Shown here: in pieces, positions 1 through 64,000 of the stretch
Layout of the letters: the number at the start of each line of letters is the position of its first letter
How positions within the stretch are numbered: position 1 is the first letter of the stretch
Assembly: GCA_004293365.1 (NCBI GenBank)
Contig: RDYN01000009.1
Span: forward strand, 62,001-126,000
Source: Oscillatoriales cyanobacterium
Lineage (GTDB): Bacteria > Cyanobacteriota > Cyanobacteriia > Cyanobacteriales > Microcoleaceae
Length of the DNA stretch: 64,000 nt
Direction of reading: 5' to 3'
The notes under the pieces: model-generated
What the model saw: only the letters and a program-made list of their open reading frames with translations
What the model was told of the DNA's origin: nothing
The model's database searches: none
Translations under genes and position numbers: made by a program

Positions 1-175
1 CGGGAGTTCCTAAAAACACAATGCGCTCCCGCAGCAAGCGCGAGTAAATGTCAAATGCCCGCTCGCCCATCCCCGACTGTTCTAGTACCATCGGTACTAC
101 ATTGCTGGGGCTAGAGCTGACATCAAAATCGTTATAGCTTGTAATTAGGTAATTGGAAGATTGAGATACCACCAT
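1..175 (-). CDS. clpP: ATP-dependent Clp protease proteolytic subunit (N-terminal part, cut by the window edge)
   Basis: Reading leftward from an ATG at 175 gives 58 residues before the window ends. The stretch [20 protein letters not shown] is the conserved ClpP N-terminal block, so the family is clear although the catalytic Ser, His and Asp lie outside the window. ClpP is the serine peptidase of the ClpXP/ClpAP degradation machine in the cytoplasm. A variable leader of about 37 residues precedes the conserved block. The next gene upstream on the same strand is tig, the classic tig-clpP order. Which clpP paralogue this is cannot be told from the fragment. Confidence 0.88.
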
Positions 176-583
176 AAGACACCAGTCAAGGATTCTAGAC
201 AATTTGCTGCTGATGAAAGCTTGAAATTAAGCCGCCAGCTTTTAACTATTATGCCTCGAATGAACCCTGATGTGGGGAATGGGGAGTTTTGAGTCTTCAA
301 ATTGCTTTTTTGGCGCAAAGCTGGCTTGACTCGCAACGCTCGGAGGGTGAATGAGTTAAAACACCTAGTTACAAATCAACGCTGTTTCTAGTCCGCGCGC
401 CAAGCTTGTACAGAGCTTAGCAACAGAAACCCGGTTTCCTCGCAAAATCTTGGTTGGGCCGCGAGACATCTAAATAGAAACCGGGTTTCTAGCCCCCGTG
501 CATTCAGTTCTGTTTTAGCAAGCAGAAGGGTGCACACCGCGCACCCTTCTACTTGTAGTTTCTCGAAGCCCAACTAGAAGCTT
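176..583. repeat. tig-clpP spacer with a palindromic AGAAACCCGGTTTCT element
   Basis: No convincing gene. At about 424-496 lie two inverted copies of the 15-bp palindrome GAAACCCGGTTTC, about 50 bp apart, belonging to a family seen again at 9635-9884, 33079-33146 and 38500-38532. Nearer tig, at about 531-548, GGGTGCACACCGCGCACCC can form a short hairpin just downstream of the tig stop codon and may act as its terminator. Confidence 0.6.
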
Positions 584-1990
584 TTACTCTTCGCCTACGA
601 CTTCCACGTCGATCGCGCTCGTGGCTGCTTCCCCAGACTCTTCAGCGTCTGATTCTTCTATGGGATTGAGAGAGCCTTCAGGTACGAGTTCAATTGTCCC
701 TTTTTCTTCCAACCATTTCAAGGTTTTTTGTTTGAGCAAGTCTTCTGCTACAAATTCCCGCAACTTTTCAGGGTCAAAATTCCCTTTGGGAAACTGCTTT
801 CTGACTTTTGCTACTTCTGCTAATACTTCTGCTGGTTCAACAGATAAGGATTCCAGCTTGGCTACTTCTGCCAGAGCTAGAGTTTGTTTGAGCCTTTCTA
901 CTGCTTCCGGACGAGAGCGTTCCCGCATCGGGCCGATATTTTGTTCGGTAAACAGTTGGTTGATATCTATGCCATAATTTTTCAACTGCATGGCTTGTTG
1001 GTTGAGCAAATAATCGATTTCGCGATCGACCATTGTTGCGGGAATTTCCACATCTATGAGCTGAACCAGTGCTGCTGATATGGCTTTTTCCTTATTAACT
1101 AATAACTTGTTTTCTTGCTCTGTTTTAAACCGAGTTTCGAGGGATTCGCGCAGTTGTGCTAAAGTTTCAAACTCGCTAACTTCTTGGGCAAAGTCGTCGT
1201 CCAACTCCGGCAATTCCTTTTCCTTCAGTTCTTTCAGAGTAATCGTAAATACTGCTGGTTTTCCCGCCAATTCTTCACTGCTATATTCATCAGGGAACTG
1301 GACGGAAACTTCTCTAGTTTCTCCCGGGTTCATCCCGATCATGCCTTGGATAAAGCCCGGTACAAACTGATTTTCCGACAATTCTACTTGAAAGTCTTCG
1401 GCATCGCCACCTGGAATTTCTGCGGGAGTTTCACCTTCGGCTGCTTCGGCAAATCTACCTGCGAAATCAACCAAAGCCATGTCTCCCAATTGAGCTGGCC
1501 GGCCTTCTACGGGGATTAAAGTCGCTTTGTCCGATCGATATTTTGCCAGTACCTCATCTACCTGAGCCTCATCATACTTAACTTCTTCTGCTTGAAGCTG
1601 CAAGCCGGTGTACTGACCCATTTTTACTTCGGGTTCTACATCAACCTTAGCCGAAAAAGTCAGAGGCTGTTCTGGATCGAACTTTCCTAGCAATTCTTCA
1701 AACTCAGTGCGGAGTTCAAAACTGCCAATTGCCGGAATTTTTTCTTGTTCGAGAGCTTTTTGCAGTGAATCATTAATCAAATTTTCCAAAGCTGTAGCTT
1801 TCAAGCGAGTCTGGCCCAGGCGCTGTAGCAAAACTTGGCGGGGAACTTTGCCTTTGCGGAACCCAGGAATATTGACCTCGCGAGCGAATTGTTTAATTAC
1901 CTGCTCGTAAGCTTGTTTTGATTTTTCTGATGGCACTTCGATTTCCAAACCAATTTGACTGGCTGGAAGTTTTTCCTGGGTTACTTTCAT
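584..1990 (-). CDS. tig: Trigger factor (ribosome-associated chaperone and peptidyl-prolyl isomerase)
   Basis: A 468-residue protein that binds near the ribosome exit tunnel and shelters nascent chains. The N-terminal ribosome-binding domain carries the signature GFRKGK at residues 43-48. A FKBP-type isomerase domain follows at about residues 165-255, with 'GDMALVDFAG' at its start. The rest is the helical C-terminal chaperone domain and an acidic tail rich in Glu and Ser after residue 440. Length is normal for cyanobacterial trigger factors (about 450-490). The ATG start at 1990 begins MKVTQEKLP, the usual N-terminus. It lies upstream of clpP on the same strand. The 5' side holds the structured, gene-free region 1991-3106. 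Confidence 0.97.
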   Translation of the reverse strand: MKVTQEKLPASQIGLEIEVPSEKSKQAYEQVIKQFAREVNIPGFRKGKVPRQVLLQRLGQTRLKATALENLINDSLQKALEQEKIPAIGSFELRTEFEELLGKFDPEQPLTFSAKVDVEPEVKMGQYTGLQLQAEEVKYDEAQVDEVLAKYRSDKATLIPVEGRPAQLGDMALVDFAGRFAEAAEGETPAEIPGGDAEDFQVELSENQFVPGFIQGMIGMNPGETREVSVQFPDEYSSEELAGKPAVFTITLKELKEKELPELDDDFAQEVSEFETLAQLRESLETRFKTEQENKLLVNKEKAISAALVQLIDVEIPATMVDREIDYLLNQQAMQLKNYGIDINQLFTEQNIGPMRERSRPEAVERLKQTLALAEVAKLESLSVEPAEVLAEVAKVRKQFPKGNFDPEKLREFVAEDLLKQKTLKWLEEKGTIELVPEGSLNPIEESDAEESGEAATSAIDVEVVGEE

Positions 1991-2705
1991 CGGCTTTTGT
2001 GATATTTAACAATTTTGATAAAATACATACAAATCTGACTTTGCTTGCATTTTAAGTTTGTACGCTTTGACTTGTAGCGACATAACTACCAACACCTCTA
2101 CCGGATGAGACTGTAAGTCGTTTCCGGCTACTTTTTTCGCTCTTGCCAAATAGTTTTGGTTTGAGGATACTAGGTTTTGCTGCTAGGAATGTGGAGGTTA
2201 AGTCCAGTGACGCTCCTACACCAATTGCAAGCGTTATGGTGTAGGCATCTGAGTCCTGTTAAGGATATCCAGATCTTCCTTCAAGGTACTCCTATTGTTT
2301 CCCTCTACGGCATTTTATAGTGAGGAACACGTCCCGCCCCACTCTTGGTTTCAAAAATGAAATTCCAAGCACCTTCGTGCCTTGAAAATTTTACTCGCAG
2401 GAGGCCGCCACAATTAAATGTGTCACTTCCCTACGAAACCCCCTATCTTCAGTTGTCAAGGTTCAGTATATTGGTAGCATTTTCGGCTGCCCAATAACTA
2501 CAATCGTAGCACTCAAACCCTTACTGGGGAAAGTTTTGGTTCTATTTGCTCGTCTCCTGATTCACCCGCCCACTCCCAAGACCTGCGCTTGTTGGCAGGC
2601 GGGTGGAATCGTCATCTCGCTCGCCTTTCATCCCACAGTAAGTGGAGTATTACTATACTGTGGGGATTTCCGTCTGTCGAGCTAATAGCCGATGCACCAT
2701 AGCAT
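1991..2705. other. Gene-free stretch with several strong inverted repeats upstream of tig; unexplained
   Basis: No protein-coding gene is recognisable on either strand. Perfect inverted repeats are visible: CCTACACCA (2215-2223) with TGGTGTAGG (2237-2245); CACCCGCC (2563-2570) with GGCGGGTG (2598-2605); CCCACAGTA (2632-2640) with TACTGTGGG (2656-2664). An imperfect one around 2369-2390 pairs CCAAGCAC with GTGCCTTG. On the minus strand a 67-codon stretch ends near 2056 and a tiny frame of 25 codons (start at 2083) sits just before tig; neither resembles a known family. Possible readings are a structured RNA, a long tig leader, or the remains of an IS200/IS605-type element, whose ends carry such hairpins. 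None can be proved here. Confidence 0.4.
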
Positions 2706-2808
2706 ATATCGCCCTCGGATGTCAATCCGACCGGCATGAGCGGGCGATCGGATTGAATGGATGCGTTTGCTCAAATGCAGGTATCCCAAAACCAACTTGA
2801 TGTGGATT

Positions 2809-2898
2809 GGGCGCGAGCAGATGGCAAAAGATGCTAAACTAAGATTGAGTAAGATCGACCACCTCGGTTACTTGCACCCTTGTCATCTGCTCGCGCCC
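2809..2898. repeat. 90-bp element bounded by a perfect 15-bp inverted repeat
   Basis: The arm GGGCGCGAGCAGATG at 2809-2823 is repeated in inverse orientation at 2884-2898, leaving a 60-bp interior. One mismatch inward the match resumes for three bases, so a stem of about 19 bp is possible. It lies about 200 bp before asd. It could be a small non-coding RNA, a miniature mobile element or a terminator for something read across the region. It has no poly-T tail on either side, which argues against a simple terminator. Confidence 0.6.
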
Positions 2899-3106
2899 TG
2901 ATGTCGCATAAAATTAATTGAGTTCGATCGGCTATTGTGCATTTAATAAATTGTATATTTCCCAGGCGGCTCAAAAATCCTCTCCCCCCTCTCCCCCTCA
3001 ATCACTATAAACAATCTAGCTAGACGCACAAAAGCTTGTTCAGTATTGCAGTTATTAAAATTTTAGATTTCGATCGTTTAGACTCTAATTTGTGGAGGAA
3101 ACTAAT

Positions 3107-4150
3107 TTGTCTCAATCCTATCGAGTTGCCATTTTAGGAGCCACCGGCGCAGTCGGTGCCGAGTTACTAGAACTCCTGCACAGCCGGAGTTTTCCCATTT
3201 CAGACTTGAAGCTGCTGGCTTCGGAACGTTCAGCCGGCACAACTTTGTCCTTTGGCGGCGAGATGTTGGCGGTCGAAGCTGTATCCGAGCGATCGTTCGA
3301 TAATGTAGATCTAGTGCTCGCCTCCGCCGGCGGTTCTATCTCTAAACTGTGGGCTCCGAAAGCAGTGGCAGCCGGAGCCGTGGTAATCGACAATTCCAGC
3401 GCTTTCCGTATGGATGCGACGGCACCTCTAGTTGTTCCCGAAGTCAATCCCCAAGCTGCGGCAACTCACCGAGGTATCATTGCTAATCCCAACTGCACCA
3501 CGATTTTGATGGCAGTTGCCGTTTGGCCGCTGCACAAAGTTAAACCAGTCAAGCGCATAGTTGTAGCGACTTACCAGTCTGCCAGCGGCGCGGGCGCCAG
3601 GGCAATGGAGGAAATGAAAGATCAAGCCAGAGCAATTTTGGCAGGGGAAATTCCCAAAACCGATATTTTTCCCTACCCCTTGGCTTTTAACTTGTTTCCG
3701 CACAATACACCAATTAACGATTTAGGGTATTGTGAGGAAGAGATGAAAATGGTCAACGAAACTCGGAAGATTTTTGGTACTGACGAGATTAGAATTAGTG
3801 CGACTTGCGTCCGGGTTCCCGTACTCCGCGCCCATTCGGAGGCGATTAATCTGGAGTTTGCAGAGCCTTTTAGCCCGATCGACGCTAGGGAAATCTTAAA
3901 GGAGGCGATCGGCGTTAAGCTAGTAGAAGACTGGCAAGCTAATTATTTCCCGATGCCCGTCGAGGCCAGCGGTAAGGATGAAGTGCTAGTCGGCAGGATT
4001 CGCCAAGATATTTCTCACCCCTGCGGGTTGGAGATGTGGCTGAGCGGCGATCAAATTCGCAAAGGGGCTGCTTTAAATGCGGTGCAAATAGCCGAGTTGC
4101 TCGCCGATAAAGATTTGCTGCGAGTCCCAGCAGCGGCTGCTTCTATTTAG
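3107..4150 (+). CDS. asd: Aspartate-semialdehyde dehydrogenase
   Basis: Reduces L-aspartyl phosphate to aspartate semialdehyde with NADPH, the branch point to lysine/diaminopimelate, threonine and methionine. The N-terminal dinucleotide-binding loop GATGAVG is at residues 11-17 and the active-site cysteine sits in NPNCTT (Cys130). I chose TTG at 3107 as start because GGAGG at 3094-3098 gives a well-placed ribosome-binding site; the resulting MSQSYRVAILG matches the family. An in-frame GTG at 3092 would add five residues but would overlap that site. Length is 347 residues, normal for the family. dapA, the next enzyme of the lysine branch, follows on the same strand after 243 bp. Confidence 0.96.
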   Translation: MSQSYRVAILGATGAVGAELLELLHSRSFPISDLKLLASERSAGTTLSFGGEMLAVEAVSERSFDNVDLVLASAGGSISKLWAPKAVAAGAVVIDNSSAFRMDATAPLVVPEVNPQAAATHRGIIANPNCTTILMAVAVWPLHKVKPVKRIVVATYQSASGAGARAMEEMKDQARAILAGEIPKTDIFPYPLAFNLFPHNTPINDLGYCEEEMKMVNETRKIFGTDEIRISATCVRVPVLRAHSEAINLEFAEPFSPIDAREILKEAIGVKLVEDWQANYFPMPVEASGKDEVLVGRIRQDISHPCGLEMWLSGDQIRKGAALNAVQIAELLADKDLLRVPAAAASI

Positions 4151-4393
4151 GGGTGACTCTACCCAAAAAACGGAGACAAGTCCCCAACGCCAGGAGTGGA
4201 GAACCCAAAATTTTAGACGAAGAGTTCCAAATCCCAGATTGCATCTGTGGAGTAAATCTCAAATCTAAAATTCTGCAATCTAAAATCGACTGAAGTTGGC
4301 AAGTCAGTAAGGAAAATGAAGATTTTAGATAAACCTTTCATCTGAAATCAAAAATTTAAAATCAAAAATCAACAGTCTAAAATCGGAGAAAGT

Positions 4394-5287
4394 GTGGTAA
4401 AGTTTGGACGGGTTCTGACTGCAATGATTACGCCGTTTAAGGAAGACGGCAGCGTTAACTATGCGGTAGCAGAACAATTGGCAATTCATTTAGCCGATCG
4501 CGGCACAGATAGCTTAGTATTGTGCGGAACTACGGGCGAATCTCCTACTATGAGCTGGGATGAAGAGTACCAATTATTTCAGGTGGTACAAAAGGCAGTA
4601 GCCGGTAAAGCTTTGGTACTCGCAGGAGCCGGATCGAATTCAACTTCAGAAGCCATCGAAGCTACGCAAAAAGCAGCTAAACTCGGGTTAGACGGCTGTT
4701 TGCAGGTGGTTCCTTATTACAACAAGCCGCCGCAAGAAGGTTTGTACAATCATTTTCGGGCGATCGCGCAATCTACTCCAGAATTGCCTATAATGTTATA
4801 TAACATCCCCGGTCGCACAGGCCAAAATATGTTGCCCGAAACAGTAGCTCGATTGGCAGAAATCCCCAACATTGTGGCAGTCAAAGAAGCAAGCGGCAAC
4901 CTAGATCAAGCAAGTCAAATTCGGTGCTTGACATCACCGGAATTTGCGATCTATTCTGGAGATGATTCCCTAACTTTGCCAATGTTGGCGGTAGGAGGAT
5001 CTGGCGTAGTTAGCGTAGCCAGCCATCTGGTAGGAGAGCAACTGCAACAGATGATTAAAGCTTTCGAGGCCGGTCAAGTTCAAGTCGCTACCCAGATTCA
5101 CTTGCAACTTTTTGACCTGTTTAAAGCTCTTTTTCTCACCACAAATCCCATTCCCGTTAAGGCAGCTCTTAATCTTCAAGGCTGGGATGTAGGTTCCACC
5201 CGTGGGCCCCTGTGCGCTCCGCCCGTTGAGGTAACTCAAAAGTTAAAGGACGTACTGAGTCAGCTAGCCGCAGTATCTGCTAGCTAG
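4394..5287 (+). CDS. dapA: 4-hydroxy-tetrahydrodipicolinate synthase
   Basis: Condenses pyruvate with aspartate semialdehyde, the product of the upstream asd, as the first committed step to lysine and meso-diaminopimelate. The 297-residue protein is a typical TIM-barrel DapA: Thr46-Thr47 in the GTTGESPT motif, Tyr136 in LYNIPGR and the Schiff-base Lys164 in AVKEASG. The start is GTG at 4394, preceded by GGAGAAAG. The 243-bp spacer after asd is A/T-rich with repeated AAAATC-type words and may carry its own promoter. rnj follows on the same strand, an order often seen in cyanobacteria. Confidence 0.97.
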
Positions 5288-5620
5288 ATAGGCGAGAACG
5301 AGTTTTCAGACAACTGAATATTGGTTGTCATCAATCATCAGTCATCAGTCATTAGTTATGAGCTATGAGTTATTAGCTGATAATTAAGAATTGCTGCTTG
5401 AGGATTGGAGACAACTGACTGTACGGGAGAGTAAAACCCCGTAGGGGATTTTTCCACAAATATCTTGGAAAAAATCGCCCCCATCAACGAACAACAGACA
5501 GTAGACAGTAGACAGTAGACAGTAGGCGACAGTCAACAGTCAACAGACAACAGTCAACAGACAACAGTCAACAGACAACAGTCAACAGACTCATAACAAA
5601 ATAACTAACAAAGGATACGC
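5288..5620. repeat. dapA-rnj spacer with short tandem repeats
   Basis: No gene. From about 5328 come ATCAGTC-type words, and from 5502 to 5592 a dense run of heptamer-like units (CAGTAGA, then CAACAGT/CAGACAA). This kind of 7-bp tandem repeat is typical of filamentous cyanobacterial spacers. The rnj ribosome-binding site AAGGAT lies just after it. Confidence 0.7.
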
Positions 5621-7510
5621 ATGATCAAAAATACAACTGCATCAGCTCTAAAAGTTATTCCCCTCGGCGGGCTGCACGAAATCGGTAAAAACACTTGCGT
5701 GTTCGAGTACGGCGACGAAATAATTCTTTTAGATGCAGGTTTAGCTTTCCCCACAGATGGAATGCACGGTGTAAATATTGTCCTCCCAGACATGACTTAC
5801 CTGCGGGAAAACAGCCACAAAATTAAAGGTATGATCGTAACTCACGGTCACGAAGATCACATCGGTGGCATCCCCTATCACCTCAAACAATTTGAAATTC
5901 CCGTCATCTACGGCCCGCGTTTGGCGATGGCTTTGCTCGCCGGAAAATTGGAAGAAGCCGGAGTGTCTCACCGCACTGAATTGAGAACTGTTCGCCCCCG
6001 GGATACGGTAAGAATTGGCAAGAATTTCTTAGTCGAATACATTCGCAACACTCACTCGATGGCCGACAGTTTCACTGTGGCAATTCACACTCCCGTTGGA
6101 ATTATTATTCACACTGGAGACTTTAAAATTGACCACACTCCCGTAGACGGCGAGCATTTTGATTTGCAAAAGCTGGCGGAGTACGGCGAAAGAGGCGTGC
6201 TGTGCTTGATCAGCGATTCTACTAACTCGGAAGTTCCCGGTTTTACCGCTTCAGAACGTTCTGTCGCTCCGAATTTAGACAGAATTATCGCTCAAGCAAC
6301 GGGAAGAGTGATGGTGACGACTTTTGCTTCGTCGGTACACCGATTGCAAATTGTTTTGGAGTTGGCTAAGAAAAACAATCGGTATGTCGGAGTGGTGGGC
6401 CGCTCAATGCTGAACGTCATCGCTCACTGTCGCAATCTCGGCTACATTAAATGCGAAGACAGTCTTTTCAAACCGCTCAAAGAAATCCGCAATTTGGCAG
6501 ATGACAAGGTTTTGATTTTAACTACGGGTTCCCAAGGCGAACCGATGGCGGCGATGACTCGCATTGCTAACGGCGAACATCACGAAGTGAAAATTAGAAA
6601 CGGCGATACAGTCATTTTCTCGGCTAATCCGATTCCTGGAAATACGATCGCAGTGGTAAATACGATCGATAAACTGATGATGTTGGGAGCAAACGTGGTT
6701 TACGGCCGCGATAAAGGCATTCACGTTTCCGGGCACGGCTGTCAGGAAGACCAAAAGTTAATGATTAACATGACTCGTCCCAAGTTCTTCTTACCCGTAC
6801 ACGGGGAACACCGAATGCTGGTTCAGCACTCCAAGACGGCTCAAAGCATGGGCATTCCCGCGAGCAATATGGTAATTATTGACAACGGCGATGTCGTAGA
6901 ATTGACGGAAAATTCGATGCGACTCGGTACTAAAGTACCTTCAGGAATTGAATTAGTAGATGCTTCTCGATCGGGCGTTGTCAAAGCAAACGTCCTCAAA
7001 GAACGCCAGCAGTTAGCTGGAGACGGCGCGGTGACAGTAGCTGCGGCGTTGAATGCAGAAGGCAAATTGGTTGCTGCGCCGCAAATTCACTTGAAAGGTG
7101 TGGTAACATCAGCCGATCGCGCGCTGTTACAACAATCGATCGCTCAAACAATTGACACCGTGTTGAGCGATCGTTGGTCGGAGTTTGTCAGACCTTCTTC
7201 AACTTCCGAATCAGGAGTTGACGTAGACTGGGTAGGAGTACAAACCCAGATAGAACGAGCAATTGGGCGGGTGCTGCGCCGGGAACTTCAAAGCAATCCC
7301 ATGCTAGTATTCCTGATGCAAATTCCCGAAGGAGCATCATTTGTGAAATGGGAAACACCAGCAGTGACTCCTGGTTCCCTGGAAGCACCTAAGCTATTAG
7401 GCGGCCAATCATCCACACCGGCTCCAACACCAGCACCCGTTCCTGCTAATAAAGTAACAGGTCGTCGTCGCCCCCGGACAGCAGCCAAAGTTGCTTCCGT
7501 CGTTTCGTAG
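5621..7510 (+). CDS. rnj: Ribonuclease J
   Basis: Metallo-beta-lactamase/beta-CASP RNase that matures and degrades RNA, combining endonuclease and 5'-3' exonuclease activity. Zinc ligands are visible in HGHEDH at residues 75-80, followed by further histidines and an aspartate in RNTHSMADSF and HTGDFKID. The beta-CASP part holds FASSVHRLQ, and the C-terminal metal motif VHGEHRML is present. At 629 residues it is longer than Bacillus RNase J1 (about 555); the extra length is a basic, Pro/Ala-rich tail from about residue 590, common in cyanobacteria. ATG start at 5621 after AAGGAT. A likely terminator lies at 7541-7573. Confidence 0.95.
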   Translation: MIKNTTASALKVIPLGGLHEIGKNTCVFEYGDEIILLDAGLAFPTDGMHGVNIVLPDMTYLRENSHKIKGMIVTHGHEDHIGGIPYHLKQFEIPVIYGPRLAMALLAGKLEEAGVSHRTELRTVRPRDTVRIGKNFLVEYIRNTHSMADSFTVAIHTPVGIIIHTGDFKIDHTPVDGEHFDLQKLAEYGERGVLCLISDSTNSEVPGFTASERSVAPNLDRIIAQATGRVMVTTFASSVHRLQIVLELAKKNNRYVGVVGRSMLNVIAHCRNLGYIKCEDSLFKPLKEIRNLADDKVLILTTGSQGEPMAAMTRIANGEHHEVKIRNGDTVIFSANPIPGNTIAVVNTIDKLMMLGANVVYGRDKGIHVSGHGCQEDQKLMINMTRPKFFLPVHGEHRMLVQHSKTAQSMGIPASNMVIIDNGDVVELTENSMRLGTKVPSGIELVDASRSGVVKANVLKERQQLAGDGAVTVAAALNAEGKLVAAPQIHLKGVVTSADRALLQQSIAQTIDTVLSDRWSEFVRPSSTSESGVDVDWVGVQTQIERAIGRVLRRELQSNPMLVFLMQIPEGASFVKWETPAVTPGSLEAPKLLGGQSSTPAPTPAPVPANKVTGRRRPRTAAKVASVVS

Positions 7511-7540
7511 AATAAAGTCGATCGACCGCAAAACGCCAAT

Positions 7541-7573
7541 AAACGCAGATAGTAATTAATTCTATCTGCGTTT
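7541..7573. terminator. Perfect 12-bp hairpin between converging genes
   Basis: AAACGCAGATAG at 7541-7552 pairs perfectly with 7562-7573 across a 9-nt A/T loop. It lies between the end of rnj (plus) and the end of the minus-strand sulfur-carrier gene, so it can serve both as a bidirectional terminator. A clear T-tract is missing, so the mechanism is inferred from position. Confidence 0.55.
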
Positions 7574-7610
7574 GTCTGTGTTTATCTGCCACCATCTGCG
7601 GTTGCTCTCA

Positions 7611-7886
7611 TCAGCCGCCAGCAACTGCTGGAACAATGCTAACTTCATCACCATCGTTGAGGACTGTTCCTGTACCATCCAAAAAGCGGATGTCTTCGCT
7701 GTTGACGTAGAAGTTGAGAAATCTGCGGGGTTCTCCTTTGTCGTCGCACAGGCTTTTTTTAATGCCGGGACAATTTGTTTCTAGGGATTCAATCAGTTCG
7801 GAAATATTGGCGCCGCCGCATTCGATCGTTGCTTGATTTTTGGTGAATTTTTGCAGCGGAGTGGGAATTAAAACTTTGACGGTCAT
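7611..7886 (-). CDS. MoaD/ThiS-family small sulfur-carrier protein next to thrC
   Basis: A 91-residue ubiquitin-like protein ending in AVAGG. The C-terminal Gly-Gly is the hallmark of sulfur carriers (MoaD, ThiS, CysO), which are adenylated by an E1-like enzyme and then carry a thiocarboxylate. The motif [10 protein letters not shown] just before the tail is typical of the fold. It lies downstream of threonine synthase on the same strand with a 131-bp repeat-filled gap. The thrC linkage hints at sulfur delivery to an amino-acid pathway rather than to molybdopterin, but that is inference. Start ATG at 7886 gives MTVKVLIP. Confidence 0.85.
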
Positions 7887-7985
7887 TTTTTTAGTCCTTA
7901 GTCATTAGTCAGCAGTCATTAGTCAGCAGTCATTGGTCAGCAGTCATTGGTCAGCAGTCATTAGTCAGCAGTCATTAGTCAATAG
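7887..7985. repeat. 14-bp tandem repeat in the thrC-sulfur carrier gap
   Basis: About six units of a 14-bp motif of the type GTCAGCAGTCATTA, alternating ATTAG and ATTGG, occupy nearly the whole spacer. Copies are nearly identical, so the array probably expands and contracts by slippage. The leader of the sulfur-carrier gene would have to include it if the two genes are cotranscribed. Confidence 0.8.
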
Positions 7986-8017
7986 ATTAACAACTAATGA
8001 CTGATGACGAATAACTA

Positions 8018-9316
8018 TTAAACCGAAGCTTGTTGCCATTCTAAGCGTTCGAGGGTGCGGGCGCGTTCGAGGGCACGCTCGAAGGCTTCCAGTTTTGGTT
8101 CGAGGGTGATGGGTTCGCCGATGTAGCCTTGAACTGCTTCCTGTGTTTTCAAGCCGTTGCCGGTGATGTAGGCGACGGTGGTTTCGTCGGGATTGATTTT
8201 ACCTGCTTCTACGAGTTTCTTCAAGACTGCGATCGTCGTGCCGCCTGCGGTTTCGGTGAAGATGCCTTCAGTTTCTGCTAGCAGTTTCATGCCTTCGATG
8301 ATTTCGGTATCGCTGACGGATTCGATGTTTCCGTTGGTTTTGCGGGCGATTTCTAAGGCGTACATACCGTCTGCTGGATTGCCGATCGCGATCGACTTAG
8401 CAATGGTATTCGGTTTGACCGGTGTCACGAAATCGCGGCCTTCGCGGTATGCGCTGGCGATCGGGGAACAACCGTCAGCTTGAGCGCCGCTGAATCGAAC
8501 TTTCTTCTCATCAACTAAACCGACTTCGATGAATTCATTAAATCCTTTGTAGATTTTTGTGAACAGAGAGCCGGAGGCAAGCGGGGCGACGATATGATCG
8601 GGCAATTGCCAGCCTAGCTGTTCGGCAACTTCGTAGCCGAGGGTTTTCGAGCCTTCGGAGTAGTAGGGGCGCAAGTTGATGTTGACAAATCCCCAGCCGT
8701 GTGTATTGGCGACTTCGCAGCAGAGGCGGTTAACTTGGTCGTAGTTGCCGTGAACTGCCATGACAGTTGGATTGTAAATCAGAGTGCCGAGGACTTTGCC
8801 AGCTTCTAAGTCTGAAGGGATGAAGACTACGCAGTCGAGTCCGGCGTGGGCTGCGATCGCAGCGGTGGAGTTAGCTAAGTTGCCAGTGCTGGCACAGGAT
8901 ACCGTGGTGAAACCCAATTCTCTCGCTCGGCTGAGGGCGACTGACACCACTCTGTCCTTAAAGCTCAGAGTGGGCATATTGACGGCATCGTTTTTAATAT
9001 AAAGATTTTTGAGACCGAGGCGGCGCGCCAAGCGGTGGGATTTTACTAAAGGAGTCATCCCCGTGCCGACATCGATGACGTTTTCTGTAGCGACTGGTAA
9101 AAATTCGCGGTAGCGCCAGATTGAGTTGGGGCCGGCTTGGATGGTTTGGCGAGTGACGCGGCGGCGGATAGCTTCGTAGTCGTACTTGACTTCTAGCGGG
9201 CCAAAACAGCAATCGCAGACGTGCTTGGCTTGGAGTTCGTACTCTTCGCCGCATTCTTTACACTTGAGGGCTGTGAAGGTTGCTGCTGTGGATTGTGTTC
9301 TGGTTGCCTGGGTCAT
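8018..9316 (-). CDS. thrC: Threonine synthase (PLP enzyme)
   Basis: Converts O-phosphohomoserine to threonine. The 432-residue protein carries the pyridoxal-phosphate lysine in LSFKDRVVS (Lys120) and a glycine-rich phosphate loop further on (PLASGSLF). The N-terminus has a zinc-ribbon-like pattern with Cys19, Cys22, Cys34 and Cys36/37 (CKECG...CDCC), as in many threonine synthases of this subgroup. ATG start at 9316. A ThiS/MoaD-like gene sits on each side on the same strand. Its substrate derives from aspartate semialdehyde, so it works downstream of asd, though not in the same operon. Confidence 0.92.
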   Translation of the reverse strand: MTQATRTQSTAATFTALKCKECGEEYELQAKHVCDCCFGPLEVKYDYEAIRRRVTRQTIQAGPNSIWRYREFLPVATENVIDVGTGMTPLVKSHRLARRLGLKNLYIKNDAVNMPTLSFKDRVVSVALSRARELGFTTVSCASTGNLANSTAAIAAHAGLDCVVFIPSDLEAGKVLGTLIYNPTVMAVHGNYDQVNRLCCEVANTHGWGFVNINLRPYYSEGSKTLGYEVAEQLGWQLPDHIVAPLASGSLFTKIYKGFNEFIEVGLVDEKKVRFSGAQADGCSPIASAYREGRDFVTPVKPNTIAKSIAIGNPADGMYALEIARKTNGNIESVSDTEIIEGMKLLAETEGIFTETAGGTTIAVLKKLVEAGKINPDETTVAYITGNGLKTQEAVQGYIGEPITLEPKLEAFERALERARTLERLEWQQASV

Positions 9317-9934
9317 AGCTCAACTCTCTAGTTTTGCGATGTTTTCTAATTCTTGTGCAAGATTAGCACGCTCGATCTACCCCGTCAACCATACCCGATT
9401 TTTTTAGTCGGGATTGATTGTGGGGCAAGATCTGGCCAAAAACCGGCGGTAGCTCGATCGCCCTCAATCTCTTTCTCAGAATGGGTTTCAATCTCTGTCA
9501 GAGAATGCTGGTTGAGAGGAAAATTATCTCGATCAACCGAACTCAAGAATCATTTGGTGGCAAAACTAATTTCAAAACTTTATAAAATTTTTTTTGCTGG
9601 GTAACTCAACAGTCAAAACTACAGGGTTGACACAGGGGGCGAGAAACCGGGTTTCTACGAGATTTTGGGTGGATTCGCGAGAATATAGCAAGAAACCCGG
9701 TTTCTGAACTCACCTTGGGGGCGAGAAACCGGGTTTCTAGGAGATTTTGGGTTGATTCACCAGAATATAGCAAGAAACCCGGTTTCTGAATCTCACCTTG
9801 GGGGCGAGAAACCGGGTTTCTAGGAGATTTTGGGTTGATTCACCAGAATATAGCAAGAAACCCGGTTTCTGAACTCACCTTGGGCGCGATCGTTCCCAAT
9901 TTTTCAATTCTGCAATCGCAAATCCAAAATCGTA
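9317..9934. repeat. Spacer with three tandem 82-83-bp copies of a palindrome-bearing repeat
   Basis: No gene. From 9635 to 9884 an 82-83-bp unit occurs three times (starts 9635, 9717 and 9800). Each unit holds GAAACCGGGTTTC and its partner GAAACCCGGTTTC, about 40 bp apart, separated by a conserved GAGATTTTGGGT segment. Each unit can fold as one large hairpin or two small ones. The part nearer thrC (9317-9634) shows nothing beyond A/T-rich sequence that must contain the thrC promoter. Confidence 0.8.
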
Positions 9935-10192
9935 TTATCCACCGCTGACGGGAGGGATGAGTACAACTTCGTCGCCGTCAGTGAGGATGGTGTCGGGGGA
10001 GACGAATTCTAGGTTGACGCCGAAGCGGGTACGATCGCGCCACTGTTCTAATTGAGGGTATTGGGCGATCGATCTTTCTAGCACTTCAGATACTGGGGTT
10101 TCGGGAGGAAGTTCTAGTGTAAGTTCCGAAACGCCGTAGGCTTCACTGAAGGCGGCGAATAGTTTAACGGTGATGGTAATCGAAGAGTTAGA
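9935..10192 (-). CDS. MoaD-like molybdopterin-synthase small subunit / sulfur carrier
   Basis: Small ubiquitin-like protein ending in PPVSGG, with LTDGDEVVLIPP just before the tail, the standard MoaD ending. It resembles MoaD (VKLFAAFSEAYG, TLELPPETPVSEVL) more than the carrier at 7611, so molybdenum cofactor synthesis is the likelier role. I chose the GTG at 10192 (85 residues), since the longer reading starts with TTG at 10225 and adds a non-conserved leader. No moaE or moeB is nearby. It is separated from thrC by the large repeat cluster, so joint transcription is doubtful. Confidence 0.82.
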   Translation of the reverse strand, partial: SNSSITITVKLFAAFSEAYGVSELTLELPPETPVSEVLERSIAQYPQLEQWRDRTRFGVNLEFVSPDTILTDGDEVVLIPPVSGG

Positions 10193-10692
10193 CACGGCTG
10201 TTTTGTGCGATCGACAGTTTGGCAATTATCAACTACACCATACAATTAATTGAGAATTGCGCGCGCCGAGGCTTAGAATTGAAAGCGGCAATCTTTAGTT
10301 AAGTTTTACCCTATCTAGTAAACATGAGAGTTGATTGCAGCATAAAATCCGAACAGCCTTGTATGCCGAGCGGTCTCACCAACCAGGCGTTATAAGCAGT
10401 TGGCATTCACTTAAATGTAGCTAGCGAAGATTGAGTTGGCTGGTGTTGAGCTGACGACAAGACTAATTTTTAAGGATGCGATATCCATACTTCCCCGTAA
10501 TTGCGGGAGAGTAGCAAAATATCGAACTAACTTTAGCGAGTAACAAGGCAGACTATGCTCTGCTAACTGGCTGATTCCCGACGAAAAATCTGGTTGTCCA
10601 GTCCAGCTTATAATGTCCAAAGCTTTGCTCCGCTTAGGAAGTGTGCCCTTCGATCTCAGAATAATAGTCAAGTTAACGCGATCGAGATATTT
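10193..10692. other. Gene-poor spacer
   Basis: Nothing with a recognisable family. Long frames exist on both strands between 10411 and 10776 but give peptides of unnatural composition and overlap the more credible small gene at 10693. No strong repeats were seen. The stretch may be decayed coding DNA. Confidence 0.35.
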
Positions 10693-10980
10693 ATGGCAAA
10701 TAACGATTTTAAGGTGCTTCAAATTATTGAAGCTAAAGGCTGGTATGCCTTTGGGAGTACGAAGCAAAGCCAGCACGTTGAGAGGTGGGTAAGACCTGTG
10801 GTGTGTTGGGTTTTAATAGAGGATAAAAAAAAGCGGCGGATTGTGACTGCTACCGCTAGCTATCAGATCCAGATTGACGACAAAGAAGTCGAGTTTTTTG
10901 CCCACGAAAGCGAAATTCAAGATATCGAGAGCCTCCCCAAGTCTGTCTCGGTATCGGAATTTCTGAAGACAGAAGATTGA
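10693..10980 (+). CDS. Small hypothetical protein
   Basis: A 95-residue acidic protein starting MANNDFKVLQIIEAKGWYA. Composition looks like a soluble alpha/beta protein: a Trp/Tyr-rich first half (GWYAFG, RWVRPVVCWVL), a basic turn (EDKKKRR) and an acidic C-terminus. The frame is open further upstream from 10594, but the extension is not protein-like, and the ATG at 10693 is the natural start. I do not recognise the family. A repeat pair follows at 11028. It may be a cyanobacterial orphan of regulatory type, but no function can be claimed. Confidence 0.5.
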   Translation: MANNDFKVLQIIEAKGWYAFGSTKQSQHVERWVRPVVCWVLIEDKKKRRIVTATASYQIQIDDKEVEFFAHESEIQDIESLPKSVSVSEFLKTED

Positions 10981-11027
10981 GATCGGGTGCAGAAGGAGAT
11001 TGTTTAACAAGTTATTAATCATTCCTT

Positions 11028-11293
11028 AGTAATTCCTTAAACTTGCTGCCGGATGCTTTTTCAATTGGAGGCAAAATCACTCTAATTGAGGAGAGGGGGA
11101 GAATTTATACTTTTGCCTTGCCTTGTGCATCTGTAGCCGAAGGTTTTGAGTACCCCAAAAAATAAAGAGGCCGGAAGATTGCTGGGATTGCCAACACGCT
11201 TCCGACCTTTGCTGAATAACAGGGTATGCATATGTTTCTAAAGTATGGCAGGCAAGTCTTCTAAATATCAAGAGGACTATTGCAATCACCCAC
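11028..11293. repeat. Direct tandem duplication, copy A
   Basis: A 266-bp segment starting AGTAATTCCTTAAACTTGC and ending CAATCACCCAC, immediately followed by a second copy (11294-11574). Inside, AGGCCGGAAG and CTTCCGACCT can pair around a 20-nt loop. The duplication has drifted at scattered positions and has a short length change near 11092, so it is not recent. Both copies hold a minus-strand frame with the same block (VIQQRSEACWQSQQ), which matches no family I know. Confidence 0.85.
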
Positions 11294-11574
11294 AGTAATT
11301 CCTTAAACTTGCTGCCTGATGCTTTTTCAATTGGAGGCAAAACCACTCTAATTGAGGAGATGCCAGATGAGAAGATAGCGAGAATTTATACTTTTGACTT
11401 GCCTTGTGCGTGTTGTGCCGAAGGTTTTGACTACCCCAAAAAATAAAGAGGCCGAAAGATTGCTGGGATTGCCAACACGCTTCCGACCTTTGCTGAATAA
11501 CAGGGTATGCATATGTTTTTAAAGTATGGCAGGCAAGTCTTCTAAATATCAAGAGGACTATTGCAATCACCCAC
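11294..11574. repeat. Direct tandem duplication, copy B
   Basis: The 281-bp second copy. It differs from copy A by single-base changes and by an extra 15 bp or so around 11360-11375 (GATGCCAGATGAGAAGATAGC in place of the shorter GAGGGGG run). The hairpin is kept (AGGCCGAAAG with CTTCCGACCT), though one pair is weaker. It could be a remnant of a mobile element or a duplicated RNA; the sequence does not decide. Confidence 0.85.
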
Positions 11575-11802
11575 TTTTGCTTTTTGGGTATGTTTGCAAG
11601 GCTTCTACTATTTTAGACTGGAATTTTGAAATTTGAGGGCGGGTGATGGTTGCAGGTGAAGGATTCTAGCTATTTTTCTGTAGCCTGTGCTACCAAAAAT
11701 GGGGCGGGTCGATCGCGCATCCTGCCTAAATTGTTTGCATTCAAAGGGCAAAAGTGCGATGGCTGCGCCCCGGCCCCGGCCTACGGCCTGGGTGCTACAA
11801 CA

Positions 11803-13179
11803 TCAAACCCCACTAGCAACCGCTTCAGGCATCTGCTGCCGCATCCGCCGCCCCACCAAGGCCATCCGCACACCGCCCGCTGGCCCTAAAGTCACCCCTC
11901 GGCGTTTCGCTTGTACGGGCCCTTTCTCGGCCAAGGTTAAGTCGAAATCGCGCAAAATGGTTGCCAGCACCAGCTTCATTTCTAACTGCGCCAGCGCTAA
12001 GCCGATACAGCGGCGACTACCGCCCCCAAAGGGCAAATACTCGTAAGGCGAGAATTGTCTCTCCAAAAACCGTTCTGGCTTAAATTGCAGCGGTTCTGGA
12101 TACAAATCTTCCCGGCGGTGGGTTAAATAAATTGAGCCGAAAACCACCGTACCCGGTTCGAGTTGATGCCCCATTAGTTCCAGGGGTTCCCGCACTACTC
12201 GCGGAAATGTCAGCATTCCCACTGGGTAAATTCGCAGTGTCTCTTGACAAACTGCACTCAGGTAAGGCAAGCGGGAAATCTCCATGGGGTCTGGATTTTC
12301 GCCCAGACTGTCCAATTCTTGCAGCAGTTTCTGGCGTACCGAGGGCAAACTGTGAATCCAGTAACAAGCCCAAGCTAGGGCTGTTGCTGTGGTTTCGTGG
12401 CCGGCAAACAACAGCGTCATTAATTCGTCGCGCAATTCTTCATTGCTCATTGGTTCGCCGTTTTCGTCGCGGGCGGCCATCATTAAGCTGAGAATGTCGG
12501 TGCGATCGGCGTCTGGTTGCTGTTTGCGATCGGCTATTTCCGCGTCCATCAGTTCCTGAATTTTTTGGCGCTGCTGTTTCATGCGTCCCCAAGGACTCCA
12601 ATGGCCCCAATCTTGCTGCAACCAGGGCAGAAATAAAATGCTCGATCGCAGCGGAGAACCTGTCATATCGATAATTGAAGCCAGCAGGGGGGAAAGTTGC
12701 TGCAACCGCGGCCCTTCATTCAATCCGAAGACTACTTGCAAAATTACTCGCATGGTGATTTCCTGCATGGCGGTGCGGGCGACAAAAGGTCGATCGACAT
12801 TCCACTTGCTAGCAATATCTTGGGTAATATCGCAAATTTGTTGGCCGTAATTCCGCATCCGTTCCCCGTGAAAGGGTGGCATCAATAATTGACGCTGCCG
12901 TTTGTGTTTTTCTCCGGAGATTACAATCATTGATTGTTCGCCCAGGAGTGGTTTGAGAATACCGTTGATATCCCCTGGAGCATCAAGCGCCTTGCTGTTG
13001 AGCATTTCCTGGATCGCTTGCGGGTTGTGGATCATCACGAAGGGTTCAAGATTGCCCCATCGAGTCGTGAAAATCTCCCCGTACTTTTTGGCGTTGGCGT
13101 CCATGTATGTCAGCGGATCGCCAATCCATTGAATTAGCTGCAAGAAGCGGGGGGTTTTGGGGCCGTCAGGTAGGGTCAT
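11803..13179 (-). CDS. Cytochrome P450 (CYP110-like)
   Basis: A 458-residue haem monooxygenase. The oxygen-binding I-helix motif AGHETT is at residues 259-264, the ExxR motif ETLR at 313-316, and the haem loop FGGGSRRCIG places the ligand at Cys391. There is no N-terminal membrane anchor, so it is probably soluble or peripheral. I start at ATG 13179 (MTLPDGPKTP), typical of the cyanobacterial CYP110 group; an upstream in-frame start at 13215 adds 12 non-conserved residues. CYP110 enzymes hydroxylate fatty acids and terpenoids, but the substrate here is unknown. No ferredoxin or reductase gene is adjacent. Confidence 0.92.
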   Translation of the reverse strand: MTLPDGPKTPRFLQLIQWIGDPLTYMDANAKKYGEIFTTRWGNLEPFVMIHNPQAIQEMLNSKALDAPGDINGILKPLLGEQSMIVISGEKHKRQRQLLMPPFHGERMRNYGQQICDITQDIASKWNVDRPFVARTAMQEITMRVILQVVFGLNEGPRLQQLSPLLASIIDMTGSPLRSSILFLPWLQQDWGHWSPWGRMKQQRQKIQELMDAEIADRKQQPDADRTDILSLMMAARDENGEPMSNEELRDELMTLLFAGHETTATALAWACYWIHSLPSVRQKLLQELDSLGENPDPMEISRLPYLSAVCQETLRIYPVGMLTFPRVVREPLELMGHQLEPGTVVFGSIYLTHRREDLYPEPLQFKPERFLERQFSPYEYLPFGGGSRRCIGLALAQLEMKLVLATILRDFDLTLAEKGPVQAKRRGVTLGPAGGVRMALVGRRMRQQMPEAVASGV

Positions 13180-13267
13180 AAAAATTGTGTTGGTGTTACA
13201 GGACTCGGGCAACATCCATAGGAATTACGCAGAAACTGGTTGTACGCTCTCCCATAATTTTAAGACC

Positions 13268-13876
13268 TTATTCTCGAACGGTACTCACAATGTCCTGTCC
13301 GAGCTCTGTAAAACGCACAGTTTTAATTTGCCAAGGAGCATAACTGGTTAAGGTTTGGCGCACGCCCCCAAACAAACCTAACATCTGACAACTTGACAGA
13401 TTTTGCAATTTCTGGCGCGAATTCCCCGAGGCCCGTAAATCTACGGTAGCGATTCCGAGTTCGCGATCGATCGTAACCCGATAACCAACTAAACCCAGAC
13501 TAGCGAAAATCTCCTGCTTTAATACTTCATTAACGGCCGATGGCATTAACTGGTTGTCTGGGCCTGTAACTGTTGCCGGCTTGAGACTTTGACAAAGATT
13601 GTCTACCTCATAAACCGTCACTTTCGCTGTACTGTTTGGTACTTTGGTACTCGCTAAAACTGAGTTCCCAGAGTTAGAGGGCTGCGGTGCTGGAGCCGAT
13701 CGACTATCAAGTTGATTGCCGGTTAGCTGTAGGTGTGGGAACTGATGGGTGCTTGCTGAGGGTTGGCTCTGGTTTTCGGCTGATTTAGCTGCTGCATCGT
13801 AGCTAGAACAACTGCTACTCCCGATCAAAATTAATCCAGTCGCTAAATACCCGAACTGTTTGCAGATAAGGTTCAT
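13268..13876 (-). CDS. Lipoprotein with GerMN-like domain
   Basis: A 202-residue protein. Its N-terminus is a lipoprotein signal with hydrophobic core and lipobox IGSSSC, so it should be anchored in a membrane through a lipidated cysteine at residue 23. A Ser/Pro/Gln-rich linker follows to about residue 75. The rest (VTVYEVDNLCQSL, then SAVNEVLKQEIFASLG, GIATVDLRAS) has the pattern of GerMN (sporulation/germination-type) domains, which occur widely in cyanobacterial lipoproteins. The match is by eye and moderate. It is upstream of the P450 gene on the same strand, 88 bp away. Confidence 0.7.
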   Translation of the reverse strand: MNLICKQFGYLATGLILIGSSSCSSYDAAAKSAENQSQPSASTHQFPHLQLTGNQLDSRSAPAPQPSNSGNSVLASTKVPNSTAKVTVYEVDNLCQSLKPATVTGPDNQLMPSAVNEVLKQEIFASLGLVGYRVTIDRELGIATVDLRASGNSRQKLQNLSSCQMLGLFGGVRQTLTSYAPWQIKTVRFTELGQDIVSTVRE

Positions 13877-14691
13877 AACTTTTTAATACTCAACTAAACG
13901 TCAGTGTAGGTCGGGCAGAATTTTGGTGGTAGCAAGCACTTAATCCCTAATTACACTCACTTAGAAATATTTCCGCATTACGAAGACGAAAATAAGTTCA
14001 GAGTTATTGTTTAATCGTCCGGACTATTTTTGGATCGCAGCCTGAAACCCTTGATTTACCCGAAAGCATATCGCGTGCCTCGTTAGCATAGCCCTCGCAG
14101 AGGATCGCCATGAAACCCTGATTCTACGGTGAGCTATCAAAAAAGTCCGAAATGTTGCTTGCTAATACCTGTGTTTTAGTGTTAAATAACATAAGAGGGG
14201 TGTCTCCCCTCACTGGTGCAACCCTGCCGTTTCCGTATCTCCGCAGATAAACCTTGCGATTTAAATCGCAAGTTAGATCAAATACCTTGTCAGTGGTGTG
14301 ATGTACCCCATGCAAATTTAGCTATTCCAAGGTCTGAGGTAACAGCCTCTTTCCGGTTGCGAAAGCTTGAGTTTGATAGTAGTAATGACGACTGAATTTA
14401 GACTTGGGCACGTATTGCGGCATGGTTTAACAACCGCGCCGAAAGCACCGCGATAAGGAATATGCAAGTAGCGAACAACATACAGAAGATTTCAGCAAAC
14501 TGAAGTACAAAAAAAACTGGTTTCCCTAGGGCTGCACCTGTGAGATTCGGTCATGATTCCGAGTTTCTGGTGTGCAGTCGATCGAGCTGAAATTTGCTGT
14601 GATCCGGATCTCTAATTAACTTGCGTATCAAGAGTATTATCGCAGAATTAGGTGCTTTTTGTAACAAATCTACTAAAAATCGAGCAAAAAC
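13877..14691. other. 815-bp spacer without a recognisable gene
   Basis: Two related words, GAAACCCTTGATT near 14044 and GAAACCCTGATT near 14112, and a short hairpin around 14090-14103 (CCTCGCAGAGG) are the only structure I see. A 63-codon minus-strand frame at 14124-14315 has no family resemblance. Promoters for the lipoprotein (minus) and the COP23 operon (plus) must both lie here. Confidence 0.4.
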
Positions 14692-15270
14692 ATGATCGAA
14701 CAGCAATTAACGAAAGTTTTGGCAACAACCGCGATCGCCCTATGCGCTCTGACGGTGGCTTCTGCGCCCAGTTATGCCCGGCCAAACGTCGGGGAAAGCG
14801 GATTTTGGTGCAGCACCTCGACAGGTGCGCCGGTGACGTTGTATCAAAACCCTCAAGGTGCCGTAGAGCCTTGGATTGAGTGGACTTCTGATTATTTTTC
14901 CGGTTCGGGCTACGATCCGGCAACTCGCTGTCAATTGGTCAGCAAGCGCCTCGAAAGCTATCGCCGCAACCGAATGCTCAGGTACATTACCGTTGGCCAG
15001 ATGAACGGGCAGAACGTCATCTGCACGGCGAATCAAGTCAATGGCATCTGTCAAAATTTGATTTATACCCTCAGACCCGGCCAAGACCCGATCGGCTCTT
15101 TGTATAATTTGTTAGCTTGGCGTCAAGGACAGGTGGGGATGCCCTCTACGGAGGAAAGCAGCCAAATTCCTTACATTGATGTGAGTGAAAAGCTAGGGGA
15201 AAAACCAGGGGCAAAGATGGGCGATCGAGCGCAACTGCCCCCTTTTTCTCGGCCCTCGGAACTGCCGTAA
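14692..15270 (+). CDS. Secreted COP23-domain protein
   Basis: A 192-residue protein. Signal peptide (hydrophobic core LATTAIALCALTVASA) with probable cleavage after PSYA. The rest matches the COP23 (circadian oscillating 23-kDa protein) family: FWCSTSTGAPVTLYQNP, then a SGYDPATRCQLVSKRLESY block, two further cysteines (VICTANQ, GICQNLIYTL) and LRPGQDP. Four cysteines suggest two disulfides outside the cytoplasm. It is followed after 11 bp by a trypsin-like protease gene, and the third gene of the operon carries the same domain fused to a protease. COP23 function is poorly known. Confidence 0.88.
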   Translation: MIEQQLTKVLATTAIALCALTVASAPSYARPNVGESGFWCSTSTGAPVTLYQNPQGAVEPWIEWTSDYFSGSGYDPATRCQLVSKRLESYRRNRMLRYITVGQMNGQNVICTANQVNGICQNLIYTLRPGQDPIGSLYNLLAWRQGQVGMPSTEESSQIPYIDVSEKLGEKPGAKMGDRAQLPPFSRPSELP

Positions 15271-15281
15271 AGACTGGAAAA

Positions 15282-15941
15282 TTGCCAATCTCATTGCCAA
15301 TTCCCGGGGGTGACGTGGAAAACTTGGCGCGACAGGCGACGATACGCATCAAAACCTCGAAATCCTCTGGTTCTGGGGCGATCGTCCAGCGCCAGGGACA
15401 AACCTATACAGTGCTGACTAGCTGGCACGTTGTGGCTTTCGACAAGGGCGATCGCACCATCGTTACGAGTGACGGCCTGATCCACCAACTGTTGGGAGTT
15501 CCGCAGCGGCTGGGCGATGCGGATCTGGCGATCGCCAAATTTCGCAGCGCGATCGAGTATAAAGTAGCGCCGATTGGCGCGCAGCAGCCAGCGGTGGGAG
15601 AGCCGCTGCTGGCTGCCGGATTCCCTGCGGAGACTGGGGCGTTGGCCGTAGCCCAGGGGTTCGTAGAATTGTTGCTGCCAAAATCTTTACCTCAAGGCTA
15701 TAGCTTGGGCTATACCAATGAGGTTAAAATTGGCATGAGCGGTGGCCCGATTTTTAATGCCAAAGGTTTCTTGGTGGGAATTAACGGTCGAGGTAAGTAT
15801 CGAGATCCCGGTTTTGGCGTCTATGCTTTTGAAGATGGAAGTGAACCGACGCCGGAATTATTGGAAAAGATGGTTAAATCTAGTTGGGGAATTCCTATCA
15901 GTACATATTTGCAGTTCGTCTCGTCTCATCCAGGGAGTTAG
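15282..15941 (+). CDS. Trypsin-like serine protease (S1/HtrA-type fold)
   Basis: A 219-residue protein with a complete catalytic triad: His in LTSWHVV, Asp in GDADLAIAKF and Ser in KIGMSGGPIF. GSGAIVQRQGQTYTVLT is the typical first strand pair of these proteases. The start is TTG at 15282, 11 bp after the COP23 stop; no signal peptide is visible from there. The frame stays open a little upstream across the COP23 stop, so a programmed frameshift or a lost fusion with COP23 is conceivable. No PDZ domain. Three bases separate its stop from the next ATG, so the genes are cotranscribed. Confidence 0.85.
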   Translation: MPISLPIPGGDVENLARQATIRIKTSKSSGSGAIVQRQGQTYTVLTSWHVVAFDKGDRTIVTSDGLIHQLLGVPQRLGDADLAIAKFRSAIEYKVAPIGAQQPAVGEPLLAAGFPAETGALAVAQGFVELLLPKSLPQGYSLGYTNEVKIGMSGGPIFNAKGFLVGINGRGKYRDPGFGVYAFEDGSEPTPELLEKMVKSSWGIPISTYLQFVSSHPGS

Positions 15942-15943
15942 CG

Positions 15944-17182
15944 ATGAATTCGTGGGGTTTGCGGTTTGATGTGTTGACCGTCATCTTGACCGGTGCAGTA
16001 ACGGCGGCAGCAATTGTCGGTCCACAATATGCTGCTTGTGCTAAAACAGCCCAAGAAATTGCCGAGCTAGCGATGTTCACAACTGTAGAAGTGAACAACA
16101 CGCTGGGTTTGGCGGCTGGTGGCTCAGGAGTAATTATTGCAAAACAGGGAAATATTTACACTGTTCTGACGGCGAATCACGTAGTGGCAAGTCTCGCCCA
16201 AGAATACAGCATTCGCACTCATTTGGAAAAAAGCTATACAGCAATCAGAATACAGCGACTCCCGAAGAACGATCGCGATATAGACTTAGCTTTGATCCAG
16301 TTTCAGAGCCGAGATCGGTATCCAGTAGCACCGATCGGCGAATCGCAACGTGCTGTTGTCGGTTCTACTATTTACGTTGCTGGCTATCCGCTACCAGTCG
16401 CCTCTGGATCTGAAAGAAAACTCGAATTTACTGCTGGTATTATCTCTTCTCGCGTCGGTCGCGCATCATCCGGGTACGGATTGCGCTATCAAGCTGTGAC
16501 AAGGCGCGGGATGAGTGGCGGGCCTGTATTTGATGCTGATGGCAGGGTTGTGGGAATTCACGGCCAGGGTGATACTGTTGGTACGGTGCAGAGCCAGTGG
16601 AACGGTCAGACTGAGGAGATTAAAACCGGGTTGAATGCGGCAATCCCGATCGACTCTTTTACGGCGTTGCGATCGCAAACCTTACCTAACGGGTTTGATA
16701 TTCTCAGCAATATTGCCATCAGCCGCAGCTCTCGCCCAAGCCAACCGAATCTCCAGCGGGGGGGATTTGTGTGCGATACCTCCACGGGAGAACCAGTGAC
16801 TGTATATCAAAATCCCCAAGGGTTTAGGGAACCTTGGATTCGCTGGAATTCTAATTTCTTTTCTAGTGCTGGCTACGATCCTCTGACTCGCTGTCAACAA
16901 GTGACTCAACGCCTCGATAATTATAACCGCAACAAACAGCTTAATTATGTCACTGTCGGTCTGGTAAACAATCAAAAAGCGATTTGCACGACCAGCCGGA
17001 TTAACGGGCCGTGCGAAGGTTTGATCTACACGTTGCGCCGCGATCAAGATCCGGCTCCTGCACTTAGCACTTTCTTTGTTTGGCTGGCGAATCAAAAGGC
17101 TAGACCGTCTCTTTTTGAAAGTGGCGCTCCGATTTATATTAATCTTGGGGAACGACTAGATGTAGATATTGCCGAGCCCTAA
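15944..17182 (+). CDS. Fusion of trypsin-like serine protease and COP23 domain, secreted
   Basis: A 412-residue protein. ATG at 15944 follows the previous stop by two bases and has GGGAG upstream; the N-terminus is a signal peptide or anchor (VLTVILTGAVTAAAIVG). Residues about 50-255 are a protease with His in LTANHVV, Asp in DRDIDLALIQF and Ser in RRGMSGGPVF. Residues about 280-405 are a COP23 domain, starting GGFVCDTSTGEPVTVYQNP and ending with LRRDQDP, closely similar to the first gene of the operon. The two modules of the neighbours are thus joined here in the reverse order. An upstream in-frame start at 15884 would overlap the previous gene and lacks a ribosome site. Confidence 0.88.
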   Translation: MNSWGLRFDVLTVILTGAVTAAAIVGPQYAACAKTAQEIAELAMFTTVEVNNTLGLAAGGSGVIIAKQGNIYTVLTANHVVASLAQEYSIRTHLEKSYTAIRIQRLPKNDRDIDLALIQFQSRDRYPVAPIGESQRAVVGSTIYVAGYPLPVASGSERKLEFTAGIISSRVGRASSGYGLRYQAVTRRGMSGGPVFDADGRVVGIHGQGDTVGTVQSQWNGQTEEIKTGLNAAIPIDSFTALRSQTLPNGFDILSNIAISRSSRPSQPNLQRGGFVCDTSTGEPVTVYQNPQGFREPWIRWNSNFFSSAGYDPLTRCQQVTQRLDNYNRNKQLNYVTVGLVNNQKAICTTSRINGPCEGLIYTLRRDQDPAPALSTFFVWLANQKARPSLFESGAPIYINLGERLDVDIAEP

Positions 17183-17190
17183 AGAAACAG

Positions 17191-17281
17191 TTTGTAGTGC
17201 GGACTTCAGTCCGCTTTATGCTGCGGACTGAAGTCCGCACTACAAACCTTACTTATTGGGGTCAATCGATCGGACATGATA
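17191..17281. repeat. Large perfect hairpin plus element end (ATATCATGTCCG family)
   Basis: A 24-bp perfect inverted repeat (17191-17214 with 17223-17246) carries the core GCGGACTTCAGTCCGC and sits 8 bp after the protease-COP23 stop, so it can terminate the operon. The flank 17246-17281, read on the minus strand, matches 61341-61376 at 33 of 36 positions, beginning ATATCATGTCCG. This marks the locus as another copy of the element at 61341-61546, in inverse orientation. Confidence 0.8.
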
Positions 17282-17548
17282 TAAAAGGTTACGCTCAGGG
17301 GAAAAAAAGAAGAGGGCCTTTCGGCTTCGCTTAAGGTAAAAAGAAGGAAGACGGAAGAAGGAAGAGGGAATAAAATTAATGGTTTCAGCAATCAACAATG
17401 TTGTCACCGCTTTGGGGATTCCTATAAAAATTTGAAAGATTTGACTGATTTATGATTCGACTTAGCAGAAGTGATGATTTTTTGCAACACAAAAGCTATA
17501 AAATTACTGTTACTTAATCCAAGTCAAATTTTTCAGGTATAAAGAAGC
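17282..17548. other. Upstream region of the phosphoketolase-like gene
   Basis: Contains GAAGGAAGA-type purine repeats at 17333-17370, the complement of the TTCCCTC runs at 22153 and 38556. The last 150 bp before the gene are A/T-rich and must hold its promoter. No small gene was seen. Confidence 0.5.
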
Positions 17549-19762
17549 ATGACTGCAACTACGCCGAAGGCAACGTCAGCAATTCCTAGTTTTTGTGAAG
17601 GAATCCAGTATTTCTCGGAGAATGTGCCGGGTTTTGAGACTTACGGGAAAACACCTGCGATCGCCCAAGGAAGCAATTCGATCGCCGATCCAGCAGATCC
17701 AGCCGCCGTCTTTCAAACGATGCTCGGAGCAGACGCCCTGCGCTACCTGACGCTGCAAATCACAGCCAGCAAGGCATCGGGACATCCGGGGGGTTTTGCC
17801 AGCCAAGCTGAGGCCTACGCTGCGTTGGTGATGTTGGGACACAAGAACATTGTTACCGAAGTCGGGCACCACGCGCCAGGATTTTATAGTGCCATGTTTC
17901 TCGATCGATCTTTGGAAGACATGGGAATTACCAAAGTGCAGGAAGCGCGCGATAAATTCCGCGAAAAAGACGGTTTATTAGGACATCTTTCCGGCTTCAT
18001 TCCCGGGCTTTTAGCACCAGCAGGCCCCCTCGGACAAGGACAGCATTTCGCAATGGCGGGCGCGCTTTTGCACCCCGACAAACTGTTTCCTTTCACCATG
18101 GGCGACGGTGGGATGGGCGAACCCTATCCGATGAGCAGCATGGCGCATTTCCATACTGCTTATCCGAAGGCTACTAACTTTTTACCCGTGTTAGTTTGGA
18201 ACGGATATTCCCAAGAACATCACAGTATGGTTTCGACTAAAACTAATGCTGAAATGATTGCTTATTGGCAAGGAAACGGTTTTGAAGAAGTCATTTTAGT
18301 TGACGCTAAGGAATTTGACGACAAAAATCAACCGGAAGCTTATGTTGACAGCACGGCTTTTTCCCTCGAACAGCGGATGGCATTTACCAAAGCTGTTTTA
18401 CAAGGAGTTGACAAAGCGGCAAAATCTGCTCTCGGCGGCAAATTAACTGCGTTTATTATCAAACAGTTGAAAGGTGCGGGCGTCCACGCGCGCGGCGCAA
18501 AATCTCACAACCTTTATCCCAAAGATACCCTCGATGCTCCGCACATTGTTAGCGCTTTAAAAGAACGCGCTTTGACTGCTGAGGCTTGGCAGTTGGTGCG
18601 GACAAATTGCGAGCGCGCGGGCGGCGGGCCTGCGGCAAAAACCGTTGTTACTGAGTTTACATTGCCGCTGGCAGATTTGGGCGAGTTGCCTTTAGAAGAA
18701 TTTGCGGTTGGTGGAGAAGCGAAGATTTCGACAACTGCAATGGGACGTATGGTGGGAAGTGTCGGCGAGCGCGATCGCACTTTTCTTGTCACCAATGCAG
18801 ACGGCAACGAAGCATCAGCAATTGCCAATATCAACCAAGCTCTGAAAATCATTCACCCGACGACGGATGACTTGTACAATCAATCGCCCAACGGTCAAGT
18901 TTACGAACCTTTGAGCGAAGATGCTTGCGCGGGTTTGGCAGTAGGATTGTCGCTATTTGGAGCGCGGAGTTTGTGGTGTTCCTACGAATCTTTTGCCATC
19001 AACGGTTTACCAATTTGGCAAACTGTAACGCAAGCAATGGCAGAATTGCGCCGTGCAACTCCGGCAACTGTCACCTTATTTACAGCGGGTGCATTGGAGC
19101 AAGGCCGCAACGGTTGGACGCACCAGCGGCCGGAAATTGAGGCTTATTTTGCGGCGATGATGCGTAACGGCAATGTGTTTCCTTTGTTTCCACCGGATGC
19201 TAACAGCATTCAAGCTTGTTACGAGTGGGCTTTGAATGCCAGAAATAAGGGAGTTGTGATTACTGCGAGCAAGTCGCCGCTGCCAATTCGCACTACTTTT
19301 GCACAGACTCGCCAAGGTTTAGAAGATGGTGGAATTGTGCTGCACGAAACAACGGGAAGTAAGAAAGTTGTGTTTGCTATTGTGGGCGATATGACTTTAA
19401 TGCCGGTGTTTGAAGCGGCGGCATCTTTGGAAAAAGCAGGCTTGGGAGTGCGGATTGTTTCTATTGTCAATCCCCGACGTTTGTACCGTTCCAGCGATGT
19501 CGCTTGGAATACTTGTTCGGAAGCTGACGGCGGCTTTTTGAGCGATGAGAAATTTGCCGAAATGTTTGGTGGTGATGCCTTGATTGGCGTGACAGGCGGT
19601 GCTTCTGGGATGTTGGAGCCGGTGATGCTCCGCAGCAATTGCCCGCGCGATACTTTTGCTTGGAAGCGGGGGGAAACGACTGCTAGTGCTGGTGAGTTGA
19701 TGGCGTTTAATGGGTTGACTGCTGATGCTTTGACGAAAAGGGCGATCGGGCTGGTTGGTTAG
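17549..19762 (+). CDS. Phosphoketolase-like thiamine-diphosphate enzyme
   Basis: A 737-residue protein of the XFP/transketolase superfamily. Near residue 185 the thiamine-diphosphate motif MGDGGMGEPYPMSS is followed by LPVLVWNGYSQEHHS, the counterpart of the phosphoketolase block with a conserved NGY. The C-terminal half has NGWTHQRPEIE and FPPDANSIQACYEWAL, matching the phosphoketolase NGFSHQ and PPDANT segments. Phosphoketolases split xylulose-5-phosphate or fructose-6-phosphate with phosphate to acetyl phosphate. It is shorter than the classical cyanobacterial enzyme (about 800 residues) and has GHPGG in place of GHWGT, so it belongs to a divergent subgroup. Substrate is not proven. Confidence 0.8.
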   Translation: MTATTPKATSAIPSFCEGIQYFSENVPGFETYGKTPAIAQGSNSIADPADPAAVFQTMLGADALRYLTLQITASKASGHPGGFASQAEAYAALVMLGHKNIVTEVGHHAPGFYSAMFLDRSLEDMGITKVQEARDKFREKDGLLGHLSGFIPGLLAPAGPLGQGQHFAMAGALLHPDKLFPFTMGDGGMGEPYPMSSMAHFHTAYPKATNFLPVLVWNGYSQEHHSMVSTKTNAEMIAYWQGNGFEEVILVDAKEFDDKNQPEAYVDSTAFSLEQRMAFTKAVLQGVDKAAKSALGGKLTAFIIKQLKGAGVHARGAKSHNLYPKDTLDAPHIVSALKERALTAEAWQLVRTNCERAGGGPAAKTVVTEFTLPLADLGELPLEEFAVGGEAKISTTAMGRMVGSVGERDRTFLVTNADGNEASAIANINQALKIIHPTTDDLYNQSPNGQVYEPLSEDACAGLAVGLSLFGARSLWCSYESFAINGLPIWQTVTQAMAELRRATPATVTLFTAGALEQGRNGWTHQRPEIEAYFAAMMRNGNVFPLFPPDANSIQACYEWALNARNKGVVITASKSPLPIRTTFAQTRQGLEDGGIVLHETTGSKKVVFAIVGDMTLMPVFEAAASLEKAGLGVRIVSIVNPRRLYRSSDVAWNTCSEADGGFLSDEKFAEMFGGDALIGVTGGASGMLEPVMLRSNCPRDTFAWKRGETTASAGELMAFNGLTADALTKRAIGLVG

Positions 19763-20045
19763 GTTATAATTCAATAGGCGATTGTTAAGCTAGATCCCCC
19801 CTAACCCCCCTTAAAAAGGGGGGGACAAGAGTATTCTCAAAGTCCTCCGGCTATCGGGGATATGCTGCCAGGATCTCCGGGGAATAAACAGCGCTAACTG
19901 AACTGTATTGAGATAAGCTGTTGCGGCATTTAACTTGTGTGTCAACAATCAATTAAACAATGAGTGGGATGTTGCTCCCAGCAGCGTCCCGAATATACAA
20001 TTTAAATGCTCAACAGCTTATAGCTGTGATAATTATATCCAGCGA
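19763..20045. repeat. Spacer with C-run/G-run hairpin
   Basis: GATCCCCCCTAACCCCCC at about 19793-19810 pairs with GGGGGGG at 19819-19825 around TTAAAAA, a likely terminator for the phosphoketolase-like gene. The same CCCCCCTT...AAGGGGGG family recurs after htpG (38443-38474) and inside proS (45246-45328). Confidence 0.7.
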
Positions 20046-21110
20046 TTATTGTGGCAAAGACTGACCGGATGACAATCGTTTAATGCCTTCCATCGCCGTA
20101 GTTTCTCCAGCTTTATCGCTGCCCTCGCGGGCAATTTTTAAAGCTCGCTCGTAGGAATTGAGAGCTTTAGGATATTGACGGAGACTTTCATAAATCGCGC
20201 CCATATTATTGAACAAGCGTCCGATGCTTGTATTGTCGCCGATGGCTTCAAACATCGGTATTGCTTGCTGAAAATAGATCAGCGCTTGAGTATCTTTGCC
20301 TTGTTTGCGACAGGTAAGTGCCATGTTGTTGAGGAGGCGGGCGACGCCAGCTCTGTCTCCGATTTCCCGGCGAATTGCTAAGGCTTGATGGTAAAATTCC
20401 ATCGCTCTGTTAAAGTCGCCGATGTTGTAATAGACGCCGCCCATGTTATTGAGGGTACGGCCTAAATCGCGCCGATCGCCCTCTGTGGTGCGAATCGTCC
20501 GCGCTTGTTGGTAAAATTCGATCGCCTTTGCGTAATTTACCTGTTCTGCGTACACTGCCGCGATGTTGTGAAAAGATTCTGCTATTTCAATTTGGTCGTT
20601 GGCAGTTTTGGCAAGTTCCAAAGCTTCTTGGTGCAGTTTCATCGCTTCGTCAAAATTGTCCGCAAGCCGGTTGACGAAACCGATGAGATTGAGAGTGCGC
20701 GCGATGCGGGGCCCTTCGCCGATTTCTCGGTGAATGGCTAAAGCTTGCCGCAAAACTTCCAAAGCTTTGGGCCGCGAACCCATTTCGGCGTAAACTTCCC
20801 CGATATTGTTGAGTGTTTCTCCGATTCCCTGTTTGTCGCCTAGTTGCTTGCGAATTGCCAAAACTTGCTCGAAAGTCTGGATTGCTTCTCGAAACAAACC
20901 CTCGCGGTGCTGTTTGACTCCTGTTTCAAAGAGTTTGTCTGCTTCGGTTTTGGGATCTGTTGCTTGGGCGCGATCGCTCGATCGGGCCGTTCTGGCATTT
21001 ATCATAGGGGCAAATGCCCGAGCATCTGAAATTGCTAGCAAGCTGAGTGCGGGCGATAACAAAATACTTATAGCTGCGAGATAGCTAAAGTGGTAAGAGC
21101 GGCAGTACAC
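20046..21110 (-). CDS. Exported tetratricopeptide-repeat protein
   Basis: A 354-residue protein with a signal peptide at residues 1-32 (FSYLAAISILLSPALSLLAI, then DARA). From about residue 60 it consists of seven TPR units of about 40 residues, each of the form ALEIHREIGDRxGIARTLNNIG. This is the Asn-Asn-Met/Ile-Gly type of TPR common in cyanobacteria and kinesin-light-chain-like proteins. It is probably a periplasmic or lumenal protein-binding scaffold; no enzymatic domain is attached. The start at 21110 may not be exact. It shares no operon with its neighbours. Confidence 0.85.
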   Translation of the reverse strand: MYCRSYHFSYLAAISILLSPALSLLAISDARAFAPMINARTARSSDRAQATDPKTEADKLFETGVKQHREGLFREAIQTFEQVLAIRKQLGDKQGIGETLNNIGEVYAEMGSRPKALEVLRQALAIHREIGEGPRIARTLNLIGFVNRLADNFDEAMKLHQEALELAKTANDQIEIAESFHNIAAVYAEQVNYAKAIEFYQQARTIRTTEGDRRDLGRTLNNMGGVYYNIGDFNRAMEFYHQALAIRREIGDRAGVARLLNNMALTCRKQGKDTQALIYFQQAIPMFEAIGDNTSIGRLFNNMGAIYESLRQYPKALNSYERALKIAREGSDKAGETTAMEGIKRLSSGQSLPQ

Positions 21111-21214
21111 CGATCGAGTCCTCCAAGAGCCAAGTTATAACTATTAAGATAGAGCTCTTTGGGGTGTTCCTGCCGATTTTTTTTAATTGCTAGGTTCTGG
21201 CGCGCGCTTTTGTC

Positions 21215-21454
21215 TTACCAGACTGCCACAATCAGCGGCATATTGCTGAGAGCGGATATGACTGCAAAGTTTTTGCTGGGTGAAAGCGATGCTTTTTCTG
21301 GGCTGTGCAAGATGATGTCCTGTTTGTCAAGCGTAATCCAAGCAATTCCTGACAAAACTTGAATTTCTCGATTAGTTTGAGGCAATTTGTACACCTCATT
21401 TTTCATGATAATTATGCGTTCGGGCGCTGCACATTCGGAATATCTTTGAAGCAT
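21215..21454 (-). CDS. DUF2917-like small protein
   Basis: A 79-residue protein starting at ATG 21454, supported by AAGGAG six bases upstream; the longer frame to 21526 lacks a site. The pattern NEVYKLPQTNREIQVLSGIAWITLDKQDIIL resembles the DUF2917 family, a single-domain cupin-like beta barrel (strand, GxAWIT, D-I-L). The family is of unknown function. It lies 105 bp beyond the TPR gene start, on the same strand. Confidence 0.65.
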   Translation of the reverse strand: MLQRYSECAAPERIIIMKNEVYKLPQTNREIQVLSGIAWITLDKQDIILHSPEKASLSPSKNFAVISALSNMPLIVAVW

Positions 21455-21585
21455 AGCATCTCCTTGGAAATTAAGAATCAAAAATCCACAAATTGTCCCC
21501 AAATATCCTAGGGGCGGGTTAACCAAAAATCTTTGGAAACCTCAAATAATCTCTAAAAACCCGCCCCCACACAACCAACAATTTA

Positions 21586-21879
21586 CTATTGACAATAACG
21601 CCGATCGATAATCGCGCGCATTTCGTCATCCGTCGCCGCGCTGATAGAGCGACCTGTCGCCCGATCGCAACCGTGCCAGCAAGTGTTACCATTGCGATCG
21701 CGCGTTTGCCAAATTCTGACCTCGTTTTCGCCAGCAGCGGCGGCGAGCAAACCTTGCCAAAGTTGATTCATAGCTGAAAAGAGCGATCGCCTTTTTGGCT
21801 TTTTGGTATATTTAGCTCGATCGCCCATCGAAACAACGCTTGTTTTTTCGGGATACCGCCGATTTTCGTAAGTAGACAT
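21586..21879 (-). CDS. Conserved cyanobacterial small protein of unknown function
   Basis: A 97-residue protein. ATG at 21879 (MSTYENRRYPEK) is preferred over one at 21921 that adds a non-conserved 14-residue leader. The N-terminal half is basic (KYTKKPKRR), the middle has a short amphipathic segment (MNQLWQGLLAAAAGE), and the C-terminus has VRIWQTRDRNGNTCWHGCDRATGRSI, a pattern I associate with small conserved cyanobacterial proteins. Its two cysteines near Trp/His (CWHGC) could bind metal. No known role. Confidence 0.65.
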   Translation of the reverse strand: MSTYENRRYPEKTSVVSMGDRAKYTKKPKRRSLFSAMNQLWQGLLAAAAGENEVRIWQTRDRNGNTCWHGCDRATGRSISAATDDEMRAIIDRRYCQ

Positions 21880-21921
21880 AACAAACACCTTCAAATCCTC
21901 AATTAAACACAAATTGCACAA

Positions 21922-22261
21922 TCAAAAATCGCAACTAAAAGGAAGCAATAACTTGCTCGCAATTACAGCACTTTTGATGTCTCTGCAATTCCTGTAAAAC
22001 TAAATCTGTTACCTGATAAATCAACCCTAACTCTGGGCAAAACAACAATCAAGTCATTACTTGCATAGGTTGTATGAATAAAATCGATAGATAAATATAC
22101 CAACCGCACCCAACAGTTAGTAGGATGTTATTAATTGCTGAAACCATTGCGTTGGATTCCTTCTTCCCTCTTCCCTCTTCCCTCTCCATTCTTCCCTCTT
22201 CCCTCTTCCTTCTTCCTTCTTCCTTCTTCCTTCTTCTATGAACTTCATCAACACGCGGCGG
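21922..22261. repeat. Spacer with TTCCCTC/TTCCTTC heptamer run
   Basis: From 22158 to 22236 the plus strand is a pure pyrimidine run of 7-bp units (TTCCCTC, TTCCTTC). It ends just at the start of the LysR gene, so no ordinary ribosome-binding site can exist for the ATG at 22238. Similar runs lie at 38554-38594 and, on the other strand, at 17333. The rest of the spacer shows nothing. Confidence 0.75.
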
Positions 22262-23170
22262 ATGAAACTCTCTCAGATTCAGGCTTTGATAGCAGTAGCA
22301 GAGTATGCAAACTTTAGCGAAGCGGCTTTACAAATGGAACTGTCGCAATCCGCAGTCAGCCACGCCATCGCCTCTTTAGAAGCAGAATTGGGCGTGCAAT
22401 TGTTCCACCGGGGGCGACACGGTGCTCAACTGACGCCGGTGGGGGAAAGAGTGGTGCTTCACGGGCGTCAAATTGTGCGATCGTTAGAAATGATGGTCAA
22501 AGAAGCTGATTTAGACAAGGGTTTGCAGGGAGGCCAGGTGCGGATAGTGAGTTTTCGCAGTGTCGCAACCCATATCCTACCGGGTATTATTGCTCAATTT
22601 CGCGATCGCTTTCCCAAGATTGCCGTCAGCATTACCGAAGTGTATTATACCCAGGCTGTGGAGGAAGCTTTGCGATCGGGCAAAGCAGATATCGGCTTTG
22701 TCTCTCTTCCCATCTCCGACGAATTTGAAACTAGAGAAATTTTGCGAGATAAATACGTTGTGTTGTTGCCGCCAACTGCCAAATTATCAAGTGCTAAGAT
22801 TACCTGGGAAGAGTTAGCAAATCATCCGCTGATTTTGCAGCCGCCGGAAACAGCTTGTTCTATACCGCTACGTAAATATTTAGCAACTTCGGATTTTCCC
22901 TTAAATATCGCTTACGAACTCAGCGAAGATTCAACTATTGTCAGTATGGTAATGCAAGGTTTGGGTGCAGCAATTATGCCGCGTTTGGCGGCGGAACCGA
23001 TACCTGCTGAGGTGAAAGTTTGCAGTTTACCCGCAGATTTTGAGAGGGTAATTGGGGTGGCTGTTTTGAGGGATGCGCTGTTAATTCCGGCCGTGTTTGC
23101 GTTTTTGGATTTAGTTAAAACTGCGACAGAGATTGATAGTGACGGCGAGTTTCCGATTAATCCTTCTTGA
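22262..23170 (+). CDS. LysR-family transcriptional regulator
   Basis: A 302-residue regulator with an N-terminal winged helix-turn-helix (KLSQIQALIAVAEYANFSEAALQMELSQSAVSHAIASLE) and a C-terminal periplasmic-binding-like effector domain. I start at ATG 22262 (MKLSQIQ), the standard LysR N-terminus; an ATG at 22238 adds eight residues and abuts the pyrimidine repeat. The HHRGRHGAQLTPVGERV block after the HTH is typical. No divergently transcribed target is adjacent (the next minus-strand gene is 300 bp upstream), so the regulon and effector are unknown. Confidence 0.9.
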   Translation: MKLSQIQALIAVAEYANFSEAALQMELSQSAVSHAIASLEAELGVQLFHRGRHGAQLTPVGERVVLHGRQIVRSLEMMVKEADLDKGLQGGQVRIVSFRSVATHILPGIIAQFRDRFPKIAVSITEVYYTQAVEEALRSGKADIGFVSLPISDEFETREILRDKYVVLLPPTAKLSSAKITWEELANHPLILQPPETACSIPLRKYLATSDFPLNIAYELSEDSTIVSMVMQGLGAAIMPRLAAEPIPAEVKVCSLPADFERVIGVAVLRDALLIPAVFAFLDLVKTATEIDSDGEFPINPS

Positions 23171-23215
23171 GAAACCTAAGTCAGTTGTTATTAGATATCT
23201 CCTAAAAAGCAGATT

Positions 23216-23243
23216 TTGAACAGACAGGATGCCTGTTCCACAA
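23216..23243. repeat. Copy of the GGAACAGGCA-TGCCTGTTCC palindrome
   Basis: GAACAGACAGGATGCCTGTTCC lies just after the LysR gene. Better copies are at 24044-24066 and 34857-34880. The core is a 10-bp inverted repeat around three bases. Placement after genes suggests occasional terminator use. Confidence 0.65.
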
Positions 23244-23355
23244 AAATTATGGGAGATGTCTATTGGTTATTGGTTAGAGTACGATTTTGGCAACCGCTGA
23301 TATCTGCGGTTTCAAAAAATCTCGCTCCATAATTACGAAGAACTAATAATATCAA

Positions 23356-24003
23356 TCAACGGTCAGTATTCTCTCTCACCCAGTTCCGTAAATTTACCTC
23401 CGCTTCTACCTCATCTAGCTGTGCTGCTGCCAAAAATTCGTAGAGCTTGGACTTTGGTAGTATCGAAAAAGTGGGGCTGACAGATACTTCCAAATATTCA
23501 TCATTCTCTAGCTTATAAATTCGCCATTCTCTACCATTGTAACGCCAAAACTCCGGTACTCCCATACTGGCATAGAGAGCAGGCTTGTTAATATCGGTAT
23601 GGGTGATATCTATTTCTACGACTAAATCGGGTGGTGGATCTGTGGCTAAATCTACTGTACGACCGGCTACGAGGGGCTGATTTTGGATGTAATAGGCATT
23701 ATCTGGTTCTGCACCGCGCTCTAAGTCCGATCGATCGAGGGTTGTCGAACCCATTGTTTTAATCTTCAAACCTAGCTCTACAGCAAAAATCCGAATCAAA
23801 AGCTCGATTAAGCGTGCTGAAAATTCGTGTTCTTCTAAAGGCATGGTAATTTCTAAAGTCCCTCGATCGAATATCAATGTAGCCGCTCGTTTATCGCCCA
23901 AAATCTGGAGCAGTTGTTGGTAGCCCTGCCAAGTAATATTTCTCAACACTACTCGCTTTTCGCCTATGAGTAACGGTGGTGCGATCGGCGCAACAGAAAT
24001 CAT
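23356..24003 (-). CDS. Uma2-family PD-(D/E)XK endonuclease-like protein
   Basis: A 215-residue member of the Uma2 (DUF820) family, present in dozens of copies in filamentous cyanobacteria. Visible motifs are EITMPLEEHE near the N-terminus, GAEPDNAYYIQN, DPPPDLVVEID (the catalytic PD...E-x-D) and MGVPEFWRYNGREWRIYKL. The fold is that of restriction-like nucleases; biological roles remain unclear, and links with mobile DNA are suspected. It stands alone, flanked by repeats. Confidence 0.88.
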   Translation of the reverse strand: MISVAPIAPPLLIGEKRVVLRNITWQGYQQLLQILGDKRAATLIFDRGTLEITMPLEEHEFSARLIELLIRIFAVELGLKIKTMGSTTLDRSDLERGAEPDNAYYIQNQPLVAGRTVDLATDPPPDLVVEIDITHTDINKPALYASMGVPEFWRYNGREWRIYKLENDEYLEVSVSPTFSILPKSKLYEFLAAAQLDEVEAEVNLRNWVRENTDR

Positions 24004-24043
24004 ATTTTTTACTTCCAGCTATGATATTTCTAAGATAACATAA

Positions 24044-24066
24044 GGAACAGGCAAGATGCCTGTTCC
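24044..24066. repeat. GGAACAGGCA-TGCCTGTTCC palindrome
   Basis: A perfect 10-bp inverted repeat around AGA, between the starts and ends of the Uma2 and ispD genes. Same family as 23218 and 34857. Confidence 0.7.
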
Positions 24067-24130
24067 ACAACTAACAAATTATTGATGGTGGAACGGGGAT
24101 CTTGCCGTTCTTAAAAAGAGTCAACAAATT

Positions 24131-24823
24131 CTATTTGCTCTTATCTGTTCTCTGCCGCAAAATGAATTCAGCTACACTCAAATCAACGGGCGTTGTAACT
24201 TTCAAATTCGTTTCTTCTCCCTCCACAATTTGCACTGGTAAACCGCATTTTTCAAACAAAGCTGCATCGTCTGTAACTTCCCAACCTTTCTCCCGCCCTT
24301 GTTGGTGACACTGCTTTAACAATTTCACTTCAAATCCTTGGGGAGTCTGGGCTGCCCATAAATTGCTTCTGTCCGGCGTGTCTCGCACGATTCTAGACTC
24401 GTCCACCACCTTAATCGTATCCTTGACCGGGACGGCGACAATCAAGCCCGGACAGCTTAAGAGAGCTGCTGAAGATCGATCGAACAATTCAGGAGTTGCC
24501 AAACACCTGGCGCCGTCGTGAATCAACACTCGATCGGCATTTGGCGGTAAAGCCTGCAAACCGTTGTAAACTGACTCTTGCCTGGTAGCGCCTCCTTGAA
24601 TCAGTTCCACGGGCTTGACCAAAGCTAAATCGCTGATAATTGCCTTAAAATCAGGAAAATCTTCAGGCTGGCCCATAATGCCGATCCAGCTAATCTGCTG
24701 CGAAGCTTCAGCGGCGGCCAAAGTCCAACTCAGCAAAGGTTTTGAGAGCAAAGTCAGCAGCAGTTTGTTCCGCTGACTACCCATCCGTCGCCCCGAACCC
24801 GCCGCAGGAATTAATAAGTGCAT
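24131..24823 (-). CDS. ispD: 2-C-methyl-D-erythritol 4-phosphate cytidylyltransferase
   Basis: Third step of the MEP isoprenoid pathway: transfers CMP from CTP to methylerythritol phosphate. The 230-residue protein has the nucleotide-binding PAAGSGRRMGS loop at residues 6-16, then KLLLTLLSKPLLSWTL, the family's VLIHDGARCL and AAQTPQGFEVKLL, and TDDAALFEK with metal-binding acidic residues. Length matches E. coli IspD (236). ATG start at 24823. It supplies precursors for carotenoids, chlorophyll tails and quinones. It diverges from the GT9 gene, with 167 bp between them. Confidence 0.95.
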   Translation of the reverse strand: MHLLIPAAGSGRRMGSQRNKLLLTLLSKPLLSWTLAAAEASQQISWIGIMGQPEDFPDFKAIISDLALVKPVELIQGGATRQESVYNGLQALPPNADRVLIHDGARCLATPELFDRSSAALLSCPGLIVAVPVKDTIKVVDESRIVRDTPDRSNLWAAQTPQGFEVKLLKQCHQQGREKGWEVTDDAALFEKCGLPVQIVEGEETNLKVTTPVDLSVAEFILRQRTDKSK

Positions 24824-24990
24824 TCACTAACCCTTCTTCACCCAACTAGGTATATATTAAAAGCGTTCTGTACTTTTCAGTCAGTTGTTTAGCTGTCAGC
24901 CCGTAGCTTTTAATGTCTAAAAATACTATAAGCTGATATCTGAATGCCGATCGCTGAGAGCTACCTCGATAGATAATAGCCCGATCGTTT

Positions 24991-25956
24991 ATGATGCGAA
25001 TACTAGCACTTGTCCCAGGCGGGATTGGCGACCAAATTTTATTTTTCCCTACCCTTGATGACCTCAAGCAGTCTTATCCAGAGGCTCAAATTGATGTCAT
25101 CGTGGAACCGAGGGCGAAGGGCGCTTACCGAGTCTGCAAGTCCGTCAAAGAAGTCTTGACGTACAATTTCAAAGACCGCAATGCGATGGCTGATTTGGGA
25201 AATTTACTGGGCGTAATTCGCGATCGCGAATACGAAGCAGTTGTTTCCCTAGGCCAGCGCTGGACTGTAGGACTTCTGCTGTGGCTGACCGGCATTCCCC
25301 AGAGAGTTGGGTATTCTGGAACCAACGGCGCTCGATTTCTCACCGATTCGGTACCTCTGAAAACAGACCAGTACGCGGCTTCAATGTACCACGATTTGCT
25401 GCAAGGATTCAACATTAACAATCCAAGTCCTGCGATCGCAATTAGTGTACCAAAACAGGACATTCAGTGGGCGGAAGCCGAACAGCAGCGGTTGGGAATC
25501 AAAGAAAGCGGTTACATTCTAATTCACGGCGGTTCGAGTCAGCTAGCGCTGTCTAAAGGTATTGACAAAATTTACCCGATAGACAACTGGCAGCAAATCA
25601 TCCAAGACTGCCAGCAGCGGCAGCCGAATTTACCCGTTGTGGTGGTGAAAGGGCCCGAAGATGGAGCCTTCGTGAAAAAGTTAGTCGAACTCTGTCCGAG
25701 TGTAAAAGTTATCTCGCCCGATGATGTAGGCAAGTTGGCGGCCACCATTGCTGCTGCTAATTTGATGATGTGTACCGACAGCGCGCCGATGCACTTGGCT
25801 GTAGCGGTTCAAACTTATACAATAGCTTTGTTCGGCCCGACTGAACCTGCAAAATTGCTTCCAAAGAGCGATCGCTTTTTGGGAATTAAATCTCCTACTG
25901 GTAAAATGGCTGACATTTCTCCGCAAGAGGTTTTGAAGAAAGTTTGGGGAGGCTAA
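24991..25956 (+). CDS. Glycosyltransferase family 9 (heptosyltransferase-like)
   Basis: A 321-residue GT-B fold enzyme. The N-terminal MMRILALVPGGIGDQILFFPTL is the GT9 first strand and loop, and the C-terminal half has the nucleotide-sugar segment ILIHGGSSQ, then CTDSAPMHLAVAV and ALFGPTEPAK, the strongest GT9 signatures. The family adds heptose or related sugars to lipopolysaccharide cores; cyanobacteria lack classical heptose cores, so the donor is uncertain. Start ATG at 24991 or 24994. No neighbouring LPS genes are seen. Confidence 0.88.
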   Translation: MMRILALVPGGIGDQILFFPTLDDLKQSYPEAQIDVIVEPRAKGAYRVCKSVKEVLTYNFKDRNAMADLGNLLGVIRDREYEAVVSLGQRWTVGLLLWLTGIPQRVGYSGTNGARFLTDSVPLKTDQYAASMYHDLLQGFNINNPSPAIAISVPKQDIQWAEAEQQRLGIKESGYILIHGGSSQLALSKGIDKIYPIDNWQQIIQDCQQRQPNLPVVVVKGPEDGAFVKKLVELCPSVKVISPDDVGKLAATIAAANLMMCTDSAPMHLAVAVQTYTIALFGPTEPAKLLPKSDRFLGIKSPTGKMADISPQEVLKKVWGG

Positions 25957-26714
25957 TTTAGGAAGGCGGGTTTTGTACAGGAATTATCTGTTGTCTGGAA
26001 GTTGACTTGCTTAACCCGCCCCTTGTATCTTGAAATAGTGCGATAATTCCCCAGCACGAACGAACTTTAGTGATGGCTGAAGATACTTTTCAAAAGTCGA
26101 AACAGCAGGAAATAAAAAAATTATAGCCTTCGTCAAAAAGATGATGTGTGTTTGGCAATTAGTAATTGGTAGTAGTCGTAGGGTGTGTCGCTACCAACAA
26201 TCCCTAGATACATAGGATCGCTCCTGTAAATAATTTACACAAGCTTGTGGGATGGGCGTCCCGCCCGTCTATAAAGGACGGGCGAGACGCCCATCCCACA
26301 ATAATTAAAATTGTAAGTTATTTAATTGTCATTCCATATCGACAATTTAACAGATCCGCACCCGATGGCAATGGTTTTATCAACAAACACAACATGATGG
26401 ATTGTCTAGCAATCTTTTATCTAAATGGTATTAGCTCTACAAAGCAAGCTGTGACACAAAGGCACAAAATGAGTGATATTAATCACAGAGTGTCACTTAT
26501 TCAGGAAATACTTGCTTCACACAAGCTAGAAATATTGCTGCTAATAAAAGAGTGGCAAAAACCTTGGTATAACAGTCATCCAGCTCGAACACGGCTATCA
26601 GCAGTTGTCTGAATTCACATCATTTCAGTTTTTACGTAAAAATACTGTAGACAAATTAGAAGCACTACCTCTAAAGTAGGAGAATCACAACACAGCTAGA
26701 TACAGGGGTAGTCA
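25957..26714. repeat. 758-bp spacer with a 24-bp-stem hairpin
   Basis: At 26246-26269 and 26277-26300 lie 24-bp inverted arms (TGTGGGATGGGCGTC...) with one mismatch and a 7-nt loop. The same element, with perfect arms, is at 48341-48395. A frame at 26394-26612 gives a 72-residue peptide (MMDCLAIFYLNG) without a ribosome site or known relatives; I do not call it a gene. The rest is A/T-rich. Confidence 0.65.
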
Positions 26715-26909
26715 ATGATGTTGAACAGCTTGGAATCAAACACAACTTATCAATCAAATGTAGCCCGGGACGAGCTAGTGAGCGTTTTGACAAAGGAAAT
26801 TGAAGCGAAAGAACTCGCGAAACGAGCAAAAAATCTACAGGGCAATCCCTTGGCATTAGGCAGAACTTATATTCGTATTTTAGAAGCCGGAGGGCATCTG
26901 GGCTGCTGA
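26715..26909 (+). CDS. Possible small protein
   Basis: A 64-residue frame starting MMLNSLESNTTYQSN with AGGGG seven bases upstream. The middle is a charged helix (DELVSVLTKEIEAKELAKRAKNLQ), which looks protein-like, and the C-terminus is GRTYIRILEAGGHLGC. No family recognised. It stands 193 bp before the efflux adaptor gene on the same strand, so it might be part of that transcript. Small size keeps confidence low. Confidence 0.4.
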   Translation: MMLNSLESNTTYQSNVARDELVSVLTKEIEAKELAKRAKNLQGNPLALGRTYIRILEAGGHLGC

Positions 26910-27102
26910 GCCGAAATTTCATCCTAATTTCATTTGGCAGTGAAAGACTAGGTTGAGGAGATAAATTTTAGCTCTTGGTCATTGCTTAGCAGTCGTTTCT
27001 TGAAAAATGCTCATAAGTAACTGCGGTTAATTCGGTTAACTTACTTATTTGGGCAAAATACCAACCGCTAAGCCTGTGGCACTCAACCTCATTTCCAGGA
27101 AA

Positions 27103-29046
27103 ATGCCAAGGATGATATTTCACAAATATTCTCAATTTCCGGCAATTATTAGCAGCTTTTCGGTAACTTTTATTAGCCTAATTTTATTGAGTTCTCCTGT
27201 GGCAGTTTTCGCCCACGCGGGACACGGCAATGAATTTCACCAAAGCGGCGAAACAACTCAAACTCCGGCGGCTATTTCTGTCGGTGCCGAAACAGCAAAA
27301 CGGTTGGGAATTAAAGTCTCCCCGGCTACCCGCCAGCAATTAGATATCGGCATCAAAACCACAGGACAAATTGAAACTTTGCCCAACCAAAAAGTGGAAG
27401 TGACGGCTCCGGTGGCTGGTAAAGTGGTAGAGTTGTTAGTTAAGCCTGGGGATCGAGTATCAAAAGGTCAATCCGTTGCAGTTTTGTCGAGTTCTGAATT
27501 AGGACAGTGGCGGGTTGAATCTCTCTCGAAACGAGCGGAAGCTGAGGCAGATTTGCAGCAAGCACAAGGCGATTTGAAACTAGCTACCGAAAATTACGAT
27601 CGCCAATTGCAAATATCAGCAGCAGAAATAATACAAGCCCGAACTCAATTAGCAGCAACAACTCAACAGTACCAGCGAGAGAAAGAATTAGTAAATAAGC
27701 GCTCTGTTGTGAAAGTTGCTAAGGAAAATTATCAGCGTCAAGTTGCAATAGCGCAAGCAGAAATAGCGCGGGCGGAAACTGAACTGACTGTGGCTAAAGA
27801 ACAGTTCGATCGCGATCGAGAGTTAGTTGCATCAGGTGCGATCGCGCGGCGTACAATGCTAGAGTCGCAAGCCCGCTTCGCCGAAGCCAAAGCCAGTGTT
27901 GCGAAGGCAAAAAGCCGTCCCGAAGTTATCAGAGCCGAAACCGAAATTAAACAAGCTGAAGTAGACCTCCCGATGCGGGAATTGCGCGATTCCCAAGGCA
28001 AGGTGGCAGAGGCAAAAGCTCAACTCACCAAGGCTCAGAGCCGCCGGGAAGTGTTGGAAGCCCAGAATCAGGTCAAACGCGGCAAAACTGCCGTGCAAGT
28101 CGCTCGATCGCGCATTCGCTTAGCCGACGCAGCCTATCAAGCGCGGCTGCAACAATTAGGGACTGTTGCGAACGATCGAGGACTTGTCACCGTAATTGCT
28201 CCGATTTCTGGCACGGTAGCCGATCGCGCCATCACTCCAGGAGAGTCTGTAAGCGCTGAAAAACCGTTGATGAGCCTCTTAAATGACAGCCGCGTTTTTG
28301 CCACCGCTAACATCTACGAAAAAGACTTGAATCAGGTAAAACAAGGCCAGGAAGTTAGGGTAAAAGTTGCTCATTTGGGCGATCGGATTTTCAAAGGAAA
28401 AATCACCTTAATTGGCTCATCCGTCGAAGGAGAAACGCGAGTTGTACCGGTGAAAGCAGAACTAGATAATAGTAACGGCGAATTAAAGCCCGGACTGTTT
28501 GCTGAGTTGGAAATTTTAACCGACAAAACTGCCACAAATGTTTTAGCAATTCCGAGTGCGGCGGTAGTGGATGTTAGCGGTAAAAAGACTGTTTACGTCC
28601 AAAATGGCGATGCTTATCAAGCTGTTGACATTGAAGTCGGTCAAACTGCTGGGGATTTAGTTGAAGTTAAGAGCGGTTTATTCGATGGAGATTTGATTGT
28701 AACCCAGCGCGCGCCTCAACTTTACGCCCAATCTCTGCGGGGCGGTAGCAAACAATCAACAAGCGAGGAAAAGAAAGAGGCAACTCCCAAGGTAACAGAG
28801 GTGAATTTGAATAATTTGCCCGTGTCTTTGTGGGCGGGAATTGGGGGAGGAATTGCGATCGCCTCCGTGACTTTTTTTGCAGCAGGGGTATTTTGGGGAA
28901 AACGGCGCAAATTGCCAGCAATAACAGCAGATTCTGCAAATAATGGTTTTTCCACATCTGAACCAGTGTTGAACGATAAATTGCTGTTACATAATGACAA
29001 CCATCACGTTAAAACTCAGGAGGCAGAAGTCAAGAGTTTGAAGTAA
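27103..29046 (+). CDS. RND efflux periplasmic adaptor (CusB/CzcB-type membrane-fusion protein)
   Basis: A 647-residue adaptor bridging an inner-membrane RND pump to an outer-membrane channel. I start at ATG 27103 (MPRMIFHKYSQF), preceded by CAGGAAA. A signal or anchor segment (SFSVTFISLILLSSPVAVFA) is followed by a His-rich HAGHGNEFHQ. The lipoyl/barrel part (KVEVTAPVAGKVVELLVKPGDRVSKGQ) flanks an unusually long coiled coil (about residues 140-340, Ala/Gln/Glu-rich with heptads). After the beta-barrel (VIAPISGTVADRAITPGE) the protein has an extra C-terminal membrane segment (LWAGIGGGIAIASVTFFAAGVFWG), absent from classical CusB. The pump gene follows after 229 bp. Confidence 0.92.
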   Translation: MPRMIFHKYSQFPAIISSFSVTFISLILLSSPVAVFAHAGHGNEFHQSGETTQTPAAISVGAETAKRLGIKVSPATRQQLDIGIKTTGQIETLPNQKVEVTAPVAGKVVELLVKPGDRVSKGQSVAVLSSSELGQWRVESLSKRAEAEADLQQAQGDLKLATENYDRQLQISAAEIIQARTQLAATTQQYQREKELVNKRSVVKVAKENYQRQVAIAQAEIARAETELTVAKEQFDRDRELVASGAIARRTMLESQARFAEAKASVAKAKSRPEVIRAETEIKQAEVDLPMRELRDSQGKVAEAKAQLTKAQSRREVLEAQNQVKRGKTAVQVARSRIRLADAAYQARLQQLGTVANDRGLVTVIAPISGTVADRAITPGESVSAEKPLMSLLNDSRVFATANIYEKDLNQVKQGQEVRVKVAHLGDRIFKGKITLIGSSVEGETRVVPVKAELDNSNGELKPGLFAELEILTDKTATNVLAIPSAAVVDVSGKKTVYVQNGDAYQAVDIEVGQTAGDLVEVKSGLFDGDLIVTQRAPQLYAQSLRGGSKQSTSEEKKEATPKVTEVNLNNLPVSLWAGIGGGIAIASVTFFAAGVFWGKRRKLPAITADSANNGFSTSEPVLNDKLLLHNDNHHVKTQEAEVKSLK

Positions 29047-29146
29047 AAAAATGCTTGGATATCGCAACAATATCGGATGTAGTTAATTACCCACAATCAG
29101 ATTTGTAATAAGAGCTTGAGTTTTTTCTGGTTAATTACCATAATCA

Positions 29147-29218
29147 GGTTTGTAGTAAGGACTTTAGTCCTTATTCCCTAAAACCTTTATTAGAGGACTG
29201 AAGTCCTCACTACAAACC
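29147..29218. repeat. GTAGTGAGGACT hairpin between adaptor and pump genes
   Basis: Inverted arms of 25 bp (29147-29171 and 29194-29218) with two mismatches, built from the TAGTGAGGACTTCAGTCCT family. It sits in the 229-bp gap between two genes that must be expressed in balance, so it could attenuate pump expression or stabilise the adaptor mRNA. Confidence 0.75.
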
Positions 29219-29275
29219 GAATTTTTATCTTTATTTGCGGTTGCTTAAAAAATATCTAAACTCTAGGCTAATAAA

Positions 29276-32200
29276 ATGTTCAGCACAATTCTGAGATGGG
29301 TAATCAACCGCCGCTGGCTAGTCGTTCTCGCCACCATTATTATTAGTCTTTGGACATTATATATCATCCCCAAAATGTCCCTTGATGTCTTCCCGCCTTT
29401 TGCACCCCCGCAAGTCGAAATTCAGACGGAAGCACCGGGCCTCGCACCTGAAGAAATCGAGTCTTTAGTAACACTCCCGATCGAAAGTGCAATTAACGGA
29501 ACTCCCGGAGTAACAGCAGTGCGATCGGCTTCGGCTGTAGGCATTTCTGCTGTTAAAGTTATCTTCGATTGGGAAACGGAAATTTATAAAGCGCGCCAGT
29601 TAATAACCGAAAGGTTGCAGCAAGCTCAAAGCAAACTCCCGGCTGGCGTAAAAACACCACAAATTTCTCCGACTACTTCTCCGGTTGGGCTGGTAATTAC
29701 CTATGCTTTTACATCAGAAACTACTCCGCTGATGGAAGTGCGCCGTCTGGTTGATTGGCAAGTCACAAATCGCCTTTTAGCAGTTACCGGCGTTGCTCAA
29801 GTCGTGGCTTACGGCGGCGAACAAAGGCAGTATCAAGTATTAGTAGAACCTGCAAAGTTGAAAGCTTTTAATGTGTCCTTGCAGCAAGTGGCAGAAGCGG
29901 CGAAGGCTGCGAATGTTAACGCGCCGGGAGGCTATTTAATTACGCCCGATCGCGAAACGTTAATTCGGGGCGTGGGGCGGATTGAGTCTGTGGCAGATTT
30001 GCAGCAATCTGCGATCGCCTCTCGCCAAGGAACGCCCGTCAGAATTGGTGATGTCGCCGATGTCAAGATTGGGGCTGCAATCAAGCGGGGCGACGGCAGT
30101 TTTAACGGTAAAAAAGCTGTGATTGTGTTGGTAAACAGACAGCCGATTGCTGATACTCCGACGGTAACGAAAGCGATTGAGGCGGCAATGGCTGAGGTAC
30201 AGCAAGCTCTGCCCAAGGATATTAAAGTTACTGTGACTTTCCGGCAGGGAGAGTATATCAATTCTTCGGTGGAGAATGTGCGATCGGCTTTAGTGGAAGG
30301 CAGTATCATTGTCACCATCATTCTCATCCCATTTTTGATGAATTGGCGCACTCTGACGGTGGTTTTGCTCGATTTCTTCCTAACTTGGCTCTTCGGGCTG
30401 CTGGCGATGTATTGGCTGGGATTGGGATTGAATACGATGACTTTGGGTGGGTTGTCGGTGGCGATCGGAACTGCGATCGACGATGCGATCGTCTATGCCG
30501 AAAATACCTACCGCAATTTGCGAGAAAACACGGCTTCTGTACATCCGCGCCCGGTGATGGATGTGATTTTTGACGGCAGTCAAGAAGTGCGCGATTCGTT
30601 AATTGGAGCGACGGTAATTGGGATTGTGGTGTTTTCGCCAATTTTTAGTTTGCCCGGTATTGAAGGTCGGATTTTTACGCCGATGGGAATTAGTTATTTG
30701 ATAGTTGTAGTGATTTCTAGTCTAGAATCGCTGTTCATTTCTCCGGCTCTTTGTGCTATTTTGTTGCCGACCAAACGGATGAGTGCCAAAGAACCTTGGC
30801 TGCCAAGATTTTGCAAGAAAATATATCACTTTTTTATTGAATTGTCAATGCGCTATTCGGCAATTATTTTAGCTTTTGCTGCTGCTAGTATGGTGGCTGC
30901 ATTAGTTATTTTGCCTTCCTTTGGGCGGGTATTTTTGCCGGAGTTTCAGGAGCAAACTTTGGTCAATACTATTCAGCTTTATCCGGGGGTGTCTTTGGAG
31001 ACAACGGATAGCGCGGCTTTTGCTTTGGAAGATGCACTTAAGGACGATCGCAGATTTGAATACGTGCAAGTGCGATCGGGCAGAGCTCCGGGCGATGCTG
31101 ATGCTGCGGGTGTGAATTTAGCTCACATTGATATCGGTTTGAGCGAAGAAGGAATGAAAAATCGGTCGAAAACTTTGGAGTCTTTGCGGCAGGAATTTGG
31201 GAAATTACCGGGAGTTGCACCAAATATCGGCGGTTTTATTTCTCACCGCATGGATGAGGTTTTGTCCGGTGTCAGGAGTCAAATTGCTGTCAAAATTTTC
31301 GGCCCGGATTTGGATCAACTTCGCACTATCGGTGCTCAAGTTGAAGCGCAAATGAAAACTGTTCAGGGAATTGTGGATTTGCAACTCGAACCGCAGGTAC
31401 CCGTGCCACAAATTCAAATTAAGTTTAACCGCCAAGCTGCGGGGAGATACGGTTTGAAAATTGGTGAGCTTTCAGAACTAATTGAGACTGCTTTAAATGG
31501 CCAAGTTGTATCGCAAGTTTTGGAACTACAGCAAACTTTTGATTTAGTTGTTTGGTTGCAGCCGTCAGCCAGAAACAACCTCGCAACTATTCAGAATTTG
31601 TTGGTTGATACTCCCAGCGGTAATAAAATTCCCCTGGCGCAAGTTGCGACTGTTAAGTACGGTACGGGCCCAAATACGATTAATCGCGAGAATGTTTCTC
31701 GGTTGATTGTGGCGGCGGCTAATGCCAAAGGTAGGGATTTGCGATCGGTTGTGAATGAAATTCAAGCTAAAGTCAAACGGGAGGTGCAGTTACCTTTTGG
31801 CTATTTTATCCAGTACGGCGGTCAATTTGAGGCGGAAGAAAGGGCTTCACAGAATATTATGGTGTTTAGTGCGATCGCCTTTTTGGTAATTACAGTATTA
31901 ATGTACATTTCTGTTAAGTCAATTCCTTCAACTGCGATGATTATGATTAATTTACCGCTCGGATTAGTCGGAGGAGTAATTGCTGTAGCTTTGACTGGCG
32001 GTATAATTTCCGTCGCTTCCCTGGTTGGCTTCGTCACATTATTCGGCGTAGCTACCCGCAACGGCTTGCTGTTAGTAGACAACTATAACTCTAAATTTGC
32101 TGAAGGAATGCCGTTTAAAGAAGCTATCGTCAAAGGCTCGATGGAACGGCTCAACGCCATCCTGATGACCGCTTCAACTTCTGCTTTGGGTTTAGCACCT

Positions 32201-32392
32201 TTAGTCTTAGAGGGCGGGCCCGGAAAAGAAATTTTGCAACCTTTGTCGATCGTAGTTTTAGGAGGATTGTTTACTTCTACGGCGTTAACTCTGCTAGTTT
32301 TGCCAGCTTTGTATGCTCAATTTGGGAGATTTTTACGACCTCAAGAACCTGAACCTGTTGAAGATGAAAAAGCTGGTCTCACTGCTTTTTAG
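29276..32392 (+). CDS. Heavy-metal RND efflux pump (CusA/CzcA family)
   Basis: A 1038-residue inner-membrane proton-driven transporter with the duplicated RND layout: TM1 near residue 14-34 (WLVVLATIIISLWTLYII), a periplasmic porter domain, six TM segments at about 340-530, a second periplasmic domain, and the last TM cluster at about 865-1010. The family signature GTAIDDAIVYAEN, with acidic residues that relay protons, is at about residues 398-410. Overall pattern fits the HME (heavy-metal efflux) branch rather than drug pumps. The metal cannot be read from sequence by eye. No TolC-like channel gene is in the window. Confidence 0.93.
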   Translation: MFSTILRWVINRRWLVVLATIIISLWTLYIIPKMSLDVFPPFAPPQVEIQTEAPGLAPEEIESLVTLPIESAINGTPGVTAVRSASAVGISAVKVIFDWETEIYKARQLITERLQQAQSKLPAGVKTPQISPTTSPVGLVITYAFTSETTPLMEVRRLVDWQVTNRLLAVTGVAQVVAYGGEQRQYQVLVEPAKLKAFNVSLQQVAEAAKAANVNAPGGYLITPDRETLIRGVGRIESVADLQQSAIASRQGTPVRIGDVADVKIGAAIKRGDGSFNGKKAVIVLVNRQPIADTPTVTKAIEAAMAEVQQALPKDIKVTVTFRQGEYINSSVENVRSALVEGSIIVTIILIPFLMNWRTLTVVLLDFFLTWLFGLLAMYWLGLGLNTMTLGGLSVAIGTAIDDAIVYAENTYRNLRENTASVHPRPVMDVIFDGSQEVRDSLIGATVIGIVVFSPIFSLPGIEGRIFTPMGISYLIVVVISSLESLFISPALCAILLPTKRMSAKEPWLPRFCKKIYHFFIELSMRYSAIILAFAAASMVAALVILPSFGRVFLPEFQEQTLVNTIQLYPGVSLETTDSAAFALEDALKDDRRFEYVQVRSGRAPGDADAAGVNLAHIDIGLSEEGMKNRSKTLESLRQEFGKLPGVAPNIGGFISHRMDEVLSGVRSQIAVKIFGPDLDQLRTIGAQVEAQMKTVQGIVDLQLEPQVPVPQIQIKFNRQAAGRYGLKIGELSELIETALNGQVVSQVLELQQTFDLVVWLQPSARNNLATIQNLLVDTPSGNKIPLAQVATVKYGTGPNTINRENVSRLIVAAANAKGRDLRSVVNEIQAKVKREVQLPFGYFIQYGGQFEAEERASQNIMVFSAIAFLVITVLMYISVKSIPSTAMIMINLPLGLVGGVIAVALTGGIISVASLVGFVTLFGVATRNGLLLVDNYNSKFAEGMPFKEAIVKGSMERLNAILMTASTSALGLAPLVLEGGPGKEILQPLSIVVLGGLFTSTALTLLVLPALYAQFGRFLRPQEPEPVEDEKAGLTAF

Positions 32393-32496
32393 CAACGATT
32401 CTGGCTAATCTATGAATAATTTTCTGATGATTTTCCTTGACTTGCTGTCTAAAAGTGCCATAATTTACAAATCATTGTTCGCAAATAATAAACCAC

Positions 32497-33000
32497 ATGA
32501 AACCGCTAAAATCAAGTTTAATTATTCTAGCCAGTGTCGGATTGCTGTTTTTAGGAGCTTGCGGTAAAGGCGACGAAGCAAGCGATACAAAAATCACTTC
32601 AACACCCCCTCCTGCTGCTTCAAAACCTGCCTCTTCCGCTCCCGCCGCTGCTCCTGGTGCAACTGATAAAACGGCTCATCCTCAAGCAAGTAAAGGGGGT
32701 CAAGTTGTCGAGTCTGGAGCTTACCATTTAGAGTTTGTAGCTGAGAAAGAATCTACTGGAACTCACTTAGATTTTTATCTGCAAAAAGGCGACGCACACG
32801 CACCAGTCCCTAACGCAAAAGTTTCTGCTCAAGTGCAGTTGCCGAATGGAAAGCAGCAAACCCTAGCTCTCAAATACGATCCTGAAGGCAAACATTATAC
32901 TGTTGTATTTCCAGTTAAAGAGGCCGGACAATATCCTGTGAAAATGAATGCGGATATTAACGGAGAAAAAGTGGACGGTCGTTTTACATTCACTCAGTAA
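32497..33000 (+). CDS. Lipoprotein next to the metal efflux pump
   Basis: A 167-residue protein with a lipoprotein signal (SSLIILASVGLLFLGAC, lipobox LGAC, Cys22). A Pro/Ala/Ser linker runs to about residue 62. The C-terminal domain (KGGQVVESGAYHLEFVAEKE, THLDFYLQKGDAHAPVPNAKVSAQVQL, AGQYPVKMNADING) is a beta-sandwich-like pattern similar to domains that accompany Cus/Czc pumps; histidines could hold metal. It lies 104 bp after the pump gene on the same strand and likely belongs to the same system. The name of the domain family is not certain. Confidence 0.78.
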   Translation: MKPLKSSLIILASVGLLFLGACGKGDEASDTKITSTPPPAASKPASSAPAAAPGATDKTAHPQASKGGQVVESGAYHLEFVAEKESTGTHLDFYLQKGDAHAPVPNAKVSAQVQLPNGKQQTLALKYDPEGKHYTVVFPVKEAGQYPVKMNADINGEKVDGRFTFTQ

Positions 33001-33184
33001 TTTGAGTTAAATTTATTTGTGGATACTCGGTTTGTTCCATCGGGTTTTTGTTAATAGTCCTGGACGCACAACGATCTCAGAAACCCGGTTTCTTCGTAAA
33101 TTTATCGTTACTAAACGCAAGATTTTCGTAGAAACCGGGTTTCTAGCCACCCCTGCTTAAATCTTGTTAAGTTATAATCCAATA
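33001..33184. repeat. Palindrome-repeat copy after the lipoprotein gene
   Basis: GAAACCCGGTTTCTTCG at 33079 and GTAGAAACCGGGTTTCT at 33128 form an inverted pair about 35 bp apart, the same family as at 424 and 9635. Confidence 0.7.
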
Positions 33185-33364
33185 ATCAATACTTCGGACA
33201 GTTTTAGATATAGTTAAGTCTCCGAAACCCTTACTGGCTATATGCTGGACTATTTTTTCTTTCGTTTGAGCAAGCGCGCACTCGTTTCAAAAAATGCGTA
33301 AAAAGTGGCAGGGCTTCCTCCGCAAGGCTTACAGGGCCGTTAAAAAACTGTCCGAAGTATTGAT
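33185..33364. mobile_element. Candidate 180-bp MITE with 21-bp perfect terminal inverted repeats
   Basis: The arms ATCAATACTTCGGACAGTTT(T) at 33185-33205 and their inverse at 33344-33364 are identical over 21 bp, enclosing 138 bp with no gene. Length and perfect ends fit a miniature inverted-repeat transposable element. No clear target duplication is seen at the borders, and no transposase with such ends lies in the window. Confidence 0.6.
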
Positions 33365-33465
33365 AATTAACTTTTAAGTATCTAGAATTTCATCTATATT
33401 TCATTTTTGACAGCAAAACTAATAAATAAGAACACCAATTAGTTAAGTTGTCAGGGATTACCGCG

Positions 33466-33936
33466 ATGAAAAAGTTAATTTATGCTGCTGCATTTACCCT
33501 CATCCTTGCATCTAATGCCCCTGCTACTATTGCGGGAGGAGCCATGCAAAAAGCTAATGTTCCTCACCTGCTTGGTAGCGCTGCAACTCCTAATAGAGCG
33601 GGTTTTCAGGGTGCTACCCATCGTTTTGATATTCAGGTTGAGGGAAGAGCGCTTTCGGAAATTGCGATCGCCCTTCCAGACGCTCTGAGCATCCGTGGAG
33701 GAATCGAGGTAAAAAATCAATCCAATCAAAAAATAGAGACTCAAGTATCTCTCAACAACCAGAAAGCCACCGTAGTTTTTGCTCAACCAGTCGCGCCTGA
33801 CACCACAATCTCAATTTATATGCGCGGCATTCAGACACGCGGTTACAGGTACAACTGGGCCTATGCAATATCTGGTAAAATGGTGGGAATAAACGCAGAG
33901 ATTCCCCTCGGTAGAGTTGGGATTCAAACTTACTGA
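33466..33936 (+). CDS. DUF2808 secreted protein
   Basis: A 156-residue exported protein. ATG at 33466 (MKKLIYAAAFTLILAS) gives a proper signal peptide; an upstream GTG-like start adds six residues and is not needed. The mature part matches the cyanobacterial DUF2808 family: THRFDIQVEGRALSEIAIALPDA, VKNQSNQKIE, TVVFAQPVAPDTTISIYMRGIQTRG. The family is of unknown function, probably periplasmic, and occurs next to metal-responsive genes here, between the efflux genes and the two-component system. Confidence 0.85.
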   Translation: MKKLIYAAAFTLILASNAPATIAGGAMQKANVPHLLGSAATPNRAGFQGATHRFDIQVEGRALSEIAIALPDALSIRGGIEVKNQSNQKIETQVSLNNQKATVVFAQPVAPDTTISIYMRGIQTRGYRYNWAYAISGKMVGINAEIPLGRVGIQTY

Positions 33937-34023
33937 GCAATTGGTACTTTTCAAAAGGTACGTAGTTGCGCTTGAGCGAAGACAGCGCAACTACATACCT
34001 AGCGCGGCATAAGGTTACTTTTT

Positions 34024-34713
34024 ATGAGAATTTTGCTAGTTGAAGATGAGCCAGATTTGGGAAAGGCGATCGATCGCACTTTGAAGCAAGAAAAGTACAT
34101 AGTTGACTGGGCCCAGGACGGAAATGAAGCTTGGGAATATCTAGATAGTCATTGGACGCAATACACCCTAGCCATTTTTGACTGGTTGCTTCCAGGATTG
34201 TCGGGAATAGAATTGCTGCGAAGATTGCGCGCCAAACACAGTTTTTTGCCAGTTTTGATGCTGACAGCCAAAGACAGGATGGAAGATAAAGTGGCGGGAT
34301 TGGATGCAGGGGCTGACGATTATTTAGTCAAGCCCTTCGGGATGGCGGAACTGTTAGCAAGGTTGCGGGCGTTGCAAAGGCGATCGCCCCAAATACAGCC
34401 CCAACAGCTACAAATCCGCAATCTCGCCTTAGATTGCGGTAGTCGCACGGCTTATCATCTCAATCAAAGCGGCACAAACCAAACAATTTCGCTGACTAAC
34501 AAAGAATTTCAACTGTTAGAATATTTGATGAAACATCCGAACCAAATTGTCACCACCGACCAAATTCGGAATCAGATATGGGAAGCCAGCGCAGATACCT
34601 TTAGCAATGTAGTCGCCGCTCAAGTGCGCTTGCTGCGGCGCAAACTCGAATCCGTTGGCTGCGCGAATTTAATTGAAACTGTCCACGGCGTCGGATACCG
34701 GATGAGAAGTTAA
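34024..34713 (+). CDS. OmpR/PhoB-family response regulator
   Basis: A 229-residue regulator. Receiver domain at residues 1-120: acidic pocket EDE at 7-9, phosphorylation aspartate in AIFDWLLPG (about Asp54), conserved Thr/Ala (MLTAKD) and Lys in LVKPFGMAELLARLRAL. C-terminal winged helix with ISLTNKEFQLLEYLMKHPNQIV and TVHGVGYRMR. It resembles the cyanobacterial RppA/NrsR group, which answer redox state or nickel. With the efflux genes upstream and a kinase downstream, a role in metal sensing is likely but inferred. Confidence 0.92.
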   Translation: MRILLVEDEPDLGKAIDRTLKQEKYIVDWAQDGNEAWEYLDSHWTQYTLAIFDWLLPGLSGIELLRRLRAKHSFLPVLMLTAKDRMEDKVAGLDAGADDYLVKPFGMAELLARLRALQRRSPQIQPQQLQIRNLALDCGSRTAYHLNQSGTNQTISLTNKEFQLLEYLMKHPNQIVTTDQIRNQIWEASADTFSNVVAAQVRLLRRKLESVGCANLIETVHGVGYRMRS

Positions 34714-34856
34714 ATTCTGCGTTCAAAATTCCTTTTAGACTCGGCGGTTGAAACCGCTACACAAACAATGTCCGCCTCCGCGGACTAAGAAATAACCAGT
34801 TAACTGGTTCTTTGACTGGTTCTTAAACTCTGTCTATAAATAAGTTAAAGTTTTGT

Positions 34857-34880
34857 GGAACAGGCATCTTGCCTGTTTTT
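34857..34880 (+). terminator. Terminator-like hairpin between regulator and kinase genes
   Basis: GGAACAGGCA and TGCCTGTT pair around TCT and are followed directly by a T-run, the form of a Rho-independent terminator. It belongs to the palindrome family at 23218 and 24044. It lies 27 bp before the kinase start, so it may lower kinase output relative to the regulator. Confidence 0.55.
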
Positions 34881-34906
34881 GATAATTAGATAAAATGTAA
34901 GTTTAA

Positions 34907-36259
34907 ATGAATCAAAATAAACTATTTAACCGAACTCGCTGGCAATTAGCCCTTTCCTATGCGGCCGTAATGGGTTTGATTTTAAGCTTGCTGGGATTTG
35001 GAGTATATAAGGCGATCGCCCACGCGCACTGGATCGCCATCGATCGCGAACTAGAATCGGTAGCGGGGACACTCCACGATAGCCTCGAAATCAAGCTACA
35101 GCAGCCCGGACGCCTAGAACCAATCGTCAATGAACTTTTGCCAAACCTCCGCGTAATTGGAGTTAACGGCGTTAAAGAACAGTTAGCCGATCGCCATAGT
35201 TTAAGCGCGCTCAACCAAAGCTATTACTATATTAGTTTATTTAACAATTCAGGGAAATTGATTGCAACAGCAGGCGCTTATCCCGAAACATTGCCTCCAA
35301 AATTTAACTCTCAATACTGGCAAACAATCGCTGACAGCAAAGGCAATATTTATCATCAAATCTCTGTATCTCTGCACACTAACACCCTGGAAGATTGGGG
35401 ATATTTTCAAGTAGGGCGGAGTTTGCAAGACTTCAATAATTATCTCAGTACAGTGAGATTAATTTTGAAATTGGGATTGCCGACAGCATTAATTTTGGTT
35501 GGTTTTTCTAGTTGGTGGCTGGCAGGATTGGCGATGAAACCGATTTATTCTTCTTACCGACAAATCCAACAGTTTACAGCGGATGCTGCCCACGAATTGC
35601 GGACTCCTTTAGCGGCATCCCAAGCAACTGTAGAATCGGCGCTGTTGATGCCACAATTGGATGAGAAAGAAGCGCGGGAAATTTTGCGGACTGTCGATCG
35701 CCAAAACCGACGATTGACTCAGTTAGTGACTGATTTGTTACTCTTGGCGCGGATGGACTATCAAGCAAAATCCGTTAGCGAAGCCCTCGAAGAGGATCGC
35801 CCTCAGCTTTGTTGTTTGAACGACTTGGTGGGCGATTTAGTCGAGGAATTGGCGGCTTTGGCGATCGCCTCCCAGGTAGCGCTAACATCCGAAATCCGCG
35901 TACAGCAGCCATTGAATGTTGTCGGAGATGCCGATCGACTTTACCGCCTCGTTACTAACTTAATTGTCAACGCCATTCAATACACTCCGGCGGTTGGAAA
36001 AGTCACAGTAATCTTAGATTGCACTCACCAAGAGGCGATAATTCAGGTACAAGATACCGGGATTGGGATAGCGGCGGCTGATTTAGCGCGCATATTCGAT
36101 CGATTTTACCGAGTCAACAGCGATCGATCGCGCCATACAGGCGGTTCGGGACTCGGATTGGCGATCGCCCGCGCGATCGCCACGGCGCACCGCGGCAGCC
36201 TCAGCGCCCGCAGCGAATTGGGTTCTGGTAGCACATTTCTCCTGCGGTTGCCTTTGTGA
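34907..36259 (+). CDS. Sensor histidine kinase
   Basis: A 450-residue membrane kinase. TM1 at about residues 14-36 (ALSYAAVMGLILSLLGFGVYKAI), a periplasmic loop of about 145 residues with VTLHDSLEIKLQQ and NSGKLIATAGAYPETLPP, and TM2 at about 188-208. The dimerisation domain holds the phospho-histidine in AAHELRTPLAASQ (about His230). The ATPase domain has NLIVNAIQYTP (N box), DTGIGI (G1) and GGSGLGLAIA (G2). It pairs with the regulator upstream. The short linker after TM2 lacks a clear HAMP domain. The group resembles RppB/NrsS kinases. Confidence 0.92.
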   Translation: MNQNKLFNRTRWQLALSYAAVMGLILSLLGFGVYKAIAHAHWIAIDRELESVAGTLHDSLEIKLQQPGRLEPIVNELLPNLRVIGVNGVKEQLADRHSLSALNQSYYYISLFNNSGKLIATAGAYPETLPPKFNSQYWQTIADSKGNIYHQISVSLHTNTLEDWGYFQVGRSLQDFNNYLSTVRLILKLGLPTALILVGFSSWWLAGLAMKPIYSSYRQIQQFTADAAHELRTPLAASQATVESALLMPQLDEKEAREILRTVDRQNRRLTQLVTDLLLLARMDYQAKSVSEALEEDRPQLCCLNDLVGDLVEELAALAIASQVALTSEIRVQQPLNVVGDADRLYRLVTNLIVNAIQYTPAVGKVTVILDCTHQEAIIQVQDTGIGIAAADLARIFDRFYRVNSDRSRHTGGSGLGLAIARAIATAHRGSLSARSELGSGSTFLLRLPL

Positions 36260-36448
36260 GCTACTATGTGAGGGAAACCGAATCGTCTTTTTAGGGTAAT
36301 CCCTTTTGCAGAAGATAGCGCGATCGCCCAAAATCATTAAATAGTCAGTTGACAGTTGACCGTTGACAATTGTAGGGGCGGTGCCCCCGTGCCCGCCCTC
36401 TTAGTTGACAGTTGACAGTTAATTTCTCACAATTATCACCGAAGAATT
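36260..36448. repeat. Spacer with GTTGACA heptamers and a GGGGGC hairpin
   Basis: GTTGACA-type heptamers at about 36346-36365 and 36406-36420 flank GTAGGGGCGGTGCCCCCGTGCCC, a short G/C hairpin seen in many cyanobacterial spacers. The heptamers also occur at 46797-46851. Confidence 0.65.
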
Positions 36449-38437
36449 ATGACAGTTTTAGAACAGGGAACAATCTCAATCCATACCGAGAATATTTTCC
36501 CGATTATCAAGAAGTCGCTATACACCGACCACGAAGTTTTCTTGCGGGAACTAATTTCTAACGCCGTCGATGCCATTGCCAAACTCAAAATGGTTTCCCG
36601 TTCCGGCGAATACAGCGGCGATATGGGCGAACCCCAAATCAACATTGCGATCGACAAAGAAAACAAAACCCTCTCAATTTCCGATAACGGCATCGGCATG
36701 ACCGCCGACGAGGTAAAAAAATACATCAACCAAGTCGCTTTCTCCAGCGCCGAAGAATTTATTCAAAAATATCAAGGCAGCGGCGACGACGCAATTATCG
36801 GTCACTTCGGTCTCGGTTTCTACTCATCTTTCATGGTAGCAAAGCAAGTAGATATTGAAACCCTTTCTTACAAAGAAGGTTCCCAAGCAGTACATTGGTC
36901 TTGCGACGGTTCCCCCGCTTTTGAACTATCAGAATCCGCTCGGACTGAACGCGGAACTACAATTACTCTGACACTTCAAGATGAAGAACAGGAATATGTA
37001 GAACCCAGCCGCATCAAGCAGTTAATTAAAACCTACTGCGATTTCATGCCGGTTCCCATCAAATTTGAGGGAGAGCAACTCAACAAGCACAAAGCAATTT
37101 GGCGGGAATCAGCCAGCAATTTGCAAAAAGAAGATTACTTAGAACTGTACCGCTATCTTTACCCGTTCCAAGATGAGCCGCTGCTGTGGGTACACCTGAA
37201 TACAGATTATCCTTTTATTGTCAACGGCATTCTTTTCTTTCCCAAACTGCGGCCGGATGTCGATGTCACCCAAGGCAATATTAAGCTGTTCTGCAATCAG
37301 GTTTTTGTCAGCGATCACTGCGAAGAAATCATCCCGAAATTCTTGATGCCGCTGCGGGGAGTCATTGACAGTACCGATATTCCGCTGAACGTTTCTCGCA
37401 GTTCTTTGCAAAGCAATCGGACCGTGCGGAGAATCGCTGATTATATTGCGAAAAAAGTGGGCGATCGCCTGAAAGAACTCTACCGCGATGACCGCAACGA
37501 GTACATCCGCTGCTGGCAAGATATCGGCACTTTTGTCAAGTTTGGAACTCTCAACGATGACAAGTTCAAAAAGCAAGTCGAAGATATCTTAATCTACCGC
37601 AGCACCTACGAACCAACAGCAGAAAAGCCAGAAAGTGCAACGCCCGAAGTGCAAGTGCAAACTGAGGACGGAGATTTGTGGCAAGATGTAACTCCGAAAT
37701 CGGACAGTTCTACTTCGACGCAACCTTACACGACGCTGAAAGAGTATTTGGAACGCAACCAAAAACGCCACGAAAATCGGGTGTTTTACTGCACTGAACC
37801 AGCGTCGCAAGCAACTTATGTCGCCCTGCACAAAAGCCAGGGTTTAGAAGTGCTGTTTATGGATTCTTTCATCGACACGCACTTTATCAGTTTCTTGGAA
37901 CGCGAATATTCAGATGTCAAATTCTCGCGGGTGGATTCCGACATCGACGACACGCTAATTGACAAAGAAAAAGAAGCGGAAATTGTCGATCCGGCGACGA
38001 ACAAAACTCGCAGCGAACAAGTTAAAGAAATGTTCCAAACTGCTCTCAATAAGCCGAAAGTAAATATCCGCACTGAAGCGTTGAAATCTGACTCTGCGGA
38101 GGGGGCGCCACCTGCGATCGTCCTGTTACCCGAAGCTTTGCGCCGGATGCGCGATATGACGGCGCTATTGCAACAGCAAGCGGCCGAATTCCCCGAAGAA
38201 CACGTTTTGCTGGTGAATACGTCTCACCCGCTGATTCAAAATCTGGCGAGTTTGAGTCAGGGTGCGATTATTCAAGGCGGTGGCGAGTCTCCGTCGGCGC
38301 AGTTGGCCAGCATGATTTGTCATCACGTTTATGACTTGGCTTTGATGGCCCAGAAGGGTTTCGATGCTGAAGGGATGAAGGATTTTGTTGAGCGATCGAA
38401 CCACGTCTTGACAAAATTGACTGAGCGTGCAATGTAA
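36449..38437 (+). CDS. htpG: Chaperone protein HtpG (Hsp90)
   Basis: A 662-residue bacterial Hsp90. N-terminal GHKL ATPase motifs: ELISNAVDAIAKLK (Asn binding Mg-ATP), SDNGIGMT and GHFGLGFYS, within the first 140 residues. The middle domain contains PFIVNGILFFPK and GVIDSTDIPLNVSRSSLQ with the catalytic Arg region. The C-terminal dimerisation part ends without the eukaryotic MEEVD tail, as expected. Slightly longer than E. coli HtpG (624), with a Ser/Thr/Glu-rich linker at about 395-425. Contributes to heat, cold and oxidative stress tolerance and, in cyanobacteria, to phycobilisome assembly (family knowledge). Confidence 0.97.
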   Translation: MTVLEQGTISIHTENIFPIIKKSLYTDHEVFLRELISNAVDAIAKLKMVSRSGEYSGDMGEPQINIAIDKENKTLSISDNGIGMTADEVKKYINQVAFSSAEEFIQKYQGSGDDAIIGHFGLGFYSSFMVAKQVDIETLSYKEGSQAVHWSCDGSPAFELSESARTERGTTITLTLQDEEQEYVEPSRIKQLIKTYCDFMPVPIKFEGEQLNKHKAIWRESASNLQKEDYLELYRYLYPFQDEPLLWVHLNTDYPFIVNGILFFPKLRPDVDVTQGNIKLFCNQVFVSDHCEEIIPKFLMPLRGVIDSTDIPLNVSRSSLQSNRTVRRIADYIAKKVGDRLKELYRDDRNEYIRCWQDIGTFVKFGTLNDDKFKKQVEDILIYRSTYEPTAEKPESATPEVQVQTEDGDLWQDVTPKSDSSTSTQPYTTLKEYLERNQKRHENRVFYCTEPASQATYVALHKSQGLEVLFMDSFIDTHFISFLEREYSDVKFSRVDSDIDDTLIDKEKEAEIVDPATNKTRSEQVKEMFQTALNKPKVNIRTEALKSDSAEGAPPAIVLLPEALRRMRDMTALLQQQAAEFPEEHVLLVNTSHPLIQNLASLSQGAIIQGGGESPSAQLASMICHHVYDLALMAQKGFDAEGMKDFVERSNHVLTKLTERAM

Positions 38438-38600
38438 GAACCCCCCCCCAACCCCCCCTTGAACCAGGGGGGGAGTCAGAGTTGATTTCCGGGTTTTAGA
38501 AACCGGGTTTTTCCAAAAAACCCAGTTTCTGCGTCCTGGACTAATAACTCAAGCCCTCTTCCTTCTTCCTTCTTCCTTCTTCCTTCTTCCTTCAGCTATA
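38438..38600. repeat. Repeat-rich gap between htpG and rpmB
   Basis: Holds a CCCCCCCC/GGGGGGG pair (38443-38474) as probable htpG terminator, an AGAAACCGGGTTT palindrome pair at 38498-38532, and a TTCCTTC heptamer run at 38554-38594, three repeat families within 160 bp. Confidence 0.75.
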
Positions 38601-38640
38601 ATGAAAGGCTGCATCAAAAACAAGTAGTCTGGAGGGCAAT

Positions 38641-38877
38641 ATGTCACGGAAATGTCAGCTAACGGGCAAGAAGGCGAACAACGGTTTTGCGGTTTCTCAC
38701 TCGCACCACCGCACTCATAAGTTGCAAGGCGCTAATTTGCAGTGGAAACGGATTTGGTGGCCCCAGGAGAAGCGTTGGGTAAAGTTACACCTTTCTACGA
38801 AGGCGATTAAAACCTTGGAGCACAAGGGTTTGGAAATTATGGCTAAGGAAGCTGGAATTAATCTTTACAAGCTTTAA
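38641..38877 (+). CDS. rpmB: 50S ribosomal protein bL28
   Basis: A 78-residue basic protein of the large ribosomal subunit. The N-terminus [27 protein letters not shown] is the bL28 signature; the usual zinc-ribbon cysteines of some bL28 are reduced to one here. Length is normal. ATG at 38641 with GGAGGGCAAT as ribosome-binding site. Single-gene unit, with a hairpin terminator at 38899-38933. Confidence 0.97.
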
Positions 38878-38898
38878 ATAACCTTGTTAGTTGAGCAA

Positions 38899-38933
38899 AG
38901 GGCGATCGTGTAAATTAAAAGTGCGATCGCCCT
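38899..38933 (+). terminator. rpmB terminator built on two HIP1-type words
   Basis: AGGGCGATCG (38899-38908) and CGATCGCCCT (38924-38933) form a perfect 10-bp stem around a 15-nt A/T loop, followed by TACTTTT. It lies 22 bp after the rpmB stop. Confidence 0.7.
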
Positions 38934-39190
38934 TACTTTTACGAAAAAACCTGTTCGTAGTGAGGACTTTAGTCCTTCTTCCTAAGTAAGAAAACAAAGG
39001 ACTGAAGTCCCGACTACAAAACAAACCTCTGCGATCGCCCTTACTTTTACGAAAAAACCTGTTCGTAGTGAGGACTTTAGTCCTTCTTCCTAAGTAAGAA
39101 AAGAAAGGACTGAAGTCCTCACTACAAACCTGACTTTAGTCCTTCTTCCTAAGTAAGAAAAGAAAGGACTGAAGTCCTCACTACAAACCT
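38923..39190. repeat. 108-bp tandem duplication of GTAGTGAGGACT hairpins
   Basis: A 108-bp unit beginning GCGATCGCCCTTACTTTTAC starts at 38923 and 39031. Each unit carries GTAGTGAGGACTTTAGTCC and its inverse, joined by CTTCTTCCTAAGTAAGAAAA. A third, shortened hairpin follows to 39190. The segment separates rpmB from the converging cyclase gene. Confidence 0.85.
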
Positions 39191-39193
39191 GAA

Positions 39194-41257
39194 TTAAATA
39201 AATTTTCTGCATTGCAGTAAATAAGTAGTCATCATCCCTTTACCTTTAACTTCGATCGCACCGCGACTCTCAAATACATACTTTTTCTGCAATTTATGAT
39301 AAGTTGTAGATGTGACGTGAATGCTCCCGGGCTTGCCGTGAGATTCCATGCGGGAAGCAGTATTAACGGTGTCTCCCCACAAATCGTAAATAAATTTTTT
39401 AATGCCGATGACTCCGGCGACAACCGGGCCGGTGTTGATGCCGATTCGGATGCTAAGATATTGATTGTGGGTATTGCTGAAATCAATTATTGCCTCCTGC
39501 ATATCCAGTGCCATTTCTGCGATCGCCTCTGCATGATCGGGGCGAGTAATTGGCAGCCCTCCAACAACCATGTAAGCATCGCCAATCGTCTTAATTTTTT
39601 CTAAACCGTGCCTTTCTGCTAGGTTGTCAAATGTCGAAAAAATGTCATTCAGCAACGCAACTAATTCTGTAGGAGAAACTCGCGCACTCAATTGAGTAAA
39701 ACCTACGATGTCCGCAAACAAGACAGTAACATCAGCAAAAGTATCTGCGATCGTGCTATCTCCCCGCTTCAACCGATTTGCTATTTCTTCAGGCAAAATA
39801 TTCAATAGCAAGCGCTCGGATTGTTCCTGCTGATAGCGCAGCGCTTTGAGAGTTTCATGCAGAGCATTAGTTCGTTCTTCAACTCTAGATTCTAACTCTT
39901 CATTCAGCTTGTAAAGCGCAATTTCAGCCCGCCTGCGGTCTGTGATATCCGTACCGATTGCCAGCAGTCCCGCGAAATTTCCTGCCGCATCAAACAGCGG
40001 TTTATTTGCCCACGATACCCAAACGCGAGTTCCGTTACGCTGGATGCTTTCATTTTCATTTGTCGTATATTCTTCCGGGTTCTTTAAAATATTGTTCAAT
40101 AATACTTTCAGGTCGTTTCCCGCTGTATCTGTCAGGGGGACAATTGTGCCAACAGCGTTTTTTCCCAGTATTTCTTCTTCCCTGTAACCAAAAAACTTCT
40201 GTGCAAATTCATTAAAAAAAGTAATATTCCCTTCCGTATCTATTTTTAAAATAATGCTGTTAGCATTCTCTACCAATTCCCGATACTTGATTTCGCTTTC
40301 CCGTAACGAATACTCTGCTGATGCACGTTCGCTAATTGTGGCGGCCAATAGCAGCGAAGTAACTACTATTACGCTCATAAAAGCCTGCAAAAATAAAATT
40401 GATTGATTGATAGTTATGGCTTTTGCAATAAAGGGGCCGCCTCCCTGAGAACCGCCCCAAATGGCGATACTGGATACAAGGAAAGATGCTAAAACAGCCC
40501 CGCGCTGTCCGAATTGAATGGTCGCCCAAATAACCAACGGAAATGGCAAGTATTCAAGGGGATAACCGGAAAGATGGCTATCACTTTTTGAGTTGTATAC
40601 TAGCCAACTGACTGTTACCAATGACAGCAAGCAGATGCCACGCCAAATTAGACTTGCAAGTGTCTTACGGCGTGTATTTGGTGAATGACGTGCCGTTATT
40701 TTTTGGTATGCAATCAGCAGCAGTGGAGTAAAAATCAAAACTCCTAATGTATCTCCGAGATACCAATTCCACCGAATTGTCCAATATTCGCTCCACTGAA
40801 CTAGACCAGTCAAACACAGACGCAGCGTACCGAGAGAGCAGTTAATTTGAGTGGCAACTACAGCACCGCAAAATATTAAATTGACTACATCACTCAGCCG
40901 ATCGAGTGAGGGACGAAACTTGAACTGTTGCAGCAAAGTAAATGCACATAAAGCTTGCAAACAACCGCAAAAAGCACTAATTGTTGCATTTATTAAGGAT
41001 ATTTTGAGGTTGAGAGTCTCGTAAAAAAATACGCCTAAAGCTATTCCCGGCCAAAGGCGCCGACCAAATAATAAAACTGCTGCTTGGGCAATTCCTGCGG
41101 GCGGCCAGACGCAGGTAGCTAATTTATTCACGCCGGGGATTGAAGATGCTATTTTAGCTCCTAAAGCGTAAGCAAAGGCAATGACAGCTATTTTTCCTAA
41201 ATATTGCCAATTTATAGATTGAATAAATCGCATAAATTGATTTTTGTTTTGGTTCAT
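39194..41257 (-). CDS. MASE1-PAS adenylate cyclase (class III)
   Basis: A 687-residue membrane enzyme making cAMP. Residues about 15-310 are a MASE1 sensor with eight or so membrane segments (start IAVIAFAYALGAKIA; CVWPPAGIAQAAVLLFG). A PAS domain at about 320-440 (YRELVENANSIILKID, FFGYREEEILGKNA) is followed by a coiled linker. The cyclase core has FADVTVLFADIVGFTQ (metal Asp), KTIGDAYMVVGG (Lys for adenine and second metal Asp) and YDLWGDTVNTASRMES (Asp of the K/D adenine pair, plus Asn and Arg). The K/D pair predicts adenylate over guanylate cyclase. It is the shorter paralogue of the next gene upstream. Confidence 0.9.
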   Translation of the reverse strand: MNQNKNQFMRFIQSINWQYLGKIAVIAFAYALGAKIASSIPGVNKLATCVWPPAGIAQAAVLLFGRRLWPGIALGVFFYETLNLKISLINATISAFCGCLQALCAFTLLQQFKFRPSLDRLSDVVNLIFCGAVVATQINCSLGTLRLCLTGLVQWSEYWTIRWNWYLGDTLGVLIFTPLLLIAYQKITARHSPNTRRKTLASLIWRGICLLSLVTVSWLVYNSKSDSHLSGYPLEYLPFPLVIWATIQFGQRGAVLASFLVSSIAIWGGSQGGGPFIAKAITINQSILFLQAFMSVIVVTSLLLAATISERASAEYSLRESEIKYRELVENANSIILKIDTEGNITFFNEFAQKFFGYREEEILGKNAVGTIVPLTDTAGNDLKVLLNNILKNPEEYTTNENESIQRNGTRVWVSWANKPLFDAAGNFAGLLAIGTDITDRRRAEIALYKLNEELESRVEERTNALHETLKALRYQQEQSERLLLNILPEEIANRLKRGDSTIADTFADVTVLFADIVGFTQLSARVSPTELVALLNDIFSTFDNLAERHGLEKIKTIGDAYMVVGGLPITRPDHAEAIAEMALDMQEAIIDFSNTHNQYLSIRIGINTGPVVAGVIGIKKFIYDLWGDTVNTASRMESHGKPGSIHVTSTTYHKLQKKYVFESRGAIEVKGKGMMTTYLLQCRKFI

Positions 41258-41469
41258 AGTGACTTTTATATTTTTAACTAACTATACCAACCGTCAAAAC
41301 TATTAGGAGATTTTTAATTATTTAAATAGAATCTTTGGCTTTGTTTGTACGGGCTAAGCACAGGTGCGTTGCTACTCAAAAAATTGATTTAAATTGAGGT
41401 TTTTTCACTAGCGACACACCCTACAACTACTATTACTTCTTCCTTTTTGCCTCTTTCATCTTCCTTATT

Positions 41470-44442
41470 TTATAACTTGATTCCTGTGACAAAATAAGTG
41501 TTCATCTCGCCTTTGCCTTTGACTTCAATGGTGCCGCGACTTTCTAATAAATACTTGTCCTGCAATCGCTCGTAAGTTGCAGATGTAACTTGAATTTGAC
41601 CGGGTAAGCCGTGGGATTCCATGCGGGAAGCGGTGTTAACGGTGTCTCCCCACAAATCGTAAATGAATTTTTTTATGCCGATGACTCCGGCGACAACCGG
41701 GCCGCTGTTGATGCCGATTCTGATGCTGAAATCTTGATTGTTGGTATTGCTGAAGTCAATAATTGCCTGCTGCATATCCAGGGCCATTTGGGCGATCGCC
41801 TCTGCGTGATCGCTGCGGGGCATCGGCAGCCCTCCAACTACCATGTAAGCGTCGCCAATCGTCTTAATTTTTTCCAATCCGTGCTTTTCGGCTAGGCGAT
41901 CGAATGTCGAAAAAATCTCGTTAAGCAAGGAAACTAATTCCGGCGGAGAAATTTGGGAGCTAATTTGAGTAAAACCGACTATATCTGCAAACAATACTGT
42001 GACTTCGGCAAAAGTATCGGCGATGATGCTTTGGTCTTGTTTGAGTCTTTCGGCGATCGCTTGCGGCAAAACGTTGAGGAGGAGACGGTCAGATTTTTCT
42101 TGTTCTAAGCGCAAAGCTGCTTCAGCTTCTTTGCGAGTTGTGATATCTTCGACAGTACCTTCGTAATAAAGCAAATTTCCATGTATGTCGCAGACAGTAT
42201 AAGCATTTTCGGAAATCCAAATTATACTGCCATCTTGGCGGTAAACTTGAGATTCAAAATCCGATACTTTGCCGTTTGTTCGCATTAAGTGGATGACTTC
42301 GGCGCGGCGTTCCGGGTATACATATAGCTGGCGGTTGATATCAGTTAAATTTCCCATCAACTCCTCGCAGGAACTGTAACCGTAAAGGCGAATTAAAGCA
42401 GGATTGACGCTGAGATATTCGCCATCTGGAGTAGTTTGAAAAATGCCGACGATCGCATTCTCAAAAATGCTGCGGTATTTGGCCTCAGCTTGCCGCAGGG
42501 CTGATTCGGCGCGCTGGCGTTCTCGCGCTTCCACTGCAAAAGTTACAGAATCTGTTAGAGAAACAGCGAAACTTTGTTCTTCGATAGTCCAATAGCGCGG
42601 CATTCCTACGTGTTCCAAACAGAGAACTCCTGCTGTTTCTCCGCCTATTTGAATCGGTGTATCTAGCATGGAAGTGATGCCGAACGGAATTAGGTAAGAT
42701 TCCACAAATTCTCTAGTTCTAAAATCTTTTTGCGCGTCAAAGGCAGCAATTGCGCGTTCTTCTCGCAGTGCTTGAAAATAGACAGGATAGTCTGCTTCTG
42801 CTAATTCCATACCCTCTGAGTGCTGGTTGAGGGCGCGATCGAACAAATCCAGGCACTCCATCTTGGATTTAGGGCGATCGTACAACCAGACGCTCGATCG
42901 CGCAACTTCCAGAGTACGGCTAGCAGTTTCAGTGATTTCTTGAAGCGCTTTGGTTAAATCGCCTTGATTCAGCGCTTTATTTTTGGCTAAATCAATTAAT
43001 GCCGATTTCTGTTTCTGTAGCTGAAGTTCGCTTTGTTTGAGGGCATTTGTCCGCTCTGCCACTCGGATTTCCAGCTTTTCGTTCAGATGAAGCAGCTCTA
43101 TTTCAGCTTTTCGGCGATCGGTGATATCTGTGCCGATGCAGAGGATTCCCAAGAGTTCTCCCGCTGCATCAAACAGCGGTTTATTTGCCCAAGATACCCA
43201 AACGCGAGATCCGTTACGCCGGATATTTTCATTTTCATAGCTAGTAAAGCGATCGGGATTTTGTAAAATTTCATTATAAACCAACTCTAATTTATTTCCT
43301 GCGATGTCACTCACAGGAATAATTGTTCCCACTGCATTTTTGCCAATGATTTCTTCCTGATTGTAGCCAAAGAATATTTCTGCAAATTCATTAAAAAAAG
43401 TAATCGTGCCGTCCGGAGCTAGTTTGACAATAATACTGTTAGCATTTTCCACCAATTCTCGATATTTAATTTCGCTTACTCGCAGAGAATTTTCTGCCTC
43501 CGCGCGTTCGGCTACCGTCGCAGCCAATAACAGCGAGGTAATCGTAACTACCGCCATAAAAGATTGCAAAAACAAGATAGCCTGATTGATATTGTCGGCT
43601 TTGGCTATAAATGGCCCACCTCCATTAGAACTGCCAAAAATTGCGATACTTGAGACAATGAACGATGCTAGGACAGCGGCCCGCTGACCGAATTGGAGCG
43701 ACGCCCAAATTATCAAAGGAAACGGCAAATATTCCAGGGGATAGCGAGAAATAGAAGCTTCATTTTTTGACTCAAAGACAAGCCAGCTTACCCCAATTAA
43801 TAATATTAACCATACTCCCCGCCAAATTAAATAATTTTTAGGGAGTTCGGTTTGTCTTTTTAAGCGATCGGCGGTTGCCTTAGGACGCAAAAATATTAAA
43901 ATCAAAGGAGTTAAAATTAAAACTCCCATTGCATCTCCCAGCCACCAATTCCACCGGAGCGACCAGTATTCTGCCCAATCTACTTTGCCAGCTAAATATA
44001 TGGAAAACGCGCCAATAGTGCAACTAATCTGAGTAGAAACTAAACCGCCCAATAAAATTAAATTAACTACATCTTTCAAACGTTCTAGAGACGGACGAAA
44101 CCCCAGCCAGCGCAGCACAGTGGCTGCAAAAACAGCTTGCAAAACTGCTCCTACGTTGCCTCCCACCCAAATTGCAAATATCTGTTCGCTTGGGTTAACT
44201 AAATTGAGGAAAAATATACCCAAAACAATCGCAGGCCAAGCTTTTGGGCCAAACAATAAAAGTCCGGCTTGTGCAATTCCTGCGGGCAGCCACACTGAGG
44301 AAGCAAAGGGATTGACACCTTGAATTGCAAATGCTAGCCTCGCCCCCACGGCGAAAGCGATCGCCACGACAGTTACTTGGGCTAAGTACCGCCAAATTCT
44401 GGATTGAGGGAATCGAAGAAACTGATTTAGGTTCAGATTCAT
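41470..44442 (-). CDS. MASE1-PAS-GAF-PAS adenylate cyclase (class III)
   Basis: A 990-residue paralogue of the cyclase at 39194, with the same MASE1 sensor (VGARLAFAIQGVNPFASSVW), first PAS and cyclase core (FAEVTVLFADIVGFTQ, KTIGDAYMVVGG, YDLWGDTVNTASRMESHG). It gains a GAF domain at about residues 475-640 (ALQEITETASRTLEVARSSV, MLDTPIQIGGETAGVLCLEH) and a second PAS with its PAC tail at about 650-775 (YRSIFENAIVGIFQTTPDG). The extra sensors suggest input of another cytoplasmic signal. It lies upstream of the shorter copy on the same strand with a 212-bp gap; tandem duplication followed by domain gain or loss is the simplest history. Confidence 0.9.
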   Translation of the reverse strand: MNLNLNQFLRFPQSRIWRYLAQVTVVAIAFAVGARLAFAIQGVNPFASSVWLPAGIAQAGLLLFGPKAWPAIVLGIFFLNLVNPSEQIFAIWVGGNVGAVLQAVFAATVLRWLGFRPSLERLKDVVNLILLGGLVSTQISCTIGAFSIYLAGKVDWAEYWSLRWNWWLGDAMGVLILTPLILIFLRPKATADRLKRQTELPKNYLIWRGVWLILLIGVSWLVFESKNEASISRYPLEYLPFPLIIWASLQFGQRAAVLASFIVSSIAIFGSSNGGGPFIAKADNINQAILFLQSFMAVVTITSLLLAATVAERAEAENSLRVSEIKYRELVENANSIIVKLAPDGTITFFNEFAEIFFGYNQEEIIGKNAVGTIIPVSDIAGNKLELVYNEILQNPDRFTSYENENIRRNGSRVWVSWANKPLFDAAGELLGILCIGTDITDRRKAEIELLHLNEKLEIRVAERTNALKQSELQLQKQKSALIDLAKNKALNQGDLTKALQEITETASRTLEVARSSVWLYDRPKSKMECLDLFDRALNQHSEGMELAEADYPVYFQALREERAIAAFDAQKDFRTREFVESYLIPFGITSMLDTPIQIGGETAGVLCLEHVGMPRYWTIEEQSFAVSLTDSVTFAVEARERQRAESALRQAEAKYRSIFENAIVGIFQTTPDGEYLSVNPALIRLYGYSSCEELMGNLTDINRQLYVYPERRAEVIHLMRTNGKVSDFESQVYRQDGSIIWISENAYTVCDIHGNLLYYEGTVEDITTRKEAEAALRLEQEKSDRLLLNVLPQAIAERLKQDQSIIADTFAEVTVLFADIVGFTQISSQISPPELVSLLNEIFSTFDRLAEKHGLEKIKTIGDAYMVVGGLPMPRSDHAEAIAQMALDMQQAIIDFSNTNNQDFSIRIGINSGPVVAGVIGIKKFIYDLWGDTVNTASRMESHGLPGQIQVTSATYERLQDKYLLESRGTIEVKGKGEMNTYFVTGIKL

Positions 44443-44449
44443 ATCGAGT

Positions 44450-44535
44450 TTTAAGTTTTATAGAAGTTTATGTAGGGTGCGCGTCGCGCACCTTGCTAGC
44501 CTCAATGTAGGTGCAGCGCGCACCTTACCGTTACA
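44450..44535. repeat. GGTGCGCG hairpins between cyclase and proS
   Basis: GGTGCGCGTCGCGCACC at about 44476-44492 and GGTGCAGCGCGCACC at 44510-44524 can each form a hairpin. The same GTAGGGTGCGC family occurs at 531, 53096 and 54705. Confidence 0.65.
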
Positions 44536-44540
44536 AAAAC

Positions 44541-46415
44541 TTATTTGATGGCGGCATCAATCCACTGTTTTAAAGTATAATTGACTTCATCAATCAGAAT
44601 TTCATGGGATTTGTGAGTTGCTCTTTCCACAACTTCAACTTTCCCTAATTTCAGGGAACGACCAGTTACAATTCGATAGGGAATGCCGATTAAATCTGCA
44701 TCTTTGAATTTAACTCCGGCTCGTTCTTCGCGGTCATCTAACAGGGTTTCAATGCCAGATTGATTGAGTTCTGTATAGAGTTTTTCGGCGACTTCTACTT
44801 GTTGGGCGTCGGAAATATTGGGGATGCTAATGATGGCGTGATACGGGGCGATCGCCACCGGCCAAATTATCCCATCTTTGTCGTAGGATTGTTCTACGGC
44901 AGATTGAGCCAGCCGCGACACGCCGACGCCGTAGCAGCCCATGATAAAGGGCATTTCTTCGCCTTGTTCGCTGGTGTAGGTGGCGCCCATTGCTTGCGAG
45001 TATTTGGTGCCTAATTGGAAGATGTGGCCGACTTCAATTCCTCGGGCACTTTGCAAGGTTTGTTCGGGGTTGTGCACCGCCCGATCGCCCTTTTTAGCAG
45101 TTCTAACGCCCACAACCATTGCAGGTAGGGAAAATTCTTTATCCCAGTTAGCGCCGACAACGTGGTATCCTGACTCGTTAGAACCAGTGACAAAGTTTGT
45201 TAGATCGACAGCGGTGCGATCGACCAAACGCAAAAACTTGGGAGATACCCCCCCTTGCCCCCCCTTGGTAAGGGGGGGATTTGAATCTTGTTGCCCCCCC
45301 TTGGTAAGGGGGGGTTGGGGGGGGTTAGAGGCGATATAATCATCACCAAGATCCGGAGCCATATAACCCAGAGGCAAAGATTTAGCCGCCCATTTTTGCT
45401 GAGCTTCCGCATCAGGAACCGTCAAAAACAAAACAGTTTTAGCTTGATAATTGCCAGCTAACTTTGTCAACTCATTCAACAACTTTACCTGATTCACATC
45501 TTGGTCGCCGCGAATGCTTACCAACACCAAGACAGTCGTGCCATTATCATAAACAGCCTGATAAAGCACATTTTTAACAACTTGGGTCGGAGAACACTTC
45601 AAAAATTTGCAAAGTTTATCAATTGTTTCAGTCCCCGGCGTTTCCCGCTTTTCAAAACTTGCAAAAGGCGAAACTTGGGCATCAGCAGGCATCGACACAG
45701 CCTTCTCCACATTAGCAGCATACTGACCATCTTCAGTATAGAGAACTTCATCCTCCCCCGCTTCTGCCAGCACCATAAACTCTTGAGAACCAGAGCCGCC
45801 AATCGCACCAGAATCAGCATCTACCGCTCGGAATTCCAAGCCCGAGCGGCGCAGCATATTGCTGTAAGCTTGAGCCATATCCTGATAAGTTTTCTTCAAG
45901 CTTTCTTCGCTAGTGTGGAAAGAATAGCCATCTTTCATAATAAATTCGCGACCGCGCATCAACCCAAAACGCGGGCGAATTTCATCGCGAAACTTAGTTT
46001 GAATTTGATAGAGATGTACGGGCAATTGCCGATAGGAACGAATCATATCCTTAGCAATTGTAGTAATTACCTCTTCGTGAGTCGGCCCCAGTCCCACTTC
46101 TCGCTGCTGCCTGTCAGTCATAGCAAACATAATACCTTCAGCTTGAGTGTAGGTATCCCAGCGGCCCGATTCCCGCCACAAATCGGCAGGTTGCAGTTGC
46201 GGGAGGAGGCATTCTTGAGCGCCGGTAGCGTCCATTTCTTCCCGCACAATTTGAGAGACTTTTTTGAGAACTCGCCACATCAAAGGCAGATAAGCGTAAA
46301 TGCCGCTACCGATGCGCCGGATGTATCCAGCACGGAGTAATAGTTTGTGGCTGGGAATTTCTGCTTCTGCGGGGTCTTCCCGCAGGGTGACGAAAAGCAT
46401 TTGAGAGAGTCGCAT
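44541..46415 (-). CDS. proS: Prolyl-tRNA synthetase with an in-frame repeat insertion
   Basis: A 624-residue class II synthetase of the bacterial type. Motifs: [19 protein letters not shown] at the start, motif 1 around [21 protein letters not shown], motif 2 in [26 protein letters not shown], the editing INS domain between about residues 230 and 400, and motif 3 with [18 protein letters not shown]. Within the INS domain, about residues 362-389, the segment [19 protein letters not shown]... is not part of the family; it is coded by a C-run/G-run repeat at 45246-45328 and keeps the frame. Normal sequence (DLGDDYIA, then [14 protein letters not shown]) resumes on both sides. Confidence 0.93.
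45246..45328. repeat. CCCCCCTT-AAGGGGGG repeat inserted within proS
   Basis: Two units of CCCCCCCTTGGTAAGGGGGGG-like sequence separated by ATTTGAATCTTGTTG lie inside the proS frame and translate as the PPLTKGG peptide. The same family forms intergenic hairpins at 19793-19825 and 38443-38474. Confidence 0.85.
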
Positions 46416-46501
46416 TGGCTGATTTCCTTAAAATACCGGATAATTGTCATCTCAGATTAACTTCTGATATTATCAGAACTCAGCCTGATTTGATTAAATC
46501 T

Positions 46502-46816
46502 ATGAATAAAATTTGGAAAAATTATCAAAAAGGTATGACAGCATTTGATAATTGTCACAATCCTACTCTGCAATCTCAGTGGGTAGCCCTAAAAGATGAA
46601 ATAGGAGAATTTGTTCGAGAGCCTAATTTGAGCGAAATTTGGGATATTCTTCATGCTGCTGGTAGATTGCTGTACAAACTAATCGGAATTCCTTTACATT
46701 TGGTAGCCTATCCTACTGTTCGCAAACACAGCGAACGTTTTGAGGAGTACGGCTGCATTCGCAGCCGGCGCAACTGTGAGGGTAAATGCTGCAAACAGTT
46801 GACAGTTGACAGTTGA
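46502..46816 (+). CDS. Hypothetical protein, possibly cysteine-rich tail
   Basis: A 104-residue protein if the ATG at 46502 (MNKIWKNYQKG) is used; the frame is open back to a TTG at 46415 that overlaps the proS start codon and would add 29 coherent-looking residues (KIPDNCHLRLTSDIIR). The central part (SLSEIWDILHAAGRLLYKL, LVAYPTVRKHSERF) looks helical. The end has four cysteines in about 15 residues (GCIRSRRNCEGKCC). The last residues LTVDS come from a GTTGACA heptamer repeat running into the gene end. Family not recognised. Confidence 0.55.
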   Translation: MNKIWKNYQKGMTAFDNCHNPTLQSQWVALKDEIGEFVREPNLSEIWDILHAAGRLLYKLIGIPLHLVAYPTVRKHSERFEEYGCIRSRRNCEGKCCKQLTVDS

Positions 46817-46851
46817 TAGTTGATAGTTGATAGTTGACACTTGACAGTTGG
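46797..46851. repeat. GTTGACA/GTTGATA heptamer array
   Basis: About eight 7-bp units of the type AGTTGACA or AGTTGATA follow and slightly overlap the end of the gene at 46502. The array lies just before the Rpn-type nuclease gene. Confidence 0.8.
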
Positions 46852-46889
46852 TAGCGAGGTTTTTAAACAGTTTATAGCTGATAATTATC

Positions 46890-47843
46890 ATGACCAGATT
46901 TATTCACGATCAATTCGCAAAACAATATCTCAAAGAACTATTAACGCCTCTCGGCAAAGTCGAAACCAGCCATGACATTGCTGGAGAAGTGAGGCAGATT
47001 GACGTTTTCTTTGCCCCGAAAGCCGAACCTGATGTCGAACCAACAGCCCTCGGCATTCTGGGTCAAATCGCAGCAAAACCCGCTGTAATTGAACCATTCC
47101 GCAGTCCAGTACAAACCGGAGAAATTCGCAGTTGTCTGGGAAAACTCTTTGATGTCCACGCCGAATATGAACGAGTCGCCACTAGAGATAATACCCGGAT
47201 TGCAGAGGCTGATTTACCCCAACTCTGGATACTGTCGCCGACTGTTTCCGACGCGATGCTAGCTGGATTTGGGGCGACTTCTGAACCTGAAAATTGGGTA
47301 AGCGGAGTTTATTTTTTGAATGTGTCTCTGAAAGCAGCGATCGTTGCTATTCACCAACTCCCCCGCACTCCCGAAACGCTGTGGCTGAGGGTTTTGGGGA
47401 AGGGAAACGTCCAAAAGCAAGCTATTGCCGAATTGAGAGAATTACCGTCTGATAATGTCTTTCGGTTGAACGCGCTAGAATTGTTGTACAACTTGCGAAC
47501 GATTTTAGAAGTCCGCCAAGACACAGATCGAGAAGATCGGGAGTTAATTATGGAACTGTCACCCCTCTATTTGCAACGAATTGAAGATGCAACTCAGCGC
47601 GGTATGCAGCAAGGTATGCAGCAAGGTATTCAGCAAGGTATGCAGCAAGGTATGCAGCGCGCTCAACGCCTGATGGTTGAGAATCTGCTACAAGCAAAAT
47701 TTAGTGAGATTGATGAAGAATTAGCCCAAATAATCGAGCCTTTGATTCAACTAGAACCCATCGAGATTGCGCGGCTGATGATGCAGCTCGATCGCTCTGA
47801 ATTGCTAGCTCATTTTGAACAAAAAAATCAATCGCAATCATGA
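46890..47843 (+). CDS. Rpn-family PD-(D/E)XK nuclease/transposase-like protein with DUF4351 tail
   Basis: A 317-residue protein of the group annotated as Rpn or DUF4351 nucleases. N-terminal MTRFIHDQFAKQYLKELLTPLG and EVRQIDVFF (E and D-x-F of the nuclease core) mark the domain. Near residue 232-260 comes GMQQGMQQGIQQGMQQ, a four-residue repeat coded by a 12-bp DNA repeat. The C-terminal DUF4351 piece (ENLLQAKFSEIDEELAQIIEPLIQLEP) ends the protein. Rpn proteins can nick DNA and promote RecA-independent recombination in E. coli. A second copy of the C-terminal third follows directly. Confidence 0.85.
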   Translation: MTRFIHDQFAKQYLKELLTPLGKVETSHDIAGEVRQIDVFFAPKAEPDVEPTALGILGQIAAKPAVIEPFRSPVQTGEIRSCLGKLFDVHAEYERVATRDNTRIAEADLPQLWILSPTVSDAMLAGFGATSEPENWVSGVYFLNVSLKAAIVAIHQLPRTPETLWLRVLGKGNVQKQAIAELRELPSDNVFRLNALELLYNLRTILEVRQDTDREDRELIMELSPLYLQRIEDATQRGMQQGMQQGIQQGMQQGMQRAQRLMVENLLQAKFSEIDEELAQIIEPLIQLEPIEIARLMMQLDRSELLAHFEQKNQSQS

Positions 47844-47921
47844 CTCAGCAGCGCACTTTACAATCTGTAGGGTGCGCTAAATCATTTTATTATTTATTGT
47901 CGAGAAAATCCGGAGTTAATT

Positions 47922-48275
47922 ATGGAACTGTCACCGCTCTATTTGCAACGACTTGAAGAAGCAACTCAGCGAGGTATCGAGCAAGGTATTCAGCAAGGTA
48001 TCGACCAAGGTATTCAGCAAGTTATTCAGCAAGGTATCGACCAAGGTATTCAGCAAGGTATTCAGCAAGGTATCGAGCAAGGTATTCAGCAAATTAAACG
48101 CGAGACTCTTGAGGGTATATTACAAGTAAGATTTGGCGAAATCGATGAAGAATTAGCCCAAATAATTGAGCCTTTGATTCAACTAGAACCTCTTGAAATG
48201 ATACGACTGAGTATGCAGCTCGATCGCCCCGAATTACTAGCTAGTTTTCTGCCGGAAAATCAAACGGAATCCTAA
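47922..48275 (+). pseudogene. Duplicated 3' fragment of the Rpn-type gene with expanded repeats
   Basis: The frame begins MELSPLYLQRLEEATQRG and matches the upstream gene from residue about 220 onward, including DNA before the ATG (CGGGAGTTAATTATGGAACTG). The GxQQ repeat is longer here (about 12 units of GIQQ/GIDQ/GIEQ) and the C-terminus keeps GEIDEELAQIIEPLIQLEP. It lacks the nuclease domain. It may be a non-functional remnant, or a free DUF4351/coiled-coil peptide that could interfere with the full protein; the sequence does not decide. Confidence 0.7.
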
Positions 48276-48768
48276 CTCGGTAGCGCACTTTACGATATCT
48301 GAGGAATGAGAATTAAATAACCTGCAATTTTGATTGTTCTTGTGGGATGGGCGTCTCGCCCGTCTATAAGGGACGGGCGAGACGCCCATCCCACAGGTTT
48401 ATGTAAATTATTTAATTCACCATTCTAAGGTACACCGCATCGCACTTTATTCGTATTGATAATGGGTAGCCATCGCCCCCGCCTCAAACTTGCCTTTTTT
48501 GGGCGAACTCTGCTGCTACCACTCGCAAAAAAACCCATTTCTGACTTTAGACGGATTTATTCTTCAGCTTCAAGAGCCATAATCAGCAGTAAGGATGACA
48601 TAACTAGAGAACAGATTTACTACTCATCCGGATTGCACGAATCAAGGCTTCTGTAAGATAAAGCCTGACGAAACAAACCACGATCTAAAAAGTCCCAATT
48701 CCCCTACTTAACAGTTAGGGGCTGATTTCAATATGCCTAATTCGGCATCAAACTTTAGGAGGTAATTT
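48276..48768. repeat. Spacer with a perfect 24-bp hairpin
   Basis: The arms TGTGGGATGGGCGTCTCGC... at 48341-48364 and 48372-48395 pair perfectly over 24 bp around a 7-nt loop; the same element as 26246-26300. No gene. A strong ribosome site (TAGGAGGT) precedes the ATG at 48769. Confidence 0.8.
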
Positions 48769-51700
48769 ATGTTTGAAAGCGAGTTATTCATGTCGCTGTA
48801 CAGTCCCCAATTCAATATTGCTCAAATGCCAATAGAAATAGATGTCCCGTTTGACCACCCCGATCTCGGAGGGCTGATGTTTCTGAGCCCTCAGTTCTTT
48901 GTGGCATTAATCGCCGGAGTCATCATGGCTTTTGGCTTCCAATTCCTGTTAACAAATTTCTCGATCGCCGCCAAAATCTCCAACTGGGACGAGGCTTTGC
49001 CCGACGATGACGATGATGAGTCCGAAACTTTTGGCACTAAAGTTCGCAAGATCGAAGGCTTAGTCGGCGGTTGGATTTTAGTCACAGTTAACATAGCTTT
49101 ATTTTTAGCTTGTTTTCTGGCAGTCAAACTAACTTCAATTGCCTCGGTAGACGGCGCGGCAATTATTGGTGTGGTCATTTGGTCGGCGTACTTTTTAACG
49201 CTGGTATGGCTGGGTTCTAGCGCCGTCAGTTCCACGATCGGTTCCTTGATCAAAACTGCTTTTTCCGGCATTCAAGGTGTCATGGGTACTGCTGGTTCCG
49301 CGATCGGCGGCAAGATGGCCAGCGACCAAATGGTCAACACTGTAGAGGCATCTGTGGCTGCTGTCCGCCGCGAATTGAGCTCGGCTGTAGACCCGGACAG
49401 CATTCGCGAAACCATCCAAGATTATGTCGGTTCTTTGCAGTTACCGAAGCTGGATGTTAAGGAAATTCGCGGTCAATTTGAAAAGTTGCTGGGCGATACT
49501 GATATCAAATCTCTTGCGGGAAGCGACGTTCTGAAGAATGTTAACCGCCAAACTTTTGTGGATTTAATTAGCAGCCGCACAGACTTTTCTCAACAGGAAG
49601 TAAATCAAGTTGCCGACCAACTCGAAGGTGTTTGGAAGCAAACCTTCGGGAAGCAGCAAGACAAGAAAGACCCGAATTTAGAATTGATTGATTTTCTTAA
49701 ATTTGCGGCTCCAGATTTGCTGAAGTCTGATGAACTCAACGCCAAGCTATCTCAAATTCTGGAAACTCGGGAAAACAAATCAGAATCCAGCAGCGACATG
49801 AAGCGCGCGATGCAGTTGGGTGTGGAAGCTCTTGTCGGCACTGTTTTGTCGCGGACGGATTTGTCGGATTTGGATGTGGAAAAAATCTCTGGTCAGTTGC
49901 AGCAACTGACTGCAAAAGGGACGGAACAAGCTAAGTCTTTGGCTTCTAAGGTGGGCGATAAAGTGCCTGCGCTGCCTTTCAATACAGCTAAGGCTGATGT
50001 GGAAAATTACTTGCTGAATACTCAACCTTGGCATCTCAACCGAGAAACTATCAAGCAGGAATTTAGGGATGTTATTTACGATCCCGAAGCTTCTCCGGGA
50101 GCAGTTTTGCGCCAGTTAGAGATGTTTAATCCCGATTATTTTGTAGGGATTCTGGGCCGCCGCGAGGGCTTCAGTCAGGAACAGGCGAGGGAAATTGCCG
50201 AACAGCTTGAAAGCGTGCGCCAAGAAGTTTTGGAAATTGTGCAAGCTGCTGCTGGTGAGGAACAGTCTCAGGATTTGCGGAGCCGGATTGAGAATTATTT
50301 GCGATCGACTGGTAAGGAAGAATTGAATCCTGAAGGTATCGAGAAGGACTTCCAAGCGCTGTTGGAAGATCGCGATGCTGGTTTTGAGGCGTTGCGCGAT
50401 CGCCTGTCACAATTCGATCGCGATACTCTGGTACAATTGCTCGGCCAGCGCGAGGATTTTAGCCCCGAGGAAGCGGATCAGTTAATCGGGCGGCTCGAAA
50501 GTTCGCGCGATCGCGTAATTTCCAAAGCTCAAGAATTGCAAGAGCAAGCGAAATCGAAAGCGCAAGAAGTACGCCAAAGGGTAGAAGAGTATCTCCGCAA
50601 TACTAACAAGGAAGAACTCAATCCTGAAGCGATCGAGCGCGAGTTTCAAACGCTGTTAAGCGACCCGCAAGCAGGCTTGAAAGCGCTGAGAGAACGCTTG
50701 TCTCAATTCGATCGCGATACGCTGGTGCAACTGCTGTCGCAGCGCCAAGATCTCAGCGAAGAACAGGTAAATGGGGCGATCGACAAAATCGAATCCGTGC
50801 GCGACAACATTATCCACGCGCCGCAAATTGTTGCGGATAAAGCTAAGCAGCAGTACGAAGAAATTACTGCAAAAATTGGCGAGTACCTGCGGAATACTAA
50901 CCTGGAAGAACTGGATCCTGAAGGCATCAATCGGGATTTGACCAAATTGTTTGAAAATCCGAAAGAAGGTGCCTTGGCGCTGCGGGAAAGACTGTCTCAG
51001 GTCGATCGCGAAACCTTGGTCAAGTTGCTTTCGCAGCGGGAAGATTTGAGCGAAGAACAGATCGAGCGGACGATCGATCGCGTGCAAGATTCAATTCGCA
51101 GCATCGTGAAATCGCCCCGCCGCTTGGCATCTCGCGCTCAAAAAACTGTCCAGGATTTCCAAGGAAGTTTGGAAAATTACTTGCGGAATACCGACAAGGA
51201 AGAACTCAATCCTGACGGTATCAAGCGCGATTTGCAGTTGCTGTTTAGCGAGCCGGGAGCGGGGATGCAAAGTTTGGGCGATCGGCTGAAGCACTTCGAT
51301 CGCGGTACTTTGGTAGCCTTGCTGTCCCAGCGGGAAGACATCTCCGAAGAGGAAGCGAACCAAATTGCCGATCGTATTGAATCTGTCCGCAACGAGTTTG
51401 TCGAACAAATTCAAATGGTACAAGACAAGTTCCAGTCAACAATTGACGGTATTTTCTCAAAAATCCGGGATTACCTCAATTCGCTCGATCGGCCAGAGCT
51501 CAACTACGAAGGAATCAAGCGCGACTTCCGCAAAGTATTTGACGATCCACAGGCCGGATTTGACGCGATTAAACAGCGTTTGGGTGAATTCGATCGCGGT
51601 ACCTTAGTAGCGCTGCTGAGTTCTCGTTCCGACATTTCCGAGACAGACGCTCACCGAATTGTTGACCAAATGGAAGGAGCCCGGGACAGCGTTATATTGC

Positions 51701-51897
51701 GCGCCGAACGCCTGCAAGATGAAGCCAAAAAACGCATTAAAGAGCTCAAGAACAAGACCAAGCAGCAAGCAGAAGATGCGCGGGAAGCCGCCGCAACTGC
51801 TGCTTGGTGGCTGTTCGGTACGGCTCTAACTTCTGTAGTGGTTTCGGCTTTGGCTGGAGCAATAGCAGTCGGCGGTATTTCGGGTTTGTTTAGCTAG
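48769..51897 (+). CDS. Large membrane-anchored protein with seven 98-residue repeats
   Basis: A 1042-residue protein. Three TM segments near the N-terminus (about residues 38-62, 98-122, 130-150) separated by an acidic loop (DDDDDESE), and one at the C-terminus (about 1008-1037, WWLFGTALTSVVVSALAG). Between them at least six repeats start near residues 411, 509, 605, 705, 802 and 900, each with YLRNTNKEELNPEGI, FDRDTLVQLLSQREDLSEE and a short helix IxSVRD; a seventh, weaker unit is at about 205-290. Repeats are joined by coiled coils. I do not recognise a named family. It may be a structural or tethering protein with cytoplasmic or lumenal repeats; topology is unknown. Strong TAGGAGGT site. 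Confidence 0.82.
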   Translation: MFESELFMSLYSPQFNIAQMPIEIDVPFDHPDLGGLMFLSPQFFVALIAGVIMAFGFQFLLTNFSIAAKISNWDEALPDDDDDESETFGTKVRKIEGLVGGWILVTVNIALFLACFLAVKLTSIASVDGAAIIGVVIWSAYFLTLVWLGSSAVSSTIGSLIKTAFSGIQGVMGTAGSAIGGKMASDQMVNTVEASVAAVRRELSSAVDPDSIRETIQDYVGSLQLPKLDVKEIRGQFEKLLGDTDIKSLAGSDVLKNVNRQTFVDLISSRTDFSQQEVNQVADQLEGVWKQTFGKQQDKKDPNLELIDFLKFAAPDLLKSDELNAKLSQILETRENKSESSSDMKRAMQLGVEALVGTVLSRTDLSDLDVEKISGQLQQLTAKGTEQAKSLASKVGDKVPALPFNTAKADVENYLLNTQPWHLNRETIKQEFRDVIYDPEASPGAVLRQLEMFNPDYFVGILGRREGFSQEQAREIAEQLESVRQEVLEIVQAAAGEEQSQDLRSRIENYLRSTGKEELNPEGIEKDFQALLEDRDAGFEALRDRLSQFDRDTLVQLLGQREDFSPEEADQLIGRLESSRDRVISKAQELQEQAKSKAQEVRQRVEEYLRNTNKEELNPEAIEREFQTLLSDPQAGLKALRERLSQFDRDTLVQLLSQRQDLSEEQVNGAIDKIESVRDNIIHAPQIVADKAKQQYEEITAKIGEYLRNTNLEELDPEGINRDLTKLFENPKEGALALRERLSQVDRETLVKLLSQREDLSEEQIERTIDRVQDSIRSIVKSPRRLASRAQKTVQDFQGSLENYLRNTDKEELNPDGIKRDLQLLFSEPGAGMQSLGDRLKHFDRGTLVALLSQREDISEEEANQIADRIESVRNEFVEQIQMVQDKFQSTIDGIFSKIRDYLNSLDRPELNYEGIKRDFRKVFDDPQAGFDAIKQRLGEFDRGTLVALLSSRSDISETDAHRIVDQMEGARDSVILRAERLQDEAKKRIKELKNKTKQQAEDAREAAATAAWWLFGTALTSVVVSALAGAIAVGGISGLFS

Positions 51898-52041
51898 AAT
51901 TTCCACAAGTTTCAATTAAAGTTCTCCTGATTCTAGGCTGGCTGTGTGCCAGCCTATTTTCTTTGAAATCCTACGCTCTCGGTTCCAACGGAAAAAAAGG
52001 TTCGTAGTGAGGACTTTAGTCCGCAAAAATTAAGCAGTATT
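51898..52041. other. Gap after the repeat protein with one GTAGTGAGGACT half-element
   Basis: GTTCGTAGTGAGGACTTTAGTCC at about 52001-52021 is a half copy of the GTAGTGAGGACT family. Nothing else was seen. Confidence 0.5.
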
Positions 52042-52246
52042 CGTAGGGTGCGTCGCTCGAAAAAGCCCTTGCATTCAATCGACAATATTAGGGCGACGCA
52101 CCTTAAACATGGGCCGCATCGTGGAAACAGCCTTGCGTAAAAATCTCGTCCAACAATTGTTGTGTACCACTATTTTGATAAAAGGTGCGTCCCCACGATA
52201 TTATCGATTGAATGCAAGGGATTGTTCGCAAGCGACACACCCTACA
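52042..52246. mobile_element. Candidate 205-bp palindromic element
   Basis: Outer arms GTAGGGTGCGTCGCT (52043) and AGCGACACACCCTAC (52232) match with one mismatch; inner arms CCCTTGCATTCAATCGA (52066-52082) and its inverse (52204-52220) match over 17 bp. The interior has GGGCGACGCACC and GGTGCGTCCCC, a further weak pairing. No gene inside. It resembles a MITE or a foldback element. Confidence 0.6.
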
Positions 52247-52264
52247 AATACTACGAACCTTGAT

Positions 52265-52386
52265 TACAACTAAGGTTTGTAGTGAGGACTTTAGTCCGCA
52301 AAAATTAAGAAGGACTGAAGTCCTCACTACAAACCTGACTTCAGTCCGCAAAAATTAAGAAGGACTGAAGTCCTCACTACAAACCT
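52265..52386. repeat. Tandem GTAGTGAGGACT hairpins
   Basis: Two overlapping hairpins of the GTTTGTAGTGAGGACTTTAGTCCGC family, with the spacer AAAAATTAAGAAGGACTGAAG repeated at 52310 and 52360. They lie upstream of the carotenoid-protein gene. Confidence 0.8.
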
Positions 52387-52603
52387 TACGATTTCAAAGT
52401 AATTGACCTGAGACATATCGCATCCTCCTTTAGTTGTAACTTTTCTAGCAGATTCCTCACATCAATCTTTAATTACGGTCGGGGATCATCTCTACCTTAA
52501 GCAAGATTCTAGCCTAGGTATTTATTCGCTAACTTTCATTAAGTCGCAAAACAAGTTTTCGCCCTAAGAAAACTGAGCAATAGATATTATTTTGGAGGCT
52601 TCA
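52387..52603 (+). promoter_or_regulatory. Upstream region of the helical carotenoid protein gene
   Basis: A/T-rich leader of about 215 bp between the last hairpin and the HCP start, ending in TTTTGGAGG, a strong ribosome-binding site. Promoter motifs are not obvious by eye. Confidence 0.4.
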
Positions 52604-53083
52604 ATGACATTTACTACTGCCGGTGCTTACGACCAAGGAAAAGTAGATATTCAGAGCTTGAGTGTAGACGACCAATTAGGTTTGCTGTGGTTTGTTTACA
52701 CCGAAATGGGCAAGTCAATCACGCCAGCGGCTCCCGGTGCTTCCGGTTCCGAAATTGCTCAGGGTTTGTTCGATCAAGTCAAGCCGCTGCCCCACGAGGA
52801 ACAACTGCAAGTAATGCGCGACATTGCCTCAAAAGCCAATACTGAAATCAGCCGGATGTACGGCTCGATGAGCCCGGAAACCAAGCTGGCTTTTTGGTAT
52901 TTCCTGGCAGTAGGAATGGATGAAGGAACAATTATTCCCGTCCCTCCCGACTATCAACTTCCCGAAGCTGGAAAAGCTTTATTAGGAAAGATTCAGGGCA
53001 TGGACTTTCAACAGCAAATTGATTTCCTGCGCGGTACAGTTTTAGAAATGGGTGCCGGGGCCGCTCCGGGCGCTGGCATTTAA
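52604..53083 (+). CDS. Helical carotenoid protein (OCP N-terminal domain homologue)
   Basis: A 159-residue stand-alone homologue of the orange carotenoid protein N-terminal domain; there is no C-terminal NTF2-like domain. ATG at 52604 follows GGAGG. The conserved carotenoid-tunnel aromatics are kept: LLWFVYTEMGKSI (OCP Trp41/Tyr44 region) and LAFWYFLAVGMDEGTIIPVPP (OCP Trp110 region). HCPs bind carotenoids; some quench singlet oxygen and some quench phycobilisomes. Which HCP clade this is cannot be settled by eye. A free C-terminal homologue (CTDH) is not in the window. Confidence 0.9.
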   Translation: MTFTTAGAYDQGKVDIQSLSVDDQLGLLWFVYTEMGKSITPAAPGASGSEIAQGLFDQVKPLPHEEQLQVMRDIASKANTEISRMYGSMSPETKLAFWYFLAVGMDEGTIIPVPPDYQLPEAGKALLGKIQGMDFQQQIDFLRGTVLEMGAGAAPGAGI

Positions 53084-53095
53084 TTTGAGTTGAGT

Positions 53096-53115
53096 AAGGT
53101 GCGCAGTGCGCACCT
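53096..53115. terminator. AGGTGCGCAGTGCGCACCT hairpin between converging genes
   Basis: A 9-bp perfect inverted repeat around one base lies between the stop codons of the carotenoid protein and the decarboxylase-like gene. Same family as 44476 and 54705. Confidence 0.6.
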
Positions 53116-53126
53116 ACAAATTCTAG

Positions 53127-53801
53127 CTAATAACTGAATTCAGCAGCTATGTTCCCCACAACTTCCGGCGCACCTGCAATTAAACGCATATCTTCGCAGC
53201 CAACTGTGAGCAATGGTTGACCTAAGTTTAAACTGGCAAAATGACTCTCTTCAGGTATTTCTACTTCGCCTTTAATCAAGCCGATGCGAGACTGGAACTC
53301 TCCTTTAAACATTAGCAAATTGCTGCGATCGGCGCTAAAAACATTTCCGCTCAAAGGTAGGGGAAATCCAAAACTTTGTTTGCTGTAATTGAGACTGCAC
53401 AGTTGCAGATTTCCTTGGCTAACTGTGACGCGGTAGCCTAGCGGTGAGGCTTTTAGTGAATCGCTGCCTTCCCAACTAAATTGAGCTAATTCTTTAGGAA
53501 GTCCCCAAATTTCGCGCCCGCCAGCTACTGAGTTAGGGTTGTCTACGTAGATGTGCGAAATCCAAGCGCCCCATTTTCCTGCATTACTGGCGATCGCGCT
53601 AACTACAATTAACTCATTGTACTCCATCACGGAACCCAGCCCGTAGGAGGATATATAAATGCCACCTAGCGTTTTTCCTGGCAATAAACAGACAATTTCT
53701 AACTCAGAGGGAACCAAGGGGCGCACTCGTGCTACATCTACCAATTGCAAAGTCTGAACAGCATAACCTTGCAGGCGCCAAGGAGCAGGTGAATATACCA
53801 T
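53127..53801 (-). CDS. Acetoacetate-decarboxylase-family protein
   Basis: A 224-residue protein of the ADC-like superfamily. The start is MVYSPAPWRLQGYAVQTLQLVDVARVRPLVP; the central GGREIWGLPKELAQFSW corresponds to the catalytic region of acetoacetate decarboxylase, with the Schiff-base lysine candidate in GLPKE. Cyanobacteria carry several such proteins with unknown substrates; true acetoacetate decarboxylation is not implied. It converges with the carotenoid-protein gene across a short GGTGCGCAGTGCGCACC hairpin at 53097-53113, which can terminate both. Confidence 0.82.
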   Translation of the reverse strand: MVYSPAPWRLQGYAVQTLQLVDVARVRPLVPSELEIVCLLPGKTLGGIYISSYGLGSVMEYNELIVVSAIASNAGKWGAWISHIYVDNPNSVAGGREIWGLPKELAQFSWEGSDSLKASPLGYRVTVSQGNLQLCSLNYSKQSFGFPLPLSGNVFSADRSNLLMFKGEFQSRIGLIKGEVEIPEESHFASLNLGQPLLTVGCEDMRLIAGAPEVVGNIAAEFSY

Positions 53802-54004
53802 TTTAAGTGATTTTAGATCTGATATTTTATATTTATTTTAGCTTAGGCTCTAAAACAGCAACAGGTTTTGGTATTTTTTCATAACATCCTAGTATATTCA
53901 CGCATAAGAAAGATTAATCTGCGAATAGCGAGCAATTAGTTGACATTTGAGCAAAAGTTAAATATCGTCTACTTAGTGAATATTTAGAAGGAACCTAAAC
54001 CTGT

Positions 54005-54667
54005 ATGCTGACATCTTACAAGCCAGATGTTTTCGATACTTTAGAGCATTTTTTTACGGCAAGAGACCTACTGGAACAAGCCCAAGACAACATGACCGAA
54101 CTCGGTGCTATCATCCGCAGTCACGGCTTGCAAAAACAGGTTGGTATCTGCTTGCTTCACAAACACTTTGACCTCTCGGATAACGAGAGGTTGGTTGAAG
54201 AGTTTGATGGCAACAATGCTTATGTTAAGCCAACCGCAGAATACGGCGATGCTATTCCTTATATGTGGAAGGTGGAACAAAATCAAGCATCAGGCGAATG
54301 GGTTTGGTTTCCCTTAGAATTTGTCCGCGTTACTGAAGCTGTGTCGGCAGCAGTTGAACGGTCAGAAGCTGTTGTCAATAACTCGGAATTCCTGAATGAA
54401 ATTGCGGGTAAACTGTCAGAATTGGGAATGACTGGAATGTTCGGAATCAGCATTTTGCACCGAGATGCAATTAAGGTTGCTGAGGGCGAAATTTTGGTGG
54501 AAAGTACAGACGACGAAGCCCGTGTCTTGACTCTTTCTTCGGTTCCTCGCCAAAATGTCGATCGCACAACTTTAACACAAACTCTCTGGCAGTTTCCCAA
54601 TGCTGAAGGGTTTGAGGTTGGGGCGATGTGTTCTCACTGCACTCACTGCACGCATTGCACTCATTAG
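54005..54667 (+). CDS. Duplicated-domain protein ending in four Cys-x-His triplets
   Basis: A 220-residue protein, start MLTSYKPDVFDTLEHFF with GAAGGAAC before it. It has an internal duplication: LGAIIRSHGLQKQVGICLLHKHFDL...ERLVEEF at about residues 33-62 and IAGKLSELGMTGMFGISILHRD...EILVEST at about 139-172. The last 12 residues are C-S-H then three C-T-H triplets (209-220), right at the end, after a Gly/Met linker. Such an ending is typical of a metal-binding tag or of a peptide that is modified after translation. An HxD...H oxygenase gene follows on the same strand. No named family that I recognise. Confidence 0.8.
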   Translation: MLTSYKPDVFDTLEHFFTARDLLEQAQDNMTELGAIIRSHGLQKQVGICLLHKHFDLSDNERLVEEFDGNNAYVKPTAEYGDAIPYMWKVEQNQASGEWVWFPLEFVRVTEAVSAAVERSEAVVNNSEFLNEIAGKLSELGMTGMFGISILHRDAIKVAEGEILVESTDDEARVLTLSSVPRQNVDRTTLTQTLWQFPNAEGFEVGAMCSHCTHCTHCTH

Positions 54668-54699
54668 GCAAGATTGCTAAAGTGTAAAAATTAGTATAT

Positions 54700-54812
54700 A
54701 TGTAGGGTGCGCACTGCGCACCTTACCGCTATAAGTAGCAAGTCAAACTACTTTTTGCCTAAGTCCTCAAACAGAGAAGAAAGGACTAAATTCCTTACTA
54801 CGAACGGGTTTT
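54700..54812. repeat. Gap with GGTGCGCA hairpin and a degenerate GTAGTGAGGACT copy
   Basis: GTAGGGTGCGCACTGCGCACC at 54702-54722 is a hairpin of the GGTGCGCA family; 54766-54808 resembles the GTAGTGAGGACT family with several changes. The hairpin follows the Cys-His gene by 35 bp and could limit read-through into the oxygenase gene. Confidence 0.6.
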
Positions 54813-54841
54813 TAGTAAGTGCGATTGAGCAATATTAAATA

Positions 54842-55693
54842 ATGTGCAATCTCCGTCAAAGTATAGTAATTTATCGCTGTCAAAATCGGGAGTTAGAAAC
54901 TACAAAAGAGTGCACAATTCCCCGAGTGTGGCTGAGTTCGGGTACGCAGCTAGCTGTTGACACTTCGCCCGATCGCCTTCAGTATTGTGAAGGTGCTTTT
55001 ATGCCGAAAGAACCTTGGAGGGAACCGACGCCCGCAGAGTCAACCCTGCTTTGGGCTGATGAACCGCCGCCCCGCTATTCGGGTGTCGGAATTGTGCGTT
55101 TACCTGCGGATGTTTTGGCTTTGTTGGCTGCTTCCGGTATCCCTTCGCTAACCACTCCCCTACAGGTGGCTGAGTTTAAATCTCAGGAAAAATGCGGACA
55201 GATACTCGATCGACTAATTGACTATTTTAAGCCTTTTTGTCTGTCGGATTCGCCGCCAGTTATCAGCGGTATGGGAGGCCGACAGCCGGGATTGAGTACG
55301 GCGACAATTGATAACAAACGCGGTTGTCGCAACGGTTTGCATACTGATAGTTGGGACAATCTGCCGCTGGCTAAAAAGCAAGAGGCTACTAATCGGATTT
55401 GCGTGAATTTAGGGCGGGATAGCCGTTATTTTTTGTTTGTCAATTTGACTGAGATGGACATTTTTGAAATGCTGGGAGGTTCTGATTCCGATGTTGGGAA
55501 ACCTTGGACGCGACAGTTAACTTATGAGTTTATGCAGCGCTATGGGGAATATCCGGTGGTGAAGCTGAGAATTGCACCGGGCGAGGCTTATATTGCACCG
55601 ACTGAAAATATGATTCACGATGCTTCTACGGCAGATATGAAGCATTTGGATGTTAAGGTGATGATGCGCGGTTATTACAGGATTCCAGCATGA
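54842..55693 (+). CDS. Probable Fe(II)/2-oxoglutarate-type oxygenase
   Basis: A 283-residue protein. NGLHTDSWDN supplies a His167-x-Asp169 metal pair, ENMIHDAST the distal His259, and VMMRGYYR the Arg276 that would bind 2-oxoglutarate, the order expected for this fold. The start region (MCNLRQSIVIYRCQNRELETTKECTI) is unusual, and GVGIVRLPADVLALLAASGIP is helical. I assign the family by motif only; overall similarity to known oxygenases was not verified. It follows the Cys-His protein gene by 174 bp and precedes a sulfotransferase by 112 bp, all on the plus strand, so a shared pathway is likely. Confidence 0.65.
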   Translation: MCNLRQSIVIYRCQNRELETTKECTIPRVWLSSGTQLAVDTSPDRLQYCEGAFMPKEPWREPTPAESTLLWADEPPPRYSGVGIVRLPADVLALLAASGIPSLTTPLQVAEFKSQEKCGQILDRLIDYFKPFCLSDSPPVISGMGGRQPGLSTATIDNKRGCRNGLHTDSWDNLPLAKKQEATNRICVNLGRDSRYFLFVNLTEMDIFEMLGGSDSDVGKPWTRQLTYEFMQRYGEYPVVKLRIAPGEAYIAPTENMIHDASTADMKHLDVKVMMRGYYRIPA

Positions 55694-55805
55694 GTTTTGC
55701 CCCAATTTTACACCTACCCAAAACAATGGGGGAAAATTGCATATTTCGGGAGATGCTCAAAGCCTACCCCACAATAATTTGATTGTTTATTAAAATACAA
55801 TTTAA

Positions 55806-56981
55806 ATGCAGAATAGCTTCAACGATCGCGAAAAATTGCAACAGTCGATCGCGCTTTACGAAAATGCGATCGTCCAAAATCCCAATTCGCCCTCAGCTTA
55901 CCACGATTTAGGAAAAGCCCTGCAACAAAACGGGCAAATTGCCGCAGCCGTCGCCTGTCACCAAAAAGCCATTCTCCTGCAACCAAACTTTACCGCCGCT
56001 TACTTCCCATTAATGTACGCGCCCCTCCCCAAAGATTCTCCTCTCATTGACGGTTTGGTGGCTCTTTACCGCGAAGTTATCGAGATTTTGCCAAATTTCC
56101 CCTTAGCCTACATTAACTTGGCTGTGGCGCTCAGCAAGCAGGGAAAAATCCAGGAGTCGAGATCCCTTTTTCAAACCGCAGTCCGCTTGCAAACTGTAGC
56201 ATCTCGCCCGGAATTGTCTCAAGTAGAATGGAATTCAACCCAATTGCGCGAACCCGATTTCATCATCATCGGTTCTCCGAGGTGCGGCACAACTTCTCTG
56301 TACAAATATATCACTGCACACCCTCAGATTTTACCCGCAGCCAATAAAGAAATCTGTTTCTTTTCCGAACATTTCAACAAAGGATTAGCTTGGTATCAAG
56401 CGCACTTTCCCCCGCCAATAGACGCGCACCATTTTTTGACAGGAGAAGCAACTCCGACTTATCTGACTCACCCCCTAGCTGCGTCAAGATTGCACGGATG
56501 TTTGCCAAAAATCAAGCTGATTGCGATTTTGCGAAATCCTGTCGTTCGCGCTTTTTCGCACTATCAAATGCTGGTGAGGCGCGGTACGGAATGCAGGACG
56601 TTTGAAAAGGCGATCGGTGCCGAGTTGCAATTGCTCGCAGGTGCTACCGAAACAAGTTTAGCAGATAAAAGTTATTGGAAAGATTGTCACTACATTTACA
56701 AAAGTCTTTATGCTTGCAGCCTCAAACAGTGGATGAATCTTTTTCCCAGGGAACAGTTTTTAATATTGCAGAGTGAAGAATTTTATACAAATCCGGCGGC
56801 GACACTAAAACAAGTTTTTGATTTTTTAGATTTGCCAGATTATCAACTCAGCGATTACAAACAATATAACAGTGGAAATTATCAGCCTGCGGATGATGTT
56901 GTCTGTCAGCGACTGCGCCAGTATTTTCAGCCGCACAATCTAGAATTAGCCGAATATTTGAACAGGGAATTTAGCTGGTAA
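55806..56981 (+). CDS. TPR-sulfotransferase fusion
   Basis: A 391-residue protein. Residues 1-130 are TPR-like repeats (AYHDLGKALQQNGQIAAAVACHQKAI, AYINLAVALSKQGKIQESRSLFQ). The sulfotransferase domain has the 5'-PAPS loop GSPRCGTTSLY at 156-166 and the 3'-phosphate motif ILRNPVVRAFSHYQ at 241-254. The domain transfers sulfate from PAPS to a hydroxyl or amine of a sugar, lipid or protein tyrosine. It resembles sulfotransferases of the heparan-sulfate type found in cyanobacterial polysaccharide clusters. ATG at 55806. The TPR part suggests a protein or polymer partner. Confidence 0.88.
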   Translation: MQNSFNDREKLQQSIALYENAIVQNPNSPSAYHDLGKALQQNGQIAAAVACHQKAILLQPNFTAAYFPLMYAPLPKDSPLIDGLVALYREVIEILPNFPLAYINLAVALSKQGKIQESRSLFQTAVRLQTVASRPELSQVEWNSTQLREPDFIIIGSPRCGTTSLYKYITAHPQILPAANKEICFFSEHFNKGLAWYQAHFPPPIDAHHFLTGEATPTYLTHPLAASRLHGCLPKIKLIAILRNPVVRAFSHYQMLVRRGTECRTFEKAIGAELQLLAGATETSLADKSYWKDCHYIYKSLYACSLKQWMNLFPREQFLILQSEEFYTNPAATLKQVFDFLDLPDYQLSDYKQYNSGNYQPADDVVCQRLRQYFQPHNLELAEYLNREFSW

Positions 56982-57189
56982 AAACTAGAGGAATTATATC
57001 AAATCACTTCACTTCAGTCCAGTCCGCCAGGGGTTTAAACCCCTGGCTAATAGCTAAAGTCCTCTAAAGAGGACTAATCAGTTGACAATTCTTCTTCTCA
57101 GTCCTCATAGCGAGGACTTTAGCTTTGAGGCAGGGGTTTCAACCCCTGCCGGACTATCCGCGTTCATCTGCGGTTAAAAAAATCCAAAC
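56982..57189. repeat. Foldback repeat between converging genes
   Basis: CAGTCCGCCAGGGGTTTAAACCCC at about 57016-57042 pairs imperfectly with GGGGTTTCAACCCCTGCCGGACT at 57125-57148, and GTCCTCTAAAGAGGAC at 57059-57074 is a small palindrome. The region can form one long stem and several short ones. It lies between the sulfotransferase (plus) and SLH protein (minus) genes. Confidence 0.7.
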
Positions 57190-58671
57190 CTACTTACTCG
57201 CATAACCCGTGCTCACCAAAAACTCGCGCAACTTCCCAAAGAATTGAGTGCGATCGCGCCCTTGATAAACCCCCTCCAATAACCGCCAACCTTCCGCCTC
57301 CTGGCCCGCCACATACTTGCTCGCCATGAAAGCCGCCAACACCCCTTTCACCTCTGCATCTTCGCTCGATCGCTTCCGAGATTCCAGCCACAACTCAGCA
57401 CCATTCGTGTATACTTCCACGAGATACTGCTTGGTAACATCTTCCATTTTACCTGGGCGGTACTGCCAAATTTGCAGCGGCAACCGAGAATCCGCATAAT
57501 TTGTAAAAGCCTCCGCAAATCGCCCGTCTAGACTCTTGAACTCCGGGATATCATTTTTGCCAAAATCGACAATTTCGTAGCTCACATTGCCCCAGAAATG
57601 CTTGATGTGAGTGTATTTCTTCGCGGCTGAGTCGTAGCGGTAAATAAACGAATAATTGCAGCAGCGGACGCCGCTGTTAATTGAGACTAAATCTGCCAGC
57701 ACTTCCGGTTCCTTGTCGCCGTCCAAATCGCGGATTCGCACCGATAACAAACGCCCTTCCGATACTTCCTCGCTGGCTTTTTTGTCGGGATTGTCTGCTA
57801 GAGAACGAGTCGGAATCAGCACTGGTTCTTCTAATAAACTTTGACCGTTGCGGATGATTTTGATGCGGATATTTTTAGCATTTTCTGCTTCTTTGACAAA
57901 AGAAACTTCTGCCAGAACTTTCTCCGACTCCGAGATTTCTGTGGTTCTCGGCGGGCCGATATCCGGGGGAACTTGCGCGATGTATTGCGAGGGAACTAAG
58001 GCTGTTTTGCCGGGTTTGGCGATCGCCTGACACAGAAAAGTTGCTACTTCGGCGCGAGTAGCATTGCGTGTCGGTTCTAGCTGTTTGACGGCGGGATAGT
58101 TGACCACAAGTTGTTTTTCGGCGGCGGCGGCGATCGCATTTCTGGCCAATTCGGGAATGTCTCGCGCATCTTCAAAAGTCGCATTCAAAATCTCAGGCGC
58201 TGAACCAGCAGGCGTATATTTCAAGCCGCTGCTTAGGGCTACCAAAACCTGCCAGCGGGGAATGTTCAAAGTCGCGTTAAAAATACTGCCGCTGTATCCG
58301 GATAAAAAACCCGTCTGATAAGCTTCTCGAATTGGTTTATAACCCCAGTAGTTCGTGGGAATATCTGCAAAGTCGATCGGATTGCGGACGGTTTTTGCAT
58401 CGGGAAAAGCCCTCCGCAGCATCGCCGCAAACTCAGCGCGGCTGACGGGGCGGTTCGGGCGAAAAGTGCCGTCTTCGTAGTAGCCGCTGATGATTTTTTT
58501 CTCGGCTAATTCTTCTATGCAGGCTTGGGCCCAATGGTCTTTAACATCTTTAAATTTGGCTTCCGCAAATGCCGGCGCTACATTCAGGTCTGGAAATACT
58601 AAATTGCCGATGATTATCCCCAGGGCTACCACTAAAGCGATGACAGCTTGACGTTTGTGCGATCGAACCAT
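57190..58671 (-). CDS. SLH-domain surface protein
   Basis: A 493-residue exported protein. Signal peptide at 1-36 (QAVIALVVALGIIIGNLVFPDLNVAPAFA). Three S-layer homology domains follow: KFKDVKDHWAQACIEELAEKKIISG (about 38-95), PIDFADIPTNYWGYKPIREAY (about 98-155) and ATFEDARDIPELARNAIAAAAEKQLVV (about 165-220). SLH domains bind cell-wall polymers. The C-terminal half (AEVSFVKEAENAKNIRIKIIRNGQ; RDLDGDKEPEVLADL, an EF-hand-like Ca loop) is not a porin barrel, so it is an SLH-tethered lumenal or periplasmic protein of unknown task. Confidence 0.9.
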   Translation of the reverse strand: MVRSHKRQAVIALVVALGIIIGNLVFPDLNVAPAFAEAKFKDVKDHWAQACIEELAEKKIISGYYEDGTFRPNRPVSRAEFAAMLRRAFPDAKTVRNPIDFADIPTNYWGYKPIREAYQTGFLSGYSGSIFNATLNIPRWQVLVALSSGLKYTPAGSAPEILNATFEDARDIPELARNAIAAAAEKQLVVNYPAVKQLEPTRNATRAEVATFLCQAIAKPGKTALVPSQYIAQVPPDIGPPRTTEISESEKVLAEVSFVKEAENAKNIRIKIIRNGQSLLEEPVLIPTRSLADNPDKKASEEVSEGRLLSVRIRDLDGDKEPEVLADLVSINSGVRCCNYSFIYRYDSAAKKYTHIKHFWGNVSYEIVDFGKNDIPEFKSLDGRFAEAFTNYADSRLPLQIWQYRPGKMEDVTKQYLVEVYTNGAELWLESRKRSSEDAEVKGVLAAFMASKYVAGQEAEGWRLLEGVYQGRDRTQFFGKLREFLVSTGYASK

Positions 58672-58862
58672 ACCACAGCCTCCTCTACTTGCTTTGTTTG
58701 CGATCGAAACCGAAGCAAATCTTATACAATATCAGGTATTCTACCCTGTTTCTGTTAACATGCTCAGGATTTCTGCATTCACAGCCGCGCCGCGATCCCG
58801 AGTCGAAGCGAAGCAATTTTAAACCTTGGCGATTGCAATGCTTGCGATCGCACGCTAAGCAA

Positions 58863-59537
58863 TCAGGCAGAAATTTGTTGCCACAGGCGATCGATTGTTA
58901 CAAACTTGTAACCTTTATACAACAGCAATGGAATAATTTTATCAGCAGAAGTCGCCACATCTTCGCCGCCGCAATAACCGTCGTGCAGTACAATAATTGA
59001 ACCGTTTTCTGTTTGCTGCACGACACGATTCATAACTTTTTTCACCCCAGGCCGCACCCAATCTTCCGGGACAACACTCCACATTACGGGGCGATATTCC
59101 CACTGTTGCAATAACTCTAATGTTCGCGGCGTAAAAATGCCGTTTGGCGGGCGCACGTCGCGGATTAATTTTGGGTCTAAATCGCAAGCTTTGCTAATGG
59201 CTTTTTGCGTGTCTGCTAAACTTTGTTTTAGTTCGTGGGTTTTGAGTTTGGCAAAGGATACGTGCTGGTAGCCGTGGAGGCCGATCCAGTGTCCGCGATC
59301 GCACACTTCTTTAGCCGTTTCTGGATGCCTGTCAACGCAAAATCCCAGCCAGAAAAAACTCGCTTTGATGTCGTATTTATCTAAAACTTTTAGCAGTTGA
59401 GGTGTGTGGTGCCGGTGCGGCCCGTCGTCAAATGTTAGGGCAATTTCTCGGCTGTTGATATCTCCCGTCCACAGGCATCTGGGAAAAGCTGTTTTGAGAA
59501 TGGGATGAACGACAGGAAACAAAGGTGCTAGTGGCAT
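58863..59537 (-). CDS. Polysaccharide deacetylase (NodB-homology, CE4)
   Basis: A 224-residue metal-dependent deacetylase. TFDDGP at residues 35-40 supplies the catalytic Asp and metal Asp; GLHGYQHVSF gives the metal histidines; RPPNG is the third motif, and IIVLHDG the last with its His. Family members remove acetyl groups from chitin-type or peptidoglycan polymers. No signal peptide is apparent at this start. The start lies about 80 bp from the DUF433 gene start on the other strand. Confidence 0.9.
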   Translation of the reverse strand: MPLAPLFPVVHPILKTAFPRCLWTGDINSREIALTFDDGPHRHHTPQLLKVLDKYDIKASFFWLGFCVDRHPETAKEVCDRGHWIGLHGYQHVSFAKLKTHELKQSLADTQKAISKACDLDPKLIRDVRPPNGIFTPRTLELLQQWEYRPVMWSVVPEDWVRPGVKKVMNRVVQQTENGSIIVLHDGYCGGEDVATSADKIIPLLLYKGYKFVTIDRLWQQISA

Positions 59538-59617
59538 TGGTTAATGTTGCGAAAGTGCGATCGGGTAGAAATGAAGCTGCGCTACAATACAATAAAGTTA
59601 ACTCAATCGAGGTAAAT

Positions 59618-59911
59618 ATGACAACTGCTGTTGAGATAGGAACGTTAATTGTCCGCACGCCGGGAACTTGCGGCGGCCGCCCGCGAATTGCAGGAACTAG
59701 AATTACAGTAGAAAACATTGCTATTGATTTTAATGCCGGGATGACTCCACAACAAATCATTGATGAAATACCGCACTTGACTTTAGCACAAATTTATGCA
59801 GCGCTCACTTACTATTACGCGAACAAGGAAGCAACGGACGCATCCATAGCAGCTTACTATGAAGAGTATGACCGTTTGGAAGCAGAATATATGGCAGGTA
59901 AGCTATCGTGA
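59618..59911 (+). CDS. DUF433 antitoxin-like protein
   Basis: A 97-residue protein starting at ATG 59618 with GAGG upstream; the longer frame to 59525 overlaps the deacetylase and is not needed. GTCGGRPRIAGTRITVENIAIDFNAGMTPQQIIDEIPHLTLAQIYAALTYYY is the DUF433 family core, a helix-turn-helix protein that acts as the antitoxin-like partner of DUF5615. Its stop overlaps the next start by four bases (GTGA), so the two are translated together. Confidence 0.88.
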   Translation: MTTAVEIGTLIVRTPGTCGGRPRIAGTRITVENIAIDFNAGMTPQQIIDEIPHLTLAQIYAALTYYYANKEATDASIAAYYEEYDRLEAEYMAGKLS

Positions 59912-60279
59912 GCCGAATTTGTTTATACATGGATGAGGATATTCTCCAACGCTCGCTGATACTCGCTCTGCGAACTTCTGGTGTAGACGTGATAACTACC
60001 TCGGACGCTAACAAGCTTAGCTGTTCAGATGAGGAACAACTCATCTGGGCAGCAGAGCAAGGGCGTGCCATATACAGTTTCAACACTAAAGATTTTTGTC
60101 GTTTGCACAGTACCTTTATTTCCGAAGATATCGGTCATGCTGGAATTATTATGGGTGTTCAACAGCGGTACTCGATTGGCGAGCAGTTGCGGGGTTTTTT
60201 CAACTTGATTGCTGCTAAGTCAGCCGAAGAAATGATCGATCAATTGGTATTTCTAGCCGAGTACATTAGATCTGAATAA
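59908..60279 (+). CDS. DUF5615 PIN-like nuclease, toxin partner
   Basis: A 123-residue protein of the DUF5615 (Mut7-C-related, PIN-like) family, with acidic residues in YMDEDILQRSLILAL and FNTKDFCRLH, and the family's GIIMGVQQRYSIGEQLRG. GTG start at 59908, overlapping the DUF433 stop. Pairs of DUF433 and DUF5615 are common in cyanobacteria and are annotated as type II toxin-antitoxin modules on the basis of gene order and fold; toxicity has rarely been tested. Confidence 0.87.
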   Translation: MSRICLYMDEDILQRSLILALRTSGVDVITTSDANKLSCSDEEQLIWAAEQGRAIYSFNTKDFCRLHSTFISEDIGHAGIIMGVQQRYSIGEQLRGFFNLIAAKSAEEMIDQLVFLAEYIRSE

Positions 60280-60453
60280 AAGCCTAAAATAACCGCTCGC
60301 ACCGGAAACTACCAGCCTCTTTAACCCCTTTGATATAGACTCCATCTACCAGCAGTCGCTCGACCTCTATCTCAAGATCGATGCGATCGCCCTACAGTGT
60401 CCTCATATACTAAAAACAAGCATAAATAATTGACAAACCATCAAGGAGGAACA
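60280..60453. other. Gap before the ChaB-domain gene
   Basis: No gene or strong repeat. AAGGAGG at 60443-60449 is a strong ribosome-binding site for the ATG at 60454. Confidence 0.5.
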
Positions 60454-61221
60454 ATGGCAGAGGAATATCTAGCAGAACGCACAGTTTCAGCCGTATTTAA
60501 AGAAGAAGAACAATTAGACGGCGTAATTCGGCGGTTGCTCGATCGCGGAGTCTCCCGCGACCACATCTCAGTCATGGGCAAAAACTTTCAGTCCAAAACT
60601 AAAATTGCCGGCTTTCTGACTAAAAAAGATGTGATTTTAGGAGGCCTGAGAAGCGGCGCGATTTTTGGTTCCTTATTCGGTTCTTTTTTGGGCTTGCTAA
60701 CCGGCGTCGGCGTGCTGTTTATCCCCTTTGTCGGTGCAGTAGTATCCGCAGGTCCGCTGGGTGCTGTACTGTTGGGTGCAGCTAGCGGCGCGATCGCAGG
60801 TTCGGCCGGTGCGGGCTTAGTTTCGGCATTAGTCGCTTTGGGAATGCCCGAAGACAAAGCAACTATCTATCAAACCCGCGTCGAAGCAGGCGAATTTCTC
60901 GTGATGGCCGAAGTTCCCGCAGATAAATCGGGCGAATTTCAACTCTTGCTAGAAAGCGCAGGCGGCGAAGAAGTTTCAGTTAGCGAAATGACCCTACCGC
61001 GCGCTGTAAAAGGTCGCTGCAACAGTCCGGCTGACTTGTCTCCCGAAGTGCGATCGCACCTGTCGGAAGCAGCACAAAAAACCTTTATGGAATCCTACAA
61101 CAGCGCATTTGACGAAAGCAACGACTCGATCCAAGCAGAACACACCGCTTGGGACGCCATTCACAAGGAGTACGAAGAAGATGAAAGTGGCGTTTGGACT
61201 AAGCCTTTAGCAAAAGTCTAG
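60454..61221 (+). CDS. Glycine-zipper stress protein with C-terminal ChaB domain
   Basis: A 255-residue protein. ATG at 60454, eight codons inside a longer frame, follows AAGGAGG. The N-terminal part ([32 protein letters not shown]) resembles the general-stress YflT-like fold. Residues about 58-125 are two glycine-rich hydrophobic segments ([43 protein letters not shown]). The C-terminal 60 residues are a ChaB domain ([44 protein letters not shown]). The combination occurs in cyanobacteria; its role is unknown, likely stress-related. Confidence 0.85.
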
Positions 61222-61259
61222 TCCCCTGACAGTGGTAAACTAATAAAAGATAGAATGCA

Positions 61260-61285
61260 GCCTCTAAAACCGAAGTTTTAGAGGC
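61260..61285 (+). terminator. Rho-independent terminator of the ChaB-domain gene
   Basis: GCCTCTAAAAC and GTTTTAGAGGC form a perfect 11-bp stem around CGAA, followed by TTGTAATATT. It lies 39 bp after the stop codon. Confidence 0.75.
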
Positions 61286-61340
61286 TTGTAATATTTGAGA
61301 GTTTAGATTATAAAATAGACAAAATTGCCAAATTCCTTTG

Positions 61341-61546
61341 ATATCATGTCCGGTCGAGTGACCGCAATAAGTAAGGTTCGTAGTGCGGACTTCAGTCCGC
61401 TATACGGCTGTAAGGTTCGTAGTGCGGACTTCAGTCCGCTCTTAAACTCTTCGTTCGTAGTGCGGACTTCAGTCCGCTATACGGCTGCCGACTTTCCTAC
61501 ACACGCCCGATCCATTTTTGTTATGGTAATCGACCGGACATGATAT
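61341..61546. mobile_element. MITE-like element with 17-bp perfect terminal inverted repeats
   Basis: ATATCATGTCCGGTCGA at 61341-61357 and its inverse at 61530-61546 bound 206 bp that contain three GTTCGTAGTGCGGACTTCAGTCCGC copies (about 61376, 61413, 61452). The left 36 bp match the region 17246-17281 in inverse orientation at 33 positions, so the unit exists at least twice in the window. No coding capacity. Confidence 0.7.
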
Positions 61547-61559
61547 TAATCAAATTTTG

Positions 61560-61621
61560 GGACGATGCTCAAAGCCATCCCACAAGAAAAAAAAATTGTG
61601 GGATGGCTTTGAGCATCGTCC
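61560..61621. terminator. 26-bp perfect hairpin before the rubredoxin gene
   Basis: Arms 61560-61585 and 61596-61621 (GGACGATGCTCAAAGCC...) pair perfectly over 26 bp around an A-rich 10-nt loop, followed by TATTTATT. A very stable structure; could be a terminator or a foldback element. Confidence 0.65.
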
Positions 61622-61755
61622 TATTTATTGTTACAATCTTGTCTATTTTATAATTGTGCATTGTGAATTGTGAAAGATTTAATTCCTCTGGTATTGCACA
61701 AAGTTGCCCTGTCAAGTACAATCAACAGGCTGACAATCTAAAATTGGGAAAGCAA

Positions 61756-61914
61756 ATGCAAAAATACATTTGTACAGTTTGCAATTACGTCTACGATCCA
61801 GAAGTAGGCGACCCCGACGGAGACATACCGCCCGGTACAGCCTTTGAAGATATCCCCGACGATTGGGTTTGTCCCACTTGCGGGGTCGCAAAATCCGATT
61901 TTGAACCAGAATAA
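61756..61914 (+). CDS. Rubredoxin
   Basis: A 52-residue electron carrier with one Fe(Cys)4 site: Cys6 and Cys9 ([12 protein letters not shown]) and Cys39 and Cys42 (WVCPTCG). The rest ([17 protein letters not shown]) is the standard rubredoxin core. ATG at 61756 gives the typical start MQKYICTVC; a longer frame from 61654 adds a non-conserved leader. It lacks the C-terminal membrane segment of the photosystem-II rubredoxin RubA, so it is a free, soluble type. A flavoprotein gene starts 24 bp downstream, a possible redox partner. Confidence 0.93.
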
Positions 61915-61938
61915 GCGAGAAAAAATTTGTCCGATCGA

Positions 61939-63279
61939 ATGCTAAAAATTACAGTCATAGGCGGCGGTGCAGCGGGTTTTTTTAGTGCAATTACTTGCGC
62001 CAAAACCTACCCGCAAGCCCGCGTCACTTTACTAGAAGCAGGCCGCCAAGTCCTGGCAAAAGTTCGCATCTCTGGCGGCGGGCGCTGCAACGTCACTCAT
62101 GCTTGTTTTGACCCCGGTGTTTTAGTGCAGAATTACCCCAGAGGAGGGAAAGCTCTGCGCGGTGCTTTTACTCGATTTCAACCCCGCGATACTGTTGACT
62201 GGTTCGCCAGTCACGGCGTGAAATTGAAAACAGAAGCAGACGGGCGAATGTTTCCGATTACAGACGATTCGGAGACAATTGTTAACTGTTTGATCCGGGC
62301 TGCTGAGGATGCAGGCGTAAAAATTCGCACGGGCGATGCAGTCGTTTCAGTCAAGAAATTAACCACAGAATTAGCAGCCGCATCGAAGGATTCGTCAAAC
62401 TCGTTCCCAGGTTCCACCGGGGAATGCAGTTCTAGAAACTCTGCCCCGACAGTCACAAATGCAGCAGATAAATTATCTATTTATTCCCCAAATTCTGCCT
62501 TTGAAATAGAGTTGAAATCCGGGGAAAAATTGCAGTCGGATCGCATTTTGCTCGCGACAGGCAGCAATCCCTCCGGTTTTAAGTGGGCAAAAGAGTTAGG
62601 TAATACTGTAGAAGTTCCTGTTCCTTCTCTATTTACTTTTAATATTTCTGACAGCAGAATCAAAGATTTAGCGGGAGTTTCGGTTCCGAATGCTAAGGTG
62701 AAATTGGCGGGAGCAAAATTAGAACAAAGCGGGCCTTTGTTAATTACTCACTGGGGTGTCAGCGGGCCTGCTGTACTCAAACTTTCGGCTTGGGGTGCGA
62801 GATTTTTGCACGATCGCCATTATCGAACATCTGTGCTGATTAATTGGCTTCCCCAGTACAATGCAGAGGTTTTGCGGCAGCAACTGCTGGGTGTCAAATC
62901 GCAGTTGTCGCACCGATTAATCGTCTCTAGCTGTCCGTTTCCGATGCCGCGCCGCCTCTGGGAACGTTTGACAAGTTCGATCGGCATTGACGAGCAAAAA
63001 CGCTGGGCTGACTTATCTAACAAAATTCTCGATAAACTCCTCCTTGAACTCGTCCAAGGCGAATATCAGATTTCAGGAAAAGGCGCATTTAAGGAAGAAT
63101 TCGTCACCTGCGGCGGTGTCAGCCTCAAAGAAGTGGATTTTAAGACAATGGAAAGCCGCCGCTGTCCCGGACTTTTCTTTGCTGGCGAAATCTTGGATAT
63201 CGACGGCGTGACGGGCGGTTTCAACTTCCAAAGTGCGTGGACTACGGCGTGGTTGGCTGGAATTGCGATCGGCAAATAA
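61939..63279 (+). CDS. YhiN/HI0933-family FAD-dependent flavoprotein
   Basis: A 446-residue flavoprotein. The N-terminal Rossmann motif MLKITVIGGGAAGFFSAI and RISGGGRCNVTHA are the strongest family signatures; ILLATGSNPSG and FAGEILDIDGVTGGFNFQSAWTTAWLAG at the C-terminus complete the FAD site. The ATG at 61939 is chosen; a TTG at 61927 would add four residues and has a purine-rich upstream stretch, so it is an alternative. A less conserved Ser/Thr/Asn-rich insert lies at about residues 150-190. The enzyme's reaction is unknown. It may share a transcript with rubredoxin. Confidence 0.9.
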   Translation: MLKITVIGGGAAGFFSAITCAKTYPQARVTLLEAGRQVLAKVRISGGGRCNVTHACFDPGVLVQNYPRGGKALRGAFTRFQPRDTVDWFASHGVKLKTEADGRMFPITDDSETIVNCLIRAAEDAGVKIRTGDAVVSVKKLTTELAAASKDSSNSFPGSTGECSSRNSAPTVTNAADKLSIYSPNSAFEIELKSGEKLQSDRILLATGSNPSGFKWAKELGNTVEVPVPSLFTFNISDSRIKDLAGVSVPNAKVKLAGAKLEQSGPLLITHWGVSGPAVLKLSAWGARFLHDRHYRTSVLINWLPQYNAEVLRQQLLGVKSQLSHRLIVSSCPFPMPRRLWERLTSSIGIDEQKRWADLSNKILDKLLLELVQGEYQISGKGAFKEEFVTCGGVSLKEVDFKTMESRRCPGLFFAGEILDIDGVTGGFNFQSAWTTAWLAGIAIGK

Positions 63280-63440
63280 GCCGATTTTCGATCGATCGAG
63301 GTTTGGGACTTGCGATCGGGCGATCGGCTTGCCAGTATTAAATTTTGTGTTATTTTTGAAGTTAGGCGCACCAAATATGCGTCAACTTCAGCAGGCAGAC
63401 AAAATTCGCAATTTTGCAAAGTTAACATCGGGTGAGAGAC

Positions 63441-64000
63441 ATGAAAAACTTGAATCTACCAACCCTAAAATTAGACAACAACCTAGACAGCCATCTTGAC
63501 TCACCTTTCATCGAAAACAATGGCTTGCTAGAATTCAACCCCAAATTTATCACTCCCGAATTTTTAACAACCTGGACCTTTGAGACAAAGCTGTACGGAG
63601 AATTAGTATCCATAGACCACTTTGTCATCACATTTCCCAACCGCACCGCCCTCGAAAACTACGCCGAATCTTTTCGCCCCTTCGGCGCCAAAACCGTTGA
63701 AGGCCCCGACTTATTCCCGATCAACTTTTGTTCGGAAAACATCAATGTTCCCTCGGATTTGTGGCTGCATTTAATGACCTTATTAATGCCAGCCGGCGGC
63801 TTAGTAGTATTAGATGCGCCCCACGCAGCCGGCGACCAAAAAAACCGCTTCCAGCAAGAAAGAGGATTAGCAGCAGTTCACCACGTCGCAATTCGAGTCG
63901 AAAACGTGCAGAATGCTGCTACAATATGGCAAAACACAGACTGCAAGCCCCTCTCAGATAAACCTTTAAACTACGGTTCATTAACTCAGTGGTTTCTGAA
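63441..64000 (+). CDS. Hypothetical protein, cut by the window end
   Basis: Open from ATG 63441 (MKNLNLPTLKLDNN) to the window edge, 186 codons without stop; GGTGAGAG precedes the start. No signal peptide or membrane segment is seen. Late in the fragment AVHHVAIRVENVQNAATIWQ looks like the start of a vicinal-oxygen-chelate (glyoxalase-like) module, and GLVVLDAPHAAG is a hydrophobic strand before it. The family is not recognised with confidence; the C-terminus is missing. Confidence 0.7.
   Translation, partial: MKNLNLPTLKLDNNLDSHLDSPFIENNGLLEFNPKFITPEFLTTWTFETKLYGELVSIDHFVITFPNRTALENYAESFRPFGAKTVEGPDLFPINFCSENINVPSDLWLHLMTLLMPAGGLVVLDAPHAAGDQKNRFQQERGLAAVHHVAIRVENVQNAATIWQNTDCKPLSDKPLNYGSLTQWFL

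Follow-up and report, generated by a model that had tools for sequence, protein, structure and literature searches.

The window, a 64,000-nucleotide stretch of an Oscillatoriales cyanobacterium (contig RDYN01000009.1), contains a three-gene cassette, P1-P2-P3, which is carried by a few filamentous cyanobacteria. The open reading frames all lie on the forward strand, at coordinates that agree with those of an earlier note on this DNA (Table 1). Promoter-like hexamers were observed upstream of P1 by match to the consensus alone, and 8 such sites were counted in the region against 4.9 (SD 2.1) expected in shuffled sequences. No Rfam match was obtained within 53000-57500, and a scan of 16 window products around P1 turned up no family of peptidases, transporters or radical-SAM enzymes. 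The flanks of the other P1 loci were also inspected by eye for leader-removal and export genes; such genes may act from elsewhere.

Table 1. Features of the P1-P2-P3 cassette, in window coordinates.
Feature	Position	Strand	Basis
P1, 220 aa, two 'LLHxHF' domain copies and CxH tail; proposed precursor/substrate	54005..54667	+	ORF, orthologues
P1 domain 1, about residues 20-108, HKHF motif	54062..54328	+	matched by single-domain relatives
P1 domain 2, about residues 120-208, HRD replacing HxHF, EGFEVGAM linker at end	54362..54628	+	single-domain relatives; hhalign against domain 1
P1 C-terminal tail CSH-CTH-CTH-CTH, proposed core or metal site	54629..54664	+	sequence, codon pattern
P2, MicC-like Fe(II)/alpha-ketoglutarate oxygenase	54842..55693	+	PDB 9vkm_A homology, HxD...H triad
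P2 codon of H167	55340-55342	+	
P2 codon of D169	55346-55348	+	
P2 codon of H259	55616-55618	+	
P2 codon of R276	55667-55669	+	
P3, TPR and PAPS-type sulfotransferase	55806..56981	+	Pfam models
Promoter-like hexamers TTGACA-17-TATCGT, upstream of P1	53940..53968	+	match to consensus alone

The 220-residue product of P1 ends exactly in CSHCTHCTHCTH, the four Cys-x-His triplets that the earlier note had described. Across ten distinct P1 orthologues we counted 52 triplets, in which the middle residue was Thr in 35, Ser in 10, Gly in 5 and Asp in 2. The terminal run comprises 4 or 5 triplets, and the L011 orthologue carries extra repeats of about 20 residues (SPTAxxFEVEVxGLCGHCTH), giving 14 triplets in total. 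A triplet number that varies (4, 5 or 14) beside a conserved N-terminal part, which the earlier note had proposed to look for, was thereby found. At the Cys and His codons of the tail (five orthologue pairs, 8 codons each, with L008 and L009 used in place of L002 and L003, which are the same contigs), there were 9 synonymous and 0 non-synonymous differences, indicating that the tail is selected as protein and is under purifying selection. On this codon pattern we reject chance or a simple DNA repeat as the origin of the tail. Within the window, the DNA pattern of two triplets occurred 3 times, always inside the P1 tail, with 0.13 expected in shuffles. A scan of the phylum returned the CxHCxHCxH pattern at 38 places in 21 of 386 genomes, and when 30 of the 38 places were translated, only three proved to end an open frame of more than 200 residues, all of them P1 orthologues (in G000, G007 and G176). 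Such CxH-like DNA patterns also occur in simple repeats, and the reversed control was commoner in some genomes (24 places vs 3 in G000). A literature search for CTHCTHCTH-type strings returned nothing relevant.

P1 had no match in Pfam, NCBIfam or PHROGs. Its N-terminal part had been described as duplicated, and this description holds up: single-domain relatives fit either half, one from Pseudomonas at residues 13-79 and one from Planococcus at residues 146-210, while the single-domain protein of genome G023 aligns at both 2-77 and 130-216. Direct BLASTP of one half against the other gave no match, and the two half-profiles matched in hhalign with an E-value of 0.001 and a probability of only 22%. 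The putative duplication is better supported by the single-domain relatives than by direct comparison of the halves. The AlphaFold model of P1, built on five sequences, reached a pLDDT of 41. In the P1 profile alignment the rows of L002-L004 are offset by one codon, and those loci were still recovered full-length where searched. The last 35 residues of the single-domain relatives contain at least 2 Cys in 7/7 aligned proteins and at least 2 His after the C-terminal Cys in 5/7 (H14, a second Methylocystis parvus record, was counted together with H13). A two-domain homologue in genome G646 ends in CCHQHGPTCSGDKH. Neither the single-domain relatives nor the G646 homologue are accompanied by P2. 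The Cys/His C-termini of the single-domain relatives suggest that metal binding may be ancestral, and a putative metal-binding tail predating the link with the oxygenase is also supported by the Cys/His-rich C-termini of relatives that lack the triplet run.

The second gene had been assigned to the Fe(II)/2-oxoglutarate oxygenases from an HxD...H...R pattern, and this was borne out by homology. P2 matched the solved alpha-ketoglutarate oxygenase MicC (PDB 9vkm_A) with an E-value of 8e-31 over residues 27-279; in the family alignment, H167, D169 and H259 are kept in 23/23 sequences, the window protein included, and R276, the expected 2OG-binding Arg, in 17/23. No match above cut-off was obtained for P2 in Pfam or NCBIfam, and its AlphaFold model, built on five sequences, had a pLDDT of 32. 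A radical-SAM/SPASM gene is fused or at most 2.3 kb away in 10 of the 13 distinct P2-family loci without P1 (fused in 1, adjoining in 6, one or two genes off in 3), which indicates that the kin of P2 live in RiPP clusters. A scan for the CxxxCxxC motif in ORFs of at least 80 aa was positive in the same 10 loci and in 0/9 P1-P2-P3 loci (the window and eight others of 13-17 kb each), a result that slightly helps the RiPP interpretation. Several of the P2-family loci without P1 hold short precursor-like ORFs, and one of them, L040, holds a Nif11 leader. In the P2-family tree, which was flagged for long branches (L018, L017, L043 and others), the P1-linked oxygenases form one clade (99/99).

P3 is a TPR-sulfotransferase, as had been noted: it scored 56.1 and 60.9 against cut-offs of 22 and 27 for Sulfotransfer_1 and Sulfotransfer_3, and it was also above cut-off for Pfam TPR models. 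The best match of its sulfotransferase half was heparan sulfate 3-O-sulfotransferase 3A1 (E 8e-26). TPR-sulfotransferase relatives are common, with a match in at least 59 of 60 family genomes.

Full-length P1 was found in 9/61 genomes of the bacterial family searched. Orthologous P2 (61-94% identical to the window protein) occurred in the same 9 genomes and in none of the 52 without P1. The co-occurrence of tail protein and oxygenase, which the earlier note had proposed to test, was thus observed in this family. P3 orthologues (66-93% identity) were likewise found in these 9 genomes, the best match elsewhere being 52% among the matches listed; this search covered 60 of the 61 genomes, 51 of them without P1. 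In 9/9 P1 genomes of the family the three genes lie side by side, with shared strand and order, and the start and stop codons of P2 and P3 overlap at 6/9 P1 loci. In the family and phylum samples, P1 was not found in the genomes of distant P2 relatives except G427, which carries the cassette. The tail is retained at 58% identity in another order. A mobile or phage origin was considered and rejected: P1 had no match in phages, neither P1 nor P2 had a relative in viral contigs, and P2, like P1, had no match in PHROGs.

Taken together, the cassette points to a peptide tail of a new kind that may be chemically modified and may bind metal. Our leading explanation, which we hold with roughly even confidence, is that the tail is oxidised by P2 and sulfated by P3, giving a RiPP-like, probably metal-binding product. 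P1, a duplicated and probably folded protein, would display consecutive Cys-(Thr/Ser/Gly)-His triplets, whose residues P2 would oxidise by hydroxylation or bond formation; P3 would put sulfate on a Thr/Ser hydroxyl or on a newly made hydroxyl; and the product would be a RiPP-like, sulfated Cys/His polydentate, probably binding a soft metal. Several observations argue for this explanation: Thr or Ser, which a sulfotransferase would need, is central in 45/52 triplets; the three orthologues co-occur and adjoin in nine genomes; the P1-linked oxygenases form one clade; the tail shows purifying selection; and the repeated unit of L011 resembles multi-core precursors. Two features by which RiPP systems are recognised were also found, namely a gene-encoded precursor candidate adjoining a RiPP-family tailoring enzyme (P1 beside P2, 9/9 family genomes) and a conserved leader with a variable or repeated core (14 triplets in L011). 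Against it stand the size and good conservation of P1 for a leader, the heparan sulfate substrates of the nearest solved sulfotransferases, the abundance of TPR-sulfotransferase relatives, the 5 Gly-centred triplets, the C-terminal Cys (mostly with His) of the single-domain relatives and the G646 homologue that lack P2, and the 16 window products without a peptidase, transporter or radical-SAM family.

Modification of the tail by P2 is also countered by genome G583, from another order, which encodes a P1 with a five-triplet tail. Here P2 gave no match at E-values up to 10, and the P2 profile found just a stop-containing segment of 51 residues (E 0.06), the same profile giving 2e-153 in G427; at this locus, no P3 lies beside P1. 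Both Asp-centred triplets belong to G583. The earlier note had read the tail either as a RiPP or as a metal-binding tag, naming its routine occurrence without the oxygenase as evidence to the contrary. Such an occurrence was seen once, in G583, and is not routine; MicC homology and the 10/13 P2 relatives in radical-SAM clusters strengthen the RiPP side of that reading, and the G583 tail weakens it.

The foremost rival holds that the tail is a plain unmodified tag for Zn, Cu or Ni in an old Cys/His-tailed family, and that P2 and P3 act on another molecule, sharing the locus as a cassette only. G583 and the end of the G646 homologue, both found without P2, favour it, and the C-terminal Cys (7/7) and His (5/7) counts of the single-domain relatives help it slightly; we nevertheless consider it rather unlikely, given that the three orthologues strictly co-occur and adjoin one another in nine genomes and that the P2 family is found mainly in peptide-modifying clusters. 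A bolder form of the tail-modification proposal, which we regard as improbable, has P2 forging Cys-His bonds (thioether, thiohistidine-like) or hydroxylating His and P3 sulfating the central Thr/Ser. It would make the cassette a new modified-peptide class on a folded, duplicated leader of a new type, tuned to a soft metal, in which a metal-binding tail of older origin had acquired an oxygenase from radical-SAM clusters; in G583, which lacks that oxygenase, the Asp-centred triplets would then mimic the charge of sulfate. Quite improbable, in our judgement, is that P1 serves P2 as a scaffold or iron-delivery partner whose Cys/His tail hands metal over, the true substrate lying elsewhere: P1 is sizeable and conserved, unlike a short leader, and is strictly linked to P2, but the sampled genomes of distant P2 relatives lack P1 apart from G427 with its cassette, the 14-triplet expansion looks like a multiplied substrate, and G583 retains P1 without P2. 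Finally, a tail of little function arising as a by-product of DNA repeat expansion, to which the variable triplet number and the CxH-like patterns in simple repeats (with their commoner reversed control) might point, is largely refuted by the 9 silent and 0 replacing codon differences and by tail conservation in another order, and is very improbable.

If the tail is modified, the cassette would be a RiPP-like system that does without radical-SAM maturation, with a large leader of a family matching no library searched, in which iron-dependent oxidation and sulfation are probably combined on Cys-Thr-His units. It would also provide a substrate for MicC-type oxygenases, and a simple three-gene system in which to test for new chemistry, either Cys/His cross-linking or metal binding.

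Among the titles and abstract openings searched, we found no description of a P1-P2-P3 system, and the search likewise returned no publication on MicC, 9vkm or the MicC reaction. Proteusin and Nif11-type RiPPs have long, protein-derived leaders. P1 resembles them in its large conserved N-terminal part, short variable C-terminal part and adjoining tailoring genes, but it matches neither Nif11 nor any Pfam or NCBIfam model, and neither a cleavage site nor an exporter was recognised. The tripeptide of Neurospora crassa tyrosinase is Cys-Thr-His; a literature search for its residue numbers gave no match. In tyrosinase and molluscan haemocyanin, a Cys S-gamma is joined to the imidazole C2 of a His at the copper site (PMC11608171; PMC8672867, citing Lerch 1982). 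That thioether self-forms at the copper site, whereas the bond in P1 is only a proposal, and P1 matches neither tyrosinase nor any other Pfam model. The methanobactin (mbn) system combines a core that contains Cys with an iron-dependent oxidative enzyme and MbnS, a putative sulfotransferase (PMC10167746). P1-P2-P3 has candidate counterparts of all three; however, the 16 window products hold no TonB-receptor or MATE-exporter families and no mbnB/mbnC, the pair that acts on the core Cys. P2 is also of another oxygenase family, and P1 has a C-x-H tail and a large domain as its leader. Cyclophane RiPPs (GrrM/OscB, YhhB, FxsB) are defined by a radical-SAM/SPASM maturase, and the CxxxCxxC scan revealed none in the nine P1-P2-P3 loci. 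The closest likeness in the oxygenase itself is to the MicC-type enzymes of radical-SAM RiPP clusters: P2 aligns with MicC with the HxD...H kept, and its relatives lie near peptide maturases (GrrM/OscB and YhhB/FxsB-like cyclophane types). In contrast to those clusters, the P1 loci lack a radical-SAM gene, P2 belongs to a clade of its own, and a 220-aa protein bearing a Cys/His tail is the candidate substrate.

The open reading frames of the window, which comes from a Microcoleus-like cyanobacterium, confirmed the three genes of the earlier note, which lie on one strand and code for a two-domain protein with a C-terminal tail of Cys-x-His (CxH) triplets (P1), a MicC-like Fe(II)/alpha-ketoglutarate oxygenase (P2) and a TPR-sulfotransferase (P3). 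P1 had no match in Pfam, NCBIfam, PHROGs or PDB sequences, and its nearest named carriers are Oscillatoriales and Microcoleus MAGs (97-98%). Among the genes 5′ of P1, a family scan identified one for an orange-carotenoid-protein N-terminal domain and one that is acetoacetate-decarboxylase-like. Ten more products were scanned between 44.5 and 63.3 kb, including a class II tRNA synthetase, a polysaccharide deacetylase, and DUF433 and DUF5615 proteins; no peptide-tailoring family was found among the ten, four of which had no family above cut-off. A perfect 17-nt palindrome, GGTGCGCANTGCGCACC, occurs twice in the window (none expected in shuffles), adjoining the decarboxylase-like gene and between P1 and P2, and is possibly a small dispersed repeat.

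Coordinates of the cassette and of further features in the window and in fetched loci
Feature	Record	Position	Strand	Type
P1	window	54005-54667	+	ORF
P2	window	54842-55693	+	ORF
P3	window	55806-56981	+	ORF
Palindrome, copy 1	window	53098-53114		17-nt repeat
Palindrome, copy 2	window	54706-54722		17-nt repeat
Direct repeat 1	L098	7303-7411		109-nt repeat
Direct repeat 2	L098	8307-8415		109-nt repeat
Fusion genes	L040	6175-10544	-	two genes
Short ORF	L016	6546-6671	+	unannotated 42-aa ORF
P2-family gene	L017	6821-7834	+	diverged

In the genome searches, which are samples, nine of the 61 bacterial-family genomes had full-length P1; G023 and G438 gave weak single-domain matches only. Orthologous P2 was present in exactly the same nine genomes, and among the other 52 any relative of P2 occurred only in G025 and G436 (34-36%), in radical-SAM clusters. 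The P3 sulfotransferase domain had a 66-93% orthologue in the eight other P1 genomes, the next best among the matches listed for the 60 genomes searched being 52%. The P1-P2-P3 order was unchanged in 9/9 genomes, and 66 to 680 nt separate P1 from P2. The distribution of P1 is patchy: it was found in 6/29 genomes of the same genus, in 3/386 of the phylum sample, in 2/291 of the class sample (domain-profile search) and in 2/42 of the family of G583, a genome from another order. The co-occurrence of tail and oxygenase, which the earlier note had suggested testing, held in the bacterial family but not in G583, which has the tail and in which no P2 was found.

Ten distinct P1 orthologues (window, L008-L011, L044-L046, L085 and L098) contain 52 CxH triplets, whose middle residue is T in 35, S in 10, G in 5 and D in 2, with a terminal run of four or five. 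The 320-aa P1 of Oscillatoriales USR001 (L011) carries 14 triplets in total: a segment of some 20 residues, made up of a linker and CGHCTH, recurs and is followed by CSHCTHCTHCTH. Four aligned triplets were compared across five disjoint orthologue pairs; their Cys and His codons showed 9 silent and 0 replacing differences, indicating that the tail is selected as protein. Whole-P1 identity is 79-98% inside the bacterial family and 58% against the P1 of G583 (locus L098). Separately, the CxH DNA pattern alone revealed in L055 (genome G394, C93:11694) an open frame with a Cys/Asp/His-rich repeat (CDH, CGH) directly before a CFIATAVYGT stretch.

The P1 of G583 ends in CDHCTHCTHCTHCDH. P2 gave no match in this genome at E up to 10, and the best result of a P2 profile search, with G427 as positive control, was a 51-residue stretch with a stop (E 0.06); at the P1 locus no P3 was found, only a 19-residue stretch resembling its start (E 0.006). 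This leaves two readings: an acquired cassette that later broke up, or a tail that needs no oxygenase to work. Two 109-nt direct repeats, 85% alike, lie on either side of a segment that holds this P1 and a short TPR-like fragment, an arrangement that would fit insertion or recombination of the segment. G646, which belongs to the family of G583, encodes a second two-domain homologue ending in CCHQHGPTCSGDKH, and P2 was not found in this 87% complete genome. Together with the single-domain relatives of P1, these two genomes favour the main rival, that the tail is a plain metal tag and the enzymes act elsewhere, which we regard as less likely than modification of the tail.

The halves of P1 had no mutual match by BLASTP, and comparison of their profiles aligned 45 columns with E 0.001 and a probability of 22%. 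Single-domain proteins elsewhere match one or other half and are better evidence of a duplication. All seven aligned have at least two Cys within the last 35 residues, followed by at least two His in five. Five of the seven are plasmid-borne, and none of these plasmids belongs to the five records that carry a P2 relative; no P2 relative was found in G023 or G438 either, which host the other two. Another recurrent gene, at L036, L037, L088, L092, L093 and L011, adjoins radical-SAM clusters and single-domain relatives; its product begins like MNLKE.L..AD.IVF..TGQHLD.LQ (~460 aa in complete copies) and possibly just represents a common cyanobacterial family.

P2 residues 27-279 align with PDB 9vkm_A (E 8e-31), deposited under the name alpha-ketoglutarate-dependent non-heme iron oxygenase MicC; H167, D169 and H259 are kept in 23/23 aligned sequences, and R276 in 17/23. 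Outside P1 loci we collected 13 distinct P2-family loci (L036-L043, L087, L088, L016, L017 and L018; L015 and L039 are one plasmid), ten of which have a radical-SAM/SPASM gene. It is fused to the oxygenase in L040 (two genes), an immediate neighbour in L038, L039, L041, L042, L043 and L018, one gene off in L088, and two off in L036 and L037. GrrM/OscB scored above cut-off in L038, L039 and L043 and was given by annotation in L018; the genes of L036, L037 and L088 are YhhB/FxsB-like with scores below cut-off, and those of L040, L041 and L042 fell below every cut-off. No such gene was found at L016, L017 or L087, and a CxxxCxxC scan concurred. Near several of these oxygenases are short ORFs that look precursor-like by eye, with no Pfam match; L040 also encodes a Nif11 leader. 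The P1-linked oxygenases fall into a single clade (support 99/99); since the tree has no known root, a direction for the switch between them and other P2 oxygenases would be inferred rather than read from it.

Three of these loci have features of their own. In L040 (genome G336), a radical-SAM/SPASM domain and a P2-type oxygenase are fused in each of two adjoining genes. The Nif11-leader peptide gene lies near them, as do ORFs that look transporter-like by eye, and the whole may be an undescribed RiPP cluster. On the Streptomyces sp. NBC_01454 plasmid (L016), the short ORF 5′ of an orphan P2-family oxygenase combines an acidic part that resembles a leader with GGG and a His-rich end (VGHHQTHGHATAD), and is a candidate precursor; no homologue was found on other plasmids. 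On the Methylocystis parvus plasmid (L017), the P2-family gene has TonB-receptor and ABC substrate-binding genes on one side and an iron ABC transporter on the other; upstream is a gene whose annotation reads nitrogenase component 1.

Taken together, the P1-P2-P3 linkage and the company kept by the relatives of P2 make tail modification the best reading of the cassette, to which we give about an even chance. The T or S middle residues, with a sulfotransferase alongside, suggest that the tail may be O-sulfated. P2 might hydroxylate the tail, or form a Cys-His bond like the thioether of tyrosinases, as the portions consulted of PMC11608171 and PMC8672867 describe it. Because the defining enzymes of the cyclophane and methanobactin classes were sought around P1 and not found, P1 should be called RiPP-like, outside both classes. 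What the cassette shares with methanobactin clusters, as far as the excerpted text of PMC10167746 describes them, is a Cys-containing core paired with a putative sulfotransferase, MbnS.
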